Of a stretch of 64,000 bases of DNA, positions 1 through 64,000 are shown piece after piece (within the stretch, counting starts at the first letter, position 1; the number at the start of each line of letters is the position of its first letter). The DNA comes from Acidimicrobiales bacterium (GTDB lineage Bacteria; Actinomycetota; Acidimicrobiia; Acidimicrobiales; RAAP-2). The notes below the pieces were generated by a model. The model saw nothing but the letters and a program-made list of their open reading frames with translations. It searched no databases and was not told where the DNA came from. Position numbers and translations under genes: made by a program. The stretch lies in assembly GCA_025362585.1 (NCBI GenBank), contig JANYFR010000034.1:1-64000 (forward strand), given 5' to 3'.

Positions 1-201
1 TCGACGTCACAGCCGTCGTGCTGCGCCCTCGGCGGCCCCCTCGGCACCACGCTCTTCATCACGACCGCGCAAGAGGACTTGGCCGTCGACACCCTGGAGA
101 ACGAACTAGACGCCGGACGGTTGTTCTGTGTCGACGTGGGCGTTCGTGGCCTACCGCTCCTGACGTTTGACTCCTCAAGAACCATGCGTGCCCGCTCGTG
201 A
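1..201 (+). CDS. SMP-30/gluconolactonase/LRE family protein, C-terminal fragment
   Basis: Reading from the first base gives 66 residues ending at a TGA. The segment PSCCALGGP followed by TTLFITTA matches the last conserved blade of SMP-30/gluconolactonase/LRE beta-propellers, where a Pro-(S/T)-Cys/Asn-x-(A/T)-F/L-GG-P stretch precedes a strand of the form LYVTTA. The family hydrolyses sugar lactones to aldonic acids using a bound divalent metal. The N-terminal three quarters lie outside the window. The stop overlaps the GTG start of the next gene (GTGA), a sign of translational coupling with the KDG kinase and aldolase, so a role in lactone opening ahead of an Entner-Doudoroff-type route is inferred. 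The exact substrate cannot be read from this fragment. Confidence 0.82.
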   Translation, partial: STSQPSCCALGGPLGTTLFITTAQEDLAVDTLENELDAGRLFCVDVGVRGLPLLTFDSSRTMRARS

Positions 202-1175
202 CGTCACCCCTCATCGTCGGTCTGGGCGAAGCGCTCATTCGCCTGACCGCGCCCCACCACGGATCTCTTGAGAGCGCCGATCGCTTCGATGCCATCGTCG
301 CGGGCAGTGAACTCAATCTTCTGATTGCGGCCCAGGCCCTTGGTGCCTCGACCCGGTGGCTGACACGAGTGCCGGAGAATGACCTAGGGCGAGCGATGCT
401 GGCGCACGCGCGGCGCTATGGGGTGGAGGTGATCGCGGTGACGGAGCCGGGCGGACGAGCCGGGCTGTTCTTCTACGAGTGTGGTACGCCACCCCGTCCT
501 TCGAAGGTCCTCTACGACCGTCAACACTCCGCCATGAGCCACGTCACGCCGGAGGACTTCGAATGGACAACCGTGCTCGCGAACGCCGACGTCGCCCACA
601 CCAGTGGCATCACCCTGGCGGTCAGTGTGTCGGCCGGTGCGAGCGCCCGCCGGTTCTTCGAATGCGCCCGAGGCGCGGGCGTCGTCACGAGCTTGGACAT
701 GAACTACCGTCCGCAACTGTGGTCGCTCGAGGAGGCGACTCCGGTGTACCGCGACGTCGTGTCGCACGTTGACATCCTCTTCTGTGCGCCGGCCGACTTT
801 CGGCTCCTTTTGGACGAGACCGGCGACGTGCCCGTCTTGGCGGATTTGGTGCGCGCGCGATACAACGTGGAAACCGTCGTGGTGCGAGAGCGTCGGGCGA
901 TTGACGCCACGCACCTGGCGACGTCGGTGCACGTGTTCGGTCCCGACGCGGCGACCGCGACAGCAGACGGTCAAGTGGTTGATGAAATCGGCGCCGGCGA
1001 TGCGGCCGCGGCGGCCTACCTCGCGGCGAGGTTTTCGGGTCTGTCGGCGCAGGCGAGCGCCACCCTGTGCGCGAGAGCGTGGGCGTGGATGCTGACCCTG
1101 CCCGGTGACGCGTGGACGGGGTCACGGACCGATCTGTTGGACCATTTTTCAGACAGTCGCAAAGTCCGGCGATGA
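198..1175 (+). CDS. kdgK: PfkB-family sugar kinase, probable 2-keto-3-deoxygluconate kinase
   Basis: This 325-residue protein has the PfkB/ribokinase fold signature: an N-terminal GLGEALIRL strand and, near residue 265, DEIGAGDAAAAAYL, the C-terminal PfkB motif whose Asp is the catalytic base. KDG kinases phosphorylate 2-keto-3-deoxygluconate to KDPG. The assignment to KDG rather than another sugar rests mainly on context: the gene overlaps a lactonase-like gene by 4 bases upstream (GTGA) and a KDPG aldolase by 4 bases downstream (ATGA). The GTG at 198 is chosen because it gives the family's normal N-terminus. The usual Thr-Gly before AGD is Ile-Gly here, which is tolerated in the family. Confidence 0.82.
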   Translation: MTSPLIVGLGEALIRLTAPHHGSLESADRFDAIVAGSELNLLIAAQALGASTRWLTRVPENDLGRAMLAHARRYGVEVIAVTEPGGRAGLFFYECGTPPRPSKVLYDRQHSAMSHVTPEDFEWTTVLANADVAHTSGITLAVSVSAGASARRFFECARGAGVVTSLDMNYRPQLWSLEEATPVYRDVVSHVDILFCAPADFRLLLDETGDVPVLADLVRARYNVETVVVRERRAIDATHLATSVHVFGPDAATATADGQVVDEIGAGDAAAAAYLAARFSGLSAQASATLCARAWAWMLTLPGDAWTGSRTDLLDHFSDSRKVRR

Positions 1176-1795
1176 CGCTGGACAACGATCTGCGCATCCA
1201 CCGGCTGGTGGCGATCGTGCGCCTGAGTGACCACGGTCACGCGCTCGCAATTTCCGATGTCCTGGTGGCGGGGGGGGTGCGGTTCATTGAGGTGACCGTG
1301 GAACATCCCGATGGTCTGGCGTCGGTGGCGGCGATTTGGGCTCGTCACGGGCGTCACGTTCACGTCGGTGCCGGAACGGTACTCACTGCCGAGATGGCCC
1401 ATCGGGTGGCCGCATCGGGGGCCAGCTTCATCGTGACACCGAACACCAATATTTCGGTCATTGCCGCTGCGAAGGAGGCCAGTCTGGTCGTCTTCGCGGG
1501 AGCCTTCACACCGAGCGAAGCGCAGAACGCTCATGAGGCCGGAGCAGACTACATCAAGATGTTCCCCGCCACCACTGGAGGAGTGCAACATCTGAAGGCA
1601 ATCAGTGCACCGCTGGCCCACTTAAAGTTTGTCCCCACCGGTGGTGTGACGCCGGGGAACGCCGCGCAATGGTTGACAGCGGGTGCGTTCGCGGTGGCGA
1701 TGGGCTCAAGTGTCGTGCCATCGACCGATAGTCTCAACGGTCTCGAACAACGCGTGAAGAGTGCGGTGGAGGCAACGACGCAGCAGTTGGCGTGA
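1172..1795 (+). CDS. eda: KDPG/KHG aldolase
   Basis: This 207-residue class I aldolase cleaves 2-keto-3-deoxy-6-phosphogluconate to pyruvate and glyceraldehyde 3-phosphate. The sequence shows the catalytic Glu in RFIEVT (near residue 40), the GAGTV phosphate-side loop, and the Schiff-base Lys in DYIKMFPA (near residue 128), followed by the PTGGV phosphate-binding motif. The ATG at 1172 overlaps the kinase stop as ATGA. An in-frame ATG at 1112 would add 20 unrelated residues inside the kinase gene and is rejected. It is the last gene of the sugar-acid operon and faces a convergent hydrolase gene. Confidence 0.9.
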   Translation: MTLDNDLRIHRLVAIVRLSDHGHALAISDVLVAGGVRFIEVTVEHPDGLASVAAIWARHGRHVHVGAGTVLTAEMAHRVAASGASFIVTPNTNISVIAAAKEASLVVFAGAFTPSEAQNAHEAGADYIKMFPATTGGVQHLKAISAPLAHLKFVPTGGVTPGNAAQWLTAGAFAVAMGSSVVPSTDSLNGLEQRVKSAVEATTQQLA

Positions 1796-1937
1796 CCAGT
1801 AATTTGGCTCCGACGTGGAGTGCGAAATACGACGCACCGTTGCGTCTCATGGGCCCGTCTCATCGGTGTTATTAGGGGCGCCAGTCCCTTTGCTTTCATT
1901 GGTTGGCGGTTCGAGTTCTCGCCCGTCAACCCTGCTT

Positions 1938-2834
1938 CTAGAGGCAGTAGCGCTGCAGTAACGCGGCCAACTCGAGGGGTTGGTCGCCCTGAATCGAGTG
2001 TCCGGCGTTGGCCACGTGCACGACCGTGGCTTTCGGCAGCCGTGCGAGTAGTGCCGTCTCGTCCTCGTCGTCAACGACCGATCCGGGGCCCATGGCGCGC
2101 AACAGCACCACCGGCATCGTCAGTGCTTCGAGTTTCGCCCAAAGGTCACCAGCGTCCGGCGACGTCAGTTCGGACCTCGGGTGTTGCTGGTGACGCCACA
2201 CCCACGAGCCATCGCTCCGTTGGAGGGCGTTGTGGAGAATACCTCGCCGCAGCGACGAGACGGTGCGTGTGGGATTGTGTTCGATCGTGCGTGCCAGTAG
2301 CGCGTCGAAATCGAGGAATGACGTCGGGCCGTTCACGAAGTCGGTGATGTGGCGGGCCTTTTCAGCGTTCACGCCGGGAGTGATGTCGATGAGGACGAGC
2401 GAGCTCACTAGTTCCGGTCGGTCGTGGGCGACTAGTAACGCCGTTAGTCCGCCGAGTGACATGCCCACGAGCGGTCGGGGCGGCGTGATGAGTTGTTCGA
2501 TCGCGCAAGCGACGTCGATGGCGTGACTCGCGATCGCCGCCGCTGGATACGGCGAGGCGTCCGAATGTCCGTGCCCGGGTAGATCGAGGGTGATCAAGGG
2601 ACGTTGCAGCGCGAGTGCCACCGTGTCAAAGGTGTGGCCGTTCTGTGCACCACCGTGCAACAAGGTCAGTTGGGGCTCGTCGACGCCCCAGCGCAGTCCG
2701 CTCAGTTGGCGCAGACCGTCGACGGTGACGAAGAATCTGCGCACTGGTGGGACCTCCACATCGAGCCCCCATTCGGCGAGGTTCTCGGTAAAGTACGAGA
2801 ACTCGTCGTAGGAATCGTCGGCCACGCTTCGCAT
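1938..2834 (-). CDS. alpha/beta hydrolase
   Basis: This protein of up to 298 residues has the alpha/beta-hydrolase fold. It shows an oxyanion-side HGG at about residue 60, the DLPGHGHS stretch typical of the fold, the nucleophile elbow GMSLGG (Ser near 126), and a C-terminal NAGHSI that supplies the catalytic His. The substrate is unknown. The ATG at 2834 gives the longest form. A GTG three codons inside (2825) lies 7 bases after TACGAT and may be the true, leaderless start. It is divergent from the glmU-like gene, with only about 30 bases between the two coding starts. Confidence 0.8.
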   Translation of the reverse strand: MRSVADDSYDEFSYFTENLAEWGLDVEVPPVRRFFVTVDGLRQLSGLRWGVDEPQLTLLHGGAQNGHTFDTVALALQRPLITLDLPGHGHSDASPYPAAAIASHAIDVACAIEQLITPPRPLVGMSLGGLTALLVAHDRPELVSSLVLIDITPGVNAEKARHITDFVNGPTSFLDFDALLARTIEHNPTRTVSSLRRGILHNALQRSDGSWVWRHQQHPRSELTSPDAGDLWAKLEALTMPVVLLRAMGPGSVVDDEDETALLARLPKATVVHVANAGHSIQGDQPLELAALLQRYCL

Positions 2835-2863
2835 CGTACGCGATGCCTGCTAGAGATGAAGGG

Positions 2864-3955
2864 GTGAGCCGCCCCACGTGTGTCGTCGTTCTCGCCGCGG
2901 GCGAGGGAACGAGGATGCGCTCGTCGCGGCCGAAGCCCCTCCACCACCTCTGTGGACGGCCAATGGTGCTCTACGTGCTCGACGCCGCGGCCCAGGAGAA
3001 CGTCCGGGCGACCGTCGTGGTGATTGGACACGCCGCGACGTGGGTGGAGAAGTCGCTCACCGAGCGCGCTCGCGCCGACGTCCACCTGACTTTCGTCGAG
3101 CAGAGCGAACAACTCGGCACGGGCCACGCGGTGACCGTCGCACTGGCGACGGTTGACGACGAACTCGGCCACACTGACGGCGACGTCCTCATCCTGCCGG
3201 GCGACACCCCACTCCTTCGACCGAGCACGATCGCGCGCCTGCTCGCTGCGCACCGCGAGAGCCAAGCCGCGCTGACGGTCCTGACGGCCGAAGTCGAAGA
3301 CCCCTCCGGCTACGGCCGTATTGTGCACACCAAGAGTGGTGCCGTCGCGCGCATTGTCGAAGAGCGCGACGCCAGTGCTGCGGAACGGCTCATCCACGAG
3401 ATCAACACCTCGATCATGGTGGTGCGCGCGAGCCTGCTCGGCCCGGCGCTGCGCCGAGTCGGACGCCAAAACTCGCAACACGAGTACTACCTCACCGACC
3501 TCATCGCGGTGCTGCACGAGGCCGGCCACGCCACCGCGTCACTGCTCCTCGAGGACCCCGACGAGGCGGCCGGCGTGAACGACCTGCCCCAGCTGGCCCA
3601 CGCCGAATCGGTGATGCGCCGGCGGATCAATGAGAAGTGGATGCACCGAGGCGTCGTCCTCTGGAGTCCGGAGAACACCTATATCGATGCCGACGTGGAA
3701 CTGGCGGCGGAGGTGTCGCTCCTGCCGGGGACGGTGCTCAAGGGTCGGTGCGTCATTGAGCGCGGCGCGCGCATTGGACCGAACGCCGTGCTGAGCGACG
3801 TCGTCGTGGGAGAGAATGCCCAGGTCGCCACCGTCGAAGCAACGAGCGCGCGTATCGGGGCCGAGGCCCGCGTCGCGTCGTTCGTGGTGCTCTCACCCGG
3901 CACCGAGATCGCGTCAGGCGAGGTCGTCACGCCCTTCCACTACCGAACCCATTAA
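2864..3955 (+). CDS. glmU: GlmU-like UDP-GlcNAc pyrophosphorylase lacking the acetyltransferase active site
   Basis: The N-terminal domain is a clear GlmU uridylyltransferase: VVLAAGEGTRMRSSRPKPLH, then GTGHAV near residue 85, then GDTPLL, and later a block aligned with the GlmU hinge (MHRGVVLWSPENTYID). It makes UDP-GlcNAc from UTP and GlcNAc-1-phosphate for peptidoglycan and other envelope polymers. The left-handed beta-helix runs only a few coils and stops at about residue 363, just after the position of the LRPGT motif. The normal protein is about 450-460 residues, and the missing part carries the acetyltransferase residues. Only 31 bases separate the stop from prs, so this is not a frameshift artefact within the gap. 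The GTG at 2864 gives the family N-terminus; an ATG at 2843 would add seven residues. Confidence 0.85.
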   Translation: MSRPTCVVVLAAGEGTRMRSSRPKPLHHLCGRPMVLYVLDAAAQENVRATVVVIGHAATWVEKSLTERARADVHLTFVEQSEQLGTGHAVTVALATVDDELGHTDGDVLILPGDTPLLRPSTIARLLAAHRESQAALTVLTAEVEDPSGYGRIVHTKSGAVARIVEERDASAAERLIHEINTSIMVVRASLLGPALRRVGRQNSQHEYYLTDLIAVLHEAGHATASLLLEDPDEAAGVNDLPQLAHAESVMRRRINEKWMHRGVVLWSPENTYIDADVELAAEVSLLPGTVLKGRCVIERGARIGPNAVLSDVVVGENAQVATVEATSARIGAEARVASFVVLSPGTEIASGEVVTPFHYRTH

Positions 3956-3974
3956 CGGCGCCTGACACAACGGG

Positions 3975-3980
3975 TACGCT
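3975..3980 (+). promoter_or_regulatory. -10 hexamer of prs, leaderless arrangement
   Basis: TACGCT lies exactly 6 bases before the GTG of prs. A weak -35 candidate TTAACG sits 17 bases upstream (3952-3957). The spacing implies that the transcript begins at or next to the start codon. Confidence 0.5.
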
Positions 3981-3986
3981 GGCGCC

Positions 3987-4961
3987 GTGGAGACACTCGC
4001 CAAGCGCCGCCTCGTGATCGTCACGGGCACGTGTCACCCCGTGCTCGCCTTGGACATCGCCGAAAAATTGGGGGTCAAGCTCACTGAGGCCAACGTTCGC
4101 AACTTCGCCAATGGCGAGATCCACTGTCGATTTGACGAGTCGATTCGCGGCGCACACGTCTTCATTGTCCAAACCCACGCCTCCCCAGTGAACGACGCCG
4201 TCATGGAACAGCTCATCATGATCGACGCGGCGAAGCGCGCTTCGGCCCGCAGCATCACTGCGGTCATCCCGAACTACGGGTACGCCCGCCAGGACCGCAA
4301 GTCGGCCGGTCGAGAGCCGATCACCGCGAAGCTCATCGCGGACATGCTCCAGACCGCCGGCGCGAATCGGGTCCTCTCGGTCGACTTCCACTCCGGCCAG
4401 ATTCAGGGCTTCTTCGACATCCCCGTCGACCATCTGGTGGCGGCGCCCGTGCTCGAGGAGTATCTGAAGGCCCACACGAATCCCCACGAACTCGTGGTCG
4501 TGGCGCCCGACGCGGGCCGCGTGAAGGTCGCCGAGCGCTACGCCCAGCACTTGGGCTGTGACCTCGCGCTGGTCCATAAGACCCGGCCGGCCGGTCAGAA
4601 CAACATCGCCGAGGCCCGCCACATCGTTGGCGACGTCGAGGGCCGCCACTGCGTACTGATCGACGACATGATCGACACCGCCGGCACGATTGTCGCCGCC
4701 TGTGACCTATTGAAGGCGCACGGCGCCGAGGAGATCTGGGTAATGGCGACCCACGCCATCTTTTCTCCTCCGGCCGTCGACCGGCTCTTCAACGCTCCGG
4801 TGAGCCGCGTCATCGTCACCGATACCCTGCCCCTCGGTCCCGAGCGGCGCTTCGAAAAGCTCGAAGTGCTCTCCATTGCGACCATTGTGGCCAACGCGAT
4901 TTCCGCAATATTCGAGGACACCTCGGTCTCGGATATCTTTGGCGGCGAGAACCTCCTTTAG
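3987..4961 (+). CDS. prs: ribose-phosphate pyrophosphokinase
   Basis: This 324-residue cytoplasmic PRPP synthase transfers pyrophosphate from ATP to ribose 5-phosphate, supplying nucleotide, His and Trp synthesis. Recognisable elements are NGEIHCRFDESIRG in the N-terminal half, the YARQDRK regulatory-flexible-loop region, the metal-binding DFHSGQIQGFFDIPVDHL, and the PRPP-binding loop LIDDMIDTAGT around residues 224-234. Length and order are those of class I enzymes. The GTG at 3987 is supported by a TACGCT hexamer 6 bases upstream and by the family N-terminus. The pairing of prs with a glmU-like gene upstream and rplY-pth downstream is common in bacteria. Confidence 0.95.
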   Translation: METLAKRRLVIVTGTCHPVLALDIAEKLGVKLTEANVRNFANGEIHCRFDESIRGAHVFIVQTHASPVNDAVMEQLIMIDAAKRASARSITAVIPNYGYARQDRKSAGREPITAKLIADMLQTAGANRVLSVDFHSGQIQGFFDIPVDHLVAAPVLEEYLKAHTNPHELVVVAPDAGRVKVAERYAQHLGCDLALVHKTRPAGQNNIAEARHIVGDVEGRHCVLIDDMIDTAGTIVAACDLLKAHGAEEIWVMATHAIFSPPAVDRLFNAPVSRVIVTDTLPLGPERRFEKLEVLSIATIVANAISAIFEDTSVSDIFGGENLL

Positions 4962-5050
4962 CTTTCGGTCGGTCCAGCCTCTTCGGGCTAGACTCTCTCT
5001 CCGGTGCGCGGCCCCCGCTGGGACCCCCGCCATTCGTCAGAGGAGCAGTC

Positions 5051-5647
5051 ATGTCACACGCCACGCTGAGCGCGACCACTAGTCGCGACAAGGGTTCGCG
5101 CAATTCGCGCCGTCTCCGTCTGGCCGGCTCGATTCCGGCCGTCGTCTACGGCGTCGGGGTCGAACCGCTGCCGATTGCCGTCGACGCCAAGTTGTTTCGT
5201 ACTGCCGTGTCGGGCGAGCAGGGACTTAACTCCCTGATCGACCTCGACGCCGACGGACAGAAGTTCATCGTGATGGCCCGTGAGATCCAACGTCATCCCG
5301 TACGCGGCACCGTCGCGCACGTCGACTTTCACATCGTCGACCCCAACGAGCCCGTCATCGTGGAGGTCCCTCTGCACATCGTGGGAGACGCGGTGGAGGT
5401 GCGCCACGCCGACTGGGAGGTCGACCAGCAAATGTTCAGTGTCGAAATTCTGGCTCGGCCGAGCGACATTCCGACCCACCTCGACGTTGACATCACCGAT
5501 CTGAAGGTCGGCGGCACAATCCGCGTCGACGAAGTCGTCATGCCCAAGGGTGTCGTACCGGCCGGTGACGCCTCGGTGTCGGTCGTCACGTCACGCCCGG
5601 GTCGCACCGCCGCCAAGACGGTGGCCGCGCCCGAAGTCGGCGTCTAG
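5051..5647 (+). CDS. rplY: 50S ribosomal protein L25, long Ctc/TL5 type
   Basis: This 198-residue protein has the L25 5S-rRNA-binding domain at the N-terminus (GSRNSRRLRLAGSIPAVVYG, then the strand around IEQRHPVRGTVAHVDFH) and the C-terminal TL5/Ctc beta domain ending in VVTSRPGR. The start at 5051 is preceded by AGAGGAGCAGTC, a good ribosome binding site. It has its own promoter candidate (TAGACT at about 4989) with a leader, unlike the leaderless genes nearby. The Ctc form is general-stress-linked in Firmicutes, but no such regulation can be read here. The gene is followed closely by pth, as in many genomes. Confidence 0.93.
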   Translation: MSHATLSATTSRDKGSRNSRRLRLAGSIPAVVYGVGVEPLPIAVDAKLFRTAVSGEQGLNSLIDLDADGQKFIVMAREIQRHPVRGTVAHVDFHIVDPNEPVIVEVPLHIVGDAVEVRHADWEVDQQMFSVEILARPSDIPTHLDVDITDLKVGGTIRVDEVVMPKGVVPAGDASVSVVTSRPGRTAAKTVAAPEVGV

Positions 5648-5701
5648 CCCGTCGTGGCGCTTCGGCGCTTTCGCGATACCGATCGGCGAGGGAGCGCGAG
5701 C

Positions 5702-6277
5702 GTGCTGGTCATCGTCGGACTGGCCAATCCCGGGGCCGAATTCGAGGGATCGCGCCACAACGTGGGTGGCGACGCCGTGCGCCTGTTGGCCGATCGCCGT
5801 GGTGTCCGCTTGACGCTCGAGAGCCGCCAGCGCTGTCTCAGCACGACGATCGCGACCGGTCGCGGTGCAGTGACGCTCGCGGTGCCCATGACCTTCATGA
5901 ACGAATCGGGCGTCGCGATGGCCCCCCTGCTTCGGCGCACGTCATTGAAGGATCTCTCGCACCTCGTCGTCGCCCACGACGAACTGGACCTCGAACCTGG
6001 TCGGTTGCAGTTCAAGATTGGTGGAGGTCTCGCCGGTCACAATGGACTTCGATCAATCGCCACGTCGCTCGCCACACAAGAGTTCGCACGCCTGCGCATC
6101 GGGATTGGAAAGCCGCCGACGAAGGCGCAGGGGGCCAACTGGGTGCTCCAACGTCCTACCGGTGCGCGAAAGGTGGCACTCACGGGTTTCGTCGCGGCGG
6201 CGACCGACGCCCTCGAGGAACTGCTCGATAACGATTTTGAGGACGCCCAACGACGGGTGAACGGTCCGCGTGACTGA
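5702..6277 (+). CDS. pth: peptidyl-tRNA hydrolase
   Basis: This 191-residue enzyme releases peptides from peptidyl-tRNA that has dropped off ribosomes. The family residues are all visible: Asn in LANPG (residue 9), the catalytic His in SRHN (residue 19), Asn in PMTFMNESG, Asp in VAHDELDLEPG, and Asn in GGGLAGHNGLRS. The GTG at 5702 is selected because the protein then begins MLVIVGLANPG, the family N-terminus, and GAGGGAG lies just upstream. A start at 5654 would add 16 residues with no counterpart. The 3' end overlaps mfd by 8 bases, suggesting coupled translation. Confidence 0.94.
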   Translation: MLVIVGLANPGAEFEGSRHNVGGDAVRLLADRRGVRLTLESRQRCLSTTIATGRGAVTLAVPMTFMNESGVAMAPLLRRTSLKDLSHLVVAHDELDLEPGRLQFKIGGGLAGHNGLRSIATSLATQEFARLRIGIGKPPTKAQGANWVLQRPTGARKVALTGFVAAATDALEELLDNDFEDAQRRVNGPRD

Positions 6278-9200
6278 GTCCGTAGGTCTGCGACGGGTTA
6301 TCGAACTCGTCGCGCCGTCGATTCGCACCGCCCACGCGGCGGGTACCTTCACGCCGAGCAGTTTCGCGACCCCGCTCGCCGTCGCGGCGTACGCACTCGA
6401 GCGACCGTTCGTCGTCGCGGTCACCGCGACCTCGACCGAGGCGGAGCAGCTGCGCGACGCGCTCGCCGCCCTGCTCGGACCCGATGACGAAGTGGCGCTC
6501 TGGCCCGGCTGGGACACGCACCCCCTCGAGCGCGTGAGCCCCGACAATCAGGTGATGGCGATGCGAGCCCTCCTGCGGTGGCGCCTTTCGGTCGACGACC
6601 ACCCCCGCGTGCTCGTCGCGTCGGCGCGCTCGATCGCCCAGATCCTGACGCCCGAAGGGCCGCGGGCGCCCCTGCGCATCGTGCGCGGTGCGGAGCTCGA
6701 CCGCGAGGCGTTCATCGCGTCGCTGGCGTCGTTCGGGTATCGCCGCGAGAGCCTCGTCGAGCACCGCGCCGAGTTCGCCGTTCGTGGCGGCATTGTGGAC
6801 GTCTGGCCGGCCCAGGGTCACGAGCCCATCCGCCTCGACCTGTTCGGTGACGAGATTGAGCGACTGACCGCGTTCGACATCGCGAATCAGCGTTCGCTCC
6901 ACGCCCTCGACGAGTCCTACATTGCGCCGGCGCGCGAATGGCTGCCCAACGAAGGGACGCGGGCTCGAGCAGAGGCGTTGATCGCCGAGGCCCCGTGGGG
7001 CCGGTCGACGTTCGACCGACTCGCGACGGGACAGCTCTTCGACGGCATGGAGGGCTGGATGGCGCTGTTCGTCGACACCCCCCGCACGCTGCTCGACGAA
7101 CTGGCGGGCGCCACGTGCGTGGTCGTCGAGCCCGAACGCGTCCAACGGCGCCTGGCCGATTTGCTCGATGAGGAACGTGAACTCACCAGCGCCGTGGCCG
7201 CGACGTGGCAGGCGACGTCAATCGTCCCGTTGTTGCACGCGGCGTGGCCCGAGGTGCTCGCCGGGCGCGTCGAGGTCGCCCTCGACGCCACGGTCTCGGG
7301 GCTGGACGGCACTCTCGGTCTCGCCTCCCCGCCAGTGGTGCAGGGCGACGCGGCCCGCATCGCCAGCCACGTGCGGACCTGGTCGAAGAGCCGTCGCGGA
7401 GTGGTCCTCACGACCAACGCCGCGGCGGTCGAACGTATGGCCGCTCAGTTGCGTGCCGAGGCTCTCGAAGTCACGAGCGATCCGGCGAGGGTCCTCGACG
7501 TTCGCCTCAGCGTGCTCGAGAGCGCGTTGCCGTCGGGTTTCAGCCTCGACGATCCCGAGGTCGTCGTCTGGAGCGAGAGCGACCTCACGGGTCGGCGCAC
7601 CGTCCATCGCGCGGCGCGGACCCGGGCGCGCACCGTCGACGGTTTCTTTGACGACCTGACGGTGGGGAGTTACGTCGTCCATCGCCAACACGGCGTCGCC
7701 CGCTTCTCGGGCACGACGACGCGCGCGATTAACGGTACGACGCGTGACTACCTGATCCTCGAGTTCAAGGACGGCCGTAGCTACTGGCCGACCGAGCAGA
7801 TTGACGTCCTGACCCCGTACTCGGGTGGGGACGCCCCGGCACTGTCACGCATGGGCGGAGCGGAGTGGCAAAAGACGAGGGCGAAGGCTCGCGCCGCGGC
7901 GTACCTCGTCGCGCAAGAACTCGTCGACCTCTACCGCCAGCGCAACGTGGCGGTCGGTCACGCCTTCGGCCCCGATACCACCTGGCAGCGTGAGATGGAG
8001 GACCTCTTCGCCTACACGCTCACCGCCGACCAGGCTCAGGCTATTGAGGACGTGAAGGCCGACATGGAACTGCCGCGCCCGATGGACCGGCTCATTTGTG
8101 CCGACGTCGGGTTCGGCAAGACCGAGGTGGCCATCCGGGCCGCATTTAAAGCGGTCCAGGACAACAAGCAGGCGGCCTTCCTCGTACCGACGACGCTGCT
8201 CGCGAGTCAACATTTCGCGACCATTACCGACCGCTTTGCCGGGTTTCCAGTGAAAGTGGCGCTCCTCAGTCGATTCGTCGACGAGGCCGAGACGAGAGTG
8301 ACGCTTAGAGGTATCGCGGACGGAACCATTGACGTCGTCGTCGGCACCCACCGCCTGTTGTCCGACACGGTGTCGTTCAAGGACCTCGGACTGCTCGTGG
8401 TCGACGAGGAGCAACGATTCGGCGTCACGCACAAGGAGGCAATGAAGGCGCGCTCGATTGGTGTCGACGTGCTGACGCTCAGCGCGAGCCCGATACCGCG
8501 CACGCTCGAGATGGCCTTCGTCGGAATTCGCGACCTCTCCATGATCACCACGCCGCCGGCCGATCGTCGCCCCATCCTCACCCACGTCGGCGAGTACAAC
8601 GAGGCGGCTGTCGTCGAGGCCGTGCGCCGCGAGATGCTCCGTGAAGGTCAGGTCTTCTTCGTGCATAACCGGGTTTCGGACATTGACCAAGTGGCGCGGC
8701 GCATTGGCCAGCTGGTCCCCGATGCCCGCGTCGCGGTCGCCCATGGTCAGATGGACGAGGGGACCCTCGAGCGCGTCATGATCGACTTCTGGGAACGGCG
8801 ATTTGACCTGCTCGTCTGCACGACCATTGTCGAGTCGGGAATCGACCTGCCGTCGGTGAACACCCTCATTGTCGACCGCGCCGAACGACTGGGCCTCGGT
8901 CAGCTGCACCAGTTACGCGGGCGCGTCGGGCGTAGTGGCCAGCGGGCGTACGCCTACCTCTTTCACCCCGAGAACCAGGTGCTCACCGAGACTGCCTTCG
9001 AGCGCCTGCGCACCATCGGCGACAACACCGCGCTCGGTAGCGGCTTCAAGATCGCGATGCGCGACCTCGAGATTCGCGGGGCGGGAAACCTTCTCGGCCA
9101 CGACCAGTCGGGACCGGTCGCCGCGGTCGGCTACGACCTCTACGTCCAACTGGTCGCCGAAGCGGTCGCTGACGCGAAGGGTTTCGTCGTGCCCGACGTC

Positions 9201-9668
9201 GTCACGGTCAATCTCGACGTGCCGGGCGAGGCCCATCTGCCCAAGGACTACGTCGCGGCCGACGACGCGCGTCTCGAGGCCTACCGCCGACTCGCGGGGG
9301 TGACGTCCACGGCCGAACTCGACGACCTCCGCGAGGAGTGGCTGGACCGGTACGGTCCACTGCCGGGTCCGGCGATTGGACTGCTCGAGTTGAGCCAACT
9401 GCGTCTGGCGTGCCTCGAGCACGGTGTCACGTCGGTCGTCGTCATGCCCGCACGCGTCGGCATCCGCACCAGGCCCGTCGTGAAGTTGGGACCGCTCGAG
9501 CTCTCGTTCAGTCAGCAGACTCGGCTGCGACGGACCTACGGTTCGCGGACCTACGACGAGGACACTAAGGAGCTCCGATTGGAGGTCGATCCCTCGGGCG
9601 CGACGCCCCACGCGTTGTTGGAGGTGCTGATCGAACTGGTCGCTCCGTCGGCGGTCGCGGACTCCTGA
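6270..9668 (+). CDS. mfd: transcription-repair coupling factor
   Basis: This 1132-residue SF2 translocase removes RNA polymerase stalled at DNA lesions and recruits UvrA. Domains in order are: a UvrB-like N-terminal region (residues about 1-350, with the RGGIVDVWP strand), the RNA-polymerase-interacting domain (GSYVVHRQHGVARFSG, near 465), the helicase core with Walker A in ADVGFGKTE (near 612) and DEEQRFG as motif II (near 712), motif VI in LRGRVGRSGQRAYAYL (near 883), and the C-terminal TRCF domain. The length is that of the family. It follows pth with an 8-base overlap and a GTG start. Confidence 0.96.
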   Translation: MTESVGLRRVIELVAPSIRTAHAAGTFTPSSFATPLAVAAYALERPFVVAVTATSTEAEQLRDALAALLGPDDEVALWPGWDTHPLERVSPDNQVMAMRALLRWRLSVDDHPRVLVASARSIAQILTPEGPRAPLRIVRGAELDREAFIASLASFGYRRESLVEHRAEFAVRGGIVDVWPAQGHEPIRLDLFGDEIERLTAFDIANQRSLHALDESYIAPAREWLPNEGTRARAEALIAEAPWGRSTFDRLATGQLFDGMEGWMALFVDTPRTLLDELAGATCVVVEPERVQRRLADLLDEERELTSAVAATWQATSIVPLLHAAWPEVLAGRVEVALDATVSGLDGTLGLASPPVVQGDAARIASHVRTWSKSRRGVVLTTNAAAVERMAAQLRAEALEVTSDPARVLDVRLSVLESALPSGFSLDDPEVVVWSESDLTGRRTVHRAARTRARTVDGFFDDLTVGSYVVHRQHGVARFSGTTTRAINGTTRDYLILEFKDGRSYWPTEQIDVLTPYSGGDAPALSRMGGAEWQKTRAKARAAAYLVAQELVDLYRQRNVAVGHAFGPDTTWQREMEDLFAYTLTADQAQAIEDVKADMELPRPMDRLICADVGFGKTEVAIRAAFKAVQDNKQAAFLVPTTLLASQHFATITDRFAGFPVKVALLSRFVDEAETRVTLRGIADGTIDVVVGTHRLLSDTVSFKDLGLLVVDEEQRFGVTHKEAMKARSIGVDVLTLSASPIPRTLEMAFVGIRDLSMITTPPADRRPILTHVGEYNEAAVVEAVRREMLREGQVFFVHNRVSDIDQVARRIGQLVPDARVAVAHGQMDEGTLERVMIDFWERRFDLLVCTTIVESGIDLPSVNTLIVDRAERLGLGQLHQLRGRVGRSGQRAYAYLFHPENQVLTETAFERLRTIGDNTALGSGFKIAMRDLEIRGAGNLLGHDQSGPVAAVGYDLYVQLVAEAVADAKGFVVPDVVTVNLDVPGEAHLPKDYVAADDARLEAYRRLAGVTSTAELDDLREEWLDRYGPLPGPAIGLLELSQLRLACLEHGVTSVVVMPARVGIRTRPVVKLGPLELSFSQQTRLRRTYGSRTYDEDTKELRLEVDPSGATPHALLEVLIELVAPSAVADS

Positions 9669-9673
9669 TTCAC

Positions 9674-9679
9674 TAGCAT
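9674..9679 (+). promoter_or_regulatory. -10 hexamer upstream of the PpiC-like gene
   Basis: TAGCAT lies 6 bases before the GTG at 9686, consistent with leaderless transcription from a promoter inside the mfd end. Confidence 0.42.
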
Positions 9680-9685
9680 GGGTCG

Positions 9686-10771
9686 GTGCGTCGCCTCGTA
9701 GCCCTCGTTGTGCTGTCGCTCCTCGGAGCCGCGTTCTACGGTCTCAGCAACTCGGCCTCGGGGATCCGTGTCAATGACACCACCCTCTCAGGGGCGACCT
9801 TCCGTGCGGAGCTCAGCGCCATTGCGGGTAATACCAATCTGCAGTGTCACCTGGCCGCCCTCAATCCGATCAACTACTCGCCGGGCGCTGGCGGCGCGAC
9901 CATTAGCGCGACCGGAGCGTCGGCGTGGGCCAATCTTCGTGTCGAGGGACTCGCCATTGTCCAGTTCGTGAGGGCGAAGTTCTCCTTTCACCCGAACGCC
10001 GCCTCGGAGGCGCAAGCGACGACGTCGCTCGAGAACGAATTGACCCAGGCCGCGCTCAGTCGACGGTACAGCTGTCCGGGCACTGCCGCCCAAGCGCTGG
10101 CGAGCATGCCCGCCGAGATGCGCCGCGCCGAGGTCGAGGCCCAAGACGCGTCGGTCTTTCTCCTCAGCCAGCTCAACTCCGCGATTGCCCTCAACCCCGC
10201 GTCGCTGCAGGCCTACTACGGCGCGCACCGGTCGTCCTACGACACCATCTGCGTGAGCGTGGCTCTCGTACCCGCGACGTCCTTCGCGGCCTTTCGAGCC
10301 TCCCAGAGCGTCGGAATGTCGGTCGCCAACCTGGCTAAGAAATATTCGACCGATCGCTCGAGCGCCCGGGGCGGCCGGTACGGGTGTTACGGTCCGACGA
10401 GCTCGTCGTATCGCGTCGTGCGTGCCGACACCGTCTCGACCGGGTTGAACCGGTTCCCCCTGATTCCTCTGCGGGCCAACAGCGGTGCGGGCCTCTTCGT
10501 CGCGCCAACCCGGCGAAGCGTCACGCCCTTCGCCGTCGCCGAGAGCGCCGTACTGAGCGACGTGCAGAATTCGAACGCGAGCAAGGCGACCTCGATCAAG
10601 TCGTCAATCCTCTACGCCGCCGCGATCGCCGTCGACCCGGCCTACGGACGCTGGGGCCTCGCGAGTACCGGTCCAGGGGTCTTCATCCCGTCGACACCCG
10701 CCACGCCGCTGGTCGGTTCGAACGCCACGTTGCGGGCGCTGTCGACCCCGAGCGCCGCCACGTATAAGTGA
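9686..10771 (+). CDS. exported SurA/PpiC-like protein
   Basis: This 361-residue protein has an N-terminal hydrophobic export signal (LVALVVLSLLGAAFYGL). It has no lipobox Cys, so it is probably secreted or anchored by the uncleaved segment. An alpha-helical N-terminal region resembling SurA_N is followed, around residues 185-245, by a stretch aligned with PpiC parvulins: SYDTICVSVALV, then SVANLAKKYSTDRSSARGGRYGCYGP, which corresponds to the usual FAELAKKYS...GGDLGWF motif. It is therefore a peptidyl-prolyl isomerase-like chaperone acting outside the membrane, but catalytic activity is not assured because the domain is short and divergent. It sits between mfd and mazG and overlaps mazG by 4 bases. 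Confidence 0.65.
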   Translation: MRRLVALVVLSLLGAAFYGLSNSASGIRVNDTTLSGATFRAELSAIAGNTNLQCHLAALNPINYSPGAGGATISATGASAWANLRVEGLAIVQFVRAKFSFHPNAASEAQATTSLENELTQAALSRRYSCPGTAAQALASMPAEMRRAEVEAQDASVFLLSQLNSAIALNPASLQAYYGAHRSSYDTICVSVALVPATSFAAFRASQSVGMSVANLAKKYSTDRSSARGGRYGCYGPTSSSYRVVRADTVSTGLNRFPLIPLRANSGAGLFVAPTRRSVTPFAVAESAVLSDVQNSNASKATSIKSSILYAAAIAVDPAYGRWGLASTGPGVFIPSTPATPLVGSNATLRALSTPSAATYK

Positions 10772-12168
10772 AGCCGGTCGTTCGAGTCGTCGGACTCGGT
10801 CCGGCCGACGTCGACCACATGACCCGCCGAGCGGTGCGACTACTGGTGGAGTCCCCGGTCGCGCGACTGCGCACCCGCGTCCATCCGGCGGCGAGCTCCT
10901 TCGGCGACGTCGAAAGCTACGACGACTGGTACGAGAGTGCGGACTCCTTCGAGGCCCTCTATCAGGGCATCGCCGACGACCTCGTGTCGCTGGCGCTGAC
11001 ATCGCCCAACGCCGAGGTCGTTTACGCGGTGCCCGGTTCGCCAGTCGTCGCCGAACGGACCGTCGAACTCCTGCTGGAGTGCACGGACATTGCGACGGTC
11101 TGTGAGCCCGCGGTGTCGGTCATCGATGTCGTCTGCGCCGCCTTGGGTCGCGACCCCGTGGCGAGCGGTCTGCGCATCGTGGACGCGCTGTCGTCGAGCG
11201 AGCCGTTGCGCGGCCCCGGGCCCCTGCTGATCCTCCAGTCGTACTCGCCGGCGATTCTCGCCGGTGTCGCCGATCGCGTGCCCGGCGACACTGTCGTGAC
11301 GCTCCTGCATCACGTTGGCCTCGACGACCAGGTCATCGTCGAAACGACGGCCGCCCAACTCGTGCGATTCACCAACGTCGACCACCTCACCTCACTGTGG
11401 ATCGAGGGTCTGCGCACCGCCGGCGAGGCCGTGGACGACCTCGTCACCTTCACGCGGACTCTACGTCGCGAATGCCCCTGGGACCAGGAGCAGACCCACG
11501 CCTCGCTGACGCGCCACCTCCTCGAAGAGACCTACGAGACCATCGACGCACTCGAGGTGCTCGGTCGTGTCGAGTCCGAGGCTCTCGACGACGACGAGGC
11601 GGTCGCTCACCTCGAAGAGGAGCTCGGCGACCTGCTCTTCCAGATCGTGTTCCACGCCGAATTGGGTGACGAGGAGTCGCGGTTCAACCTCGCCACGATC
11701 GCCGACGCGGTGCGCGACAAACTGGTGGGGCGCCATCCCCACGTCTTCGGTGACGTCGAGGTGAGCGATTCGAACGAAGTGGCACTGCGTTGGGAGGAGT
11801 TGAAGCGTGACGAGAAGGGGCGTGCCAGCATCGTCGACGGCATCGCGTGGCAGTTACCCGCCCTAACGCTCTACACCAAGCTGGTCCGTAAAGCGGCGCT
11901 GGTCGACCTGCGGGAGTCGAGCGCTGACGAGTCGAGGGAGTTCGCCCGGGCCGCGCTCGAGGCGCTGCGCTTCGACCGCGACGAGGTCTCGGACTCGGTT
12001 TCGTCGACTCAGGTCGCTTCCGAATGGGGTGACCTCATCAGTTCGGTCGTCGCGATGGCGCAGTGGGCCGGCGTCGACCTCGAAGGAGTCTTACGCGATC
12101 GCGCGAGAGTGCTCGCCGAAATGATCCGTGCGCACGAGATCGTCGAAGAGTCGTCGGGAACCGCCTAG
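10768..12168 (+). CDS. mazG: MazG NTP pyrophosphohydrolase with N-terminal tetrapyrrole-methylase domain
   Basis: This 466-residue protein is a two-part fusion of the YabN type. The first about 215 residues begin VVRVVGLGPADVDHMTRRA and contain VYAVPGSPVVAERTVELL, the SAM-binding landmarks of the corrin/porphyrin methylase fold. The second half is MazG, with LRRECPWDQEQTHASLTRHLLEETYETIDAL, the EE-x-x-E metal cluster repeated as HLEEELGDLLFQIVFHA, and a second, degenerate MazG copy at the C-terminus. MazG hydrolyses NTPs to NMP and pyrophosphate, cleaning up non-canonical or excess nucleotides. The GTG at 10768 overlaps the previous stop (GTGA). The role of the methylase half is unknown in the family. 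Confidence 0.92.
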   Translation: MKPVVRVVGLGPADVDHMTRRAVRLLVESPVARLRTRVHPAASSFGDVESYDDWYESADSFEALYQGIADDLVSLALTSPNAEVVYAVPGSPVVAERTVELLLECTDIATVCEPAVSVIDVVCAALGRDPVASGLRIVDALSSSEPLRGPGPLLILQSYSPAILAGVADRVPGDTVVTLLHHVGLDDQVIVETTAAQLVRFTNVDHLTSLWIEGLRTAGEAVDDLVTFTRTLRRECPWDQEQTHASLTRHLLEETYETIDALEVLGRVESEALDDDEAVAHLEEELGDLLFQIVFHAELGDEESRFNLATIADAVRDKLVGRHPHVFGDVEVSDSNEVALRWEELKRDEKGRASIVDGIAWQLPALTLYTKLVRKAALVDLRESSADESREFARAALEALRFDRDEVSDSVSSTQVASEWGDLISSVVAMAQWAGVDLEGVLRDRARVLAEMIRAHEIVEESSGTA

Positions 12169-12189
12169 TAGCGTTGAGACCGTCATTAG

Positions 12190-13941
<1,752 letters not shown>

Positions 13942-13945
<4 letters not shown>

Positions 13946-14427
13946 GCACCTTTCGAGACGCGTCACCCGCCGACCTAGCCCACGTGGAGTCACTGCTCGG
14001 ACGGTCCCTGGCCGGGCGCTGCGCGGTCGTCGCGCGCCACCTCGACGGACGTCCGGTCGTCATTGAGAACGAACCGCACCTGCGCGACGGGACGCCGATG
14101 CCAACGCTGTTCTGGCTCGTGGACCCCGAACTACACGACGCGGTGAGCCGACTCGAGAGTCATGGCGGTGTCCATCGCTTCGAGGATCTCGTCGACGCCG
14201 AGCACCTGCAGCGCGCCCACGACGAGTACGCGCGGCGCCGCGCCGACTCTACAGTGCGATCCGAACTCGCCCAGGCCCGAGGTGGCGTGGGGGGCACGCG
14301 CCTCGGGGTGAAGTGCCTCCACGCCCACCTGGCGAACTACCTCGTCGGCGCCGACGACCCCGTGGGCGCGCTCGTCGCCGCGACCCTCGAGCTTCCGACG
14401 CTCGTCGTCGAGGACGTCCGTGGCTGA
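13942..14427 (+). CDS. DUF501 protein
   Basis: This 161-residue cytoplasmic protein is of the DUF501 family, recognisable by RCAVVARHLDGRPVVIENEPHLRDGTPMPTLFWLV shared across the family (quoted as positions 28-62: R-x-P-V-V-I-x-N-x-P, then G-x-P-x-P-T-x-F-W-L) and the C-terminal VKCLHAHLANYLVGADDPVG. No biochemical function is established for DUF501. It starts with TTG overlapping the ftsB stop (TTGA) and overlaps ppx by 8 bases, so it is translated as part of the eno-ftsB-DUF501-ppx string. Confidence 0.88.
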
Positions 14428-15343
14428 GGCGGTCTGCGCATTGGACTGCGGGAGCAACTCGACCCGACTGCTCATTGTTGACGCCAACAATCGGACGCTG
14501 CGTCGAGAGATGCGAATCACGCGCCTCGGCCAGGGCGTTGACGCCGCCGGCACGCTCGCCCCGGAGGCATTGAGGCGCACCGTTGACGTCCTCGCCCAGT
14601 ACCGCGCGATGATGGACGAGGCCGTGGTGTCGAGGGGACTGCTCGTCGCGACCTCGGCGGTGCGCGACGCGAGCAACGGCGCCGCGTTTCTGCGAGAGGC
14701 GGCGCGCGTCAGTGGGGTCGAGGCACGGATCCTCGCCGGCAGTGAGGAGGCGGCCCTCTCCTACGCCGGGGCGACCGCGGGGCTCGACGCCGATGAGCGC
14801 CCGACGATGATTGTCGACGTCGGCGGTGGATCGACTGAACTGGCCGTGGCAATCCAGGGCGTGCTTCACAGCTACTCGATGCAACTGGGCTGCGTGCGGG
14901 TCACCGAGCGAGCGCTCGGGCGTGGCGTGGTGACGCACGCGAGCGCGGCAGTGGCGCGAGAGATGATCGGGGCCGAACTCGACCGTGCGTTCCTCGCCGA
15001 GCCGGCATTTGCTTCGGTGGTCGGCGACGTGCGCGTCGTGGGACTCGCCGGGAGTGTCTCGACCCTCGCGCAGCTCGACGCCGGACTCGCGATGTACGAC
15101 CGCGAGGCGGTGCACCTTCGACATCTTTCGCGTCGATCGGTCGAGCGCTGGCGCGACCTGCTCGCGAGCGAGTCGCCCGAAGCCCGTCTGGCTCGCCCGG
15201 GCATGATCCCTGGCCGCGAGGACGTTCTGCACGCGGGGCTCTTCATTCTCGCCGCGGTGATGGCCCGCTTCGAGGTCGACGAACTCCTCAGCTCGGAGAA
15301 CGACATACTCGACGGCATTACCGCCTCGATACTGGGGATTTGA
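14420..15343 (+). CDS. ppx: exopolyphosphatase / guanosine pentaphosphate phosphohydrolase
   Basis: This 307-residue protein is of the Ppx/GppA ASKHA fold: DCGSNSTRLLIVD at residues 9-21 is the phosphate-1 loop, ATSAVRDASN is the family's second block, and MIVDVGGGSTELAV near residue 135 is the second nucleotide/polyphosphate loop. It hydrolyses terminal phosphate from polyphosphate and/or pppGpp. It is shorter than E. coli Ppx because it lacks the C-terminal HD-like domain, as is usual for the short actinobacterial enzymes. The GTG start overlaps DUF501. A PPK2-family kinase later in the window would act on the same polymer. Confidence 0.9.
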   Translation: MAEAVCALDCGSNSTRLLIVDANNRTLRREMRITRLGQGVDAAGTLAPEALRRTVDVLAQYRAMMDEAVVSRGLLVATSAVRDASNGAAFLREAARVSGVEARILAGSEEAALSYAGATAGLDADERPTMIVDVGGGSTELAVAIQGVLHSYSMQLGCVRVTERALGRGVVTHASAAVAREMIGAELDRAFLAEPAFASVVGDVRVVGLAGSVSTLAQLDAGLAMYDREAVHLRHLSRRSVERWRDLLASESPEARLARPGMIPGREDVLHAGLFILAAVMARFEVDELLSSENDILDGITASILGI

Positions 15344-15391
15344 CGGGCACCCCTCGTGACCTGACACGATGGAGAGCGTGAGGGGTCCGAG

Positions 15392-16015
15392 ATGGTGACG
15401 ACGCGGAGCTCCATAAATTCGCCCATCTCGTTGCACGGGCGACGGGTGGTGCTGCGCACGATGAACGAGCAGGACTACGACGGCTGGTACGAGGTGCGCA
15501 CGCGCTGTTCGGACTGGCTGCTCAAGTGGGAGCCCCGTTCAGCGCACTCGACGCACCTAGCCGACGACCAGCGCAGCTTCGTCAGTCGTTGCGCCATCCG
15601 CGAGCGCGAACGCCAAATGGGGACCGGATTTGGTTTCGGCATATTTCACCGGGGCAGTTTCGTGGGTGAGATTACCCTGTCGTCGATCCAGCGTGGGCCC
15701 TTGCAGTCGGCCTTCGTGGGCTACTGGATCGACGAGGCCCTCGCCGGCCAGGGCCTCATGCCCGAGGCCGTGGTCACTCTCTTGCAGTACTCGTTCGAGT
15801 CACTGCGGCTGCACCGCATCGAGATCAACATCATTCCGAGGAACACGCCCTCGCGGCGCGTCGTCGAGAAGCTCGGTCTGCGGTACGAGGGCATCGCTGA
15901 GCGCTACCTCGAGATCGATGGGGCGTGGGAGGACCACGCGCGCTACGCCATCACCGCCGAGGAGTGGGGCGACCGCGCCCCCGAACTGGTCGCCAACTGG
16001 CTGCTGCCCCAGTAG
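15392..16015 (+). CDS. GNAT acetyltransferase, RimJ/RimL-like
   Basis: This 207-residue protein has the GNAT fold of the RimJ/RimL branch: GRRVVLRTMNEQDYDGW at the N-terminus, VGEITLSSIQRGPLQSAFVG as the central strands, the acetyl-CoA loop near GYWIDEALAGQGLMPEAV, and LHRIEINIIPRNTPSRRVVE followed by LGLRYEGIAERYLEIDGAWE, the standard RimJ ending. It transfers acetyl groups to an amine. In RimJ and RimL these are the N-termini of ribosomal proteins S5 and L12, but the target here is unknown. It is separated from ppx by 48 bases and converges on the NlpC/P60 gene. Confidence 0.87.
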   Translation: MVTTRSSINSPISLHGRRVVLRTMNEQDYDGWYEVRTRCSDWLLKWEPRSAHSTHLADDQRSFVSRCAIRERERQMGTGFGFGIFHRGSFVGEITLSSIQRGPLQSAFVGYWIDEALAGQGLMPEAVVTLLQYSFESLRLHRIEINIIPRNTPSRRVVEKLGLRYEGIAERYLEIDGAWEDHARYAITAEEWGDRAPELVANWLLPQ

Positions 16016-16021
16016 TGGGCG

Positions 16022-17215
16022 TCAGGGTCGCGCCGCCCCGATCAGACCGGCCGTGAAAATGGGCGCGAAGCTGACGTTGGTGCCGGTGTAGGCCGCGGCG
16101 AGGACGGTGCCGGACCCCCACGGCCCGCTGCCGGCGTACATGACGACGTGGTCGACGACGTGGTCACCGTCGAGGTTGTAGTAAAAGAGCAGGTCGCCGG
16201 GCTGGAGGGCGTTGAGTGGCACGTGGACCATGGCGGGCCACTGGCTCTCGGTCGTGCGCGGGATGGTGATGCCGGCCTTGGCCCAGGCCCACTGGACCAA
16301 GCCCGAGCAGTCAAAGCCCTGACCCGGTGACTCGCCACCCCACACGTAGGGAACGCCAATCTGGCCCTCGGCGTAGTGCAGCGCGGCGAGGCCCTGGGCC
16401 GAACTCCCGACCTGGGCAATCGCCGGCGTCGCGATCGCCGCCTGGATCGCTTCGGTCACGGCGTTGGCGGCGTCGAGCCCACCGACCTGAGCGGCCGCGG
16501 CGACGGCCTGCTGTTCGCCGCTGACGTCGCCCTTCTTCGCCGACGCGACGCCGGCCTGGATCTCGTAGGCAATGATCTGGGTGCGCAGCGACTTGGTCAG
16601 GCTCGAGAGCGTCGCGTGGGTCTGGTTGATGTTGTAGAGATTCTGGGCCAACAGCGCGGACATCTCGTAGGTCTGATGCGACGCCTTCGCGCGCTGGTTG
16701 GCTTCGGCCGCAATGGTCTTCACCAGTTCCACCCGCTGATGCTCGTAGGAGTGCTTCAGCGCGTCGAGGTCGCCAATAATCCGATCTTGGTAGACCCGTC
16801 GCGCGTCGCTCACGGTGGCGCTCTGATTGAACAGCGCGAGGATCTGGGCGTCGGAGGCGCCGAGGACGTAGGCCTTCACGACCGCGGCGGTCAACTTGGT
16901 CGACGTGGTCGCGACGGCCGTGCGCTTATCGGCCTCCTTCGTCTGGAGGGTGACGATGCTGGCGTTCAGGCTCGTCAGCTGTACCTTTGCGGCATCGTAG
17001 GCGTTGGCCGTGATTTCGCTCGTGTGCGAGAGTCGCGCCAATCGGCCCGACAGGGCGGCGATCGCGGTACGGACCTGGTCAATGGTGCCCGCCTGGGCCC
17101 GCGCCGTGATCACCACCGTCGAGGAGACGGGCACGAGCAGGAGTGTCGCGACCGCCAGGGCCACGACCACGAGGGGAGTTGATCGAGTCGTGCCCCGACG
17201 ACGCACGCGAATCAT
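16022..17215 (-). CDS. secreted NlpC/P60 peptidoglycan hydrolase with N-terminal coiled coil
   Basis: This 397-residue protein has an export signal (residues about 12-38), a long alpha-helical coiled-coil region (about 45-250) and a C-terminal NlpC/P60 cysteine peptidase. The catalytic Cys is in GQGFDCSGLVQWAW (near 302), the His is in HVVDHVVMYAG (near 356), and GVPYVWGGESPG precedes the Cys as usual. This architecture matches actinobacterial RipA-like endopeptidases that cleave stem peptides during cell separation. The ATG at 17215 is chosen because TAGGCT lies 7 bases upstream; a longer reading would run back toward the tRNA gene and lacks a signal-like N-terminus. Confidence 0.9.
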   Translation of the reverse strand: MIRVRRRGTTRSTPLVVVALAVATLLLVPVSSTVVITARAQAGTIDQVRTAIAALSGRLARLSHTSEITANAYDAAKVQLTSLNASIVTLQTKEADKRTAVATTSTKLTAAVVKAYVLGASDAQILALFNQSATVSDARRVYQDRIIGDLDALKHSYEHQRVELVKTIAAEANQRAKASHQTYEMSALLAQNLYNINQTHATLSSLTKSLRTQIIAYEIQAGVASAKKGDVSGEQQAVAAAAQVGGLDAANAVTEAIQAAIATPAIAQVGSSAQGLAALHYAEGQIGVPYVWGGESPGQGFDCSGLVQWAWAKAGITIPRTTESQWPAMVHVPLNALQPGDLLFYYNLDGDHVVDHVVMYAGSGPWGSGTVLAAAYTGTNVSFAPIFTAGLIGAARP

Positions 17216-17222
17216 GAAGGCA

Positions 17223-17228
17223 AGCCTA
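17223..17228 (-). promoter_or_regulatory. -10 hexamer of the NlpC/P60 gene
   Basis: On the minus strand TAGGCT lies 7 bases before the ATG at 17215, the leaderless spacing seen at other genes here. Confidence 0.45.
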
Positions 17229-17265
17229 GTTAGCGATAGTGAGAATTCGGGGAGATACGTGATTT

Positions 17266-17280
17266 GTAACAATGCGTTAC
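17266..17280. promoter_or_regulatory. GTAAC-N5-GTTAC palindrome between NlpC/P60 gene and tRNA
   Basis: Perfect 5-base arms GTAAC and GTTAC are separated by AATGC, about 40-50 bases upstream of the hydrolase start and 22 bases before the tRNA. It could be a regulator site, but a palindrome this short can arise by chance. Confidence 0.25.
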
Positions 17281-17302
17281 GGTTACGTCGGCATCGTGAC
17301 GA

Positions 17303-17376
17303 GGGGGCGTAGCCCAATTGGCAGAGGCAGGGCGCTTAAACCGCCTCCAGTGAGGGTTCGAATCCCTCCGCCCCCA
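17303..17376 (+). tRNA. tRNA with anticodon UAA, nominally tRNA-Leu, short variable loop
   Basis: A full cloverleaf can be drawn. The acceptor stem is GGGGGCG/CGCCCCC, the D arm GCC/GGC has GG at the 18-19 position, and the anticodon stem is GGGCG/CGCCT with loop CTTAAAC (anticodon TAA at 17337-17339). The variable loop has five bases (CCAGT), the T arm is GAGGG-TTCGAAT-CCCTC, the discriminator base is A, and CCA is not encoded. The anticodon reads UUA leucine codons. Bacterial leucine tRNAs normally carry a long class II variable arm, absent here, so amino-acid identity is less certain than the gene call. It lies between the NlpC/P60 gene and an anchored-protein gene. Confidence 0.9.
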
Positions 17377-17408
17377 CGTGATGAAGCAGGGGTGCCGCGT
17401 TTCTTTAG

Positions 17409-17414
17409 TAGCGT
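17409..17414 (+). promoter_or_regulatory. -10 hexamer upstream of the anchored Thr-rich protein gene
   Basis: TAGCGT lies 7 bases before the GTG at 17422 and just downstream of the tRNA. Confidence 0.45.
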
Positions 17415-17421
17415 TGCCTCC

Positions 17422-18234
17422 GTGGCTAAGAGCACAGCGGGCAAGTGGGTAAGCAGAGTCGGGGCCTCCGGCGGGGGCAAGGCCTATAAGAAGACGCGTC
17501 CGGGCAACTACTACGGCGCCCTCGCGGTCATCGTCATCCTCGGACTCGCCTCGACGGTCTTCGCCCGTTACGACTACCAGCACCCGGCCTCGGCGGTGAG
17601 CGGCACCCCGCCGACGATCGGCACGACCTGGTACGCGGCTCTCTCGATCCAGGCTTGCGGTGCCCCGCTGCCGTTCCTCGCGACCAATCCCAGCTTTAGT
17701 GGGGGCTTTCGCGTCCAACCGGCCAACGTCATCCGACTGAGCCCGGCCTCCGCGGCCGACTCGGGCAGCCACGCCACTCTCGCGCAGTTTGCCGCGGAAT
17801 ACCCGGGATTGATCGCGAGCTCGACCGAGCTCGCCGTCCCGAACGCCCGGGGGGCGCTCGATCCCAAGACCACCTTCCACAATGGTGACAGCTGTGGATC
17901 CGCGTCGAAGTACCCCGGGCAGACGGGACACATCGTCTACGCCTACTGGACCGCCTTTGGCCAGAAGAAGCCGAAGCTGACGAACAATCCTTCGACGATA
18001 AAGTTCTCGCAGTTCCTTCGCGTGACGATGGCCTTCGATCCCGTGAACGTCACGCCGGGCCTGCCGTCCCAGGTGTCGGTCAACGCGATGTCCCTCGACG
18101 CCGTCGCCCCGGTGACGACGACGACCACGCCCGTACTCGCCACGACGACCACCGTGAAGGGTCACGCGACGACGACCACGGGCGTGACGAGCACGACGAC
18201 TAAGAGCACCACGACGACGGCACCGAAGGGCTAA
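17422..18234 (+). CDS. membrane-anchored protein with Thr-rich C-terminal tail, function unknown
   Basis: This 270-residue protein has a short basic N-terminus, one membrane segment (YYGALAVIVILGLASTVFA, residues about 32-50), an extracytoplasmic domain with two cysteines (QACGAPL and GDSCGSAS) that could pair, and a C-terminal Thr-rich tail of about 45 residues ending in TTTTAPKG. I do not recognise the domain; it contains GHIVYAYW near its middle. The tail resembles glycosylated wall-spanning linkers of actinobacterial exported proteins. The GTG at 17422 follows a TAGCGT hexamer by 7 bases; a longer frame would read through the tRNA gene and is rejected. It is 2 bases from the downstream nucleotidyltransferase gene, so probably cotranscribed with it. 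Confidence 0.75.
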   Translation: MAKSTAGKWVSRVGASGGGKAYKKTRPGNYYGALAVIVILGLASTVFARYDYQHPASAVSGTPPTIGTTWYAALSIQACGAPLPFLATNPSFSGGFRVQPANVIRLSPASAADSGSHATLAQFAAEYPGLIASSTELAVPNARGALDPKTTFHNGDSCGSASKYPGQTGHIVYAYWTAFGQKKPKLTNNPSTIKFSQFLRVTMAFDPVNVTPGLPSQVSVNAMSLDAVAPVTTTTTPVLATTTTVKGHATTTTGVTSTTTKSTTTTAPKG

Positions 18235-18236
18235 GG

Positions 18237-19262
18237 GTGAAGTCGATCATCCTGGTCGGCGGAAAGGGCACGCGGCTTCGCCCCCTGACGTACGAGACGC
18301 CGAAGCAGATGTTGCCGCTGGTCGGCCTGCCCATGATCGAGTGCGTCTTCGAGTCACTCGCGCGACACGGCGTGACCGACGCCGTCCTCTCCCTCGGGTA
18401 CCTGCCCGATCGATTCACGGAGACCTATCCGAGCAACGACATTGCGGGCGTGCGCGTGACTTACGCGGTGGAACGCGAGCCGCTCGACACCGCGGGGGCC
18501 ATTCGCTTCGCCGCGCTCGAAGCGGGCGTGGACGAGACCTTCCTGGTCGTGAACGGTGACGTGCTGACCGATCTCAATATCACCCGACTCCTGGAGTTCC
18601 ACTTCGATCACGGCGGCGAGGCGACGATTGCGCTGCATCCCGTGGAGGATCCCTCACGGTTTGGTGTCGTGCCGACGACGCCCGACGGCCGCGTCATTGC
18701 CTTTGTCGAAAAGCCGCCGGCGGAGGAAGCGCCGACCAATCTCATCAACGCCGGGACCTACGTCTTTGAGCCGAGCGTCCTGGAGCGTATCGCCGCGACG
18801 GGACGGGTCAGTGTCGAGCGCGCGACGTTCCCGACCCTCGCGGAGGCCGGTGTTCTCTTCGCCATGTCCGACGACGCCTACTGGCTCGACACCGGCACGC
18901 CCCAGGCCTACCTTCAGGCGAACATTGATATCTTGAACGGTCGCCAGAAGATGCACCTGTTCCACGACATCGTCGACGGCTCGTGGCGTCACCCGACGGC
19001 GAGCGTCGATCCGACGGCCAAACTCATCAACACCGTCGTCGACCGGGGCTGCGTGGTCGGCGCGAACGTGGTGCTCGAAGGGACGGTCCTGCTCCCCGGT
19101 GCGGTGGTCCAGGGTGACTGCGTGATTCAGTCGTCGATCATCGGACCCGAGGCCATAATCGGGCGACATTCGCGACTCGGTGCCACGTGCGTGGTGGGTG
19201 CGAACGTGCAGGTCGCCCCGGGATCAGAACTCTCGGGCGACGTTCGACTCGGCGGCGTCTAG
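18237..19262 (+). CDS. sugar-1-phosphate nucleotidyltransferase, probable mannose-1-phosphate guanylyltransferase
   Basis: This 341-residue protein has an N-terminal nucleotidyltransferase domain (ILVGGKGTRLRPLTYETPKQ, residues 4-23, with the signature GGxGTRLRPLT and the Pro-Lys motif), the metal-binding Asp in VVNGDVLTD (near 105), VEKPP (near 160) and NAGTYVF. A left-handed beta-helix tail (VDPTAKLIN onward) follows. It activates a sugar phosphate to NDP-sugar. Mannose/GDP specificity is inferred from its position next to cofE-cofD, the same neighbourhood as Rv3264c in mycobacteria, and from the phosphomannomutase at 36 kb. Glucose or another sugar is possible. It converges on cofE with 5 bases between. 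Confidence 0.85.
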   Translation: MKSIILVGGKGTRLRPLTYETPKQMLPLVGLPMIECVFESLARHGVTDAVLSLGYLPDRFTETYPSNDIAGVRVTYAVEREPLDTAGAIRFAALEAGVDETFLVVNGDVLTDLNITRLLEFHFDHGGEATIALHPVEDPSRFGVVPTTPDGRVIAFVEKPPAEEAPTNLINAGTYVFEPSVLERIAATGRVSVERATFPTLAEAGVLFAMSDDAYWLDTGTPQAYLQANIDILNGRQKMHLFHDIVDGSWRHPTASVDPTAKLINTVVDRGCVVGANVVLEGTVLLPGAVVQGDCVIQSSIIGPEAIIGRHSRLGATCVVGANVQVAPGSELSGDVRLGGV

Positions 19263-19267
19263 GCGTC

Positions 19268-19978
19268 CTAGCGAAAGAGGTCCTCGTTCACGTCACGGAT
19301 CAGGGACGCGGCAACCGAACCGGGACCAAAGAACGACTCGTCGAGGCCGCGCATGAGGGCGAAGGGCGTGCCCTCGGCCTTGCCCAGCACCAGGTTGGCG
19401 GCGCCGGCGATCTCGTCGGCGATGGCCACCTCGGTCGCCTCGAGTACCCGGCCGTTCGCGTCGAAGGTACCGCGAAGGTCCAACACCGGCCGGATGCCCG
19501 CCGAGCCAATCGCGACGTCGGTCACGCCCTGACGCCACACCCGTCCAAAGGTGTCGGTGACGATCACCGCGACGTCGACGTCGGTGCGTTGGGCGATCTG
19601 AGCGCGCAGGCGTCGCGCGGACCGGTCGGGGTCCTTCGGGAGCAGCACGGCCGTTCCCTCGACGGTGTTGGAGAGGTCGACTCCCGCGTTCGCGTTGACG
19701 AAGCCGTGGTCGGTTTCGGTGATGCGCAGTGCTCCGCGGCGCCGCAGGATTCGACGCGACTGTCCCTCGACGATGCGCACCTTCTCCGCTTCGCTTCCGT
19801 CAAAGGCGACGACTTGCCCTTCTGATTTGGAGACCACTTTGCTCGTGACAATGATCAGGTCGTGGTGGCGCATCTCCTCGCCCTTGGTCGCCAGGGCCTC
19901 GAGGAGCATGCCGACCAGGTCGTCACCGTCGCCTACCGTGTTGGTCGACTTCAGGGGAATCACGCGCAGCTCGTTCAC
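19268..19978 (-). CDS. cofE: coenzyme F420-0:L-glutamate ligase (single-domain CofE)
   Basis: This 236-residue enzyme adds gamma-linked glutamates to F420-0 using GTP. Family landmarks are the N-terminal LRVIPLKS, then TSKVVSKSEGQVV near residue 45, ETDHGFVNANAGVDLSNTVEG, LLPKDPDRSARRLR, IVTDTFGRVWRQGVTDVAIG and the C-terminal FALMRGL. Its length equals archaeal CofE. The mycobacterial homologue FbiB carries an additional C-terminal FMN-binding nitroreductase-like domain that is absent here. The GTG at 19978 overlaps the cofD stop (GTGA); a longer reading adds 43 Arg-rich residues that belong to the shadow of cofD. Confidence 0.93.
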   Translation of the reverse strand: MNELRVIPLKSTNTVGDGDDLVGMLLEALATKGEEMRHHDLIIVTSKVVSKSEGQVVAFDGSEAEKVRIVEGQSRRILRRRGALRITETDHGFVNANAGVDLSNTVEGTAVLLPKDPDRSARRLRAQIAQRTDVDVAVIVTDTFGRVWRQGVTDVAIGSAGIRPVLDLRGTFDANGRVLEATEVAIADEIAGAANLVLGKAEGTPFALMRGLDESFFGPGSVAASLIRDVNEDLFR

Positions 19979-20889
19979 TGGAGTACCGCCTCGGCGAGTC
20001 GGTGCGCGTTGTCGCCCTCGGACATCACCGTCGTCGTCACGACGACGCGGAGCCCCCGAGCGCGGACCTCGTCGGCGCGTGCGGCGTCGCGCTCGTCGAT
20101 AATCCAAGTGCCGACCAGGCCGTCGTAAAAGTCGACGACGCCGATGCAGCTGACCTCGTGGCCGAGTTCGCCCAGCAGTCGGCTGGCCGGACCCTTCACT
20201 GCCTCGCCGGCAATGATGGGCGACACCGCCACTACGTCGGCGCGGCGCACGCGGAGTATTTCGCGCACGCCGGGCACCCGCAGAATCGGTTCGATCGAAA
20301 TGAGTGGATTGGATGGGGCGATCACGATCCGTTCCGCCTCGGTGAGAGCGTGAAGGACCTCGGGCGTGGGACGAGACTGTTCGACGCCCGTGACGTCGAT
20401 TGCGGTCACCGTGACGTCGTGGTGGTGGCGCACAAAGTACTCCTGGAAGGACATGCGGCCAAGCTCGGTCTCGAACTCGGTGGCGATGACGTCATTGGTC
20501 ACCGGCAGGAGTCGCACCGTCACGTGGAGGCGCTCACAGAGCTCACGAGTGACCGCGGACTTGGTCGCGCCGCTTGAGAGGCGCTCTGACCGGTAGAGGT
20601 GGGTCGCAAGGTCGCGATCACCGAGCTGGAACCAGGCCGCGCCGCCGAGGGCGTCGAGCTCTTGCATGACTCGCCAGGTCTCTCCGCGTAGGCCCCATCC
20701 CAGCTCATCGTTGTTGAGACCGGCCAGCGTGTACATGATCGTGTCGAGGTCCGGACAGATGGTGAGTCCGTGCAACACCAGGTCGTCGCCGACATTGACG
20801 ATGGCCGCCAGTTTGCTCGGTTCGGTCACGATACTGAGCGCTCGCAGGAGCCGAGCGGCTCCGACGCCGCCACTAAGAACCGCTATCAC
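19975..20889 (-). CDS. cofD: 2-phospho-L-lactate transferase-type CofD/FbiA
   Basis: This 304-residue enzyme joins the LPPG or EPPG side chain to the deazaflavin FO to give F420-0 or its dehydro form. Landmarks are the N-terminal VLSGGVGAARLLRAL, IVNVGDDLVLHGL, CPDLDTIMYTLAG, ETWRVMQELDALGG, FQLGDRDLATHL and IAPSNPLISIEPIL near residue 215. The GTG at 20889 gives the family N-terminus and has TAAGGT 7 bases upstream; an upstream in-frame GTG at 20937 would add 16 residues. It is the first gene of the cofD-cofE pair. cofC/fbiD and the FO synthase genes are not in this window. Confidence 0.93.
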   Translation of the reverse strand: MIAVLSGGVGAARLLRALSIVTEPSKLAAIVNVGDDLVLHGLTICPDLDTIMYTLAGLNNDELGWGLRGETWRVMQELDALGGAAWFQLGDRDLATHLYRSERLSSGATKSAVTRELCERLHVTVRLLPVTNDVIATEFETELGRMSFQEYFVRHHHDVTVTAIDVTGVEQSRPTPEVLHALTEAERIVIAPSNPLISIEPILRVPGVREILRVRRADVVAVSPIIAGEAVKGPASRLLGELGHEVSCIGVVDFYDGLVGTWIIDERDAARADEVRARGLRVVVTTTVMSEGDNAHRLAEAVLQ

Positions 20890-20896
20890 CAACGAG

Positions 20897-20902
20897 ACCT
20901 TA
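20897..20902 (-). promoter_or_regulatory. -10 hexamer of cofD
   Basis: On the minus strand TAAGGT lies 7 bases before the GTG at 20889, which supports that start over the longer one. Confidence 0.4.
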
Positions 20903-21050
20903 CCGGGTGTCGCGCTTTCGTCACGTCGACGCGCCACGCATCCACCCGTCGCCGAGGTATCCGTTCAGGGTCGGGCGCCTCGACGTCGTTCTTGGGCACG
21001 GGCCTCCGTGGGGCGTCTTGCGCTGGTCGCGAGAGTACCTCCTCGGACGC

Positions 21051-21197
21051 TTAGTTGAGGTAATCGACGACGTGGTTAATGCGCGAGTGACACTCGTTGA
21101 CGAGTGCGCCGAGGGGCCGTTGGTCCCCAGTGCCACCCGGTCCGAAGAAGCCGCCGCTTACGAGTCGCTCCCTAGCGCTGGCGCACTCCAGGGTCAA
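21051..21197 (-). CDS. possible small protein of 48 residues, unknown
   Basis: Between cofD and the serine hydrolase gene a minus-strand frame from a TTG start to TAA reads like protein: it contains GGFFGPGGTGDQRPLGALV and ends ECHSRINHVVDYLN. About three quarters of third codon positions are G or C against about half of second positions, the pattern of coding DNA here. An in-frame TAA just upstream leaves only the TTG as start, with AAGGA three bases before it, which is a weak arrangement. It is not WhiB, which occupies this place next to fbiA in mycobacteria: no four-Cys motif is present. The rest of 20903-21258 shows only the next promoter. Confidence 0.3.
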   Translation of the reverse strand: MTLECASARERLVSGGFFGPGGTGDQRPLGALVNECHSRINHVVDYLN

Positions 21198-21244
21198 CCG
21201 TCCTTCGAAAACAACGTCGGCGCCTTCAACTTAAGGGGCTTCGG

Positions 21245-21250
21245 TACTAT
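21245..21250 (+). promoter_or_regulatory. -10 hexamer upstream of the serine hydrolase operon
   Basis: TACTAT lies 8 bases before the GTG at 21259. It would drive the serine hydrolase - glycosyltransferase - reductase string. Confidence 0.45.
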
Positions 21251-21258
21251 CGACTGCT

Positions 21259-22071
21259 GTGAGCGCTAACTCTTTGACTGCTGGATGGCCCGGCGAAGCC
21301 AGCGCCGTGCTCTTTCGCCTCGACGTGGGAGTCGTCGAGCGGATCGCCGAGGAGGGCGACCTCGACGTCGTACGACCGTGGGCGTCGGTCTCTAAGATGG
21401 CGGTCTCCCTCGCCTTCGCCATTGAGGTTGACTGGGACCTGCACAGCCTCACCGAGAGCCTGGGCCCGCGGGGGGCAACGCTCGCTAACTTGCTGTCACA
21501 CACGAGCGGACTCGGCCTCGAAGAGGGCGACTCAGTCGTTGACGTCGGTGCCAAACGGGTCTACTCGAACTACGCCGTCGACCTGGCCGTTGCCGCAATC
21601 ATCGGCGAGAATACCGCGGCCACTTGGCTGGACAATCGGATCTTTCGCCCTTTTGGCATGCAGAGTACGCGCCTCGAAGGCCGGGCGTCCTCGGGAGTGG
21701 TCGGTTCGACCGAGGACCTCGTCACGCTGGCAGCGGGATGGCTACGACCCGACGGCGTCGCTCGCGCGACGCGTGACCGCTTCGTCACGCCGTATCTGCC
21801 CAATGTGAGCGGTGTGGTGCCCGGTTTCGGGCGCTTCTCGCCCTGTCCGTGGGGGCTCGGTCCGGAGGTCCAGGGCGAGAAGCGCCACTGGATGGGGGAC
21901 TGGCCATCGGCGAGTTTCGGTCACTTCGGCCAGAGCGGCGCGATGATGCTCTTGAACGTCCGCGATCAGTTGGGACTGGTGGCCACCTCGAGCGAGCCCT
22001 TCGGATCGTGGGCCGTGGACCTCTGGCCCGGCTGGACGAGCAGCATGCGCCGGCGCGCTTTCGAGACATGA
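21259..22071 (+). CDS. beta-lactamase-family serine hydrolase
   Basis: This 270-residue protein has the class C beta-lactamase/DD-peptidase fold. It has the nucleophile motif SVSK (S-x-x-K, near residue 58), a Tyr-x-Asn equivalent in YSNYAVDLA, and HFGQSG as the H/K-T/S-G strand near residue 226. LLSHTSGL is the usual family marker. It has no signal peptide, so it is probably cytoplasmic, which argues against a cell-wall carboxypeptidase. The family includes esterases and amidases, and the substrate is unknown. Its stop overlaps the first glycosyltransferase start (ATGA), placing it at the head of the glycan string. Confidence 0.82.
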   Translation: MSANSLTAGWPGEASAVLFRLDVGVVERIAEEGDLDVVRPWASVSKMAVSLAFAIEVDWDLHSLTESLGPRGATLANLLSHTSGLGLEEGDSVVDVGAKRVYSNYAVDLAVAAIIGENTAATWLDNRIFRPFGMQSTRLEGRASSGVVGSTEDLVTLAAGWLRPDGVARATRDRFVTPYLPNVSGVVPGFGRFSPCPWGLGPEVQGEKRHWMGDWPSASFGHFGQSGAMMLLNVRDQLGLVATSSEPFGSWAVDLWPGWTSSMRRRAFET

Positions 22072-23078
22072 GTCCTTCATCGCTGCGCGTGGGGCTTGAC
22101 CTCGACGGATCCCTGGAGTCATTAGGCGACTCGATGACCGATCTCGCGAACGCACTCGACGCGACCGGCGAGTGCCACCTGGTTCGATTTCGAACCCAGC
22201 GCAATTCGAAGGCGCCGAACGAGACGAAGGTAGCGCTGCGCGCCCTGTGGGCGCCACTCTGGCGGCGCGGTCTTGGCCGTCCAATCGACGTGATGTTGGC
22301 GCCACTCGACGTCATTCACGTTGCCGGCCTGGCGACACCGCCGACGAGGGAAGTGCCGATTGTCATCTCGGTCGACGACCTGCGGCCCCTCCGTGAAGAG
22401 ACGCGAACCCACTTGCGCGTCAACCAACTGCGTCGCGCGGTCGCTCATGGGGCCCTGCTCGTCGCGTCGAGCGCCACGGCCAGTCACGAGGTACTTGACG
22501 TCCTACAGGTCCAGCGCAATCGGGTGGTCGTGGTGCCGCCCGCGGTTCCCAATGTCGAGTTGACCACGAGAGGTGAGGATCTCGTCGTGAATGTCACCGG
22601 TCTCACGGACCGGTTTCTCGCCATTGCACCCGACCTCGTGCGTTTCGCGGCGTCTCGCGCCACGCGCGTCGTGGCGCTCGCGAGTGTCGAGGCGGGCCAA
22701 CGGATCAAGGCGGCGGCGCCGGACGTGACGGTACGTGCTCGACGTGACGCCCGTGACGCACTCGCGAACGCCGCGGTCGTGATCCACATCTCGGACGGCG
22801 CCCGGTTTCCGTCCTTCGCGATCGCCGCACTCGCGGCCGGCGTGCCCACCATCGCGCGATCGACGCGAATCAATCGTGAGCTGCTCGACGGGGCCACCGC
22901 CCTCGCGGGATCGGACGACGAGGTGGTGGCGACGCTCGAGGTGGTGTGGTCCGACGGGGCGCGCCGCGCCATCATGGTCGGCGCCGGACGCGCGCGAGCG
23001 CTCGACTTTGCTCCCGCCACGGCCGCACGGGCCTATCTGTCGCTTTACCGTGACGTCGTGCGGGGGTGGTCCTCGTGA
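22068..23078 (+). CDS. glycosyltransferase, GT4-like (divergent)
   Basis: This 336-residue protein has a GT-B-like layout: an N-terminal Rossmann half (LRVGLDLDGSLESLGD, DVIHVAGLA, VPIVISVDDL) and a C-terminal half with ANAAVVIHISDGARFPSFAIAALAAGVPTIA, corresponding to the donor-binding E-x7-E region of GT4 enzymes. The first Glu of that motif is not evident, so it is divergent and could be catalytically altered. The ATG at 22068 overlaps the serine hydrolase stop, and its 3' end overlaps the next glycosyltransferase as GTGA. Donor and acceptor are unknown. Confidence 0.75.
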   Translation: MSPSSLRVGLDLDGSLESLGDSMTDLANALDATGECHLVRFRTQRNSKAPNETKVALRALWAPLWRRGLGRPIDVMLAPLDVIHVAGLATPPTREVPIVISVDDLRPLREETRTHLRVNQLRRAVAHGALLVASSATASHEVLDVLQVQRNRVVVVPPAVPNVELTTRGEDLVVNVTGLTDRFLAIAPDLVRFAASRATRVVALASVEAGQRIKAAAPDVTVRARRDARDALANAAVVIHISDGARFPSFAIAALAAGVPTIARSTRINRELLDGATALAGSDDEVVATLEVVWSDGARRAIMVGAGRARALDFAPATAARAYLSLYRDVVRGWSS

Positions 23079-24154
23079 AGCGCACAATAACGATTGCCGT
23101 CGATCAACTCTTCCGACGTCAGCCCGGCGGTATCGGTACCTACGTTCGAGGTCTCGCCCAGGGACTCGCGTCACTCGAAGACTCTTCGCTCGACATTGTC
23201 GGTCTGGCCCCGCTCACCGGTGCGCAGAGAGGCGCCGGCGACCTGCCGTTGCGCCTAACCCGCGCGCCGCTTCCCCTGGAGCTGCTCACCCGCCTTTGGC
23301 CCATGTGGCCGATCGGCGTCTCCCGTCAGGCGAACGTCGTGCACGCCACCTCCATGACGGGTCCCTTCGCCGGAGGCGCCGGCGACGCCGTGCACTCGGT
23401 TGCCATGCATGACCTGTTGTGGCGTGACGAGCCGGACGCGACGACCGCGTCGGGTGTACGGTTTCACGAAAGTCGCCTCAAGCTGATCGTCGCTCGACGC
23501 GACCTTCGAATCATCGTGACGTCGCCCGACCTGCGCGATCGTCTCGGTGACCTCGGCATCGATCCCCGGCGCATCCACGAGACCCGAATCGGTGTCGACG
23601 ACGATGCCGTGACCCCAGCGGGAATGGACGAAGTGCGTGAACTGCTTGCCACGCGGGGTGTTCGGGGACCCTTCACGCTCTTCGCCGGCACGATCGAACC
23701 GCGTAAGAACATCGAGCGACTCGTCGAGGCGCACGATGTGGCGCGACGAACGAGCCCGGAACTCGGTGCACTGGTGATCGTGGGACCACGCGGCTGGGGT
23801 CAGGTCGCCACGGGACGGGCCACCCTGCTCGGGCGGGTGTCGCGCGCGATGCTGAAGGGCCTCTTCCGCGACGCCGCAGTGTTCGCCTACGTCCCGAAGG
23901 CCGAAGGGTACGGTCTGCCGCCGGTCGAGGCCCTGCGCGCCGGTCCCCCGGTGGTGGCGAGCACGGCCACGCCCAGCGTGCGGGCCAACGTCGAGGTCGT
24001 CTTGGTGGACCCTCTGGACGTCGCCTCCATCGCCGAGGGTCTCGTCGTCGCCCTCGCTCGGAACGACGCGGGCGCCGCCGACCGGCGTCGCGAGTCCGTC
24101 GCCGAACTGACCTGGCACCACGCCGCTCTCGACCACCTCGCGGCGTGGACGTGA
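23075..24154 (+). CDS. glycosyltransferase family 4
   Basis: This 359-residue GT-B enzyme begins TITIAVDQLFRRQPGGIGTY, the glycine-rich acceptor-side loop of GT4 proteins. It contains LFAGTIEPRKNIERLVEAH (the Glu-Pro-Arg-Lys-Asn block at the domain junction, near residue 207) and VPKAEGYGLPPVEALRAGPPVV, the retaining E-x7-E donor motif (near 274). It probably uses a nucleotide-activated mannose, rhamnose or related sugar; this is inference from neighbours. The GTG at 23075 overlaps the previous stop. It is the second of three adjacent glycosyltransferases. Confidence 0.88.
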   Translation: MKRTITIAVDQLFRRQPGGIGTYVRGLAQGLASLEDSSLDIVGLAPLTGAQRGAGDLPLRLTRAPLPLELLTRLWPMWPIGVSRQANVVHATSMTGPFAGGAGDAVHSVAMHDLLWRDEPDATTASGVRFHESRLKLIVARRDLRIIVTSPDLRDRLGDLGIDPRRIHETRIGVDDDAVTPAGMDEVRELLATRGVRGPFTLFAGTIEPRKNIERLVEAHDVARRTSPELGALVIVGPRGWGQVATGRATLLGRVSRAMLKGLFRDAAVFAYVPKAEGYGLPPVEALRAGPPVVASTATPSVRANVEVVLVDPLDVASIAEGLVVALARNDAGAADRRRESVAELTWHHAALDHLAAWT

Positions 24155-25272
24155 GAGTCGCCCTCGACGTGTCGGCGGTCCCGATCCAGGTCGCGGGCGC
24201 CGGACGCTACGTCGTGGAAGTGGCGAGGCGACTCCCCGCGGCCGGCGTCTCGACCGTCCTCGTGACGCGACGACACGACGCGCAACGATGGCGCGAGTGG
24301 TCGCCAGAGAGTGTCGTGGCTTCGATAGTGCCCGACGCACGAATCGGCCGCCTCGCCTACGAGGCGTGGCTTCTTGGCGTGAGCGGCGCCGCCCGTAATG
24401 CTGACGTGTGGCACGCTCCGCACTACACGATGCCACGTCGCTCCCCGACGCCTACGGTGGTGACTATTCACGACCTGACGTTCTTCACAAATCCTGAGTG
24501 GCACGAGCGATCGAAGGTCGCCTTCTTTCGACGAGCGATCCGCCACTCGGCGATCCACGCCGACGTCCTCATCAGCGTGAGTGATTTTACCGCCCGTCAG
24601 TTGACCGAACTTGTGCCGAACCACGCGCCGGTGGTCGTGGCACCACATGGCGTGGACCTCGAACGATTCAATACCGACGCGTCGTTCGACGATGAGTTGT
24701 TCGAACAGTTCGCGTTGGCGCGCGACGTTCGGTACATCTTCTTCGTGGGCACGCTGGAACCGCGCAAGGGGGTCGACGTGTTGCTCCAGGCGTTCGGCGA
24801 TCTGGCGAAAGTCGATCCGACGATTGAACTGTGGCTCGCGGGTCAGCGAGGTTGGGGCCTCGTCGAGCTGGATAGGGCGATGGCCCGTCACTCGGCAGCG
24901 GCGCGCATCCACAACCTGGGCTTCGTCGACGCGGCCCTGTTGCCCGCGCTCCTACGTCAGGCGAAGGCCGTGACCTACCCGTCACGTGGCGAAGGATTCG
25001 GTCTGCCGGTACTCGAGGCGATGGCCTGTGGCGCGACGGTGGTGACAACGGGCGCGACAGTGATGGCCGACGTCGCGGGCGACGCCGCCATACTCGTGCC
25101 CGCCGGTGATGGCGCGGCACTCGCCGAGGCGCTTGCGACCGTCGTGGCACTGAGCGACGGCGAGCGGGAGCGACGGGGCCGGCGGGCGCGCCGACGCGCC
25201 GAGTCGTTCACGTGGGACTCGTCGCTCTCCCAGCACCTGGTCGCCTACGAGATGGCGCGAGGTCGATCGTGA
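24151..25272 (+). CDS. glycosyltransferase family 4
   Basis: This 373-residue GT-B enzyme opens RVALDVSAVPIQVAGAGRYV and has HAPHYTMPRRSPTPTVVTIH, the FVGTLEPRKGVDVLLQAF junction block and YPSRGEGFGLPVLEAMACGA, a textbook E-x7-E donor site. It is closely similar in layout to the preceding enzyme, suggesting successive additions to one glycan. The GTG at 24151 overlaps the upstream stop (GTGA), and the stop overlaps the SDR start. An in-frame GTG two codons earlier is possible. Confidence 0.9.
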   Translation: MRVALDVSAVPIQVAGAGRYVVEVARRLPAAGVSTVLVTRRHDAQRWREWSPESVVASIVPDARIGRLAYEAWLLGVSGAARNADVWHAPHYTMPRRSPTPTVVTIHDLTFFTNPEWHERSKVAFFRRAIRHSAIHADVLISVSDFTARQLTELVPNHAPVVVAPHGVDLERFNTDASFDDELFEQFALARDVRYIFFVGTLEPRKGVDVLLQAFGDLAKVDPTIELWLAGQRGWGLVELDRAMARHSAAARIHNLGFVDAALLPALLRQAKAVTYPSRGEGFGLPVLEAMACGATVVTTGATVMADVAGDAAILVPAGDGAALAEALATVVALSDGERERRGRRARRRAESFTWDSSLSQHLVAYEMARGRS

Positions 25273-26168
25273 GGGCCTTCATTACTGGGGCCAATGGTTT
25301 TGTGGGGCGCCACCTCGTGGCGCACCTGATCGATCGAGGTGACGAAGTCATCGGGGTCGATCGCGACTGTGACGTGACCAGTCCCTCGAGCGTACGCTCT
25401 TCGCTCGAACTCGTGGCCCCCGACGTGATCTACCACTTGGCGGCCCTGACGTTCGTCGGCGACTCGTGGAAGAATCCCGTCGAGTTCACGAGGGTAAACG
25501 TGCTCGGCACGAAGAACGTCCTCGACACCGCGCGCGACGTCGTTCCCGGGGCCACGGTCGTCCTCGTCAGTTCGGCCGACGTCTATGGGGTGGTGAGGGC
25601 CGAGGACCTGCCGCTGCACGAGTCCTTCCGCGTTGCGCCCGCGAACCCCTACGCCTCAAGCAAGGTCGAGGCCGAGCACGTCGCTCACGAGGCGTTTCGC
25701 AATTACGGCCAGCGCGTGATCGTGGCGCGCCCCTTCAATCACGTCGGCCCCGGCCAGTCGGTTCAGTTCGTCATCCCGGCGCTCGTGAGCCGTCTGTTGG
25801 ATGCCGTGGACGACGGGGCCGATGAAATCGCCGTGGGCGACCTCTCCACGCGCCGCGACTTCAGTGACGTGCGTGACGTGGTGCGCGCGTACCGGCTGCT
25901 CGACGAGTACGGCGTCGCGGGCGAGGTCTACAACGTCGCGTCGGGACGCGACGTTGGACTGCTGGACGTCGCCAATGAACTCGTCGCGAGAATCGCGCCG
26001 GGCGTTCGGATGGTTCCGGACGAGTCGCTGTTGCGTCCGGTCGAGGTTCCGATCTCCAAGGGAAGTTTCGACAAACTGCGCGAGGTTTCGGGCTGGGAGC
26101 CAACAATTCCACTGGCGACGTCACTGCACGACGTGATCAACGAGATGCGGATCCGCCGCCAGCCGTAG
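25269..26168 (+). CDS. NAD-dependent epimerase/dehydratase, GDP-6-deoxy-D-mannose reductase-like
   Basis: This 299-residue extended SDR begins RAFITGANGFVGRHLVAHL with the GxxGxxG NAD(P) loop. It has HLAALTFVGDSW, the catalytic Ser region VSSADVYG and the Tyr-x3-Lys motif in PYASSKVEAEHV, then ARPFNHVGPGQ. This combination is characteristic of GDP-4-keto-6-deoxymannose reductases (Rmd) and of GDP-mannose 4,6-dehydratases; the short length favours the reductase. The product would be GDP-rhamnose. It overlaps the third glycosyltransferase by 4 bases, so the sugar is probably used by these enzymes. The matching dehydratase is not in this window. Confidence 0.82.
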   Translation: MRAFITGANGFVGRHLVAHLIDRGDEVIGVDRDCDVTSPSSVRSSLELVAPDVIYHLAALTFVGDSWKNPVEFTRVNVLGTKNVLDTARDVVPGATVVLVSSADVYGVVRAEDLPLHESFRVAPANPYASSKVEAEHVAHEAFRNYGQRVIVARPFNHVGPGQSVQFVIPALVSRLLDAVDDGADEIAVGDLSTRRDFSDVRDVVRAYRLLDEYGVAGEVYNVASGRDVGLLDVANELVARIAPGVRMVPDESLLRPVEVPISKGSFDKLREVSGWEPTIPLATSLHDVINEMRIRRQP

Positions 26169-26248
26169 CGAACGTCGCCGGCCCGTGGGTTCGGGCGCAC
26201 TTCGCCGTCTCTTCGGACGGTCGGTCGCCCAGTAGCCTTGACGGACTG

Positions 26249-29200
26249 ATGGAATCTCGTGCTCCGGCCGTCGTTGCCGTCATCGTTACCACCGGTCCCG
26301 GGCCGGGACTGGAAGCCGCCGTGGCTTCCCTCGCGACCCAGGACTACGAGGAGTTAAGCCTGCTCGTCGTCGCGAACGGGGAGGCTGAACACGTGCCGGC
26401 CCGGGTCGCCGCCATCGCCCCTACCGCCTTCGTGCGCATTCTCGAGGAGAATCGCGGTTTCGCCGCCGCGTGTAACGAGGCCTCGATCATGGTGGAGGGC
26501 TCGGCCTTCTTCCTCTTCTGCCACGACGACGTCCGACTCGAGCCCGACGCCATTCAGCTAATGGTGGAAACGGCTTTTCGCGCCAACGCCGGCATCGTGA
26601 CGCCGAAGTTCGTCTCCTACGACGACCCCCTCGTGCTGATGCACGTCGGCCAGACCTGCGACCGATTCGGCGTCGTGCACGAGCGGATTGAGCTCGGCGA
26701 AATCGATCACGGTCAACAGGACCTCGAGCGCGACGTCTTCGTCGCCCCCGGTGGAGTGACGCTCGTGCGTTCGGACCTCTTCGCGACGCTGCGCGGCTAC
26801 GATCCGCTGATCACCGTCATGGGCGAGGACCTCGACCTTTCCTGGCGGGCCCAGATCGCCGGAGCTCGAATCGTGGTGTCGCCGCTCGCGAAGGTCGCTC
26901 ATCGCGAGACGATCGCGTCCGGGGAGCGTCCGGTGACCGCGACCGGGACGCGTCGCGCCAGTCGTCAGGACCTCCAACGCCGTCACCAACTGTTGGTAGT
27001 GACGACTGGCTGGGGACGTCGACACACGGTCGTGACCCTCGCGATGCTCATGGTCATGGACACGATGGAGTTCGCGCTGGCGATTCTCGGTCGCGATCGC
27101 GACCGGGCGGGCGCGATTCTCGGATCGTGGCGTTGGCTGTTGCAGAACCGGCGAAGGATCCGTGAGCGACGACGGCAGCGCGGCGAGATCATGGTCTTGA
27201 GCGACGCTGAGCTCCTCCGGCTCCAAGTTGCGGGTGCCAGTCGACTGAAACGATTCTTCCTCATCTTGTTGCGTGAAGGACTGGACCGGGCCCGCGGCAT
27301 CTTACCGGTGCCACCCCCGCGCGAAGAGGCGAAGGACGAGGACGTCGACGGCGTTGGCTTCGCCGCCGCCTTCTTCGAGGAAGAGGAGTTTGACGAAATC
27401 CCCGAGAGTCCGATGCTCGAACTGCGTCGCCGCCCGGCTCGTTTCCTGACGTCATTTCGCACGCAGGCAACGGTCGTGGTTGGAGTCCTCGCCCTCTGGC
27501 TCATCGGATCGCGCAACCTCGTCGTCACCCACCTGCCGCTCGTGGGTCGTCTGACCCCGCTCGACTCGTGGTGGACCACCTGGCGACACTTCTTCGCCTC
27601 CTGGTCTCCCAACGGAGTCGGCACCGCCACGCCGGCCATGCCGGGCTACGGCGTTCTCGGCGTCGCCGGATCGTTCGTACTGGGTCGCATGGGAATACTC
27701 GCGCGGGTGGCGCTGATATTTTCCGTTCCGGTCGGCGCCATCGGCGTGAGTCGTCTCCTGCGTGGCAAGGTCTCGAACCGGGCCCGCGTCGTGGGCGCCG
27801 TCGCCTACTTGGCGCTGCCCCTCGGCCTCAACATGATCAGCCAGGGACGTCTCGACGTGCTGGTCGTCGTGGCGGGCCTGCCGTACGTGGTTCGTCGGAT
27901 CTTCGAACTGATGGACGTCCCCGGATTCCGCCAACGACCATTCGGCAAACCGGTGCAGTTCGGCCACCGGGGTTGGCGCGCCACTGAGGCCGGTCAGCGG
28001 ATGGTGGTCATCATGATGAGCGCAGTCCTGACCGCCATGGCGCCCGCCACGTTGGTGGTGGTCGTCATCGTCATTGCGGGCGTGTACGTCGCGCGACTCA
28101 TTGAGCCCGACCAGACGGTCGGGCTTCGAGGGACGGGGCGCTTCCTCGGCTCGCTCGTCTTCAACGTGGCGATGCTGCTCTTGCCCCTCACCGTTGACGT
28201 ACTGCTCGCCGGACGACGTGCGCCGGCGGTCTTCGGCCTCGCGCGCGGGCCGTGGTCCGCGCCCACCTTCCTCGAACTGGTCCGTGGCGCCGACGGTGGT
28301 TTCGGGGCTACGTGGCTCGGCTGGACTCTCCCGATCGCCGCCGTCTTCGCGCTGGTGCTCTGCCGGGGCGAGCGGCGACGAATCGCCACCAAGGCGGCCA
28401 CCATCGCGACAATGACCCTCGTGCTGTCGACTCTCGACGCGCGGCACTGGATGGGCTCGTTCGCCCCCGACCTGGACGTCCTCCTGGCGCTCTACATGGT
28501 GATGCTCGCGCTCCTGATCGGCGTCGGCGTCGCGGCCTTGGAGAACGACCTGCGGCAGGCGGGTTTCGGTTGGCGACAGGTCGCCGCGCCCCTCTCGGTG
28601 GGCTCACTCTTGGTCGCGACGGTGCCCTTCCTCGCCAGTTTCGCCGGTGGTCGATTCGACCTACCGACCGTTGGCGTCGGCGAGTCACTCAGCGCGCTCG
28701 CGCCGACGAACGCCGGCGGTTACCGCGTGCTCTGGCTCGGGGACCCTTCAGTCCTTCCGCTGCCCGGCTGGTCCGTCGCTCCGGGCCTCGAGGTCGCGAC
28801 CTCCATGAATGGACTCCCGGGCGGAGCGAACCTGTTCGCACCGCCCAATGCGGGCACCAGCGACGTGCTCTTGCACGCGGTCGCTAGCGCGCTCGGTGGT
28901 CGCACGGTCCGGCTCGGTCAGCTGCTGGCGCCCGCGGGCATCTCCACCATTGTCGTCATGAACTCGTCGGCACCCGAACTCGCGGGCGTGCAGGCCGTAC
29001 CGCAACGACCGGTGCCGAACGTGCTGATCAAGGCCCTCGGGCGACAGAGCGACCTTGCACTCGTTCTGCAGACCAAGTCGGTCGAGGTCTTCTCCAACTC
29101 ACTGTTCCGCGGCATTGTCTCGATGAGCGTCCCCGGCGCCCCGTCACCGGTGCCGGTCTTTTCGAGCACGTCCAACGAGGGTCGCCTCGCCTCGCAGGCA

Positions 29201-29503
29201 ACGGTCCAGGCGGGCTTCGCCCCGGCGAGCGCGTTCACCCTGGACGTGAACGGACACCCGGTGTCGCGCACGACCCGCTCAACGTGGACGCCGTACTACC
29301 ACCTACCCTCGTACGCATCGACCCCGAACGGTCAGCTGGTGCTGCACCGGTTTCCGCTCAACGGCCTCCTCGCCCTCGTCATGATCGTGATGTGGGCGCT
29401 GATGTGGCTCGGCTTCGGTTGGGTGCACCGCCTCGAGTGGCTCTTCACCGGTCGACGGCGCCACGCGGCGACACCCCGGCACGCCAAGGTCGACCATGCC
29501 TAG
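26249..29503 (+). CDS. GT2 glycosyltransferase fused to a large multipass membrane domain
   Basis: This 1084-residue protein has an N-terminal GT-A domain of family 2 (residues about 8-240). Within it are the Asp pair in CHDDVRLEPDA (near 92), VAPGGVTLVRSD and the catalytic-base region GEDLDLSWRAQIAG. A cytoplasmic stretch rich in Arg and Glu follows (about 300-385), then about a dozen hydrophobic segments from residue 400 to 780, an extracytoplasmic domain, and a final membrane helix near 1040. Similar very large proteins occur next to DUF5719 genes in actinobacteria. The architecture suggests sugar transfer coupled to a lipid-linked glycan at the membrane. TAGCCT lies 10 bases before the ATG. 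It overlaps the DUF5719 gene by 8 bases. Confidence 0.85.
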   Translation: MESRAPAVVAVIVTTGPGPGLEAAVASLATQDYEELSLLVVANGEAEHVPARVAAIAPTAFVRILEENRGFAAACNEASIMVEGSAFFLFCHDDVRLEPDAIQLMVETAFRANAGIVTPKFVSYDDPLVLMHVGQTCDRFGVVHERIELGEIDHGQQDLERDVFVAPGGVTLVRSDLFATLRGYDPLITVMGEDLDLSWRAQIAGARIVVSPLAKVAHRETIASGERPVTATGTRRASRQDLQRRHQLLVVTTGWGRRHTVVTLAMLMVMDTMEFALAILGRDRDRAGAILGSWRWLLQNRRRIRERRRQRGEIMVLSDAELLRLQVAGASRLKRFFLILLREGLDRARGILPVPPPREEAKDEDVDGVGFAAAFFEEEEFDEIPESPMLELRRRPARFLTSFRTQATVVVGVLALWLIGSRNLVVTHLPLVGRLTPLDSWWTTWRHFFASWSPNGVGTATPAMPGYGVLGVAGSFVLGRMGILARVALIFSVPVGAIGVSRLLRGKVSNRARVVGAVAYLALPLGLNMISQGRLDVLVVVAGLPYVVRRIFELMDVPGFRQRPFGKPVQFGHRGWRATEAGQRMVVIMMSAVLTAMAPATLVVVVIVIAGVYVARLIEPDQTVGLRGTGRFLGSLVFNVAMLLLPLTVDVLLAGRRAPAVFGLARGPWSAPTFLELVRGADGGFGATWLGWTLPIAAVFALVLCRGERRRIATKAATIATMTLVLSTLDARHWMGSFAPDLDVLLALYMVMLALLIGVGVAALENDLRQAGFGWRQVAAPLSVGSLLVATVPFLASFAGGRFDLPTVGVGESLSALAPTNAGGYRVLWLGDPSVLPLPGWSVAPGLEVATSMNGLPGGANLFAPPNAGTSDVLLHAVASALGGRTVRLGQLLAPAGISTIVVMNSSAPELAGVQAVPQRPVPNVLIKALGRQSDLALVLQTKSVEVFSNSLFRGIVSMSVPGAPSPVPVFSSTSNEGRLASQATVQAGFAPASAFTLDVNGHPVSRTTRSTWTPYYHLPSYASTPNGQLVLHRFPLNGLLALVMIVMWALMWLGFGWVHRLEWLFTGRRRHAATPRHAKVDHA

Positions 29504-30860
29504 GGCCTCGCGCGTACCGTTGCTCACCCTGCTCGCCCTCGTTCTCGCCAGCGTGGGGTTCGTGAGTTCGCTCTCCACGCCTCCCAACCCATCGTCGTTG
29601 CCGAGCGGTCTGGTCGTCAGTAGTCAGGCCGAGTCGACGGCGCTCTACTGCACCGGACTCTCGAGCGTGCGCGACGGTGTGGCCGGGCGGGTGATCTTCC
29701 TCAACACCACGGCCTTCTCGCGTACCGTGACCGTCCACGTCGTCTCGGACACCGCCAAGGCGTGGTCGAAGCGGTTCGCGATCGCCGCGCACGCCAGTCA
29801 GGCCGTGCTACCCGTCGCGGTGCTGACTGGTCACCACTTCGCCGTCGCCGCGCAGGTGAGCGGAGGAGGCGTGGTCGCCGAGGAGGTGACCGCGACGAAC
29901 GGCGCCCAAACGCCGTGCATCGCAACTGGCGTCACCGACTGGTACGGGGCGGGATTCGACACCACGGTCGGCTCGAGAGCGGCGCTGAGCATCTACAATC
30001 CCACCGCGACCGCCGCGGTACTGAACGTGTCGACCTATTCGAAGGCGGGCTTCGTGGCGCCGGCGAAGTTTCAGGGCATCTCGATCGGACCGCACGCCCA
30101 GGTGGAACTGAATCTCGGAGACCAGATTGTCTCGTTGAAGAATGTCGGAGTGCGCGTACGGGTCGTTCGTGGAGCGGTCGTGATTGTGGGCGTGCAGCAG
30201 TCGGGCGCAACGGTCTCCTTCAACGCCGGCCTCGCGGCGCCATCGACGAGCGCGGAGTTCCCGCGGGTGACGACCGCCAACAAGACCACGGTGCAGGTTC
30301 GTGTGGCCAACCCCGGTCCGACGCCGGCCAATGTTACCGTCGACATCTCGCTCGCTAAGTACCGTGTCGCGGCCCAGAAACTGACCATCGCGCCCTACAC
30401 CAGCGCCTACGCGTCGATCACCCCCAATCCGGCCGTGCCCATTGCCGGGTACGCGTCGGTGCGCTTGACGTCGAACTGGCCGGTCGTTGCCGCGCTGGCG
30501 GCGGGGCCGGGCCGCGCGGTCGCCCTCTCCTCGCCGGGCACGCCCGAGTCCGCGTTTCTCGTCAGTGACTTCACCGGCCTCGGCTTCGACGCCGCGACGG
30601 TGACCAACACCTCGTCCAAGCCGGTCGCGGTTGCCTTCACGACGAGCCACGGAAGTAACGCCTTCGCTTCAACGACCGTGGTCGTCGTGACGTTGGCCCC
30701 CGGCCTGTCGGCCAACCTCGCTCGACTGTCCGCGAGCCCTCCGACGATGCGCGCCACGACGGTACTCGTCAACGCCGCGCGACCGGTGTTGCTGGTGACC
30801 TTGACGCTGCCGACCAATCCGGCCGGGATTGCCGTGGTCGCGGCGCTAGACGGCCGGTAG
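29496..30860 (+). CDS. secreted DUF5719 protein
   Basis: This 454-residue protein has a signal segment (LLTLLALVLASVGFVSSL) and repeated beta-rich units in which ALYCTGLSS, LSIYNPTATAAVLNVSTYS, VQVRVANPGPTPANVTVDI and TVTNTSSKPVAVAF resemble successive immunoglobulin-like strands. This is the pattern of DUF5719, which in actinobacteria is typically the partner of the large GT2 membrane protein upstream. It is probably located outside the membrane, possibly assisting polymer export or assembly, though that role is inference. Its 3' end overlaps the convergent ftsH gene by 15 bases, so read-through would be antisense to the ftsH end. Confidence 0.75.
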   Translation: MPRASRVPLLTLLALVLASVGFVSSLSTPPNPSSLPSGLVVSSQAESTALYCTGLSSVRDGVAGRVIFLNTTAFSRTVTVHVVSDTAKAWSKRFAIAAHASQAVLPVAVLTGHHFAVAAQVSGGGVVAEEVTATNGAQTPCIATGVTDWYGAGFDTTVGSRAALSIYNPTATAAVLNVSTYSKAGFVAPAKFQGISIGPHAQVELNLGDQIVSLKNVGVRVRVVRGAVVIVGVQQSGATVSFNAGLAAPSTSAEFPRVTTANKTTVQVRVANPGPTPANVTVDISLAKYRVAAQKLTIAPYTSAYASITPNPAVPIAGYASVRLTSNWPVVAALAAGPGRAVALSSPGTPESAFLVSDFTGLGFDAATVTNTSSKPVAVAFTTSHGSNAFASTTVVVVTLAPGLSANLARLSASPPTMRATTVLVNAARPVLLVTLTLPTNPAGIAVVAALDGR

Positions 30861-32852
30861 CGAGGGCGGCTGCCAGCCCGGCGCCGGGGCCACCGCGGGT
30901 CCCACGGGCGCGGCGCGACGACTCGCCGCCGAGGCGGCGCCAACTCCGGCCAGCGTCCGGACGGTCTTGGTGCCCTCGGGGTGGATTGGCTCGCCGTGGG
31001 CCTCGTCGATGAGCTTCGCGGCAGTCTCGCCGTCCAAGGTCTCGTGCTCGAGCAGGGCGCGCGTGAGTGACTCGAGTCCTCGACGGTGCAGCGTCAGAAC
31101 CTCGATGGCCCGCGACTCCTGCTCGCGCAAGATGCGCTCGACCTCGTCGTCAATGACCTGGGAGGTGTGGTCCGAATAGTCGCGCTGGTGCATGAGGTCC
31201 TCTCCGAGGAAGACCTGATTGTTCGAACCCCACGCCATCGGTCCGATCTCCTTAGACATTCCCCACTCGCGCACCATGCGCACCGCCAACTCGGTGTTGC
31301 GCTGGAGGTCGTCCGAGGCACCGGTCGAGAGATCGCCGTAAATGAGCAGTTCAGCGACACGCCCGCCCATGCGCATGCACAGGGAGTCCTCAAGGTGTTG
31401 ACGCGACATGATGTGGCGGTCCTCTTCGGGCAGCGTCATCGTGACACCGAGCGCCATACCGCGCGGGATGATCGTGATCTTGTGCAGGGGGTCGGTCTTT
31501 TCGAGGACGTAGGCGAGGAGGGCGTGGCCGCTCTCGTGAAAGGCAATGCGCTCGCGTTCGTCGTCCATCAAAATCATGGTGTCACGCAACTGACCCATCA
31601 TGACGCGGTCGCGCGCTGATTCGAAGTCCTCCATGCCAATGGTCGTGGAGTTTCGACGCACGGCGTGCAGCGCCGATTCGTTGACGAGGTTCGCGAGATC
31701 GGCCCCACTCATGCCGGGCGTCCCACGGGCCACCATCTCGAGACTCACCGAGTTGTCGAGCGGTTTATTTTTCGAGTGCACTTCGAGAATGGGCAGTCGC
31801 TCGTCGAGGTCGGGCAGGGGCACGACGATCTGGCGGTCGAATCGGCCCGGACGCAACAGGGCCGGGTCGAGGACGTCGGGACGGTTGGTCGCCGCAATGA
31901 CGACAATGCCCTCCGTCGGCTCAAACCCGTCCATCTCGTTGAGCATCTGGTTGAGGGTCTGCTCGCGCTCGTCGTGACCGCCCCCCACGCCGGCGCCGCG
32001 CTTGCGGCCAATGGAGTCGATTTCGTCGATAAACACGATCGCCGGCGCCTGCTTACGGGCCGTGGCGAAGAGGTCGCGGACTCGGCTCGCGCCAACCCCG
32101 ACGAACATTTCCATGAAGTCCGAGCCCGACACGGAGAAGAACGGCACGCCGGCTTCGCCGGCGACGGCTCGCGCGAGCATGGTCTTGCCGGTGCCCGGGG
32201 GGCCGACGAGCAAGATACCCTTTGGGATTAATGCACCGATCTCCGCGTAGCGTCCGGGCGTCTTCAAGAACTCGACGACCTCACTGATCTCCTGCTTGAC
32301 GCCCAAGTAGCCGGCGACGTCGGCGAACGTCGTCTTCGGCCGGTCCTGGTTGAACTGTTTCGCCTTCGAGCGTCCGACCGACATCATGCCCTGCATCTGG
32401 CCCTTGGCTTGCCGACTCAAGAAGACCATAAAGCCAGCGAACAGGACGATCCAGATTATGTACGGCAATAACGACAGGAAGAGGCTGCCGGTGTTGGAGA
32501 AGGTGACGGTGACGTTGTTCGCCTGCAGGGCGCTCACGTCGGTGGCAATAACGGGGGAGGGACCATTGGTGGAGTAGTTCGTCCCGTTGGTCAACGAGCC
32601 CGTAATGACGCCGCTCGCACTGTTGATTGTGGAGTTGAGCACCTTGTGGTGACGGGCGTCGCGCAACAGGGCCGAGTAGGAAAGGGTCTTGACCGACTTC
32701 GCGTTGAAGAGCGATGGAATGACGAAGATACCAAGGACGAAGGCGACGAGCACAATCGTGACGAGTCGCCGTCGAGCTTCGGGCGTCTTGGGCTTGTCGC
32801 CACCAGGCAGCAGCTTCATAAAACTGTTCTTCTCAGGGGGTAGTGAACTCAC
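30846..32852 (-). CDS. ftsH: ATP-dependent zinc metalloprotease FtsH
   Basis: This 668-residue membrane AAA+ protease has two N-terminal membrane segments (about 28-48 and 128-150) flanking an extracytoplasmic loop, then the AAA module with Walker A GPPGTGKT (near 217), Walker [11 protein letters not shown], the second region of homology [20 protein letters not shown], and the peptidase zinc site HESGH (near 438). It degrades unassembled membrane proteins and some regulators. The C-terminal tail is Ala/Pro-rich. The GTG at 32852 is preceded by TAGGCT exactly 6 bases upstream. Confidence 0.96.
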
Positions 32853-32858
32853 GGTCGT

Positions 32859-32864
32859 AGCCTA
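32859..32864 (-). promoter_or_regulatory. -10 hexamer of ftsH, leaderless arrangement
   Basis: On the minus strand TAGGCT is followed by six bases and then the GTG of ftsH. Confidence 0.5.
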
Positions 32865-32914
32865 GGGGCCGCGCGCGACATGCAGTCTGGCGACAACGCA
32901 AATCGGAGGCTTGT

Positions 32915-32920
32915 TAGCGT
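32915..32920 (+). promoter_or_regulatory. -10 hexamer of the CPBP protease gene
   Basis: TAGCGT lies 8 bases before the ATG at 32929. It is divergent from the ftsH promoter about 50 bases away. Confidence 0.45.
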
Positions 32921-32928
32921 AAAGCCTT

Positions 32929-33675
32929 ATGAGTTCCTTAATCGACACGAAGGCCTCGCGGCGCCCTCGAACCATGGCGATTCTGGTGGCGGGTGTGATC
33001 GGCTTTCTCGCCGGCCAGATCCTCGCGACGCTGCTCGACCTCGTCGCGACGAACCTGGCCCACTACCCGGGAGGTATTGCCCATCTGGCGAGGGTCGTGT
33101 CGCCGCCGTGGTGGGCCAATACGTTTGGTCTCGTCGGACTCTGGGTCGGCTTCGGATCGGCCATCTATTACGCACACTCGTACGGCGACCTCCCGGCGCT
33201 GCCCCACCAGTGGCGGCCGCGTGTCAGTGACCTCAGTTACGTCGCGCTCGGGGTTGCCTGTCAGTTGTTGATTGACGCGGCCTACCGTCCGTTCCACTTC
33301 AAGGAGCTCAATCGGCCCGTGAAGCACCTGTTCGCCGCCACCAGTGGACCCTCGTTCGTACTACTGGCCGTCATGACGCTGCTCATCGCGCCGGTGATGG
33401 AGGAGTGGCTCTTTCGGGGCGTCTTGCTGCGCGCGATTAGCGAGGGCGGCGCGACGCGCAGTGCCTGGCGACTCGTCGCCGGAGTCATCGTGAGCGCCGT
33501 CCTCTTCGCCCTGGCCCACGGTGAGCCCCTACAGTTCGCCGGTCTCGTCGCGCTCGGCGTCGTGCTCGCGATCCTCATGGTGCGCACGAAGCGGCTCGTG
33601 CCGAGCATCGTCACGCACGTCTCGTTCAACGGCGTCGCCATCGTCGCCCTCATCGCCCAACGGGCGAGCCACTGA
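32929..33675 (+). CDS. CPBP-family intramembrane glutamic endopeptidase
   Basis: This 248-residue protein has about six to seven membrane segments and the ABI/CPBP signature: motif 1 EEWLFRGVLLRA (E-E-x3-R, near 158), motif 2 LFALAHGEP and motif 3 HVSFNGVAIV. Rce1-type members cleave membrane substrates, but the bacterial substrates are mostly unknown. A stop-start overlap of one base (TGATG at 33673) couples it to the giant membrane protein downstream, so a role in processing or maturation around the envelope polymer machinery is possible but unproven. Confidence 0.86.
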   Translation: MSSLIDTKASRRPRTMAILVAGVIGFLAGQILATLLDLVATNLAHYPGGIAHLARVVSPPWWANTFGLVGLWVGFGSAIYYAHSYGDLPALPHQWRPRVSDLSYVALGVACQLLIDAAYRPFHFKELNRPVKHLFAATSGPSFVLLAVMTLLIAPVMEEWLFRGVLLRAISEGGATRSAWRLVAGVIVSAVLFALAHGEPLQFAGLVALGVVLAILMVRTKRLVPSIVTHVSFNGVAIVALIAQRASH

Positions 33676-36125
33676 TGTGGTCGCGCCTGCAGAGGTTCTG
33701 GACGCCCCTGCGCCTGATCGAGATGCTGGCGGTCGTCGCGGTGATTGCCGTGACGCTGTGGGAGCTGCACCCGGAACTGCTGTTCTCCTCGACGCTGATC
33801 ACTGGCGGTGACACGGGGAGCCACGTTGTTTTGCCCGCCTACCTGAAGAGTCAGGGCAGCCTCTTCAACCTGACGCCGTGGTACCCCGGCTGGTTCGACG
33901 GCATGCCCGCCTACACCTACTACTTCGTCCTCCCCGATTTGTTCGCCACGCTGGCGAGCTACGTCATCAACTACGCCGTTGCTTTCAAGCTCGCGACCGT
34001 ACTCGGCTCGGTCCTCATGCCCGCCGGGGCCTACGCCATGGCCAAGCTCTTTCGCGCGCCCCGACCGGTGCCGGCGGCACTCGCGATTGCCACCCTCCCT
34101 TTCCTCTTCGACGCCACCTTCACCATCGACGGCGGCAACCTTTTCTCTACCATGGCGGGCGAGTACTCGTTTTCACTGTCGCTGGCGTTGAGTCTGGTCA
34201 CCATCGGACTGTTCGCGAGGGGCGTACGGACCGGTCGGGGCTACTGGATCGCGGCGCTCGCACTCAGTGTGACGCTCGCCGCGCACGTGCTGCCCTGGCT
34301 CTTCACCATTGGCGCCGTCGGGATCGTCGTCGTCTTCGAGCTCTTGCAACGGCGAGGCATCGGTGACCCGAAGGAGCGCGCCGACGTCGTCGCCGGCGAC
34401 TACGCACGGCCATTTCGCTTCGCGCTGGGCGCCGGTCTCCTCTCGGGCGCCCTGTCGGCGTGGTGGCTCCTCACCTTCATCACGTCCCAGAACTTCACGA
34501 ACTCCATGGGTTATTCGAACGTGAAGGTCAATACCCTGCACGACATCTTCACTTCGCTCGGCTGGTTCAACGCGACGGGCGGCGCCGCCGGCGATCGGTG
34601 GGTGATCGTGCTGGCCCTGGTGGCGGTCGTGCTGGCCTTCGCGGTGCGAGATCGCCTGGGCATGGTTCTCGCGACGCTCACGATCGTGTCGTTCTGCGCG
34701 TTCGTGTACGACCCCCAGAGCGTGATCTGGAACGAGCGTCTCGTACCGTTCTGGTTCATCACCATTCACCTCGGCGTGGGCTGGCTCGTCGGGTACCCCC
34801 TCTCGCGGTGGGTCGCCTACGCCCGGGAGCGACCGCGGTGGCTCCCGCACCTCGGGAACGCTCGTCAATCGCGCTGGGACGACGCGGTGGTGGCCGACGG
34901 GCACTTCGAAGAGGACCTCGCCGACATTGCGATCGTGTCGCGCGACAGCGACGAGGGAGCGTTCGCCGGCGATCGGTCCGGGCATCTCGACAGTCTGGAG
35001 GGGGACGATCGGACGACGAGACGTTCCCTTCGCGCGACGGTCGCGGTCATTGTGCTCGGTCTCGCGACGACGCTGCCGGGACTGATGCCCCCGGTCGCCT
35101 CGGCACTCGGCCTCGCTACGGGCGGGAACCAAGTCGCCAGTTGGGCGCAGTGGAACTACTCGGGCTATCAGTCCAAGGCCGCGTGGCCCGAGTACCACGA
35201 CCTCATGAACACGATGACGCGGGTGTCGGCCCACTACGGCTGCGGGCGCGCGATGTGGGAGTACAACTCGGACCAGAATCGCTTTGGCACACCCATGGCG
35301 CTCATGCTGCTGCCGTACTGGACGAATAACTGCGTCGACTCAATGGAGGGCCTGTACTTCGAGTCCTCGGCAACGACGCCCTACCACTTCCTCAACCAGG
35401 CCGAGTTGAGCGCCGCGCCGAGCAATCCGCAGGTCGGACTGCACTACGGTTCGCTCGACGTCGCCCTCGGCGTGCGCCACCTCCAGATGCTCGGCGTGCG
35501 TTACTACATTGCCTTCACGCCGAACGTCGTCGCTCAGGCCAATCGTGATTCCCAACTCACCCTGGTCGCCCAGACCCGGGCGTGGCCCGCGCCGGGCGTC
35601 AAGTGGCGCGTGTACCTCATCAAGCACAGCTCGATGGTCGTGCCCCTCACGACCCTGCCCAACGTCGTCGCGGGCCTCTCGAGCCGCGTCGGTTGGCTCA
35701 ACGCCAACGCCCAGTGGTGGCTCAATCCGAGGCTCCAGACGACGGTCGCGGCCACGAGTGGCCCCGCAAACTGGCCCGCGGCATCGTCGATCGCAACAAT
35801 GAACTCGAAGGTCGCCCTTCCCCACGACCGCGTGAGTGGGGTCGTACTCACCACGCAGTCGGTCTCGTTCCACGTCAGCACGATCGGCGTGCCGGTGCTG
35901 GTCAAGGTCTCCTACTTCCCGCGATGGGGCGTTACCGGTGCGACGGGCCCCTACCGAGTGAGCCCGAACCTCATGGTCGTCGTGCCGACTGGCCACGACG
36001 TGACGCTCGCCTACGGCACGACACCGGCGCTGCGGATCGGTAACGGTGTCAGCGACCTCGCCATACTGGCTGCCCTGGCCTCCCTCTATTTCGTAGTGCG
36101 AAGACGACGAATCGCTCGACAGTAG
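33675..36125 (+). CDS. 816-residue multipass membrane protein, PTPS-related (GT-C-like)
   Basis: The N-terminal region, SSTLITGGDTGSHVVLPAYL followed by WYPGWFDGMPAYTYY, matches the 6-pyruvoyl-tetrahydropterin synthase-related membrane family. Despite its name this family looks like GT-C glycosyltransferases: an Asp in the first extracytoplasmic loop, here GGDTGSH, followed by many hydrophobic segments (about 10-12 up to residue 480). A charged cytoplasmic insertion rich in Asp/Glu/Arg lies at about 385-455. The C-terminal 300 residues are extracytoplasmic and end in a membrane helix and a RRRR tail. It probably handles lipid-linked sugars. It is coupled to the protease gene upstream and precedes phosphomannomutase. 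Confidence 0.75.
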   Translation: MWSRLQRFWTPLRLIEMLAVVAVIAVTLWELHPELLFSSTLITGGDTGSHVVLPAYLKSQGSLFNLTPWYPGWFDGMPAYTYYFVLPDLFATLASYVINYAVAFKLATVLGSVLMPAGAYAMAKLFRAPRPVPAALAIATLPFLFDATFTIDGGNLFSTMAGEYSFSLSLALSLVTIGLFARGVRTGRGYWIAALALSVTLAAHVLPWLFTIGAVGIVVVFELLQRRGIGDPKERADVVAGDYARPFRFALGAGLLSGALSAWWLLTFITSQNFTNSMGYSNVKVNTLHDIFTSLGWFNATGGAAGDRWVIVLALVAVVLAFAVRDRLGMVLATLTIVSFCAFVYDPQSVIWNERLVPFWFITIHLGVGWLVGYPLSRWVAYARERPRWLPHLGNARQSRWDDAVVADGHFEEDLADIAIVSRDSDEGAFAGDRSGHLDSLEGDDRTTRRSLRATVAVIVLGLATTLPGLMPPVASALGLATGGNQVASWAQWNYSGYQSKAAWPEYHDLMNTMTRVSAHYGCGRAMWEYNSDQNRFGTPMALMLLPYWTNNCVDSMEGLYFESSATTPYHFLNQAELSAAPSNPQVGLHYGSLDVALGVRHLQMLGVRYYIAFTPNVVAQANRDSQLTLVAQTRAWPAPGVKWRVYLIKHSSMVVPLTTLPNVVAGLSSRVGWLNANAQWWLNPRLQTTVAATSGPANWPAASSIATMNSKVALPHDRVSGVVLTTQSVSFHVSTIGVPVLVKVSYFPRWGVTGATGPYRVSPNLMVVVPTGHDVTLAYGTTPALRIGNGVSDLAILAALASLYFVVRRRRIARQ

Positions 36126-36128
36126 AGT
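36123..36128 (+). promoter_or_regulatory. -10 hexamer of the phosphomannomutase gene
   Basis: TAGAGT overlaps the upstream stop codon and lies 8 bases before the GTG at 36137. Confidence 0.42.
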
Positions 36129-36136
36129 TATCGTTC

Positions 36137-37483
36137 GTGGATACAACCCGAGTCTTCAAGGCCTACGACATTCGAGGCACGTATCCCGACCAGATCGATG
36201 AAGGTCTGGCGCGCGCCATCGGCTCAGCCTTCGCCACTCACGTCGACGCCCCGCGTATCGTTTTCGCCCGCGACATGCGTCCGTCGGGCGTCGCGCTCAG
36301 CGTCGCTTTCGCCGAAGGCGCACGAGCCGTCGGAGTGGAGGTCGTCGATCTGGGGCTGGCCTCGACCGACTTCCTCTACTTCGCCACCGGCTACCTCGGC
36401 ACACCGGGCGCGATGTTCACCGCCTCGCACAATCCGGCCCAGTACAACGGGATCAAGCTCTGTCTCGCCGGCGCCAAGCCAATTGGCGTCGAGACCGGTC
36501 TCGTCGAGATCGAAGCACTGACGAACAGCTTCTACGCCTCACCGGCGAACGGGCCGCTCGCCTCGGTCGAATCGCTCGACCTGATGGACGAGTGGGTGGC
36601 CCACGTGCGCTCCTTCGTCGACACGACGGCACTGCGGCCGCTCAAGATTGTCGCCGACACCGCCAACGGCATGGGCGGGTTCATCGCGCCGCGAGTCTTC
36701 GCCGGCCTCCCTTTCGAGGTCGAGATCATGTACGAAGAGCTCGACGGCACCTTCCCCAATCACCCGGCCGACCCGCTCAATCCCGAAAACATCGTGGACT
36801 TGCAGCGTCGGGTCCTCGAGGTCGGTGCCGACATCGGACTGGCCTTCGACGGCGACGCCGACCGGGTCTTCTTGATCGACGAGAAGGCGCAGCCAATCAG
36901 CGGCTCAACGACGACCGCCATGGTCGCCGCGGTGATGCTCGCGCGCCACCCCGGCGCCACCATCCTCTACAACCTGATCTGCTCCAAGGCCGTGCCCGAA
37001 GTGATCGAGGAGAACGGCGGAGTCGCGGTGAAGACGCGCGTCGGGCACAGTTACATCAAGCAGGTCATGGCCGAGACCGGCGCCGTCTTTGGCGGCGAGC
37101 ACTCGGGTCACTACTACTACCGCGACAACTACCGGGCCGACTCGGGGATCATTACCGCCCTCGTGGTGCTCGAACTGCTCAGTACGGGGTCGATCCCGCT
37201 CTCGAGGCTCGTGGCGCCCTACGAACGGTACGCCGATTCGGGGGAGATCAACACTCGCGTGGCCAACCCCGTGGCGACCGTCGCGGCGCTGGCGTCAAGT
37301 CTCGGCGCCGCAGGGGTCAACGTCGAGACGCTCGACGGATTGAGTGCGGACTACGGCGACTGGTGGTTCAACTTGCGGCCCTCGAATACCGAACCGCTCC
37401 TGCGTCTTAACGTGGAGGCGCCGGACTCGTCGCAGTGCGCCCAGCACGTCGCTGAGGTCCTGGCGCTCTTTGAAGGGAAATGA
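36137..37483 (+). CDS. manB: phosphomannomutase/phosphoglucomutase
   Basis: This 448-residue alpha-D-phosphohexomutase interconverts the 6- and 1-phosphates of mannose and/or glucose. It shows FKAYDIRGTYPDQ at the N-terminus, the phosphoserine loop TASHNPAQYNGIK (near residue 96), the metal-binding DGDADR (near 238), the sugar-recognition GEHSGHYYYRDNYRADSG and the phosphate-binding RPSNTEPLLRLNVEA at the C-terminus. Mannose preference is inferred from the family branch (GEHSGH, Pmm/Pgm) and the surrounding glycan genes. Its end overlaps or abuts the Trm112-like gene, the usual actinobacterial arrangement. Confidence 0.92.
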   Translation: MDTTRVFKAYDIRGTYPDQIDEGLARAIGSAFATHVDAPRIVFARDMRPSGVALSVAFAEGARAVGVEVVDLGLASTDFLYFATGYLGTPGAMFTASHNPAQYNGIKLCLAGAKPIGVETGLVEIEALTNSFYASPANGPLASVESLDLMDEWVAHVRSFVDTTALRPLKIVADTANGMGGFIAPRVFAGLPFEVEIMYEELDGTFPNHPADPLNPENIVDLQRRVLEVGADIGLAFDGDADRVFLIDEKAQPISGSTTTAMVAAVMLARHPGATILYNLICSKAVPEVIEENGGVAVKTRVGHSYIKQVMAETGAVFGGEHSGHYYYRDNYRADSGIITALVVLELLSTGSIPLSRLVAPYERYADSGEINTRVANPVATVAALASSLGAAGVNVETLDGLSADYGDWWFNLRPSNTEPLLRLNVEAPDSSQCAQHVAEVLALFEGK

Positions 37484-37485
37484 TC

Positions 37486-37713
37486 ATGGCTCTCGACGGA
37501 TTTCTGCTCGCGCTGCTCGAAGACCCGGTCGACCACGAGGAACTGCTCTACGTGGCGAGTGCCAACGTCCTCTACAACCCACGGCGCCGCGTGGCCTACG
37601 AGGTTCGAGACTCCATTGCGGTACTGCTGCCCGACGAGTGTCGAGCGGTGAGCGACGTCGATCACGACGCGTGGGTGAACGACCCCCAGGCCGTGCGCAC
37701 CGGTCGCCCGTAG
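37486..37713 (+). CDS. Trm112-like protein
   Basis: This 75-residue protein of the Trm112/UPF0434 family is recognised by the ordered LALLEDPVDHEELLYV, which stands where LVCPxCxGxL occurs in other members, and by the C-terminal YEVRDSIAVLLPDECRAVS, matching the family's YPIRDGIPVML-DEAR. The zinc cysteines are not present, as in many actinobacterial copies. Eukaryotic Trm112 activates methyltransferases; the bacterial role is unsettled. GAAGGG lies 8 bases before the ATG at 37486, favouring it over the ATG at 37480 that overlaps the manB stop. Confidence 0.85.
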   Translation: MALDGFLLALLEDPVDHEELLYVASANVLYNPRRRVAYEVRDSIAVLLPDECRAVSDVDHDAWVNDPQAVRTGRP

Positions 37714-37719
37714 CGGTCC

Positions 37720-38928
37720 CTAATTGAGCCGTTCGACGATCATGGCCATGCCTTGGCCGCCACCGACGCACATCGACTCCATCCCGAAGCGCTGGCCCGA
37801 GTCCTCCAGTGAGTTGAGCAGCGTCGTCATGATGCGCGCCCCGGTCATGCCAAAGGGATGGCCGAGGGCAATCGCGCCGCCGCGGATGTTGAGCTTGTCG
37901 AGGGTGATGCCGAGGTGCTTGGCGCTCGGAATGACCTGGGCCGCGAAGGCCTCGTTGATCTCCACCAGATCGATGTCGTCAATGGTCATGCCGGCACGCT
38001 GGAGCGCTTGACGGCAGGCCTCGATCGGGCCGAGACCCATGATCTCGGGGTTGAGCCCGCTGACCGCGCTCGCCACGATGCGCGCGAGGGGCTTCAGGCC
38101 GAGCTGCTGGGCGCGGGTGTCGCTCATCACGACGACCGCCGCGGCGCCGTCGTTGAGCGGACAGGCGTTGCCGGCGGTGATCGATCCGCCCTCTCGAAAG
38201 ACCGGTTGCAGCGTCGAAAGTCGCTCGAGGGTCGTGCCGGCGCGCGGGCCGTCGTCGCGGGTGACGACGGTGCCGTCGGGCAGCGTGACCGGGATGATCT
38301 CGCGTTCGAAGAAGCCGTTCTCCTGATGGGCCACGGCGAGCTCTTGACTGCGAACGGCGAACTCGTCCATCTCCAGGCGCGAGACCTTTTCGTACTCGGC
38401 GACATTCTCGGCGGTCTGGCCCATGGCGATGTAGATGTCGGGGAGGCCCGGTTGCGCGGTCCAGGGCTCGGAGACCCGCTCCGAGCGACTCTGGGTTCGG
38501 GCCATGGCCTCGGCGAAGAGTGGATTCACGGCCCTGCCGCTGTCCGAGGCCCCGCTCGCGAAACGCGACACCGTCTCAACACCCGCGGCGACGAAGACGT
38601 CACCCTCGCCCGCGCGAATGGCGTGAGCGGCCATGCGAATTGTCTGCAGCGATGAGGAGCAGTAGCGATTCACCGTGACGCCGGGCACGTTGTCGAGCCC
38701 GGCCAGGAGCGCCGCGACCCGAGCGACGTTGAAGCCCGACTCACCGGCCGGCTGACCGCAGCCCACGATGAGGTCCTCCACGCTCTGGGGGTCCAACTCG
38801 GGCACCTTCGCGAGGACGGCGCGCACCACGAGGGCCGTGAGGTCGTCGGGACGCATGTCGACGAGCGAGCCCTTGAAGGCCCGACCAATGGGGGTTCGAC
38901 CAGTGGCGACGATCACGGCTTCGGGCAT
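37720..38928 (-). CDS. acetyl-CoA C-acyltransferase (thiolase)
   Basis: This 402-residue thiolase shows the acyl-enzyme Cys in VNRYCSSSLQTIRMAA (Cys 90), the NGGSITAGNACPLNDGAAA-type block (here GSITAGNACPLNDGAAAV), the His of NIRGGAIALGHPFGMTGARI (near 358) and the second Cys in MCVGGGQGMAMIVE (near 388). It catalyses thiolytic cleavage of 3-ketoacyl-CoA or its reverse condensation; chain-length preference cannot be read. AGGAGG four bases before the ATG at 38928 marks the start. It is an isolated gene that converges on the Trm112-like gene. Confidence 0.92.
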   Translation of the reverse strand: MPEAVIVATGRTPIGRAFKGSLVDMRPDDLTALVVRAVLAKVPELDPQSVEDLIVGCGQPAGESGFNVARVAALLAGLDNVPGVTVNRYCSSSLQTIRMAAHAIRAGEGDVFVAAGVETVSRFASGASDSGRAVNPLFAEAMARTQSRSERVSEPWTAQPGLPDIYIAMGQTAENVAEYEKVSRLEMDEFAVRSQELAVAHQENGFFEREIIPVTLPDGTVVTRDDGPRAGTTLERLSTLQPVFREGGSITAGNACPLNDGAAAVVVMSDTRAQQLGLKPLARIVASAVSGLNPEIMGLGPIEACRQALQRAGMTIDDIDLVEINEAFAAQVIPSAKHLGITLDKLNIRGGAIALGHPFGMTGARIMTTLLNSLEDSGQRFGMESMCVGGGQGMAMIVERLN

Positions 38929-38990
38929 GGGTCCTCCTAGGAGCACGGCAGGATTACTGGAGCGAGCATACCCAACTCGTCCCCGGCGCC

Positions 38991-39506
38991 TCAGTGTGAC
39001 GAGTCGACGTCCAGGGGCCCTTCATCGTCGAAACCCTGGCGCACGCCCTGACCGGCCCGGCGACGCAGCTGCTCGGGTTCGAACAGCATCCAGTAGGCGT
39101 TACGCGCGTGCTTGCGCGAGCGGTTTTCGAAGACTTGCGCCAGCACCTCGGGGTCGTCGGCCTCGTCCTCGTGGACGAAGACCTCGAGGATCGGAGTGGA
39201 CGTGAGGAGTTGGGCCAGCATGATGCCCTGTGCGGCCTCGTGGGCGCACTGCTTGTCGATGGGGGCCCTACCCGGCATGCCCAGCGCCACGACGATCTGA
39301 CAGCCGTCCCGTTCGATCAGGTTCTTCGCGGCGACCGCGAGATCCTTAAAGCCGGGGACGGTCCTCGCCATCACGGTAAACGTGGTGTCGAAGCCGGGGC
39401 ACGTTGCCAGTTCGGCGCGCGCGGCGCCGCCCATGTCGTAGCGGGCGAACATCGTGTCGACGACCCCGATTCTCACCTTCTGCGCGGACTTCTTGTCCTT
39501 GGCCAT
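38991..39506 (-). CDS. ribC: riboflavin synthase of the archaeal (lumazine-synthase-like) class
   Basis: The 171 residues match archaeal RibC almost end to end: VRIGVVDTMFARYDM, then RTVPGFKDLAVAAKNLIE, GCQIVVALGMPGRAPIDKQC, AHEAAQGIMLAQLLTSTPIL, EVFVHEDEADD and, near the C-terminus, GQGVRQGFDDEGP. In Methanocaldococcus the corresponding pentameric enzyme dismutates 6,7-dimethyl-8-ribityllumazine to riboflavin; it is unrelated to the two-domain bacterial RibE. Nearly every block conserved in the archaeal proteins is retained, so activity is expected. No other rib gene is nearby. GGAG four bases before the ATG and TACACT farther upstream suggest its own promoter. A divergent lumazine synthase-like role is the only serious alternative. 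Confidence 0.88.
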   Translation of the reverse strand: MAKDKKSAQKVRIGVVDTMFARYDMGGAARAELATCPGFDTTFTVMARTVPGFKDLAVAAKNLIERDGCQIVVALGMPGRAPIDKQCAHEAAQGIMLAQLLTSTPILEVFVHEDEADDPEVLAQVFENRSRKHARNAYWMLFEPEQLRRRAGQGVRQGFDDEGPLDVDSSH

Positions 39507-39579
39507 GGTGCTCCATTCGTGACTCGACCCCAGTGTAGGAGTCGAGTGGGCCAGAGCCCGCTCGAGTGGGCGAGGACCT

Positions 39580-40533
39580 CTAGCGCGGCGCGAGCCCTTC
39601 GACGGCCTCTTTTAGATCGACGCCGAACGGGACGATGGCGATGGACGGGATCTGCACGCCCGCCTCGACGTAACGCGCCACGTGCTCGCGGCACGCCCCG
39701 TAGGAGCCGTGGATGATCAGTTCGTCGACGACCCGGTCGGGGATGAGCTCGTTGGCGAGCTGACGATCCCCGGCGTCCCACGCGTCCCACATTGGCTGCA
39801 GCGCCTCGCCACGTCCGAGCCACCGGTGGAACTCGGCGTAGGCCGCGACGGTCAGATATGACGAGATCATGCGTCGTCCGATGAAACGCGCGGTGTCGAC
39901 GTCCTCGGTCGGGACGACGAACAGTCGCGCGGCGATGGTCTTTCCTTCGCCGACCTCGGTGCGGCACTGGGCGACGTCGTTCGCGGCGAGCCAGTTGAGG
40001 ATTGCGCCGTCGGCCTCGGCACCGGCGAGGCGCAGCATCCCGGGGCGCAGCGCGCCGAGCAGGATCGGGGGACGCGCGGCGACGGGTCGCGCGAGTTTGA
40101 AACCGTGGACCTCGAACGTCTCGAAGACCTCGTCAATCTTTTCGCCGTCGAGGGCACGCTTCACGAAGCGCAGCACGTCACGAGTGCGCGCGTACGGCTT
40201 CTCGTAACGCACGCCATTCCAGCGCTGGACGACCGGCTCACTGGACGCGCCGAGACCCATGGTAAAACGGTCCCCGGCGACTTCGGCGAGGGCGGCGATC
40301 GACATCGCCATCAGCCCGGCGCCGCGCGTGAACACGGGCGTCACCGCGACCCCGAGGTGGAGCCGTGGCTCCCAGACTGCGGCCAGGATCAGGGGCGTAA
40401 AGCCGTCCACGCCGTCCACCTCGGCCGACCAGACGTCGGTGTAGCCGAGGTCGGCGAGCCGGTGGAACCACTCCTTGTGTTCCAGCAGCGTGACGCCGTC
40501 AAAGGGGATGGTGATGCCGTAGCGAGAAGTCAT
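39580..40533 (-). CDS. LLM-class, probably F420-dependent, oxidoreductase
   Basis: This 317-residue luciferase-like TIM barrel contains RYGITIPFDGVTLLEH at the N-terminus, FTPLILAAVWEPRLHLGVAVTPVFTRG, LAEVAGDRFTMGLGASSEPVVQRWNGVRYEKP, near-diagnostic of the actinobacterial F420-binding branch (positions 83-114), and PPILLGALRPGMLRLAGAEADG. F420 rather than FMN is inferred from the family branch and from cofD and cofE being encoded in the same window. The substrate is unknown. The ATG at 40533 is preceded by GACACT at 6 bases, close to the leaderless pattern. Confidence 0.87.
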   Translation of the reverse strand: MTSRYGITIPFDGVTLLEHKEWFHRLADLGYTDVWSAEVDGVDGFTPLILAAVWEPRLHLGVAVTPVFTRGAGLMAMSIAALAEVAGDRFTMGLGASSEPVVQRWNGVRYEKPYARTRDVLRFVKRALDGEKIDEVFETFEVHGFKLARPVAARPPILLGALRPGMLRLAGAEADGAILNWLAANDVAQCRTEVGEGKTIAARLFVVPTEDVDTARFIGRRMISSYLTVAAYAEFHRWLGRGEALQPMWDAWDAGDRQLANELIPDRVVDELIIHGSYGACREHVARYVEAGVQIPSIAIVPFGVDLKEAVEGLAPR

Positions 40534-40570
40534 GGACTCAGTGTCTCAGATACCAGGGGCGTGCGCGAAC

Positions 40571-41353
40571 CTAACCAAGGTAGTCGCCGTCGCGAGCGGC
40601 GGGCACCGCCAAACCGCGTCGCTTGAGATCGCGGACCCAGCGATCGACCAACGTCTCGAGTACGAAGGTCCGCGCGTAGTGCTTGTTCTCCGCGGCCACG
40701 AGGTCCCAGTGGGCGTGCTCGTGGTCGGTCGCGTCGACCATGTAGGTCAGGGCCTTCAGGTACTGCGCGCGTTGCTCGCGGTTGTGCCAGTCGTCATTGG
40801 TGAGCTTCCAGCGCTTCAGGGGGTTGCTCGCGCGGTCGTTGAAACGTGCGAGTTGCTCCTTGTCCGAGATGTGGAGCCAAAACTTCACGATGGTGACGCC
40901 GTCGTTGACGAGCATTCGCTCGAACTCGACGATCTCTCGAGCGGAGCGCTCAACGACGTCGCGCCCGATGAGCCCGTCGACCCGCTCGACCAGTAGTCGT
41001 CCGTACCACGAGCGGTCGTAGACGGTCATCTCGCCCCGTCCGGGTACGTCGCCCTCGAAGCGCCACAGGAAATGGTGGCGCAACTCCTCGGGCGTGGGCG
41101 CGCTGACCGGCACGACGCGAACGTGGCGCGGGTCGATGCTCATCGTGAGACGGCGGATCGCCCCACCCTTACCGGCCGCGTCAAAGCCCTCGAAGACCAC
41201 CAGCAGGCCCGGACCGACGACGTGGGGCTCAAGCAGTCCGGCGCTGAAGAGCCGCAACTGGGTCAACCGGTGTTGGGCCGCCGCAAGTCGTCGGTCGGAC
41301 TCGTCGCGGTTGAGCGATTTCGTGAGGTCGATCTGGTCGATCCGGTTGGTCAC
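40571..41353 (-). CDS. ppk2: polyphosphate kinase 2 family protein
   Basis: This 260-residue single-domain PPK2 has a Walker A in VFEGFDAAGKGGAIRRL (Lys 62), the Walker B/lid region VYDRSWYGRLLVERV (Asp 113, Arg 114) and the downstream conserved WKLTNDDWHNREQ. The family transfers phosphate between polyphosphate and nucleotides. Whether it prefers NDP or NMP, or runs toward synthesis, cannot be decided by eye. It stands with its own leader upstream of the LLM gene on the same strand (37 bases apart), so the two may be cotranscribed. ppx at 14-15 kb would degrade the same polymer. Confidence 0.92.
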   Translation of the reverse strand: MTNRIDQIDLTKSLNRDESDRRLAAAQHRLTQLRLFSAGLLEPHVVGPGLLVVFEGFDAAGKGGAIRRLTMSIDPRHVRVVPVSAPTPEELRHHFLWRFEGDVPGRGEMTVYDRSWYGRLLVERVDGLIGRDVVERSAREIVEFERMLVNDGVTIVKFWLHISDKEQLARFNDRASNPLKRWKLTNDDWHNREQRAQYLKALTYMVDATDHEHAHWDLVAAENKHYARTFVLETLVDRWVRDLKRRGLAVPAARDGDYLG

Positions 41354-41508
41354 GTCGCTCGCGCAACCAACGGTCGATGGGTCACGGCCAACTCCTTCAG
41401 CTCAATCAGCAACGTAGCGCACGGTAGGGCGATCGGCCCCAATCTCGTGGTTCCGGTCGTCCTCTCTAGGCTGGGCGTGCCCTCGGTCGGGTCAACTCAG
41501 AGAGAACT

Positions 41509-42459
41509 ATGCGTAAATCTGTCATCGTGGGAATCGTGGTGGCGCTGGTCGCGGCCCCGCTGGTCACGGGCCCCGCGCACCCCGCGTCCGCCCAGAGCTC
41601 GCGGACGTCGAGTGCGAACGCTCCCTACCGGCCGGCGCCGATCTGCGTGACGACCTGCAGCGTGTGGCGACCAGTGGACACCTGGAGTCGGGGCGCTCCG
41701 TCAATCCTCACGACGACCTTCGCGCCCTTCGCCGAGCGTCCGGCCACCGTGGTCTACGCGGCCTGGATCCGCACCGCCTCGACCGACCTCGCGCTGTACC
41801 TCGGCTACAAGGGCCCCGGCGTGACCGGTCCAACGCTCTCACGGGGCCCCGAATCGGTCCCTCTCGTGGGGCGTCCGAGGCTGCTCGCAACCTTCAACTC
41901 GGGCTTCTACGAGAAGGACGGCGCGGCCGGCTTCTACGCCCACCACACCCTGTACTTCCCTATGGTCAAGGGCCTCGCCACCGTGGTGCGTTACGCCGAC
42001 GGCCACGTCGACGTCCAGACCTGGACCCACGGGGCTCGACCCGGTCCAACTATCGTGATGGCCCGCCAGAACCTGTCGCTGCTCGTAGACGGCGGACGAG
42101 CGACGGGCCTGGTTCACGACAACGCCGCCTGGGGCCTGACCCTGCACGGCGTGGCGGCCGTGTGGCGCACCGCACTCGGTGTCGACGGGCGGGGTAATCT
42201 CGTCTACGCGGCCGTCCCCAACGTAACGGCGGCCGCCCTGGCTGACGTGGTGGTGCGACTGCACCTGGTGCGCGCGATGCAGCTTGACATCAATCCCGAG
42301 TGGCCGATATTCGTCACCTACGCGGCCGCCGGCGCGGCCGGCCCTTCGTTGTTCGTGCCTAATCCGAACCAGATCCCTGGACGTTTCCTCTCCACCAGCA
42401 CTAAGGACTTCTTTGCCGTCTTCGTAACCGACCGCCCCGGCGAAGCTCAACCGTGGTAG
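41509..42459 (+). CDS. secreted phosphodiester glycosidase (NAGPA domain)
   Basis: This 316-residue protein has a clean signal peptide (VIVGIVVALVAAPLVTGPAH, cleavage near ASA-QS) and a NAGPA/DUF2233 domain. Landmarks are LLATFNSGFYEKDGAAGFYA near residue 124, the region around LVDGGRATGLVHDNAAWG and RTALGVDG, and near the C-terminus the AMQLDINPEWPIFVTY block, all typical of the family. NAGPA removes GlcNAc from GlcNAc-phosphate diesters; bacterial members such as teichoic-acid enzymes act on sugar phosphodiesters outside the cell. AGAGAGAACT before the ATG is the ribosome binding site. It overlaps the CapA gene by 7 bases, so both probably act on one surface polymer. Confidence 0.83.
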   Translation: MRKSVIVGIVVALVAAPLVTGPAHPASAQSSRTSSANAPYRPAPICVTTCSVWRPVDTWSRGAPSILTTTFAPFAERPATVVYAAWIRTASTDLALYLGYKGPGVTGPTLSRGPESVPLVGRPRLLATFNSGFYEKDGAAGFYAHHTLYFPMVKGLATVVRYADGHVDVQTWTHGARPGPTIVMARQNLSLLVDGGRATGLVHDNAAWGLTLHGVAAVWRTALGVDGRGNLVYAAVPNVTAAALADVVVRLHLVRAMQLDINPEWPIFVTYAAAGAAGPSLFVPNPNQIPGRFLSTSTKDFFAVFVTDRPGEAQPW

Positions 42460-43607
42460 CGCGCCACGCGGCGAGGTCGGCGAAGCACGGTTTGCGGGCC
42501 CAACGAGTCGCCGTCTGGGGCAGTCTCGGAGCCGTCATCATCGCCGTGGTGGCCGTGGGCTCGGCGAACGTGCTCACCTCGGGCGACCACGCCTCGACCT
42601 CGACCACCACCAGCGCGGTCGCCACCACCACCACGACCACCACCACCACCACGCTGGCGACCGCGAGCCTCTCGGCCGTGGGTGATACTGAATTGGGCAA
42701 TTCGCCCCAGCTCCCGGCGGACCCCACCGCGTACCTGCTTCCCATCAAATCCGCGCTCGCGGCCCCGATTGTCGTTGGCAACCTCGAGGGCACGATGACC
42801 AGCGCCACCACGTCCAAGTGCGCGCCGACGTCGACGCACTGTTTCGCCTTCCAGATTCCGACCTCCTACGCTCGCGCCTATCGGAATGTCGGGTTCACCG
42901 TCCTCAACAGTGCCAACAATCACAGCCACGACTTTGGCGCCCAGGGCACTGCCGACACGAGCGCCGCACTGGCGGACGCGGGAATTGCTCAGGCGGGCCT
43001 GCCCGGCCAGATCGCGATCGTTCGCGAGGGGTCGCTGAAGGTCGCCGTCGTGGGCGTCGCGCCCTACGCAGTCACCAACGACCTACTGAATTTGGTGTCC
43101 GCGGCCCAGCTCATTGCCGAGGCCCAGCGCCGGGCGAATCTCGTCGTCGTCTACATGCACGCCGGCGCCGAGGGGACGATGGCCGACCACGTCTCACGGG
43201 CCACCGAGACCTACGTGGGCGAGAATCGGGGCAACCCCTACGCGTTCGCCCACATGGCGATCGATCATGGCGCCGACCTGGTGATCGCGAGCGGACCCCA
43301 CGTGTTGCGCGCGATGGAGTGGTATCGCGGACACCTCATCGCCTACAGCCTCGGCGACTTCGCCAACTTCTACGACTTCTCGTCCGCGGGGAGCTTGCGC
43401 CTTTCGGGTATCTTGCACGTCACGCTCGACGCGCACGGCGCCTTTGTCGCCGGCCACTTCACGTCGCTGAGCCTGAGCCCGTCGGGTCAGCCCTTCGTCG
43501 ATCCCACGGGGGCCGCCGCGGCGTTCGTCAACCAACACTCCACGGCCGACTTCGGGGCCACGGGCGCCCTGATTAACCGTCGCGGCGAGATCAAGCGACC
43601 GACCTAG
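42453..43607 (+). CDS. CapA-family (PGA_cap) metallophosphatase-like surface protein
   Basis: This 384-residue protein has an N-terminal membrane anchor (VAVWGSLGAVIIAVVAVGSA), a Thr-rich linker with a run of ten Thr, and a PGA_cap domain. The domain's metallophosphoesterase-like signatures are SAVGDTELG, IVVGNLEGT, VLNSANNHSHDFGAQG, VVVYMHAGAEG (in place of the usual H-W-G-x-E) and ASGPHVLRAMEWYRG, then IAYSLGDFANF. CapA of Bacillus is needed for poly-gamma-glutamate capsules; most actinobacterial members have unknown targets. The GTG at 42453 overlaps the glycosidase stop. It converges on the 43614 gene with 6 bases between. Confidence 0.83.
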   Translation: MVARHAARSAKHGLRAQRVAVWGSLGAVIIAVVAVGSANVLTSGDHASTSTTTSAVATTTTTTTTTTLATASLSAVGDTELGNSPQLPADPTAYLLPIKSALAAPIVVGNLEGTMTSATTSKCAPTSTHCFAFQIPTSYARAYRNVGFTVLNSANNHSHDFGAQGTADTSAALADAGIAQAGLPGQIAIVREGSLKVAVVGVAPYAVTNDLLNLVSAAQLIAEAQRRANLVVVYMHAGAEGTMADHVSRATETYVGENRGNPYAFAHMAIDHGADLVIASGPHVLRAMEWYRGHLIAYSLGDFANFYDFSSAGSLRLSGILHVTLDAHGAFVAGHFTSLSLSPSGQPFVDPTGAAAAFVNQHSTADFGATGALINRRGEIKRPT

Positions 43608-43613
43608 CACTGA

Positions 43614-44219
43614 TTAGCACCCGCCGGGCGGCCCCGGCGTGCCCGGTCCGAGGCGAAAGTCGTCAACCGTACCCACGTTGAAGCGACGCGGGTTCGGGCC
43701 GAGGTGCACGACGTACCAGAGGCCGCGCCACGAAATGAGCGAGGCCACCGCGACCGAGACAATGACGTGGTTGCGTCGCACGACCAGGCGCACTCGCGGC
43801 AGGTGCCAGTAACCGATCCGGTTCTCGCACGCGCCGGGCGTGATCCACCGCGCGAGGCGCGCATTGGCCTCCACGCGAACCAGTGTGCTGGTGGCTCCCG
43901 CGACGAGTCTTCGGCGATAGGCCGCGAGGTCGAGGAAGTAGAAGTATTCGAGGCGGGTGACGTAATCGCCGGCCGGCGCCCGAATGACGCCGGTCTTCAT
44001 GCGGAGGTAGGCGGACTCGGGGAAGAAGACGGTCGTCGCGAGAGTCGTGGAGTCGTGTCGAATCGCGCGAAACAGTGTCTGCATCTGGTGGGTGAGCGGC
44101 GCCGCGAACGACGGTTCGACGTTCGTCTGGGGCAGGTTCTCGGGCGGGGTTGCGCCATTCGCGGGCGACGCGACGAGCGCGGCGGCCCCGACGAGCAAGA
44201 GGGCGACGCGTCGCGTCAC
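43614..44219 (-). CDS. secreted protein of unknown function
   Basis: This 201-residue protein has a signal peptide (VALLLVGAAALVASPANGA). The mature part contains MQTLFRAIRHDSTTLA, EYFYFLDLAAYRRRL, a short Cys-containing WITPGACENRIGYWHLP and WRGLWYVVHLGPNPR near the C-terminus. I do not recognise the family. It is the last gene of a three-gene minus-strand operon (YfhO-like - small membrane protein - this gene) linked by two 4-base overlaps, the second being GTGA at 44216-44219. The GTG at 44219 is preferred because a longer frame is Arg-rich and antisense-like. Confidence 0.65.
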   Translation of the reverse strand: MTRRVALLLVGAAALVASPANGATPPENLPQTNVEPSFAAPLTHQMQTLFRAIRHDSTTLATTVFFPESAYLRMKTGVIRAPAGDYVTRLEYFYFLDLAAYRRRLVAGATSTLVRVEANARLARWITPGACENRIGYWHLPRVRLVVRRNHVIVSVAVASLISWRGLWYVVHLGPNPRRFNVGTVDDFRLGPGTPGPPGGC

Positions 44220-44425
44220 GCCGCGCGCCAGCGTCGCAACGCAATCACCGTCCAGATGGCCTCGACGACACCGAAGGGCCACGTGCCGCTCAAGAAGCCG
44301 TACGCGCTCGAGAGGAGGCAGCCCGTGGCGAAGAGCAGGACGAAGAGCCGGCCCCGCGACTCGAGAGCGTACATGACCATCATGAAGGAGACGGCGCAGA
44401 TTCCGTAGAGCGTGACCCACGTCAC
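44216..44425 (-). CDS. small membrane protein with two hydrophobic segments
   Basis: This 69-residue protein has two membrane helices (VTLYGICAVSFMMVMYALE and LFVLLFATGCLLSSAYGFL) and a C-terminal GTWPFGVVEAIWTVIALRRW, a motif that I associate with short uncharacterised actinobacterial membrane proteins. It is sandwiched between, and overlaps by 4 bases, both the YfhO-like gene (ATGA at 44422) and the secreted-protein gene (GTGA at 44216), so it is probably an accessory subunit. Confidence 0.7.
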   Translation of the reverse strand: MTWVTLYGICAVSFMMVMYALESRGRLFVLLFATGCLLSSAYGFLSGTWPFGVVEAIWTVIALRRWRAA

Positions 44426-46731
44426 CGCGGCGCGGCGTGTCGCGCTCGGCGACTGAGTCCAAACCTCGCCTCACTCCACGATCCGACCAGAAAGAGGGCG
44501 CCGAATAGTCCGAGCAGTACCGCGAACTTCTCGTGCGGGGGCAGGAACGTGAACGAGACGTTGGAGGTGCCCTTAGGCACGGTGATGCTCTGGTAGACGC
44601 CGTCGACGGTGGCAATTGGTACCGAAGATCCGTTGACCGACGCCCGCCACCCGGCCATCGAGAGTTCGGTGCGCAGCAGGGTCGTCGCACCACTCGGACA
44701 GTGCACCGTTGCCTCGTCGACCGTGGTACTGGTCACCGTGCACGACGCGGAGGCCGTGGAGTAGAAGGGCCGGGGGCTCGGGGTCTCGTAGATGGTGGCA
44801 GTCTTGTCAGTGAAGACCTGCTTCAATCCGAGCCTCGCGAGGCCCGGCAGGAGCTTGAGACCATTGGGAAACACGAGGTACTTGACCGAGGCGCCCTCGT
44901 ACGCGGCGAAGTGGACGAGCAACTGATGCTGTTGCACCTTTTCCCCGGCGAGGCCGTTCCTGATGACGAACTGATTCTGGGGCGACATTCCGGGAAAGAG
45001 TTGCCACTGAATGAAGTTGTTGAACGACTTGGGCCACGGCAGGTCGATCGCGCTCAGGGAGTTTAGGTTGAACTGTGAACCTAGATTGGCGATGAGGATC
45101 CCGAAGTCGAGGTAGCGGGCCTCGCCCTGGTTGGTCTGGAGGAACGAGATTGGTGCCCGGTCAACGGTGGTGGAGTCTGGAGCATCGGCCTCGGGAATCG
45201 CGAACATGATCAAGGACTCAGCCACCAGCACCGCCGCGAGCAACCAGAGGCCGAATCGTATCTTCCTCGACTGCGCGATGCCAAACATCACCGCGACCGC
45301 GATGAAGGGCAGGACGTTAAGGAATGCGTGGATGATGCGCGTCGAGGAGCCCATCACGATGCCCTGATTGATCAGTCCGGCAATCCACACGCCCATGAGC
45401 AGCAGCAGGACGGTGAGCAGCGACGACAGATTAATCAGTCGTTTCGCGCGCGCAGTGGTGGCGAAGTCAACGAGGCCGAGCACCGCGAGTACGATCACCG
45501 CCATCTCGCAGGTTGGCATGATGTAACGCGCCAGCGTCGCGGTCTTGACGAGCGGGATCAGATTCCACACGTAGCGAACACGCAAGAAGTCGGTCATGCC
45601 GAAGATGGCGATGATGGTCCACGCCCCGAGAAAGATGCGCAGTGGTCGATGCCGCTTGCCGAAGAGTCCGAGCAGTGCCATCACGGTGACACTCGCGAGG
45701 AAGTAGCCGCCGATCGAGCCCCAGGGGCCCACGGCATTAGGGTTGCGAAAAATGGTTCCGTAAATGTACGGGTTCGTGAACATGGGCACCGTGCGTAGGG
45801 TGAGTTTGGCCACCCCCGCAACGTCGGCGGTGTGACTGCCGACGAACGCCACCTTCATGAAATCGTAGAACGGCACGAGGATCGGCAGCGAGAGGAGGAG
45901 TCCCACACCGCCCGCGAGGCCAATCCGCTTGGCCGCGAGCAGACGATGCTCGCGGGCGAGGTCGAAGTAGCGCACGGCGGCCCAGCCAACGCAGAAGAGG
46001 CCGTCGAAGTACGCCACTTCGGGGAAGCCCGCGTAGAGCGACAGGGCAATGGCGATCGCCGCGAGGTACCACCCCTTGGACGTCGAGCCCCGCGTGCTGT
46101 CGTAGATCAACTCAATGCCGAGCAACAGCATGGGCAGGAACGCCACCGGATTGAGCACCGAGTTTCCGAGCCAGGCGTAGGTCCCGTTGAGGGCGAAGAG
46201 GATTCCGCCGGTCGTCGCGATGAGCTCGGAGGCGCCGAGGCGCTTAGCGAGGAAGTAGGTGGAGGCGCCCGCAATCACCTCGAGGCAGATGTGAAACCAG
46301 AGGAGCCCACTCGGCAGGGCGAAGAGCAGCGTGAGCGGAAAGAGGGCGGCTGACTGCATCTCTCCCGCGAGGGGTTGGCCCAGGCCCTCGAAGTAGTTCC
46401 ACCACGGTAGGTGGAAGTGGAGGAGGTCGGCGGCGGCGAGGTGGCCGAGCGGCTGGGTGATGAAGCCGACGTTGGGGTCGATGGCTGGTCGCCCGCAGGA
46501 CCCGCGACAGACGGCGTGGGCGATGCCCGACGTCCAGCTAATTGGATTGGCGTCGGACAGGCCAGTGAGGTAGAGACCGTTAGCGATGAAGACAGCGAGA
46601 ACGATCAGTCCGAGCGGAGTCGCGAGTGGCGGTAGGCGGCGGTGCAGCGCCACGAGTCGAGTCCCGAGGGGGGTCGCCAGGGCGGACAGTCGGCGCTGCT
46701 CGGCCGACAGTCGGGCTCCGAGGGGGTTCAC
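44422..46731 (-). CDS. YfhO-like multipass membrane protein (GT-C type)
   Basis: This 769-residue protein has an N-terminal loop containing TQPLGHLAAADLLHFHLPWW NYFEGLGQPLAGEMQSAALF (positions about 95-133; the PWWN-x-x-x-G-x-P-L motif is typical of YfhO), about twelve hydrophobic segments and a C-terminal extracytoplasmic beta domain around ELSMAGWRASVNGSSVPI, closing with a membrane helix and a basic tail. YfhO family members transfer lipid-linked sugars onto teichoic acids or similar polymers. The GTG at 46731 has TAGCCT 6 bases upstream. It is the first gene of the three-gene operon. Confidence 0.78.
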   Translation of the reverse strand: MNPLGARLSAEQRRLSALATPLGTRLVALHRRLPPLATPLGLIVLAVFIANGLYLTGLSDANPISWTSGIAHAVCRGSCGRPAIDPNVGFITQPLGHLAAADLLHFHLPWWNYFEGLGQPLAGEMQSAALFPLTLLFALPSGLLWFHICLEVIAGASTYFLAKRLGASELIATTGGILFALNGTYAWLGNSVLNPVAFLPMLLLGIELIYDSTRGSTSKGWYLAAIAIALSLYAGFPEVAYFDGLFCVGWAAVRYFDLAREHRLLAAKRIGLAGGVGLLLSLPILVPFYDFMKVAFVGSHTADVAGVAKLTLRTVPMFTNPYIYGTIFRNPNAVGPWGSIGGYFLASVTVMALLGLFGKRHRPLRIFLGAWTIIAIFGMTDFLRVRYVWNLIPLVKTATLARYIMPTCEMAVIVLAVLGLVDFATTARAKRLINLSSLLTVLLLLMGVWIAGLINQGIVMGSSTRIIHAFLNVLPFIAVAVMFGIAQSRKIRFGLWLLAAVLVAESLIMFAIPEADAPDSTTVDRAPISFLQTNQGEARYLDFGILIANLGSQFNLNSLSAIDLPWPKSFNNFIQWQLFPGMSPQNQFVIRNGLAGEKVQQHQLLVHFAAYEGASVKYLVFPNGLKLLPGLARLGLKQVFTDKTATIYETPSPRPFYSTASASCTVTSTTVDEATVHCPSGATTLLRTELSMAGWRASVNGSSVPIATVDGVYQSITVPKGTSNVSFTFLPPHEKFAVLLGLFGALFLVGSWSEARFGLSRRARHAAPR

Positions 46732-46737
46732 CAGCTC

Positions 46738-46743
46738 AGGCTA
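46738..46743 (-). promoter_or_regulatory. -10 hexamer of the YfhO-like operon
   Basis: On the minus strand TAGCCT is followed by six bases and the GTG at 46731. Confidence 0.48.
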
Positions 46744-46759
46744 ACAAGAGGGAGCGAAT

Positions 46760-48601
46760 TCAACGGACTGGCGCGCTCTTGCGGCGGGGTAGGTAGTACA
46801 TGGTCTCGCCGAGCAGCATGACCGCTTCGGGAAAGTACGGGTCCCGGAACGATCCGAAGATATCCCAGCGTCGTATGAAGCGGTTGCGGTCGTCGAGCGG
46901 GTCGAGGTCGCCTCGCGACGAGCTGACGTGATGGAAGAACTGAATGTCGGGGTCGTATATCACCGACCGACCTTCGAGCTGACCTCGCAGGCAGATGTCG
47001 ACGTCGTTCATCGTCACCTTCAACTGTTCGTCCATTCCGCCGAGAGACTCCCAGAACTCGCGACGGACCATCTGCACCGCGCCAGTGACCGCGGCCACAT
47101 CGCGCACGGCGGTGGTGAATTGGTCGACGTGGGGGTAGTTCGAGTCGGTGCGCAGGTGCTGGGGGTAGGGGGCGATGACGATGCTCTCGTGCTCGCGGCG
47201 ACCGTCCCGGTCCAAGAGGCAGGCTCCGACGAAGCCGACGGCCGGTAACGAGGCGAGTGAAATCATGCGCTCGAGCCAGTCAGGGGTGACGAGGACGGTG
47301 TCGTTGTTGAGGGTCACCACGAAGTCCGCGTTCGAGTGGCTAACGCCGCGGTTCACAATGGCGGCGTAGTTGAAGGGGCCGGGACAGGGCACCACCCGGT
47401 ACCGAGAGCCGGCGAAGTACGCCAGCGTCTCGGGCTGCACCGAGTCATTATCCAGGATGATGATGTCGTAATTGGGGTAGGTGGTCTTCTGCTCCAGCGC
47501 TTCGATGCACTGACGCACGAGGTCGACGCGGTCGCGCGTTGGAATAATGATGTCGACTCTCGGCGCGGGAGTTGGCACTTCGAGAATCCAACGCACGACG
47601 CCGGGCAGCGAACCGGGCCGCACCGAGCCGGCCCATCCGCGGCGCGTCAGCGCGGCCAGCACGACTCGACCGGTGTCCTCGTCGATGTGTGCAGTGTCGA
47701 AGGCCATCGACGGCCGCCCCGCCGGCAGGACGAGTGAGACGTGGCGAAACGTCGCGCCGATTTCGCTGAGACGCAGGTACGCGTCATGCTCGAAGGCCCA
47801 GCCGGCGTCGGGGGAGAATCCGCCGATCCGTCGCAACGTCGCAACGCGCAGCAACGCGGGTCGCCCGACCACGTTGTAACTGAGCAGCGTGTGTGATCCC
47901 ACCGAGGCGCTCTTGAAGAGCGGTGCGAACTCGTTGGGTCCGACTTCGTCGGCGAAGACGACGTCGTCGCCGACGACGGCCCCCTTTAAGAGTGCCGAGA
48001 GCGTCTTCACTCGATCGGAGCCTGTGCGTGACGCGTCGATGATGAGGAGCCAGGTGGAAGAGATCGCCGTGATGGTCTCGTTCAATGCGTCAATGATGGC
48101 GCTCGGTGCGGACGTGGCCTCATTGACTACGACCACCGTCACGTCGTCGAGGAGCGGCACTGAGGCCACTTCGTCGACGTAGTGCATTGCGAACCGTGGA
48201 CTGTAATTGGCGGGGAAGACGATTGACGCCGACGGGGCCTCATTTTCGACATGCGACACAAAGTCCGTCTCTATCTTCTGCGGCAGCGAGCGAAGTCGTC
48301 GCAGGGTTCGCAGAAGCGGGCGAAAGAGGAATCGCGCCACCTTGTAGCGCAGGGTGTCCTCACCCAACATCCGACCGAGAATGCGTTGGAGCCGGTTGCC
48401 GCCCATCTCTCGCATGTCCGCGTGGAACGAGGCCCAACGCCGTGCCATCTCCCTGTCGGAGATGACCCTCTGCTGGAGCGTCCCTTCAAGGTCGAATCGC
48501 TGAAACGTTGGCACGGGACGGAGCTCTCTCTTGACGTTCAGTGAGCGTAGGGATCCACGACTCGAGACAAAGTTACTGTGGCGGACAGTCCCCGTGAGCA
48601 C
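46760..48601 (-). CDS. two-module GT2 glycosyltransferase
   Basis: This 613-residue protein has two nucleotide-sugar-like modules. The C-terminal module (about 325-600) is a standard GT2 GT-A domain: RVDIIIPTRDRVDLVRQCIE, the Asp motif DFVVTLNNDTVLVTPDWLER and the catalytic region DEQLKVTMNDVDICLRGQL. The N-terminal module (about 145-310) has a parallel order (DDVTVVVVNEATSAP, LLIIDASRTGSDRVKTL, FSPDAGWAFEHDAYLRLSEI) but a less obvious active site. Such tandem enzymes occur in rhamnan and O-antigen-like polymer synthesis. It has no membrane segment. It lies 29 bases upstream of the YfhO-like promoter on the same strand. The GTG at 48601 is uncertain. Confidence 0.85.
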   Translation of the reverse strand: MLTGTVRHSNFVSSRGSLRSLNVKRELRPVPTFQRFDLEGTLQQRVISDREMARRWASFHADMREMGGNRLQRILGRMLGEDTLRYKVARFLFRPLLRTLRRLRSLPQKIETDFVSHVENEAPSASIVFPANYSPRFAMHYVDEVASVPLLDDVTVVVVNEATSAPSAIIDALNETITAISSTWLLIIDASRTGSDRVKTLSALLKGAVVGDDVVFADEVGPNEFAPLFKSASVGSHTLLSYNVVGRPALLRVATLRRIGGFSPDAGWAFEHDAYLRLSEIGATFRHVSLVLPAGRPSMAFDTAHIDEDTGRVVLAALTRRGWAGSVRPGSLPGVVRWILEVPTPAPRVDIIIPTRDRVDLVRQCIEALEQKTTYPNYDIIILDNDSVQPETLAYFAGSRYRVVPCPGPFNYAAIVNRGVSHSNADFVVTLNNDTVLVTPDWLERMISLASLPAVGFVGACLLDRDGRREHESIVIAPYPQHLRTDSNYPHVDQFTTAVRDVAAVTGAVQMVRREFWESLGGMDEQLKVTMNDVDICLRGQLEGRSVIYDPDIQFFHHVSSSRGDLDPLDDRNRFIRRWDIFGSFRDPYFPEAVMLLGETMYYLPRRKSAPVR

Positions 48602-48959
48602 GGCCCCGTGGAGAGCGACGTCTACCGCCGCGCTCCTCCGTGGAGCAGGCGTCGATCCCTGCTCCTCATGCTACATTTCGCTCAACAATTTTGCAATGAA
48701 GATGATTGCCGTACCGAATGAGATTGGCGCAGTGTGCTCCGGTCGAGGTCGTTGGAACACCTGGCGAAGAGATTAATCTCAACGGTGGCGCGGCCGCCGC
48801 GTGGAACGGTTCTTGGCGATGGCCGACAGACTGATTTCCGTGTCCTGCCACTGGGCGAAGGGCAAATGCTCTGCATGATGCCCAGCAAACTTCGCCGCCG
48901 CGCCCGGTCCATCCAACGCAAAGAGATCCAGCCGAACCGCGAGCGAGGAGCCGCTTGCA
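48602..48959. other. intergenic, no supported gene
   Basis: These 358 bases separate the GT2 start from the aldo/keto reductase stop. Base composition is lower in GC around 48665-48720 (long A/T-rich stretch with ACAATTTTGCAATG), which may contain the promoter of the GT2 gene. Frames here have no protein-like composition. I see no RNA gene or terminator with a U-run. Confidence 0.4.
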
Positions 48960-49988
48960 CTAAAGGATCGAGATCTCGCGCCAGAGGTCGATGCCGCTCT
49001 CCACGGCCGACAAGTCGATTCGCGCCAACTCATCGGTGTCAAACGTGAGATTGTCGAGGGCGCCGAGGTTTTCGTCCAACTGAGCGACACTGCTCGCGCC
49101 AATCAAGACCGACGTGACCCGGGGATCGCGCAGTGCCCACGCCAGCGCCATCTGCGAGAGTTTCTGTCCACGTTCTTGCGCCACGGCCTGCAGTGAGCGA
49201 ACGCGCTCCAAATTTTCGTTCTTCAACATCGACGTCGGCAGTGACGCCTCCTTCGAGGCCCGAGAGCCTGCGGGGATACCGTGGAGATAGCGCTCGGTGA
49301 GGAGGCCCTGGGCAAGCGGAGAGAAGGCAATGCACCCCACTCCCGCGGTGCCCAGAACGTCGAGGAGTTTGTCCTCGATCCAACGGTTGAACATCGAGTA
49401 CGACGGCTGGTGGATCAAGAGAGGCGTGCCGAGGGCGCGCAGGATGGCGATCGCCTCCTTGGTGCGCTCGTCGGAGTACGACGAGATCCCCACGTACAGC
49501 GCCTTGCCCTGGCGCACGGTCGAGTCGAGCGCCCCCATCGTCTCTTCGAGCGGCGTCGTCACGTCGAAGTGGTGGTGGTAGAAAATGTCGACGTACTCCA
49601 GACCCATACGAGAAAGGCTCTGATCGAGGCTCGCCAGCAGGTACTTGCGCGAGCCAAGGTCGCCGTAGGGGCCGGGCCACATATCCCAACCGGCTTTGGT
49701 CGAGATGATCAGTTCGTCACGCAGCCCCGCAAAGTCTTCTCGCAGGAGCTGTCCGAAGTTCGTTTCGGCACTGCCGTAGGGAGGGCCGTAGTTGTTAGCG
49801 AGGTCGAAATGGGTGACGCCGCGGTCAAAGGCACGACGGAGGATGGCGCGCTGACTGTCGAGAGGGCTTTCGTCACCGAAGTTGTGCCAGAGCCCGAGCG
49901 AGATGACGGGCAGTGCCAGGCCGCTGCGTCCACTTCGCCGGTACGTCATGCTCGAATATCGATCGTGGGAGGGCACGTAGGTGGTCAT
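48960..49988 (-). CDS. aldo/keto reductase, YghZ/L-glyceraldehyde-3-phosphate reductase-like
   Basis: This 342-residue TIM-barrel NADPH reductase shows the Asp/Tyr/Lys/His tetrad in order: THFDLANNYGPPYGSAE (Asp and Tyr), IISTKAGWDMWPGPYG (Lys) and DIFYHHHFDVTTPLEET (His). YGPPxGSAE plus the GPYG loop place it in the YghZ/Gpr and KCNAB-like branch. It also has SPLAQGLLTERYLHGIP and WALRDPRVTSVLIGASS at the cofactor end. It detoxifies or reduces aldehydes; the substrate is unverified. The ATG at 49988 has TACGAT 6 bases upstream, so a longer reading with 18 extra residues is rejected. It is divergent from the ATP-grasp operon. Confidence 0.9.
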   Translation of the reverse strand: MTTYVPSHDRYSSMTYRRSGRSGLALPVISLGLWHNFGDESPLDSQRAILRRAFDRGVTHFDLANNYGPPYGSAETNFGQLLREDFAGLRDELIISTKAGWDMWPGPYGDLGSRKYLLASLDQSLSRMGLEYVDIFYHHHFDVTTPLEETMGALDSTVRQGKALYVGISSYSDERTKEAIAILRALGTPLLIHQPSYSMFNRWIEDKLLDVLGTAGVGCIAFSPLAQGLLTERYLHGIPAGSRASKEASLPTSMLKNENLERVRSLQAVAQERGQKLSQMALAWALRDPRVTSVLIGASSVAQLDENLGALDNLTFDTDELARIDLSAVESGIDLWREISIL

Positions 49989-49994
49989 GGTCAA

Positions 49995-50000
49995 ATCGTA
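49995..50000 (-). promoter_or_regulatory. -10 hexamer of the aldo/keto reductase gene
   Basis: On the minus strand TACGAT is followed by TTGACC and then the ATG at 49988. Confidence 0.48.
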
Positions 50001-50184
50001 TCGGCGCTGCTCACGGTCGCCACGTCCGTCAGTCGTGCCCACTGAGCGCCAACCTCAATCCGGGCACTGTCCGCACCAGATCGCCACCACGCTACAGAGT
50101 TACGGAGTCCCCATCGCCTAATTCTCGACGACCGCGAGCGCCCTGCTTCGTCTGTCCAAAATGTTTCGAGTCCCGATGGCTGAG

Positions 50185-50190
50185 TATCGT
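50185..50190 (+). promoter_or_regulatory. -10 hexamer of the ATP-grasp operon
   Basis: TATCGT lies 7 bases before the ATG at 50198, the leaderless spacing found elsewhere in this window. Confidence 0.45.
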
Positions 50191-50197
50191 GGCGCTG

Positions 50198-51733
50198 ATG
50201 GGCATGGTCTTCGAAGAGGATGCGTCGGGAGCCTGGAACGAAATGTTCAGCGCCCCGGGTACCCCGCGTCCCATCTACGAACGCCTCATTGCCGAGCTCG
50301 ACCGTTATCCGACCTCCGAGCTCCGCCAGCGATCCGAGCAGCTCTCTCGCACGTTTTCGGACCGTGGTGTCACGTTCGCCTACAGCGGCAACGAACGTCC
50401 CTTCCCCCTGGACCTGGTGCCCCGACTCCTCGGTGCTCTCGAATGGGACTTGCTGGCGCGCGGCATCGCCCAACGGGTCCACGCCCTCGAGGCATTCCTG
50501 CACGACACGTACGGTGAAGGACGAATCTTCGCCGAGGGCCTTATCCCGCGCTCTGTCGTGACGTCCAGTCCCCATTTCTGTCGCGCGGCAACCGATGTCG
50601 ACACCCCCAACGGCGTGCGCATCGCGGTGTCGGGCATCGACCTGGTGCGCGACGAGCAGGGCAACTTCCGCGTTCTCGAAGACAATGTCCGTATTCCGTC
50701 GGGCGTCAGTTACGTCATCGAGAATCGGCGCGCCATGACGCAGACATTTCCCGCGCTCTTTTCCGATCATCGAGTTCACCCGGTGGACGCCTACCCCTCA
50801 CGGCTCTTCACCGCGTTGCGGGCCGCCGCGCCCGGTGGTGTCGCCGACCCGGTCGTGGTGGTGCTCAGTCCGGGCGTGCACAACGCGGCCTACTTCGAGC
50901 ACGTGCTACTTGCGCGAATGATGGGTGTCGAACTCGTAGAGGGTCGCGACCTCCTCTGTCGGTCAAATCATGTCTTCATGCGAACGACAAACGGGGAGTG
51001 TGCGGTGCACGTCATCTACCGGCGCGTCGAAGACGATTGGCTGGACCCCCTGCAGTTCCGACCGGACTCGGTGATCGGCGTCGCGGGACTCGTGAACTGT
51101 GCGCGCGCCGGTAACGTGGCGATCTCGAACGGCCTCGGTAACGGCGTCGCTGATGACAAACTCGTCTACACCTACGTGCCGTCGTTCATCCGCTTCTACC
51201 TCGGAGAGGAGCCCCTTCTCGACAACGTCGAGACGTTTCGCCTCGAGGATTCCGAGGTCCGTGCTGAAGTAGTGGCGCACCTCGCGAACTACGTCATCAA
51301 GCCCGTGGACGGTTCGGGAGGCCACGGGATCGTCATCGGTCCCCAGGCCAACGACGCGATGCTCGCCACCGCCCGCCACGCGATCATCGAGTCGCCGCGA
51401 AATTGGATTGCGCAGCGGCCCGTGGCTCTCTCGACCCACCCGACCTTCGTCGGCGACATCGTGAGTTCGCGCCACATCGACCTACGACCCTTCGCCGTCA
51501 ACGACGGCCGCGAGATTTGGGTGTTGCCGGGCGGCCTCACCCGGGTAGCGATGGGCGCGGGTGAGCTCGTCGTCAACTCGTCGCGCGGCGGCGGTTCCAA
51601 GGACACTTGGGTGTTGAACGACCAGTCGACGGCCCCGCGCGACTCGCGCTTCGGGACGACACCAAATCCCCGTACGGCCCTGGCGAATCCGCGCCAGAAC
51701 AGTGGTTTCGCCGCCCTCGAGGCCGACCAGTGA
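50198..51733 (+). CDS. circularly permuted ATP-grasp protein (DUF404/DUF407 type)
   Basis: This 511-residue protein has the circularly permuted ATP-grasp type 2 architecture: FSDRGVTFAYSGNERPFPLD near residue 62, GISYVIENRR-type motif (here GVSYVIENRRAMTQTFP, near 170), VVVVLSPGVHNAAYFEHVLLA, VELVEGRDLLCRSNHVFMRT and, in the C-terminal half, YVIKPVDGSGGHGIVIGP with the Lys and Gly-rich loop, then HIDLRPFAVNDG and the terminal LTRVAMGAGELVVNSSRGGGSKDTWVL. The family is predicted to ligate amino acids or make amide bonds, but it has no experimentally proven substrate that I can cite. The ATG at 50198 is chosen by family length and TATCGT at 7 bases. It overlaps the alpha-E gene by 4 bases (GTGA). 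Confidence 0.88.
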   Translation: MGMVFEEDASGAWNEMFSAPGTPRPIYERLIAELDRYPTSELRQRSEQLSRTFSDRGVTFAYSGNERPFPLDLVPRLLGALEWDLLARGIAQRVHALEAFLHDTYGEGRIFAEGLIPRSVVTSSPHFCRAATDVDTPNGVRIAVSGIDLVRDEQGNFRVLEDNVRIPSGVSYVIENRRAMTQTFPALFSDHRVHPVDAYPSRLFTALRAAAPGGVADPVVVVLSPGVHNAAYFEHVLLARMMGVELVEGRDLLCRSNHVFMRTTNGECAVHVIYRRVEDDWLDPLQFRPDSVIGVAGLVNCARAGNVAISNGLGNGVADDKLVYTYVPSFIRFYLGEEPLLDNVETFRLEDSEVRAEVVAHLANYVIKPVDGSGGHGIVIGPQANDAMLATARHAIIESPRNWIAQRPVALSTHPTFVGDIVSSRHIDLRPFAVNDGREIWVLPGGLTRVAMGAGELVVNSSRGGGSKDTWVLNDQSTAPRDSRFGTTPNPRTALANPRQNSGFAALEADQ

Positions 51734-52686
51734 GTGAGCGGGGGATGCTCTCGCGCCTGGCGGAGTCGCTCTACTGGATCGGCCGCTACGTCGAGCGGGC
51801 CGACGACACGGCCCGCATCGTCGACTCCTACGTTCACCGAATGGTGGAGGATCCCTTCAACGACGAGGACGCGACCTGCCGGTCGCTGTTCGCGATACTG
51901 GGCATCGAGACGGTCGCAGATCAAGTAGTTACCACGACTGAGACGCTGCAGAAGATTGTCTACGACGCCGAAAGTTCCAACTCCATCGCCGGGGCGTTGA
52001 GCGGCGCCTTCGAGAACGGGCGACGAAGTCGCGACTTCATCTCCTCGGAGATGTGGGTTGCGCTCAACTCCACGCGCAATCGTCTGCCCCAGATGGAGGG
52101 CATCGCGCGTCGCCTCGGACCGTCGCAGTACCTGCTCTACGTGCGCGAACGCGCGGCGCTATTGGCTGGTCTTACCGACGCTACCCTGAGCCACGACGAC
52201 GGGTGGCACTTTCTCGTGTTAGGGCGCAGTATCGAACGCATTGACATGAGCGCGCGATTGATGCGTGGACGGGTCATGGGCGAGGACCACGCACCCGACT
52301 GGCTGGCGTTTCTGCGAGCGTGCGGGGCGATGGAGGCCTTCATGCGCAGCACCTCGGAACTGCATGATGCCAATGGCGTTGCCGCGTTCTTGCTGCTCGA
52401 CCGACTCTTTCCACGCTCCGTGCTCTACTCGCTTAACCTCGCCGACACCTGCCTCTTTGAGATCCAACCGAGTAGTCAACGCATCGCGTCAGCGGACCTC
52501 GCGCGACAGAGTCTCGCTCGGGCCCGGGGTCGACTCGAATTCATCGACTCGACGCGTCTGCTCGAACAACTGCCCGAACTGCTCGAGATGCTCGAAGAGA
52601 CCTGCTCGCGGGTGAACGGCGCCATCACCGAGCGGTTCTTTCGTCACGAGGACACCGTCAGTTGGTCGGCGAGGGGCGGCCTGTGA
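51730..52686 (+). CDS. alpha-E domain protein (DUF403)
   Basis: This 318-residue all-helical protein is of the alpha-E family, the constant partner of the circularly permuted ATP-grasp protein. It shows MLSRLAESLYWIGRYVERAD near the N-terminus, then ARRLGPSQYLLYVRERAALL-like helices, DATLSHDDGWHFLVLGRSIERIDMSARL and FLLLDRLFPRSVLYSLNLAD. Conserved Glu/Arg residues in the first helix are present. No catalytic role is established. The GTG at 51730 overlaps the ATP-grasp stop; an ATG at 51745 is an alternative start. The 3' end overlaps the transglutaminase-like gene (GTGA). Confidence 0.9.
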   Translation: MSERGMLSRLAESLYWIGRYVERADDTARIVDSYVHRMVEDPFNDEDATCRSLFAILGIETVADQVVTTTETLQKIVYDAESSNSIAGALSGAFENGRRSRDFISSEMWVALNSTRNRLPQMEGIARRLGPSQYLLYVRERAALLAGLTDATLSHDDGWHFLVLGRSIERIDMSARLMRGRVMGEDHAPDWLAFLRACGAMEAFMRSTSELHDANGVAAFLLLDRLFPRSVLYSLNLADTCLFEIQPSSQRIASADLARQSLARARGRLEFIDSTRLLEQLPELLEMLEETCSRVNGAITERFFRHEDTVSWSARGGL

Positions 52687-53534
52687 CGCTCAACTCTCAC
52701 CTCGGCCTGACGATTCGCCACCACACCGGCTTCACCTACGACGGACTGGCGAAGGCGTCATACAACGAGGCCCGCATGACGCCGATCTCCTCGGCCCACC
52801 AAGAGGTGCGTCACAGCCATATCGTGGTATCCCCTTCGGTGCCGCTCTCCCACCACGTCGACTATTTCGGGACCCACGTGACGGCATTCGACATTCAAGA
52901 GCCCCACGGCCAGCTCGAAGTCGAGGCACGCTCGATGGTCGAAAGTCGAGCCGCGATCCTCGAAAAGCCGATCACCTGGGCGCAGCTGCGCGAAGCGTGG
53001 CTGGTCGACTTCTACTCGGAGTACCTGCTGGCGACGCGTCGCACCGTCCTCGCGGGCGAGGCGATGAACGATATCTCGAGGTGGACCTCCACGCCTGACC
53101 TGCACGAGTGCGTCGAGGCGGTCGGGGAGTACGTGCGCGGCCACCTGCGTTACGTGCCGGGCGCCACCACCGTTTCGGCGACCGCCCAGGAGGCGTGGGA
53201 CCGCGGCGAGGGGGTCTGCCAAGACATCACGCACGTGACCATTGGACTGCTGCGCGCCGCCGGAATCCCGACGCGCTACGTCTCGGGCTACCTCTATCCG
53301 AGCGACGAGGCCGAGGTCGGCGTCGCCGTGGCCGGCCAGAGTCACGCGTGGATCGAATACTTCTCGGGCACCTGGACCGGTATGGACCCGACGAACGGCG
53401 TGCGCGAGACCGAGTGTCACATCGTTGTCGCCAGTGGCCGCGATTACGACGACGTCGCACCGTTGAAGGGGGTCTACCAAGGTCCGGCCGCCTCGAGCCT
53501 CGGCGTCGTCGTTGAAATGAGTCGCACGCCCTGA
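52683..53534 (+). CDS. transglutaminase-like cysteine peptidase
   Basis: This 283-residue protein has an N-terminal beta domain (LTIRHHTGFTYDGLAKASYN, typical of bacterial transglutaminase N regions) and a transglutaminase core. The catalytic Cys is in GEGVCQDITHVTIGLLRAAG (near 181), His in AGQSHAWIEYF (near 222) and Asp in GMDPTNGVRETE (near 239). These proteins may be peptidases or amide transferases. With the ATP-grasp and alpha-E proteins it forms the widespread three-gene module in which synthesis and cleavage of an amide-linked product is predicted. No signal peptide is present, so it should be cytoplasmic. Confidence 0.9.
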   Translation: MTLNSHLGLTIRHHTGFTYDGLAKASYNEARMTPISSAHQEVRHSHIVVSPSVPLSHHVDYFGTHVTAFDIQEPHGQLEVEARSMVESRAAILEKPITWAQLREAWLVDFYSEYLLATRRTVLAGEAMNDISRWTSTPDLHECVEAVGEYVRGHLRYVPGATTVSATAQEAWDRGEGVCQDITHVTIGLLRAAGIPTRYVSGYLYPSDEAEVGVAVAGQSHAWIEYFSGTWTGMDPTNGVRETECHIVVASGRDYDDVAPLKGVYQGPAASSLGVVVEMSRTP

Positions 53535-53628
53535 GCGTCGGTCCCGTCGTGGCTCGACACCATGGGACCGACGTCGCTCGAAAGAGAGAGGGAAGGATAA
53601 GTTGCAGGGGACGAGCAAAGGAGAGCAC

Positions 53629-54465
53629 GTGAATCCAGTCGTTGTCGGCGTCGTGCAGATGTCGTCGGGCGCCAATCTGACCGAAAACGTTCGCTCGGCG
53701 CTCGCCCTGGTTGACGAGGCCGCCGATCGCGGTGCAATGTACGTGCAGGTGCCGGAGTATTTCAACTATCTCGGCCCGGCCAAGGGCTACGCCGCCGCCG
53801 CTGAGTCGATTCCGGGTGCGACAACTGACCAGATGGGCAGCCTCGCCAAGGAGCGTGGGATCACCGTCCACCTCGGCAGCCTCCTCGAGCGCTCGAGCGT
53901 CGAAGGGATGTCCTTCAACACCAGCGTCGTCATCAATCCCCAAGGTGTGATCGTCGCCACGTACCGAAAGGCCCATCTCTTCGACGTTGAGGTGCCGGGA
54001 TCGATCGTGCACCGCGAGTCCGACGTGATCACTCCGGGCGAGGAGTTGGTCGTTGTCAAGCTTGCTGAGTTCAACCTCGGACTGTCAGTCTGCTTTGACG
54101 TTCGGTTTCCCGAGATGTACCGAGCGCTCGTGAGTCATGGGGCGCAGGTACTCTCCATACCGGCCGCCTTCAACGCCACGACCGGTCGCGCGCACTGGGA
54201 AGTGTTGGTTCGCTCGCGTGCTATCGAGAACCACGCCTTCGTCGTCGCCGCGGCCCAGGTCGGATCAACCGTTGAGGGGATTGACACTTTTGGACACTCG
54301 CTCATCGTCGATCCGTGGGGTCTCGTGCTCGCTGAGGCGACGACCCACGGACCTGAGGTGCTCGTGGCAGAACTGGACCTCACGGAGGTGGCGCGGCGTC
54401 GCGCACAGATCGCGGTCTTGAACTTCCGTCGTCCCGCTCTCTACGAATCAACTGTCCGCAGTTGA
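53629..54465 (+). CDS. carbon-nitrogen hydrolase, nitrilase superfamily
   Basis: This 278-residue enzyme has the Glu-Lys-Cys triad of the superfamily: YVQVPEYFNYLG (Glu near 42), IVATYRKAHLFDVEVPG (Lys near 115) and LGLSVCFDVRFPEMYRAL (Cys near 150), with the C-terminal AAAQVG and DPWG motifs. The YRKAHLFDVEVPG block resembles omega-amidase/Nit2 and deaminated-glutathione amidase (Nit1) enzymes, which hydrolyse an amide of a keto acid or peptide. AAGGAG lies five bases before the GTG at 53629; a TTG at 53602 would add nine residues. It starts 94 bases after the transglutaminase gene on the same strand and may be a fourth member of that operon. Confidence 0.88.
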   Translation: MNPVVVGVVQMSSGANLTENVRSALALVDEAADRGAMYVQVPEYFNYLGPAKGYAAAAESIPGATTDQMGSLAKERGITVHLGSLLERSSVEGMSFNTSVVINPQGVIVATYRKAHLFDVEVPGSIVHRESDVITPGEELVVVKLAEFNLGLSVCFDVRFPEMYRALVSHGAQVLSIPAAFNATTGRAHWEVLVRSRAIENHAFVVAAAQVGSTVEGIDTFGHSLIVDPWGLVLAEATTHGPEVLVAELDLTEVARRRAQIAVLNFRRPALYESTVRS

Positions 54466-54488
54466 GCGACGATGGACTCGTCAGATGG

Positions 54489-55163
54489 TCAAGCGCATTT
54501 CGTGGTGCCCGAGGGGGACGTCGTGCAGACCGTCGTGGTTGTGATGGGCACCGTAGTCGGAGGGGCGTAGACCGTCGTGGGTGGCGCGGCCGGGGGTGAC
54601 GTCACTGCGGACACGAACGTAGTTGGAGGTGACGTCGCGGGCGGGGGCGCGGCGGGACCCGAGGGCAATCCTGTCGGCACACGCGACGCCGTGGCGCCAG
54701 TTTTTGTCGTGGCGGCCACACCCTTGGACAGACTTGCGCCCGCGCGACCGCCCACGTTCGTGCCAACTTTCGACAAAGCCGCGAGAGGGTGGGCCGTGGA
54801 TTTTGATTTTGAACTGGACGATGTGGTGGTGTGGGGTTTCGAACTGGACGTGCGCTTCGACGACGCCCGCGACCTGGACGATGAGCCTTGGGGCGCCTTC
54901 AGCGACACCGAAGGCGAACCGGAGGAGGTCACTGTCCGAGAGGCAGACGGGATCGGGTCGGAGATCGACGACGAACTACTCACCGATATCGGCGATGCCG
55001 CGACGGCGTTCGCCACGTTCGTAGCGTTCGCCACGTTCGCGAAGTAGTTGACCATGAGCGCCGAAATGAGTCCGGAACTGACGAAAATAACTTGAGAAAG
55101 TCGACGAAGTCGACCAAATTGGTTGTGACGTCGTTGCTGGGTCGCAGGCGAGGTTGCGCGCAT
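54489..55163 (-). CDS. secreted Ser/Thr/Pro-rich protein with C-terminal Cys motif
   Basis: This 224-residue protein is mostly low complexity. It has a hydrophobic segment near residues 22-40 (LSQVIFVSSGLISALMV), a Ser-rich middle (SSSSSISD, SSSRSRASSKRTSSSK), an Ala/Thr part and a Pro/Thr tail ending TTTTVCTTSPSGTTKCA, with two Cys that could pair. It is not a recognised family; the composition is that of a wall-spanning, possibly O-glycosylated protein. The last 15 residues recur in a degenerate fragment near 55.9 kb. It converges on the nitrilase gene with 23 bases between, so it is not part of that operon. Confidence 0.6.
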   Translation of the reverse strand: MRATSPATQQRRHNQFGRLRRLSQVIFVSSGLISALMVNYFANVANATNVANAVAASPISVSSSSSISDPIPSASRTVTSSGSPSVSLKAPQGSSSRSRASSKRTSSSKPHTTTSSSSKSKSTAHPLAALSKVGTNVGGRAGASLSKGVAATTKTGATASRVPTGLPSGPAAPPPATSPPTTFVSAVTSPPAAPPTTVYAPPTTVPITTTTVCTTSPSGTTKCA

Positions 55164-55186
55164 CTGGAAACACTCAGCCTGTGCTG

Positions 55187-55678
55187 CTAATCCTCACCAC
55201 GGTCAACCGTGGTGGTGAGGTCGGGGAGAGGAGACGCCACCACGACGGGCGGAGGCGTCATCGTGGCTGGCCCAGTCGTCGTTGACGCTGGCACGGTGGT
55301 CGTGGTCGTGGGCGCGCGCGGAGGGAACTTCGTCGACCCCACCGTCGTCGAGGTGACCGTTGACGGGGATGTGGTTGTCGACGTTGCTGTGGACTGTGTC
55401 ATCACCGTGACCGGTGTCTCTGGAATCGTATTGGGACGTTCATATTTGGGGCCGACGGAAGCGTGGCGCGCTGGAGTGACTGAGGTGGCGCTGGCGCGAT
55501 GTTTCGCAGGGTCCCTAATCGCCTCCGACTTCGCAACGCCCAACGTGTTGGCCGTAACGACGCCCGTGCGGTGGACGGAAGCTGCAGTCACCATGCTCGG
55601 AATGACGATGGCGGCGGCGGCGCCGGCCGTGACGACGCCGGTGGTCATCCATGATGCAATTGAGCGCAGTCGTTCCAT
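55187..55678 (-). CDS. secreted Thr/Pro-rich protein, unknown
   Basis: This 163-residue protein has a signal peptide-like start (SIASWMTTGVVTAGAAAAIV) and a Thr/Pro-rich remainder (TSTTTSPSTVTSTTVG, PTTTTTVPASTTTG). GAGGAGGTGCA directly before the ATG at 55678 is a strong ribosome binding site, so a start 25 residues upstream is rejected. No domain is recognised. It lies 23 bases upstream of the 54489 gene on the same strand and may be cotranscribed with it. Both resemble exported linkers without a folded domain. Confidence 0.6.
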   Translation of the reverse strand: MERLRSIASWMTTGVVTAGAAAAIVIPSMVTAASVHRTGVVTANTLGVAKSEAIRDPAKHRASATSVTPARHASVGPKYERPNTIPETPVTVMTQSTATSTTTSPSTVTSTTVGSTKFPPRAPTTTTTVPASTTTGPATMTPPPVVVASPLPDLTTTVDRGED

Positions 55679-55820
55679 TGCACCTCCTCGAACCGATTTA
55701 GTCGCCTCCGTCTCAATAAGAAGGATGCCAGTGGATTGACACGTTTCGGACACACACGCGTCAAAACGGCCAAAAACCGGTGGTAATGGATGCTGATGCG
55801 CTGGCCACGTTCGGACGCAA

Positions 55821-56056
55821 TTAGTTGTGGTCGATTCGCGAGTTCCGCTCGTGTGAGTAGCGAGTGATGAGGCCCACTGACTGGGCCGAATAGCGACTGG
55901 TCGTCGTGCCCGAGGGGCTGGTGGTGCAGACCGTCGTCGTGGTCACCGGCGCCGTGGTCGGGGGACGTACTGCGTTGTCGGGGCGGCCATCGGTGCAGTG
56001 GTCACCGGTGTCGAGATTGCAGGTTTCGAAGTGAGCGTGACTGGCGTAGCGATACG
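55821..56056 (-). pseudogene. frameshifted remnant of a Thr/Pro-rich secreted protein
   Basis: Immediately after the DUF4232 stop, one minus-strand frame reads a Thr/Pro-rich stretch (SKPAISTPVTTAPMAAPTT). A one-base shift near 55968 then brings another frame, which reads PPTTAPVTTTTVCTTSPSGT and continues to TAA at 55821. The TTTTVCTTSPSGTT segment equals the C-terminus of the 54489 gene product. No start codon or ribosome binding site fits. It looks like a decayed relative, or a lost extension of the DUF4232 gene. Confidence 0.4.
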
Positions 56057-56581
56057 TTAGAGCCCTAGAGCGAATCCGGAGATCGTAGTGCTCGCGCGCT
56101 TGGTGCACACCGCAATGGTGGGGAGCTTGAAGTAATACGACGTCGATCCCGCCGTGACGACGACCCCATTGGCGTTCTTCTGCAGGCACGTCGAGGGAGT
56201 GAAATTTCCTGCTTCGACGACGCCCCACTGCGCATTGGCAACACCACCATGCGCGATGATGGCCACCAGGGCCCCGCGTCCGCCCAACTTGTTGCTCGTG
56301 GACTTCGGACCAATCGGTCTGTGGGCAGGGCCGAACACCGCCTGAGCCCTAGGAATACCGTGGAGCGTACATTTCTGAGCCGACTTGTTAGAGAGACGAA
56401 GATCGTAGTAAATCGTTCCCGCCGTCCCATTGGAGGCACCAATTTGGACGGTCAGATTGGCCGCGGTGCAGGTGGGTAGGACAACGTGGGGACTGGCCGC
56501 ATTGGCGGCGCCCCCAAAGAACGAGGAGATCGCGAGCACGATGGTCGCTGCTGCGAAGCCGGTGACAGTTCGAACATTCAT
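56057..56581 (-). CDS. secreted DUF4232 protein
   Basis: This 174-residue protein has a signal peptide (VTGFAAATIVLAISSFFGGA, cleavage near ANA-AS) and a DUF4232 beta-sandwich: LPTCTAANLTVQIGASNGTA, GTIYYDLRLSNKSAQKCTLHG, GVPRAQ-like turn (here IPRAQAVFGP) and the C-terminal LPTIAVCTKRASTTISGF. Cys pairs (about 37/68 and 138/158) suit an extracytoplasmic fold. DUF4232 proteins are common actinobacterial exported proteins of unknown role. AGAGTGGAAAGCT precedes the ATG. The 302 bases between this start and the ArsR start hold only the ArsR promoter region. Confidence 0.82.
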   Translation of the reverse strand: MNVRTVTGFAAATIVLAISSFFGGAANAASPHVVLPTCTAANLTVQIGASNGTAGTIYYDLRLSNKSAQKCTLHGIPRAQAVFGPAHRPIGPKSTSNKLGGRGALVAIIAHGGVANAQWGVVEAGNFTPSTCLQKNANGVVVTAGSTSYYFKLPTIAVCTKRASTTISGFALGL

Positions 56582-56842
56582 AGCTTTCCACTCTCTCTTG
56601 CTTCAGGCCTTGGCTCTTCGATGATGAGCGACACGAAGTCCCACTCACGTTGCAACGTGTCCACAACTTATCTTTGGGCCGCCAATGGATTTAATTACTG
56701 GGTCCCAATGCCGCGTCGGTGAGGACGGTCTTTGCCACGCCAAAGGGGCACCCCATCCGGGCAATGAAGGGCGCGATACCGACCCAAGGCCAGAATTCCC
56801 GGGTAAAGAGGACCTTGACTGGGCAGCGGCTTCGTTAAAAAA

Positions 56843-56865
56843 GTTAGTTGTTACTTACGTTAGTT
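56843..56865. promoter_or_regulatory. direct repeat GTTAGTT x2 upstream of arsR-like gene
   Basis: Two GTTAGTT copies start 16 bases apart (56843 and 56859) in an AT-rich patch ending 7 bases before the -10. The placement fits an operator for autoregulation by the ArsR-family protein, though ArsR sites are usually inverted repeats. Confidence 0.35.
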
Positions 56866-56871
56866 ATGATT

Positions 56872-56877
56872 TACGCT
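56872..56877 (+). promoter_or_regulatory. -10 hexamer of arsR-like gene
   Basis: TACGCT is followed by TATCCG and then the ATG at 56884, giving a leaderless arrangement. Confidence 0.48.
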
Positions 56878-56883
56878 TATCCG

Positions 56884-57198
56884 ATGGATCTCGTCCTGAA
56901 GGCACTCGCGGAGCCGCGTCGTCGCGCGATTCTGCGCCTCGTCTGGTCGCAGGAGATGACCGCGTCCAACATCGCCGCAAACTTTGATGACGTCACGCGT
57001 CCGGCAATTTCCCAGCACCTTCGAGTCCTGCGTGATGCCAACCTCGTGGGGGATCGTCGCGACGGGAGCCGCCGACTGTATCGGGCGAACCACGACGAGA
57101 TGGTCCGCCTGCGCCGTTTCCTCGAGCAGTACTGGCAGAGCAGTCTCGAGCGTCTGCAAGACGGTGCCGAGGCTGCCCAACGAATCAAGGAGATGTAG
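56884..57198 (+). CDS. ArsR/SmtB-family transcriptional regulator
   Basis: This 104-residue winged-helix protein shows LKALAEPRRRAILRLVW (the family's N-terminal helix), MTASNIAANF, then DVTRPAISQHLRVLRDANLV as recognition helix and VGDRRDGSRRLYRANHDEM as wing. It has no Cys metal site; it belongs to the branch paired with SRPBCC/AHSA1 proteins rather than metal sensors. The ATG at 56884 is supported by the leaderless -10; in-frame upstream starts at 56848 or 56866 would add AT-rich, non-family residues. The SRPBCC gene follows two bases after the stop. Confidence 0.88.
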   Translation: MDLVLKALAEPRRRAILRLVWSQEMTASNIAANFDDVTRPAISQHLRVLRDANLVGDRRDGSRRLYRANHDEMVRLRRFLEQYWQSSLERLQDGAEAAQRIKEM

Positions 57199-57200
57199 AA

Positions 57201-57587
57201 ATGGCCGATCACGTGTGAAGTACTCATTGACGCGCGCCCGGGACCGTGTATGAACTGCTAACCGATCCAGGAATCCAACAGAGTTGGTTCGGTGTTGATT
57301 CGACAATCGAAGCGCGGCCCGGCGGTATGCACAAGACATTGGTCGCGGGGCGCCATCCGGCACTCGGCGAGTTCGTCGAGGTCGTGCCCGCCGAGAAGAT
57401 CGTCTTCACCTTCGGCTGGGACGAGGCGAATCATCCGATTCCGGCGGGTTCGACCTTGGTAGCAATCAGCCGGCATCCAGAAGGCACGGTGCGCTTGGTG
57501 CACAGCGGTTTGCCCGACGACGCTGTTGAAGACCCTACGAAAGGTTGGCGTCACTACGTGGAGCGTCTGGCCATCATCGCGACCTGA
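57201..57587 (+). pseudogene. SRPBCC (AHSA1-like) protein interrupted by two in-frame TGA codons
   Basis: From the ATG at 57201 the frame reads MADHV, TGA (57216), STH, TGA (57228), RAPG, then TVYELLTDPGIQQSWFGVDS and onward without further stops. LVAGRHPALGEFVEVVPAEK, FTFGWDEANHPIPAGS and VRLVHSGLPDDAV are typical of AHSA1-like SRPBCC proteins, which pair with ArsR regulators. The amino acids around both TGA codons still align with the expected N-terminus, so two point mutations are likely rather than an insertion. A GTG at 57246 could yield a 113-residue product lacking the first strand. It is called broken, but translation from the GTG or read-through cannot be excluded. Confidence 0.6.
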
Positions 57588-57659
57588 GGCGACGCCGGCC
57601 CCGACGTTATGGACTGAGCACCTAGGTCCTTTCACTGCTTCGATGAGGTCGCACACTAT

Positions 57660-58301
57660 ATGGTGTTGAACGTGAATACGGTTGATCCATTCCTGAGGCA
57701 GCGCCTCATCAACGTAACCTCCGAGATGGTGAACGGGACCGGAAGTCGGGGAATCGAAATCGTCGACGTCGCCGAGCGCGCAAATGTTGACGTTGCGACG
57801 GTCAACGAATTCTTCGATTCACGAACGCAGCTCATTGCCGAGGTGCAGATGGCCAACTATTTCACCTTGGTCGAACCGCATCATTTGGTGCTCTCGAGGG
57901 TTGAGGCCGCATTGCACAGCGAGAATCAGACGGACTTTTGGAGGGCCGTCGAAGAGAACATCATCATGGCGTGGTCCACGGGTCAGATAAACGAGAAGTG
58001 GGGAATATTGAACCTACTGCACGACATCTGGTCAGACCCCTTCTCTCAGAGCCACTTCTGTGATCTTCTCGACATCCAGTTCGACCGATGGATTGCGGTC
58101 ATCGAAAGTGCGAAGCAACTGGGTTGGGTCGACGAGGACCTCGACGCGAAGGCGCTCACGGCCTTCTTCTGGTCGGCGTCGGTCGGGCAGGTGATTACTG
58201 CCGGATCGTCGTCGCTCGATCTGTCGAGCAGTGCAGCACGCGACTTCCTCCTTAGTCTGGTTCGTGGCAAGAACCATCGGAAGTCCACCGCACTTCATTA
58301 A
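57660..58301 (+). CDS. TetR-family transcriptional regulator
   Basis: This 213-residue protein has an N-terminal helix-turn-helix: INVTSEMVNGTGSRGIEIVD, VAERANVDVATVNEFFDSRT (residues about 40-59, the TetR recognition region) and a C-terminal all-helical domain (FWRAVEENIIMAWSTG, DPFSQSHFCDLLDIQFDRWI). The ligand and targets are unknown. The ATG at 57660 is used; an in-frame GTG at 57672, 7 bases after TATGGT, fits the leaderless pattern and may be the real start. It is 72 bases after the broken SRPBCC gene on the same strand, with its own AT-rich upstream. Confidence 0.75.
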   Translation: MVLNVNTVDPFLRQRLINVTSEMVNGTGSRGIEIVDVAERANVDVATVNEFFDSRTQLIAEVQMANYFTLVEPHHLVLSRVEAALHSENQTDFWRAVEENIIMAWSTGQINEKWGILNLLHDIWSDPFSQSHFCDLLDIQFDRWIAVIESAKQLGWVDEDLDAKALTAFFWSASVGQVITAGSSSLDLSSSAARDFLLSLVRGKNHRKSTALH

Positions 58302-58930
58302 GATCGCGCTAACCACTGACCGGTGATTCAGGCGTCCCACCTTGTCATCAACCACGACGTTGACACCTGCGTCAATGAAGAGTCCACTGTCTGGCTGGCG
58401 ATCAGTTACTCAACCTCCTTGAAGGTGAGTCCTCCGTTCGCGCTGACACCGGTGACGGCGCCAACCGGGTGCTCTCTCAGGCCGGAACGACACGACGGCG
58501 GGCCGGCCCGCACGGGGAGCACGACAATTTTTCGTGGACGCCGAACGGCCAAACCGTGGCCCCGTGCTGCGGCGATATATAAGGGCAGTCTGGTTCGAAC
58601 GGTACGTCGGCGCTGAACTTGTTCATCTCCTCGAACGGCAGTATTAGTTCATTGACGGACTCGCGATTGGTGAGTCGACGGCCCTTGTCGAGTCGCATCC
58701 TCCATTGCGTGGTCCGGTGACGTGCGACGTTTGCGGGTTTTCCTTGAACAACAGGGGGAGGAGTGGTGGACCTCGGCCGAGAACTCTAACCCGAAATTGA
58801 AAAAGCGCTGGCCCTCAGAAATCACGTTGGTTCCTTGAAGCTGGCCCTTTTTGAGGCAGTGATGTCGTCGTGGCGAAAAAACTTGATTGAATGTAATGGT
58901 CTTCTTGTCTACATAGTGCGAAGGAGTGCA
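58302..58930. other. 629-base stretch without a supported gene
   Basis: No complete coding frame stands out. On the minus strand, a frame ending at TAA 58406 reads GAVTGVSANGGLTFKEVE, the flavour of a BNR-like repeat. A second frame, 58698 to 58477, could join it by a one-base shift at a run of five A. This may be a decayed gene. GATATATAAGGG at about 58572 is AT-rich and promoter-like. The 58931 gene's ribosome binding site AAGGAG lies at the right edge. Confidence 0.35.
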
Positions 58931-59404
58931 ATGGCGAAGCTGGCTCAGAGTGCATACACGAGGTTCCTCGGACGGCTCCTGCCATTCGTGGCGGTGGGGC
59001 TCGTCGGCTGGATGTCGATTCTCACGTTCACCCTGCCGAACTCGTATCGGGCCCAGCACTGGGTCGTCACGTGGGTCGGATTTGACGCCGCCTTGCTGGT
59101 CAGCATCGGTGTCACGGCATGGGCGATCCGCAAGAAGAGGCAACTCGCGATTCCGGCCGCGATGGTCTCGGCGACGTTGCTCATTATTGACGCGTGGTTC
59201 GACATCATGACTTCGCGAAAGGGGCTGGACATCAAGCTCGCCTTGGCATCGGCGGCCTTCGGGGAGATACCCATGGCACTGTTGCTCTTCAACTTCATCA
59301 AACGATCTCTCCGTCGGTCACTGTCGAACGCCCACAAACGCGCCGGCCTCGAATACGTTTCGACTTCGCTCAGGCGAACGCCACTCGTGTTCGACGACCT
59401 TTGA
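58931..59404 (+). CDS. multipass membrane protein, unknown
   Basis: This 157-residue protein has about four hydrophobic segments: GRLLPFVAVGLVGWMSILTF, WVGFDAALLVSIGVTAWAIR, IPAAMVSATLLIIDAWFDIM and ASAAFGEIPMALLLFNFI. The LPNSYRAQHWVVTWVGFDAA and AWFDIMTSR elements look like a short uncharacterised actinobacterial membrane family. AAGGAGTGCA directly before the ATG is a strong ribosome binding site, so the start is secure. It stands alone and converges on the 59726 gene. Confidence 0.7.
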   Translation: MAKLAQSAYTRFLGRLLPFVAVGLVGWMSILTFTLPNSYRAQHWVVTWVGFDAALLVSIGVTAWAIRKKRQLAIPAAMVSATLLIIDAWFDIMTSRKGLDIKLALASAAFGEIPMALLLFNFIKRSLRRSLSNAHKRAGLEYVSTSLRRTPLVFDDL

Positions 59405-59643
59405 CATCGTCTCTGTGGTGCTCACGCGTGATCTACGGGACCGAGCCAGGGGGCGTGCGCCGGTGATCTCGATTGTGGTGGTGTACGAAAGGGTTTGAAT
59501 TCGTCGCCGGGGGAGCCGGCAGAACTCTTCCGCATCGACTCTTTCGGATAAGGACGTAAGTCATCAATTTCGATGCCCAAATCAGTCCCGGACGCGGAGT
59601 TGGGTGACGATGAGCCTCCCTCGCGGCACCGACGAACTGCTCT

Positions 59644-59680
59644 GTGACGTGCCGTGGCACCACGCCCACGGCACGTTCAC
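59644..59680. terminator. strong inverted repeat between convergent genes
   Basis: Perfect 10-base arms CGTGCCGTGG and CCACGGCACG are separated by eight bases, extended by GTGA/TCAC with one bulged T. It lies between the convergent 58931 and 59726 genes, 46 bases from the latter's stop. It lacks a U-run on either side, so it is either a GC-rich actinobacterial-style terminator or a protein-binding palindrome. The rest of 59405-59725 shows nothing. Confidence 0.5.
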
Positions 59681-59725
59681 CACTATTACCGTTAACTGAT
59701 TCCGAGCTCAGGTTTCGCGGTCAAG

Positions 59726-60442
59726 TTACCTTTTCGGGGGCGTCGAGCAACTCAGCGTGCCCTGGCCGCAGCCGCCAGTCACCTTGTAGTGAATTTCGTG
59801 AAATGCCACCAGTGGACTGCCCACGTCGATCTGTATGACGCCGTGGGGGAGGAGTGGTGTCGCCCGCGGGTCGCCGAACCGGCGCTTCCCGTTCTCGAAC
59901 ACGACAACGGTACCCTTCGCGGGACCCACCTGAGTCGTACTGAGTACCTGGCCCCACACGTCGAAGAATTGGCCCAGCGTGAACGAACTCTTCTTCGGTG
60001 CTTCGACGTGGACAATCCCGTCGTAGGCGTGGGTGTGGATCCAGTAGAGGCAGTTGTAAAGTCCGACATCGTAGAAGGGACCGGCCGCAAAATGTTGAAC
60101 GCTCGACGGCCGGGTGATGCCGATGCCCGCGGGCAGGCGCTGCTGCTTGCCATGGACGTAGACCGACAGATAAATGTGGATGTGGTACTTGACGACTTCC
60201 TTGGCCTGCGTTTGGCAGGTCACTCCGTCCCTCGGGCTCCCGTTTCCGGTGCTCGACGCAGATGCGACGTCGGGCACGTGGTACACCGTGACGCCCTCAG
60301 GACCGGGCGAGCTCGAGGGTCCGGTTCCCCGGGTCGCCACAACGGCAATCCCCGCGCCCGCGCCGAGCACGAGGAGGAGCAGAACGGACGCGATTACGAC
60401 GCGCCTCCTCGGGCGCGATGCGCTCGTTGTCGATTTACCCAT
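59726..60442 (-). CDS. membrane-anchored His-rich-motif protein, unknown
   Basis: This 238-residue protein has an N-terminal membrane segment (RRVVIASVLLLLVLGAGAG) and an extracytoplasmic domain. The domain has an HxH motif in KEVVKYHIHIYLSVYVHGKQ, a second in LYWIHTHAYDGIVHVEAP, a strand FTLGQFFDVWGQVL and a C-terminal Cys pair in GGCGQGTLSC; the His spacing suggests metal binding. I do not recognise a named family. GAAGGAAGAGTG precedes the ATG at 60442; an in-frame start 8 residues upstream is less likely. It is next to the copper-type module, same strand, 24 bases before the permease stop. Confidence 0.68.
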   Translation of the reverse strand: MGKSTTSASRPRRRVVIASVLLLLVLGAGAGIAVVATRGTGPSSSPGPEGVTVYHVPDVASASSTGNGSPRDGVTCQTQAKEVVKYHIHIYLSVYVHGKQQRLPAGIGITRPSSVQHFAAGPFYDVGLYNCLYWIHTHAYDGIVHVEAPKKSSFTLGQFFDVWGQVLSTTQVGPAKGTVVVFENGKRRFGDPRATPLLPHGVIQIDVGSPLVAFHEIHYKVTGGCGQGTLSCSTPPKR

Positions 60443-60489
60443 CACTCTTCCTTCGTTTTCTACCACCTATTACTCTGAAACATTGACGA

Positions 60490-62091
60490 TTAGCGCATTC
60501 TCGGTCCAAAGTCATTTCTTGGGGAGTTTGAGTCTTTTGGGTACAGAGGGTCCCCGTGCTCAAGGTCCGTCGCACCGTTCTGTCCACCGTGGTCGTCGAA
60601 CGTCGCTGCACATCCGGTGCTGCAAAACCAGTAGTCCCGATCACCGACGCTGCGATGTGCGGCGGCCGTCGCTGGGTCGACCGTCATTCCACAGATCGGG
60701 TCGATTTCCGGGATGGTCCGTGGCGATGGCTTTTCACCGATCCCCTCGGCGATCGAATTCAGTGGATCCATCCCCTCGGGGGTCGCCCCTGCGCCAACGA
60801 ACCGCTGCGGGTTGGCTACGAACCGCTCCTTGCAGCGATCGGAACAGAAGTAGATGATGGCGCCTTCGTGCGACGCGGTCGCCGGTGCGTCGTCGGTGCG
60901 CACTTGCATGCTGCACACTGGATCGATGGCGTACCCAATGCCGCCGCCGTACTTCGCTCGATTCCGTGCGAGCCACCAGACCGCGATCGCCACAGCGATG
61001 AACACAAAATTGAGGTACGAGGTGTAGTTCCACTCGAAGTGGGCCCCCGCGACGCCGATTGCGCGCCGAGAAGGTACACCACCGAAGACGTTGAAGATGC
61101 CTTGAGTTAAAAGGCCGGCGATGACCATAACCACGTAGAAGAGGCCCACAACGCGCACGGTGAGTTTCGTACCGTAGAACTTTCGGTAGATGAGAATCAA
61201 GGGCATCGCAATCAGGTCCGCGAAGATGAACGAGATCACGCCGCCGAAGCTGATGCCGCCGGACCACAGGGCCGCGGCGAGCGGCACGTTACCAATCGAA
61301 CAGACCCAACTAACGACCGCGATCAACGGTCCGACCAACGCGTTTTCGAAAACCGTCCATACTCCGTGACCGTGAATGAAGAGAGTGTTCCAGAAGCGAT
61401 TGGAAACCAGCGCCGCCAGCAGACCAGCGACCGTGTAGCCAATGACCAACTCCTTGCGCAACATGGTGACGTCGGCGACCGCGTAACTCGACGCGTCGGC
61501 CCACGCCGCCTTGGAGCGAAACTTCGCACCCATCGAAGTACGCTCCAGCTCCTCCTGTCGTTCAACGCTGACCCCGGACATTGCGCCATGGTCGTGTTGT
61601 TCGCTCGCGGGCTTCGTGAGGCGCTGACGCGCGCTCTGGACCAATGCTGTGGTGAAGACGAAGCCACCGGCGAGGGCGAGCAAGATGATCATGATCGGAC
61701 CGCCCACAAACTCGGCGGCCATGAACTGCCATCCGAGCAGGATCAGCATGACAATGCCCAGCTCAATGACCAGGTTCGTCGAGGCAATCATGAAGACCAT
61801 CGCCGAGGTGAAGTCGGCGCCCTTGGCGAACAGCGACTTCGACATGGCGGAGGCTGCGTAGGAGCAACTTGACGAGGCCATACCGTAGCCCGAAGCGCGG
61901 AGGATGGCCTTCGGGCCGTGGTTGCCCAGCTTCGCCTGCAACTTCTCCTTAGGGATGAAGGCCTGGACGACACCCGACAACGTGAAGCCGAGCACGAGGG
62001 CCCATAAGGTCTCCCAGAACATGAAGAATCCTTCGCGCAGCCCACGTCCGACGTCGGAAAAGATGGCAATGGTGGAAATGAAGTGTGTCAC
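60490..62091 (-). CDS. UPF0718/ArsP-like permease with two C-terminal YHS domains
   Basis: This 533-residue protein has eight or so membrane segments with the permease signature SYGMASSSCSYAASAMSKSL-like block (GMASSSCSYAASAMSKSLFA near residue 72) and FTSAMVFMIASTNLVIELG, repeated in the second half around SIGNVPLAAALWSGGISFGG. After the last helix come two YHS metal-binding modules: IDPVCSMQVRTDDAPATASH with YFCSDRCKERF, and IDPICGMTVDPATAAAHRSV with YWFCSTGCAATF. Homologous permeases export organoarsenicals or other thiophilic solutes; YHS/TRASH domains bind Cu(I), Hg or similar. The GTG start overlaps the csoR stop (GTGA), so CsoR regulates it as one transcript. Confidence 0.85.
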   Translation of the reverse strand: MTHFISTIAIFSDVGRGLREGFFMFWETLWALVLGFTLSGVVQAFIPKEKLQAKLGNHGPKAILRASGYGMASSSCSYAASAMSKSLFAKGADFTSAMVFMIASTNLVIELGIVMLILLGWQFMAAEFVGGPIMIILLALAGGFVFTTALVQSARQRLTKPASEQHDHGAMSGVSVERQEELERTSMGAKFRSKAAWADASSYAVADVTMLRKELVIGYTVAGLLAALVSNRFWNTLFIHGHGVWTVFENALVGPLIAVVSWVCSIGNVPLAAALWSGGISFGGVISFIFADLIAMPLILIYRKFYGTKLTVRVVGLFYVVMVIAGLLTQGIFNVFGGVPSRRAIGVAGAHFEWNYTSYLNFVFIAVAIAVWWLARNRAKYGGGIGYAIDPVCSMQVRTDDAPATASHEGAIIYFCSDRCKERFVANPQRFVGAGATPEGMDPLNSIAEGIGEKPSPRTIPEIDPICGMTVDPATAAAHRSVGDRDYWFCSTGCAATFDDHGGQNGATDLEHGDPLYPKDSNSPRNDFGPRMR

Positions 62092-62375
62092 GATCGGACC
62101 AGTCGGGCAATCGCGGCAGAGGCCTCGGCGATTTTGGCCTCTTGTTCGGCACCACCTTGGTTGACCGCGTGGGCTACGCAGTGCGAGATGTGGTCGTCTA
62201 GTAGTTCGAGTGCTACGGCCTGGAGCGCTCGGGTCGTGGCGGAGATCTGATCGAGCACCTCGATGCAGTAGCGGTCCGAGTCAATCATGTTCTGCAAACC
62301 TCGAACTTGTCCTTCAATGCGGCGAAGTCGCCGTTGGATCAAAATCTTGCGGTCTAAGTAACCAGGCACTGCCAT
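62088..62375 (-). CDS. csoR: CsoR-family metal-sensing repressor
   Basis: This 95-residue all-helical repressor has the Cu(I) ligand set Cys-His-Cys: Cys 37 in DSDRYCIEVLDQI, His 62 and Cys 66 in HISHCVAHAV, together with the N-terminal KILIQRRLRRIEGQVRGLQNM. This matches copper-sensing CsoR, although RcnR/FrmR-like members share parts. GGGGGGACC precedes the ATG. Its promoter -10 overlaps an operator with CsoR-type half-sites. It is cotranscribed with the YHS-permease. Confidence 0.92.
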   Translation of the reverse strand: MAVPGYLDRKILIQRRLRRIEGQVRGLQNMIDSDRYCIEVLDQISATTRALQAVALELLDDHISHCVAHAVNQGGAEQEAKIAEASAAIARLVRS

Positions 62376-62400
62376 ACGGTCCCCCCGAAGTTGTAATCAG

Positions 62401-62419
62401 TATACCCCTTAAGGGTATA
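62401..62419. promoter_or_regulatory. CsoR-type operator overlapping the csoR -10
   Basis: TATACCCCTTAAGGGTATA has 7-base arms TATACCC and GGGTATA around CTTAA, matching known CsoR sites (TATAC-C3-4 ... G3-4-GTATA). On the minus strand TATACT (62399-62404) is a good -10 for csoR, so repressor binding would block polymerase. Confidence 0.8.
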
Positions 62420-62594
62420 GCACCCCAGACGCCCCGGTTGCGACCTGGCTCCTGGGGACCCCGGCGAGTAAGTCGGGAAGGGACCTCCGACGTCTCGATT
62501 CAGAGCAGTGACGCTGGTCCGAATCGGGGCAGCGACTCGACTCGTATCGTTCGGGCTCTCGCACTGCCCCTGCGTGCTAGCGGCGCCACTTTCG

Positions 62595-62600
62595 TAGAAT
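62595..62600 (+). promoter_or_regulatory. -10 hexamer of ctaG-like gene
   Basis: TAGAAT is followed by CAAGTG and then the ATG at 62607. The start could also be the GTG at 62604. Confidence 0.5.
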
Positions 62601-62606
62601 CAAGTG

Positions 62607-63446
62607 ATGCCATCTATGACGACGCCACCTTTTTCGTGGCACGACCTCGGTCAGTGGCACCTTGGTGTTCTACCGGTCGTCCTCCTCGTGGGCGCCAGTG
62701 CGCTCTATTTTCTTGGGGTGCGCCGCGTGGCCGGGTGGTCACTGCTGCGCGTCGTGGCCTTCGCGGGTGGTGTCGCTGTCACCTTCCTCGCAACTCAATC
62801 AGTGGTCGGGGTCTATGACATGGCGTACTTCAGCGATCACATGATTCAGCATCTGCTGCTCATTATGGTGGCCGCGCCCCTGTTCGCGCTGAGCGCACCG
62901 CTCGACCTCGCCTTCGACGCGGGACCGGCGCTACTCCGGCGCTGCCTCGAGGGGCGGATCATGGCAGTGGTGACGCACCCGCTCCTCGCCTTCGGGCTCT
63001 ACTTCGCCTTCATCCCGATTACTCACTTGACTAGTCTCTTCAACTTGATGTTGCGCCACGAATGGGTTCACCACCTCGAGCAGATCAGCTTCCTTCTGGC
63101 CGGTTACCTCTTTTTCCGCGTAGCATTCGGCCTCGAGAGAGGCGCCACCATACACCGGGGCCTGCGCCTGGTCTACGTCATGGCCGCCGTCCCGGTCGAC
63201 ACCTTCACCGGCCTGGCACTCGCGATGTCGTCAAGGAATCCGTTCCCGGCGTACCGAGAACTTGCCCCTTCGGGTTCTACGACCATCTCGATTCTCGACA
63301 ATATTCACTTGGGCGGCGCCATTATGTGGATTGGCGGCGACGCCCTGATGCTTCTTGCCTGTATCCCGATTGCGGTGTCGTGGGTGAAGTGGGAAACGGT
63401 GCACACTCAGCAGCTGGACGCACAGCTCGACGTCCTCGGTCTCTAA
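62607..63446 (+). CDS. ctaG: caa3-type cytochrome c oxidase assembly protein, CtaG-like
   Basis: This 279-residue protein has about seven membrane segments and the Caa3_CtaG signature: VYDMAYFSDHMIQHLLLIMV (His motif near 75), FALSAPLDLAF, LRHEWVHHLEQISFLLAGYL (His cluster near 153) and LDNIHLGGAIMWIGGD near the C-terminus. CtaG proteins help insert copper into cytochrome oxidase. It is divergent from the CsoR-permease module, and a shared copper theme is likely. A leaderless -10 (TAGAAT) precedes ATG 62607. Between 62376 and 62594 only the operator and promoters are seen. Confidence 0.88.
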   Translation: MPSMTTPPFSWHDLGQWHLGVLPVVLLVGASALYFLGVRRVAGWSLLRVVAFAGGVAVTFLATQSVVGVYDMAYFSDHMIQHLLLIMVAAPLFALSAPLDLAFDAGPALLRRCLEGRIMAVVTHPLLAFGLYFAFIPITHLTSLFNLMLRHEWVHHLEQISFLLAGYLFFRVAFGLERGATIHRGLRLVYVMAAVPVDTFTGLALAMSSRNPFPAYRELAPSGSTTISILDNIHLGGAIMWIGGDALMLLACIPIAVSWVKWETVHTQQLDAQLDVLGL

Positions 63447-63500
63447 GCGTGTGTTCTATTTGACGAGTGTGCCAGGCAACGCGACCGACACCATCAAGTC

Positions 63501-63850
63501 GTGGCCTATTCAAGCGATTTGACTGATGCCCAATGGAATCTCCTTCAACCCTTGCTGGTGGTTCCTTCCAAACGAGGCTCGACGACCTGGCCCGAACCGG
63601 TGCGGACGAACGCCTGAAGCTGGTGCTCGTCGACCGCGGCACCGCGCAGTCGGCAGCCTAGCGACTCTCAAACAAGTTCAACTACGAGATTCGCCGCGTT
63701 GGGTGGGACGAGCCACCACGCAACGAGTTCGGCGCCAAGATCTTTCGCGCCATCCGTCACGCCTGGCGCGTCGAAGTGGCTCACGGCCGTCTCGTGCGCC
63801 GTCGTCGTCTGACACGTTGCTTTGAGAACACCGTGACCTCGGGAAGAGCC
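63501..63850 (+). pseudogene. decayed IS5-family transposase with internal deletion
   Basis: From GTG 63501 the frame reads VAYSSDLTDAQWNLLQPLL, the standard N-terminus of IS5-group (IS112-like) transposases. At about 63570 the coding shifts frame and jumps to the C-terminal part: LKLVLVDRGTAQSAA, a TAG, then FNYEIRRVGWDE, IFRAIRHAWRVEVAHGRLV and LTRCFENTVTS. The middle with the catalytic DDE region is missing, so it is inactive. No terminal inverted repeats are recognised in the remaining sequence. Confidence 0.75.
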
Positions 63851-64000
63851 GATCGTCACCCTCTCAACCATCACGGCATCGCGATGAGGGCCCTGGGTCG
63901 GAACCGAATACTCAGACGAGGCATCATCTGGGAAGTGGGACGGTAAGCAAGCACCGCTGAACTATTTGGTTCGGTTGGTCAAGGCGAACCGGTGGGTCCA
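63851..64000 (+). other. right end of window, no supported gene
   Basis: These 150 bases contain no recognisable start, protein motif or RNA gene. A weakly protein-like frame is possibly the transposase tail, with GGACGGTAAGC near 63937 ending one frame. Confidence 0.3.

Follow-up and report, generated by a model that had tools for sequence, protein, structure and literature searches.

We conclude, with a probability of about 0.92, that ribC encodes the only riboflavin synthase of this Acidimicrobiales genome, that the enzyme is of the archaeal class, and that it replaced the bacterial enzyme RibE in an old swap inherited across a lineage of ten families. RibC is an old inherited trait of that lineage and not an oddity of a single genome, and what is new here is the sole reliance on an archaeal-class enzyme across an actinobacterial lineage. 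Throughout, the window is the whole stretch of 64,000 nucleotides that was analysed; its genome is a draft of 64 contigs that is 96.4% complete.

In the riboflavin synthase reaction, one molecule of 6,7-dimethyl-8-ribityllumazine hands a four-carbon unit to a second one, yielding riboflavin and 5-amino-6-ribitylaminouracil, and the latter goes back into the RibH reaction and is also a precursor of F420. Bacterial RibE (TIGR00187, PF00677) carries out the same reaction as RibC with a different fold; the archaeal enzyme is a pentamer with a lumazine-synthase-like fold and shared active sites. In the cells considered here, bacterial RibD, RibBA, and RibH would supply 6,7-dimethyl-8-ribityllumazine, and RibC, by its predicted activity, would convert two molecules of it to riboflavin and 5-amino-6-ribitylaminouracil as the final step. 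RibC would have taken the role of RibE, with ribE gone from an operon that once read ribD-(ribE)-ribBA-ribH.

The ribC gene and its neighbourhood

Four features of the window define the locus, all on the minus strand.

37720..38946, minus strand: acetyl-CoA acetyltransferase (thiolase), immediately 3' of ribC and on the same strand (NF005890, 690.9 bits, cut-off 580)
38991..39506, minus strand: ribC, archaeal-class riboflavin synthase, 171 amino acids (open reading frame, TIGR01506, PDB 2b98)
39507..39579, minus strand: 73-nt gap from the LLM stop codon to the ribC ATG; a GGAG lies 4 nt 5' of the ATG (sequence)
39580..40533, minus strand: LLM-class F420-dependent oxidoreductase, immediately 5' of ribC and on the same strand (TIGR03841, 276.8 bits, cut-off 213.65)

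Against the NCBIfam equivalog model TIGR01506 (ribC_arch), which has a curated cut-off of 100.55 bits, the product scored 176.2 bits (E 3.8e-52) over model positions 2-151 of 151. A structure search placed the Methanocaldococcus jannaschii riboflavin synthase 2b98 nearest (E 3.6e-49, query residues 12-164), and the other near matches were constructs carrying the same enzyme. Because a solved relative exists at 54% identity, the fold is taken as fixed. Thirty-nine columns are invariant in a 12-sequence alignment made up of the window protein, eight proteins that each represent another RibC family of the order, a copy from Streptomyces, the divergent copy of genome G728, and M. jannaschii RibC. 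Pfam assigns the product to PF00885 (DMRL_synthase, 51.3 bits), a superfamily to which archaeal riboflavin synthase and lumazine synthase both belong. Lumazine synthase as the identity of the product was ruled out on score (TIGR00114, 25.8 bits against a cut-off of 84.6), and a Pfam search of the product for the Lum_binding domain (TIGR00187/PF00677) gave no match. Judged from its sequence, the gene is real and the archaeal-class call is correct. The earlier note, which named no strand, had made that call from six short sequence blocks, all of which occur in the 171-residue reading frame in the order it gave; the archaeal profile search it proposed was passed, 2b98 proved the best structure, and its statement that the protein is neither a two-domain RibE nor a lumazine synthase agrees with the scores above.

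The GGAG ahead of the ATG is probably a ribosome binding site. A standalone gene with its own such site had been claimed; a probable site is there, but the gene is flanked codirectionally by the LLM oxidoreductase and thiolase genes. The real start codon of the thiolase may lie some codons further in. Neighbours of ribC in the window are the LLM oxidoreductase, the thiolase, and a PPK2 kinase, with no ros or other flavin-analogue cluster around, and the GC content of ribC equals that of its surroundings.

The best 80 of 184 named relatives of RibC were kept, and these are mostly of the window's kind and mostly labelled as metagenome-assembled genomes. Among them, a thiolase gene lies no more than 250 nt downstream of RibC in 61 of the 76 with sufficient flank, and an LLM gene no more than 250 nt upstream in 23 of 77. 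A constant pairing of RibC with the F420-dependent LLM gene was ruled out, the latter being directly upstream in just those 23 named loci; at many others, an acyl-CoA dehydrogenase-like gene stands upstream in divergent orientation. By record title, the same best 80 of 184 are mostly Acidimicrobiales, Acidimicrobiaceae, and Actinomycetes metagenome-assembled genomes, with a few from other phyla. Six records (L036, L050, L062, L066, L098, and L103) are titled Acidobacteria, Acidobacteriota, or Saccharibacteria, and these titles look misassigned because the RibC neighbourhood is the same as in the Acidimicrobiales records.

Riboflavin synthesis with and without ribE

In the window genome, ribD, ribBA, and ribH form a single operon on contig C23, preceded by a putative rpe, named by reading and without a family search. 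The three products exceed their equivalog cut-offs: RibD at 302.1 bits (cut-off 156.35), RibBA at 649 bits (569), and RibH, which is separate from RibC, at 149.7 bits (84.6). The ribD stop codon and ribBA start codon overlap by one base (TGATG). A search for the RibE domain PF00677 across the 96.4% complete genome, positive in 11 of 14 control genomes, returned no match. The slot for RibE in the operon is empty, and RibC therefore replaces ribE and does not accompany it. Both options had been offered at the outset, and a whole-genome ribE search had been proposed; replacement is the one that stands, with no RibE in the genome, none over cut-off in the family, and the slot closed. From this genomic context, with RibD, RibBA, and RibH there and RibE not found, we infer that RibC is enzymatically active. 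The accompanying claim that the organism makes F420 also fits, as the F420 synthesis gene CofH is present at 471.6 bits (cut-off 374.1).

The same pattern extends across the window's family, where 132 of the 150 genomes exceed the cut-off for RibC, 140 for RibD, and 0 for RibE. At E<=1e-3 a single family genome, G055, has a RibE match, and none turns up in the 98 family genomes with completeness of 90% or more and contamination of 5% or less. Three of the 18 family genomes without RibC over cut-off hold pieces of it (G126, G037, and G025) and 15 hold none; RibH is kept in ten of these 15, G056 and G078 included, and missing in five. Of 297 genomes of the order, 188 have RibE over cut-off (194 at E<=1e-3) and 40 have RibC over cut-off. 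When RibC over cut-off was set against RibE at E<=1e-3, with the lists matched by hand, 38 genomes were RibC-only, 192 RibE-only, 2 had both (G787 and G728), and 65 had neither. Ten families have RibC over cut-off (f1, f5, f82, f99, f103, f107, f109, f112, f123, and f124). A single divergent copy of 119.3 bits occurs in f85. In f99 some genomes are RibE-only, others RibC-only, and others mixed, and the rib operons there are of two distinct kinds.

Wider sampling found RibC over cut-off in 12 of 396 genomes of the phylum and 21 of 247 of the class, all within the window's order. At E<=1e-3 the counts rise to 46 in the phylum sample and 67 in the class sample, and the matches under cut-off are taken as RibH. 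The distribution over family, order, class, and phylum, with the GC content, rules out a recent transfer of ribC. An acquisition particular to this genome, as the earlier note implied, gives way to a trait that ten families of the order share. Of the pattern it had named as speaking against its reading, namely many close bacterial homologues with vertical inheritance and ribE absent everywhere, part was found: there are many such homologues, and ribE is absent among them, but it is common elsewhere in the order.

The operons record the exchange at the level of gene order. At all 30 family loci fetched, which are the best RibD matches at one per genome and include the window genome and two RibC-free genomes, ribD leads to ribBA with no ribE match between. 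The gap, measured to where the match with the window genome's RibBA begins, is -4 to +5 nt at 28 of these loci and 135 and 169 nt at two. For the order, 49 operon loci were assembled from 40 genomes, hand-chosen from those that gave a RibBA match (74 of 77), and nine further loci. Thirty-four lack ribE and have ribD-ribBA gaps of -19 to 161 nt (33 measured), and 15 carry ribE with ribD-ribBA distances of 571-760 nt (14 measured); in the RibE genomes G668 and G704, ribE likewise sits between ribD and ribBA. Of the 34 ribE-less loci, 31 come from genomes with RibC over cut-off, against 2 of the 15 ribE loci.

Five genomes depart from this correspondence (G056, G078, G719, G787, and G728). The sister genomes G056 (L259) and G078 (L260), with completeness of 97% and 96%, retain RibD, RibBA, and RibH, and profile searches for RibC and RibE found neither enzyme in them; loss of the gene, a third enzyme, or gaps in the assembly would account for this. 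G719 pairs a ribE-less operon with RibE on a separate contig (C113 and C142; L271 and L263), and a search for RibC there found none, so that relocation of ribE, its regain, or a binning mixture may be involved. G787 holds a ribE-bearing operon, a ribE-less operon, and RibC on three contigs (L189, L274, and L188), and is either an intermediate state or a chimeric bin. In G728, contig C73 carries a tandem of RibH (NF009084, 214.2 bits, cut-off 160) and a divergent RibC (TIGR01506, 120 bits) at L190:3995-4962, a pair additional to its ribD-ribE-ribBA-ribH operon. A divergent ribB-ribE pair with about 40% identity to the queries lies on contig C65 of G055 (L191:8718-9932); its RibE reached 156.1 bits (cut-off 156.6), and the genome also has RibC and a ribE-less operon. 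G719, G787, and G055 may be binning artefacts or real mixtures.

Number of replacements and origin of ribC

For the history of the exchange, we favour a single gain beside biotin genes followed by later moves: ribC would have arrived once, ribE would then have been lost, and ribC would have moved afterwards, so as to adjoin mostly the thiolase gene in the window's genus today. By tblastn, bioA lies divergently and directly upstream of RibC at loci in f1, f5, f107, f109, and f123, and bioB upstream in f1, f82, f109, and f124, with bioD or bioF near in some loci; overall, RibC adjoins one of these four genes at some loci of f1, f5, f82, f107, f109, f123, and f124. Biotin-gene loci of this kind include L183, L194, L196, L197, and L199. 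Family models matched in f5, f123, and f124 with bioA over cut-off in 3 of 3, bioF under cut-off, and a partial piece of bioB; for two bioD-like proteins NCBIfam gave no match at 1e-20, and their name comes from reading. Hand counts found a biotin gene in the 1.5-kb flanks of 13 of 30 window-family loci (L003-L032) and near RibC at 11 of 20 loci of other families (L117, L164-L181, and L183). The biotin-gene neighbours in seven families suggest an ancestral insertion site of ribC.

The strongest competitor is that RibC was transferred several times between families of the order, with ribE lost after each transfer, a history we regard as a real contender that falls somewhat short of even odds. 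On a RibBA tree of 49 rows with operon state mapped, the best topology needs four state changes, and 0% of 200 bootstrap trees have a single one (range 3-4). The mixed composition of f99, with its two kinds of rib operon, points the same way, as does the intermixing of f1 with f107 and f109 in the RibC tree, where the starred branches make two changes the minimum for f1; that tree was built on 159 columns, leaves ten forks open, and includes a single archaeal sequence at the end of a long branch, so its root is not trusted and no donor is named from it. Against several transfers, no more than one change is required by the starred branches of the RibBA tree, and an AU test did not reject a single clade of all ribE-less operons (p 0.372, or 0.189 with four f99 rows outside the group). 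The biotin-gene neighbours of RibC in seven families also argue for the single gain.

An archaeal source of ribC is plausible. Sampling for origin covered this bacterial phylum and one archaeal sequence, that of M. jannaschii. Nine of the ten families are represented in the tree, and their RibC rows show 52-59% identity to this sequence, which would fit an archaeal source. A scan of viral contigs with the window protein, an alignment (A1), and the M. jannaschii sequence confirmed no relative, and tblastn of RibC against phages found none. Against plasmids, tblastn gave one match, in Streptomyces camelliae, where the gene (L200:11995-12471) lies near rosB and ribA. Its product is 63.6% identical to the window protein, 58-68% to the order rows, and 51% to M. 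jannaschii. RibC is therefore present outside the order and may move within the phylum.

A 2024 paper (PMC11039241) describes the RibE2 of Streptomyces roseoflavin clusters as an extra riboflavin synthase that closely resembles archaeal enzymes, and proposes horizontal transfer. As presented there, archaeal-like RibE2 is a precedent in the same phylum. Measured against the one archaeal sequence, Streptomyces RibE2 may be closer to the actinobacterial RibC line than to archaea. Titles and abstract openings of the literature, with subscription papers mostly outside, held no report of RibC in Acidimicrobiales.

These comparisons bear on a further alternative, that the donor was another bacterial lineage already using RibC or that RibC is an ancient gene retained here and lost in most bacteria. 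We consider this unlikely, at roughly one chance in four. A bacterial donor would fit the 58-68% identity between the S. camelliae copy and the order rows, both of which stand at 51-59% to M. jannaschii; old retention within the phylum is opposed by the confinement of RibC over cut-off to this order in the phylum and class samples. Returning to the single archaeal gain, its fullest form would have one archaeon-derived ribC enter the biotin locus of the ancestor of the ten families and displace ribE permanently, with that line, and not archaea directly, giving rise to Streptomyces RibE2, and with G056 and G078 since left without RibC. This whole chain is improbable. Were G056 and G078 to have lost RibC while keeping RibD, RibBA, and RibH, they would point to uptake or to a third riboflavin synthase, as yet unrecognised.

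It is very improbable that RibC merely accompanies a ribE hidden in an assembly gap, in an accessory role like that in Streptomyces roseoflavin clusters. The draft state of the genome leaves room for such a gene, RibE2 of Streptomyces is described as additional (PMC11039241), the RibE2-type gene of the S. camelliae plasmid lies near rosB, and a separate, divergent match to RibE occurs in G055, a genome of the window's family. Yet the slot in the rib operon is closed, and RibE is over cut-off in none of the 150 family genomes, with nothing at E<=1e-3 in the 98 good ones. That ribC is an archaeal contaminant of a metagenome bin can practically be dismissed: the named relatives (best 80 of 184) are mostly labelled metagenome-assembled genomes, but synteny, with the thiolase neighbour common to 61 of 76 of these named loci, and GC content like that of the surroundings rule out contamination as the source, and RibC is family-wide.

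Significance and comparison with known systems

In this clear non-orthologous replacement, a core vitamin enzyme has given way to an archaeal-class one, and living relatives keep both the state before it (ribD-ribE-ribBA-ribH) and the state after it (ribD-ribBA-ribH, with ribC elsewhere). Absence of ribE in these actinobacteria need not mean riboflavin auxotrophy. The lineage is also a possible alternative source of the archaeal-like RibE2 of roseoflavin clusters. Because bacterial RibE can be housed in the RibH capsid, RibC-type cells are a natural test of RibH lacking its RibE partner.

Among known systems, the window protein resembles archaeal RibC (TIGR01506; M. jannaschii 2b98/2b99) in its pass of the full equivalog model, its 54% identity, and its invariant residues. 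It differs in short N- and C-terminal extensions and in belonging to an actinobacterium, where it is supplied by bacterial RibD, RibBA, and RibH. The roseoflavin RibE2 of Streptomyces davaonensis, Streptomyces 14.2 (S. berlinensis), and the S. camelliae plasmid is likewise archaeal-class and actinobacterial. That RibE2, however, is described as an additional, cluster-borne copy, whereas RibC of the window is the only synthase found and lies outside any flavin cluster; the pairing of a ros cluster with a second synthase in the genome that marks roseoflavin-cluster RibE2 does not occur here. Lumazine synthase RibH (TIGR00114) has the superfamily PF00885 in common with RibC, which scores under the cut-off of the RibH model. 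Bacterial RibE was found neither in the window genome nor in the RibC-type rib operons examined in the lineage. The control genome of Haloferax volcanii gave a RibE domain match and no RibC match, and the bacterial-type RibE of haloarchaea is the mirror image of the present case, a swap in the opposite direction.
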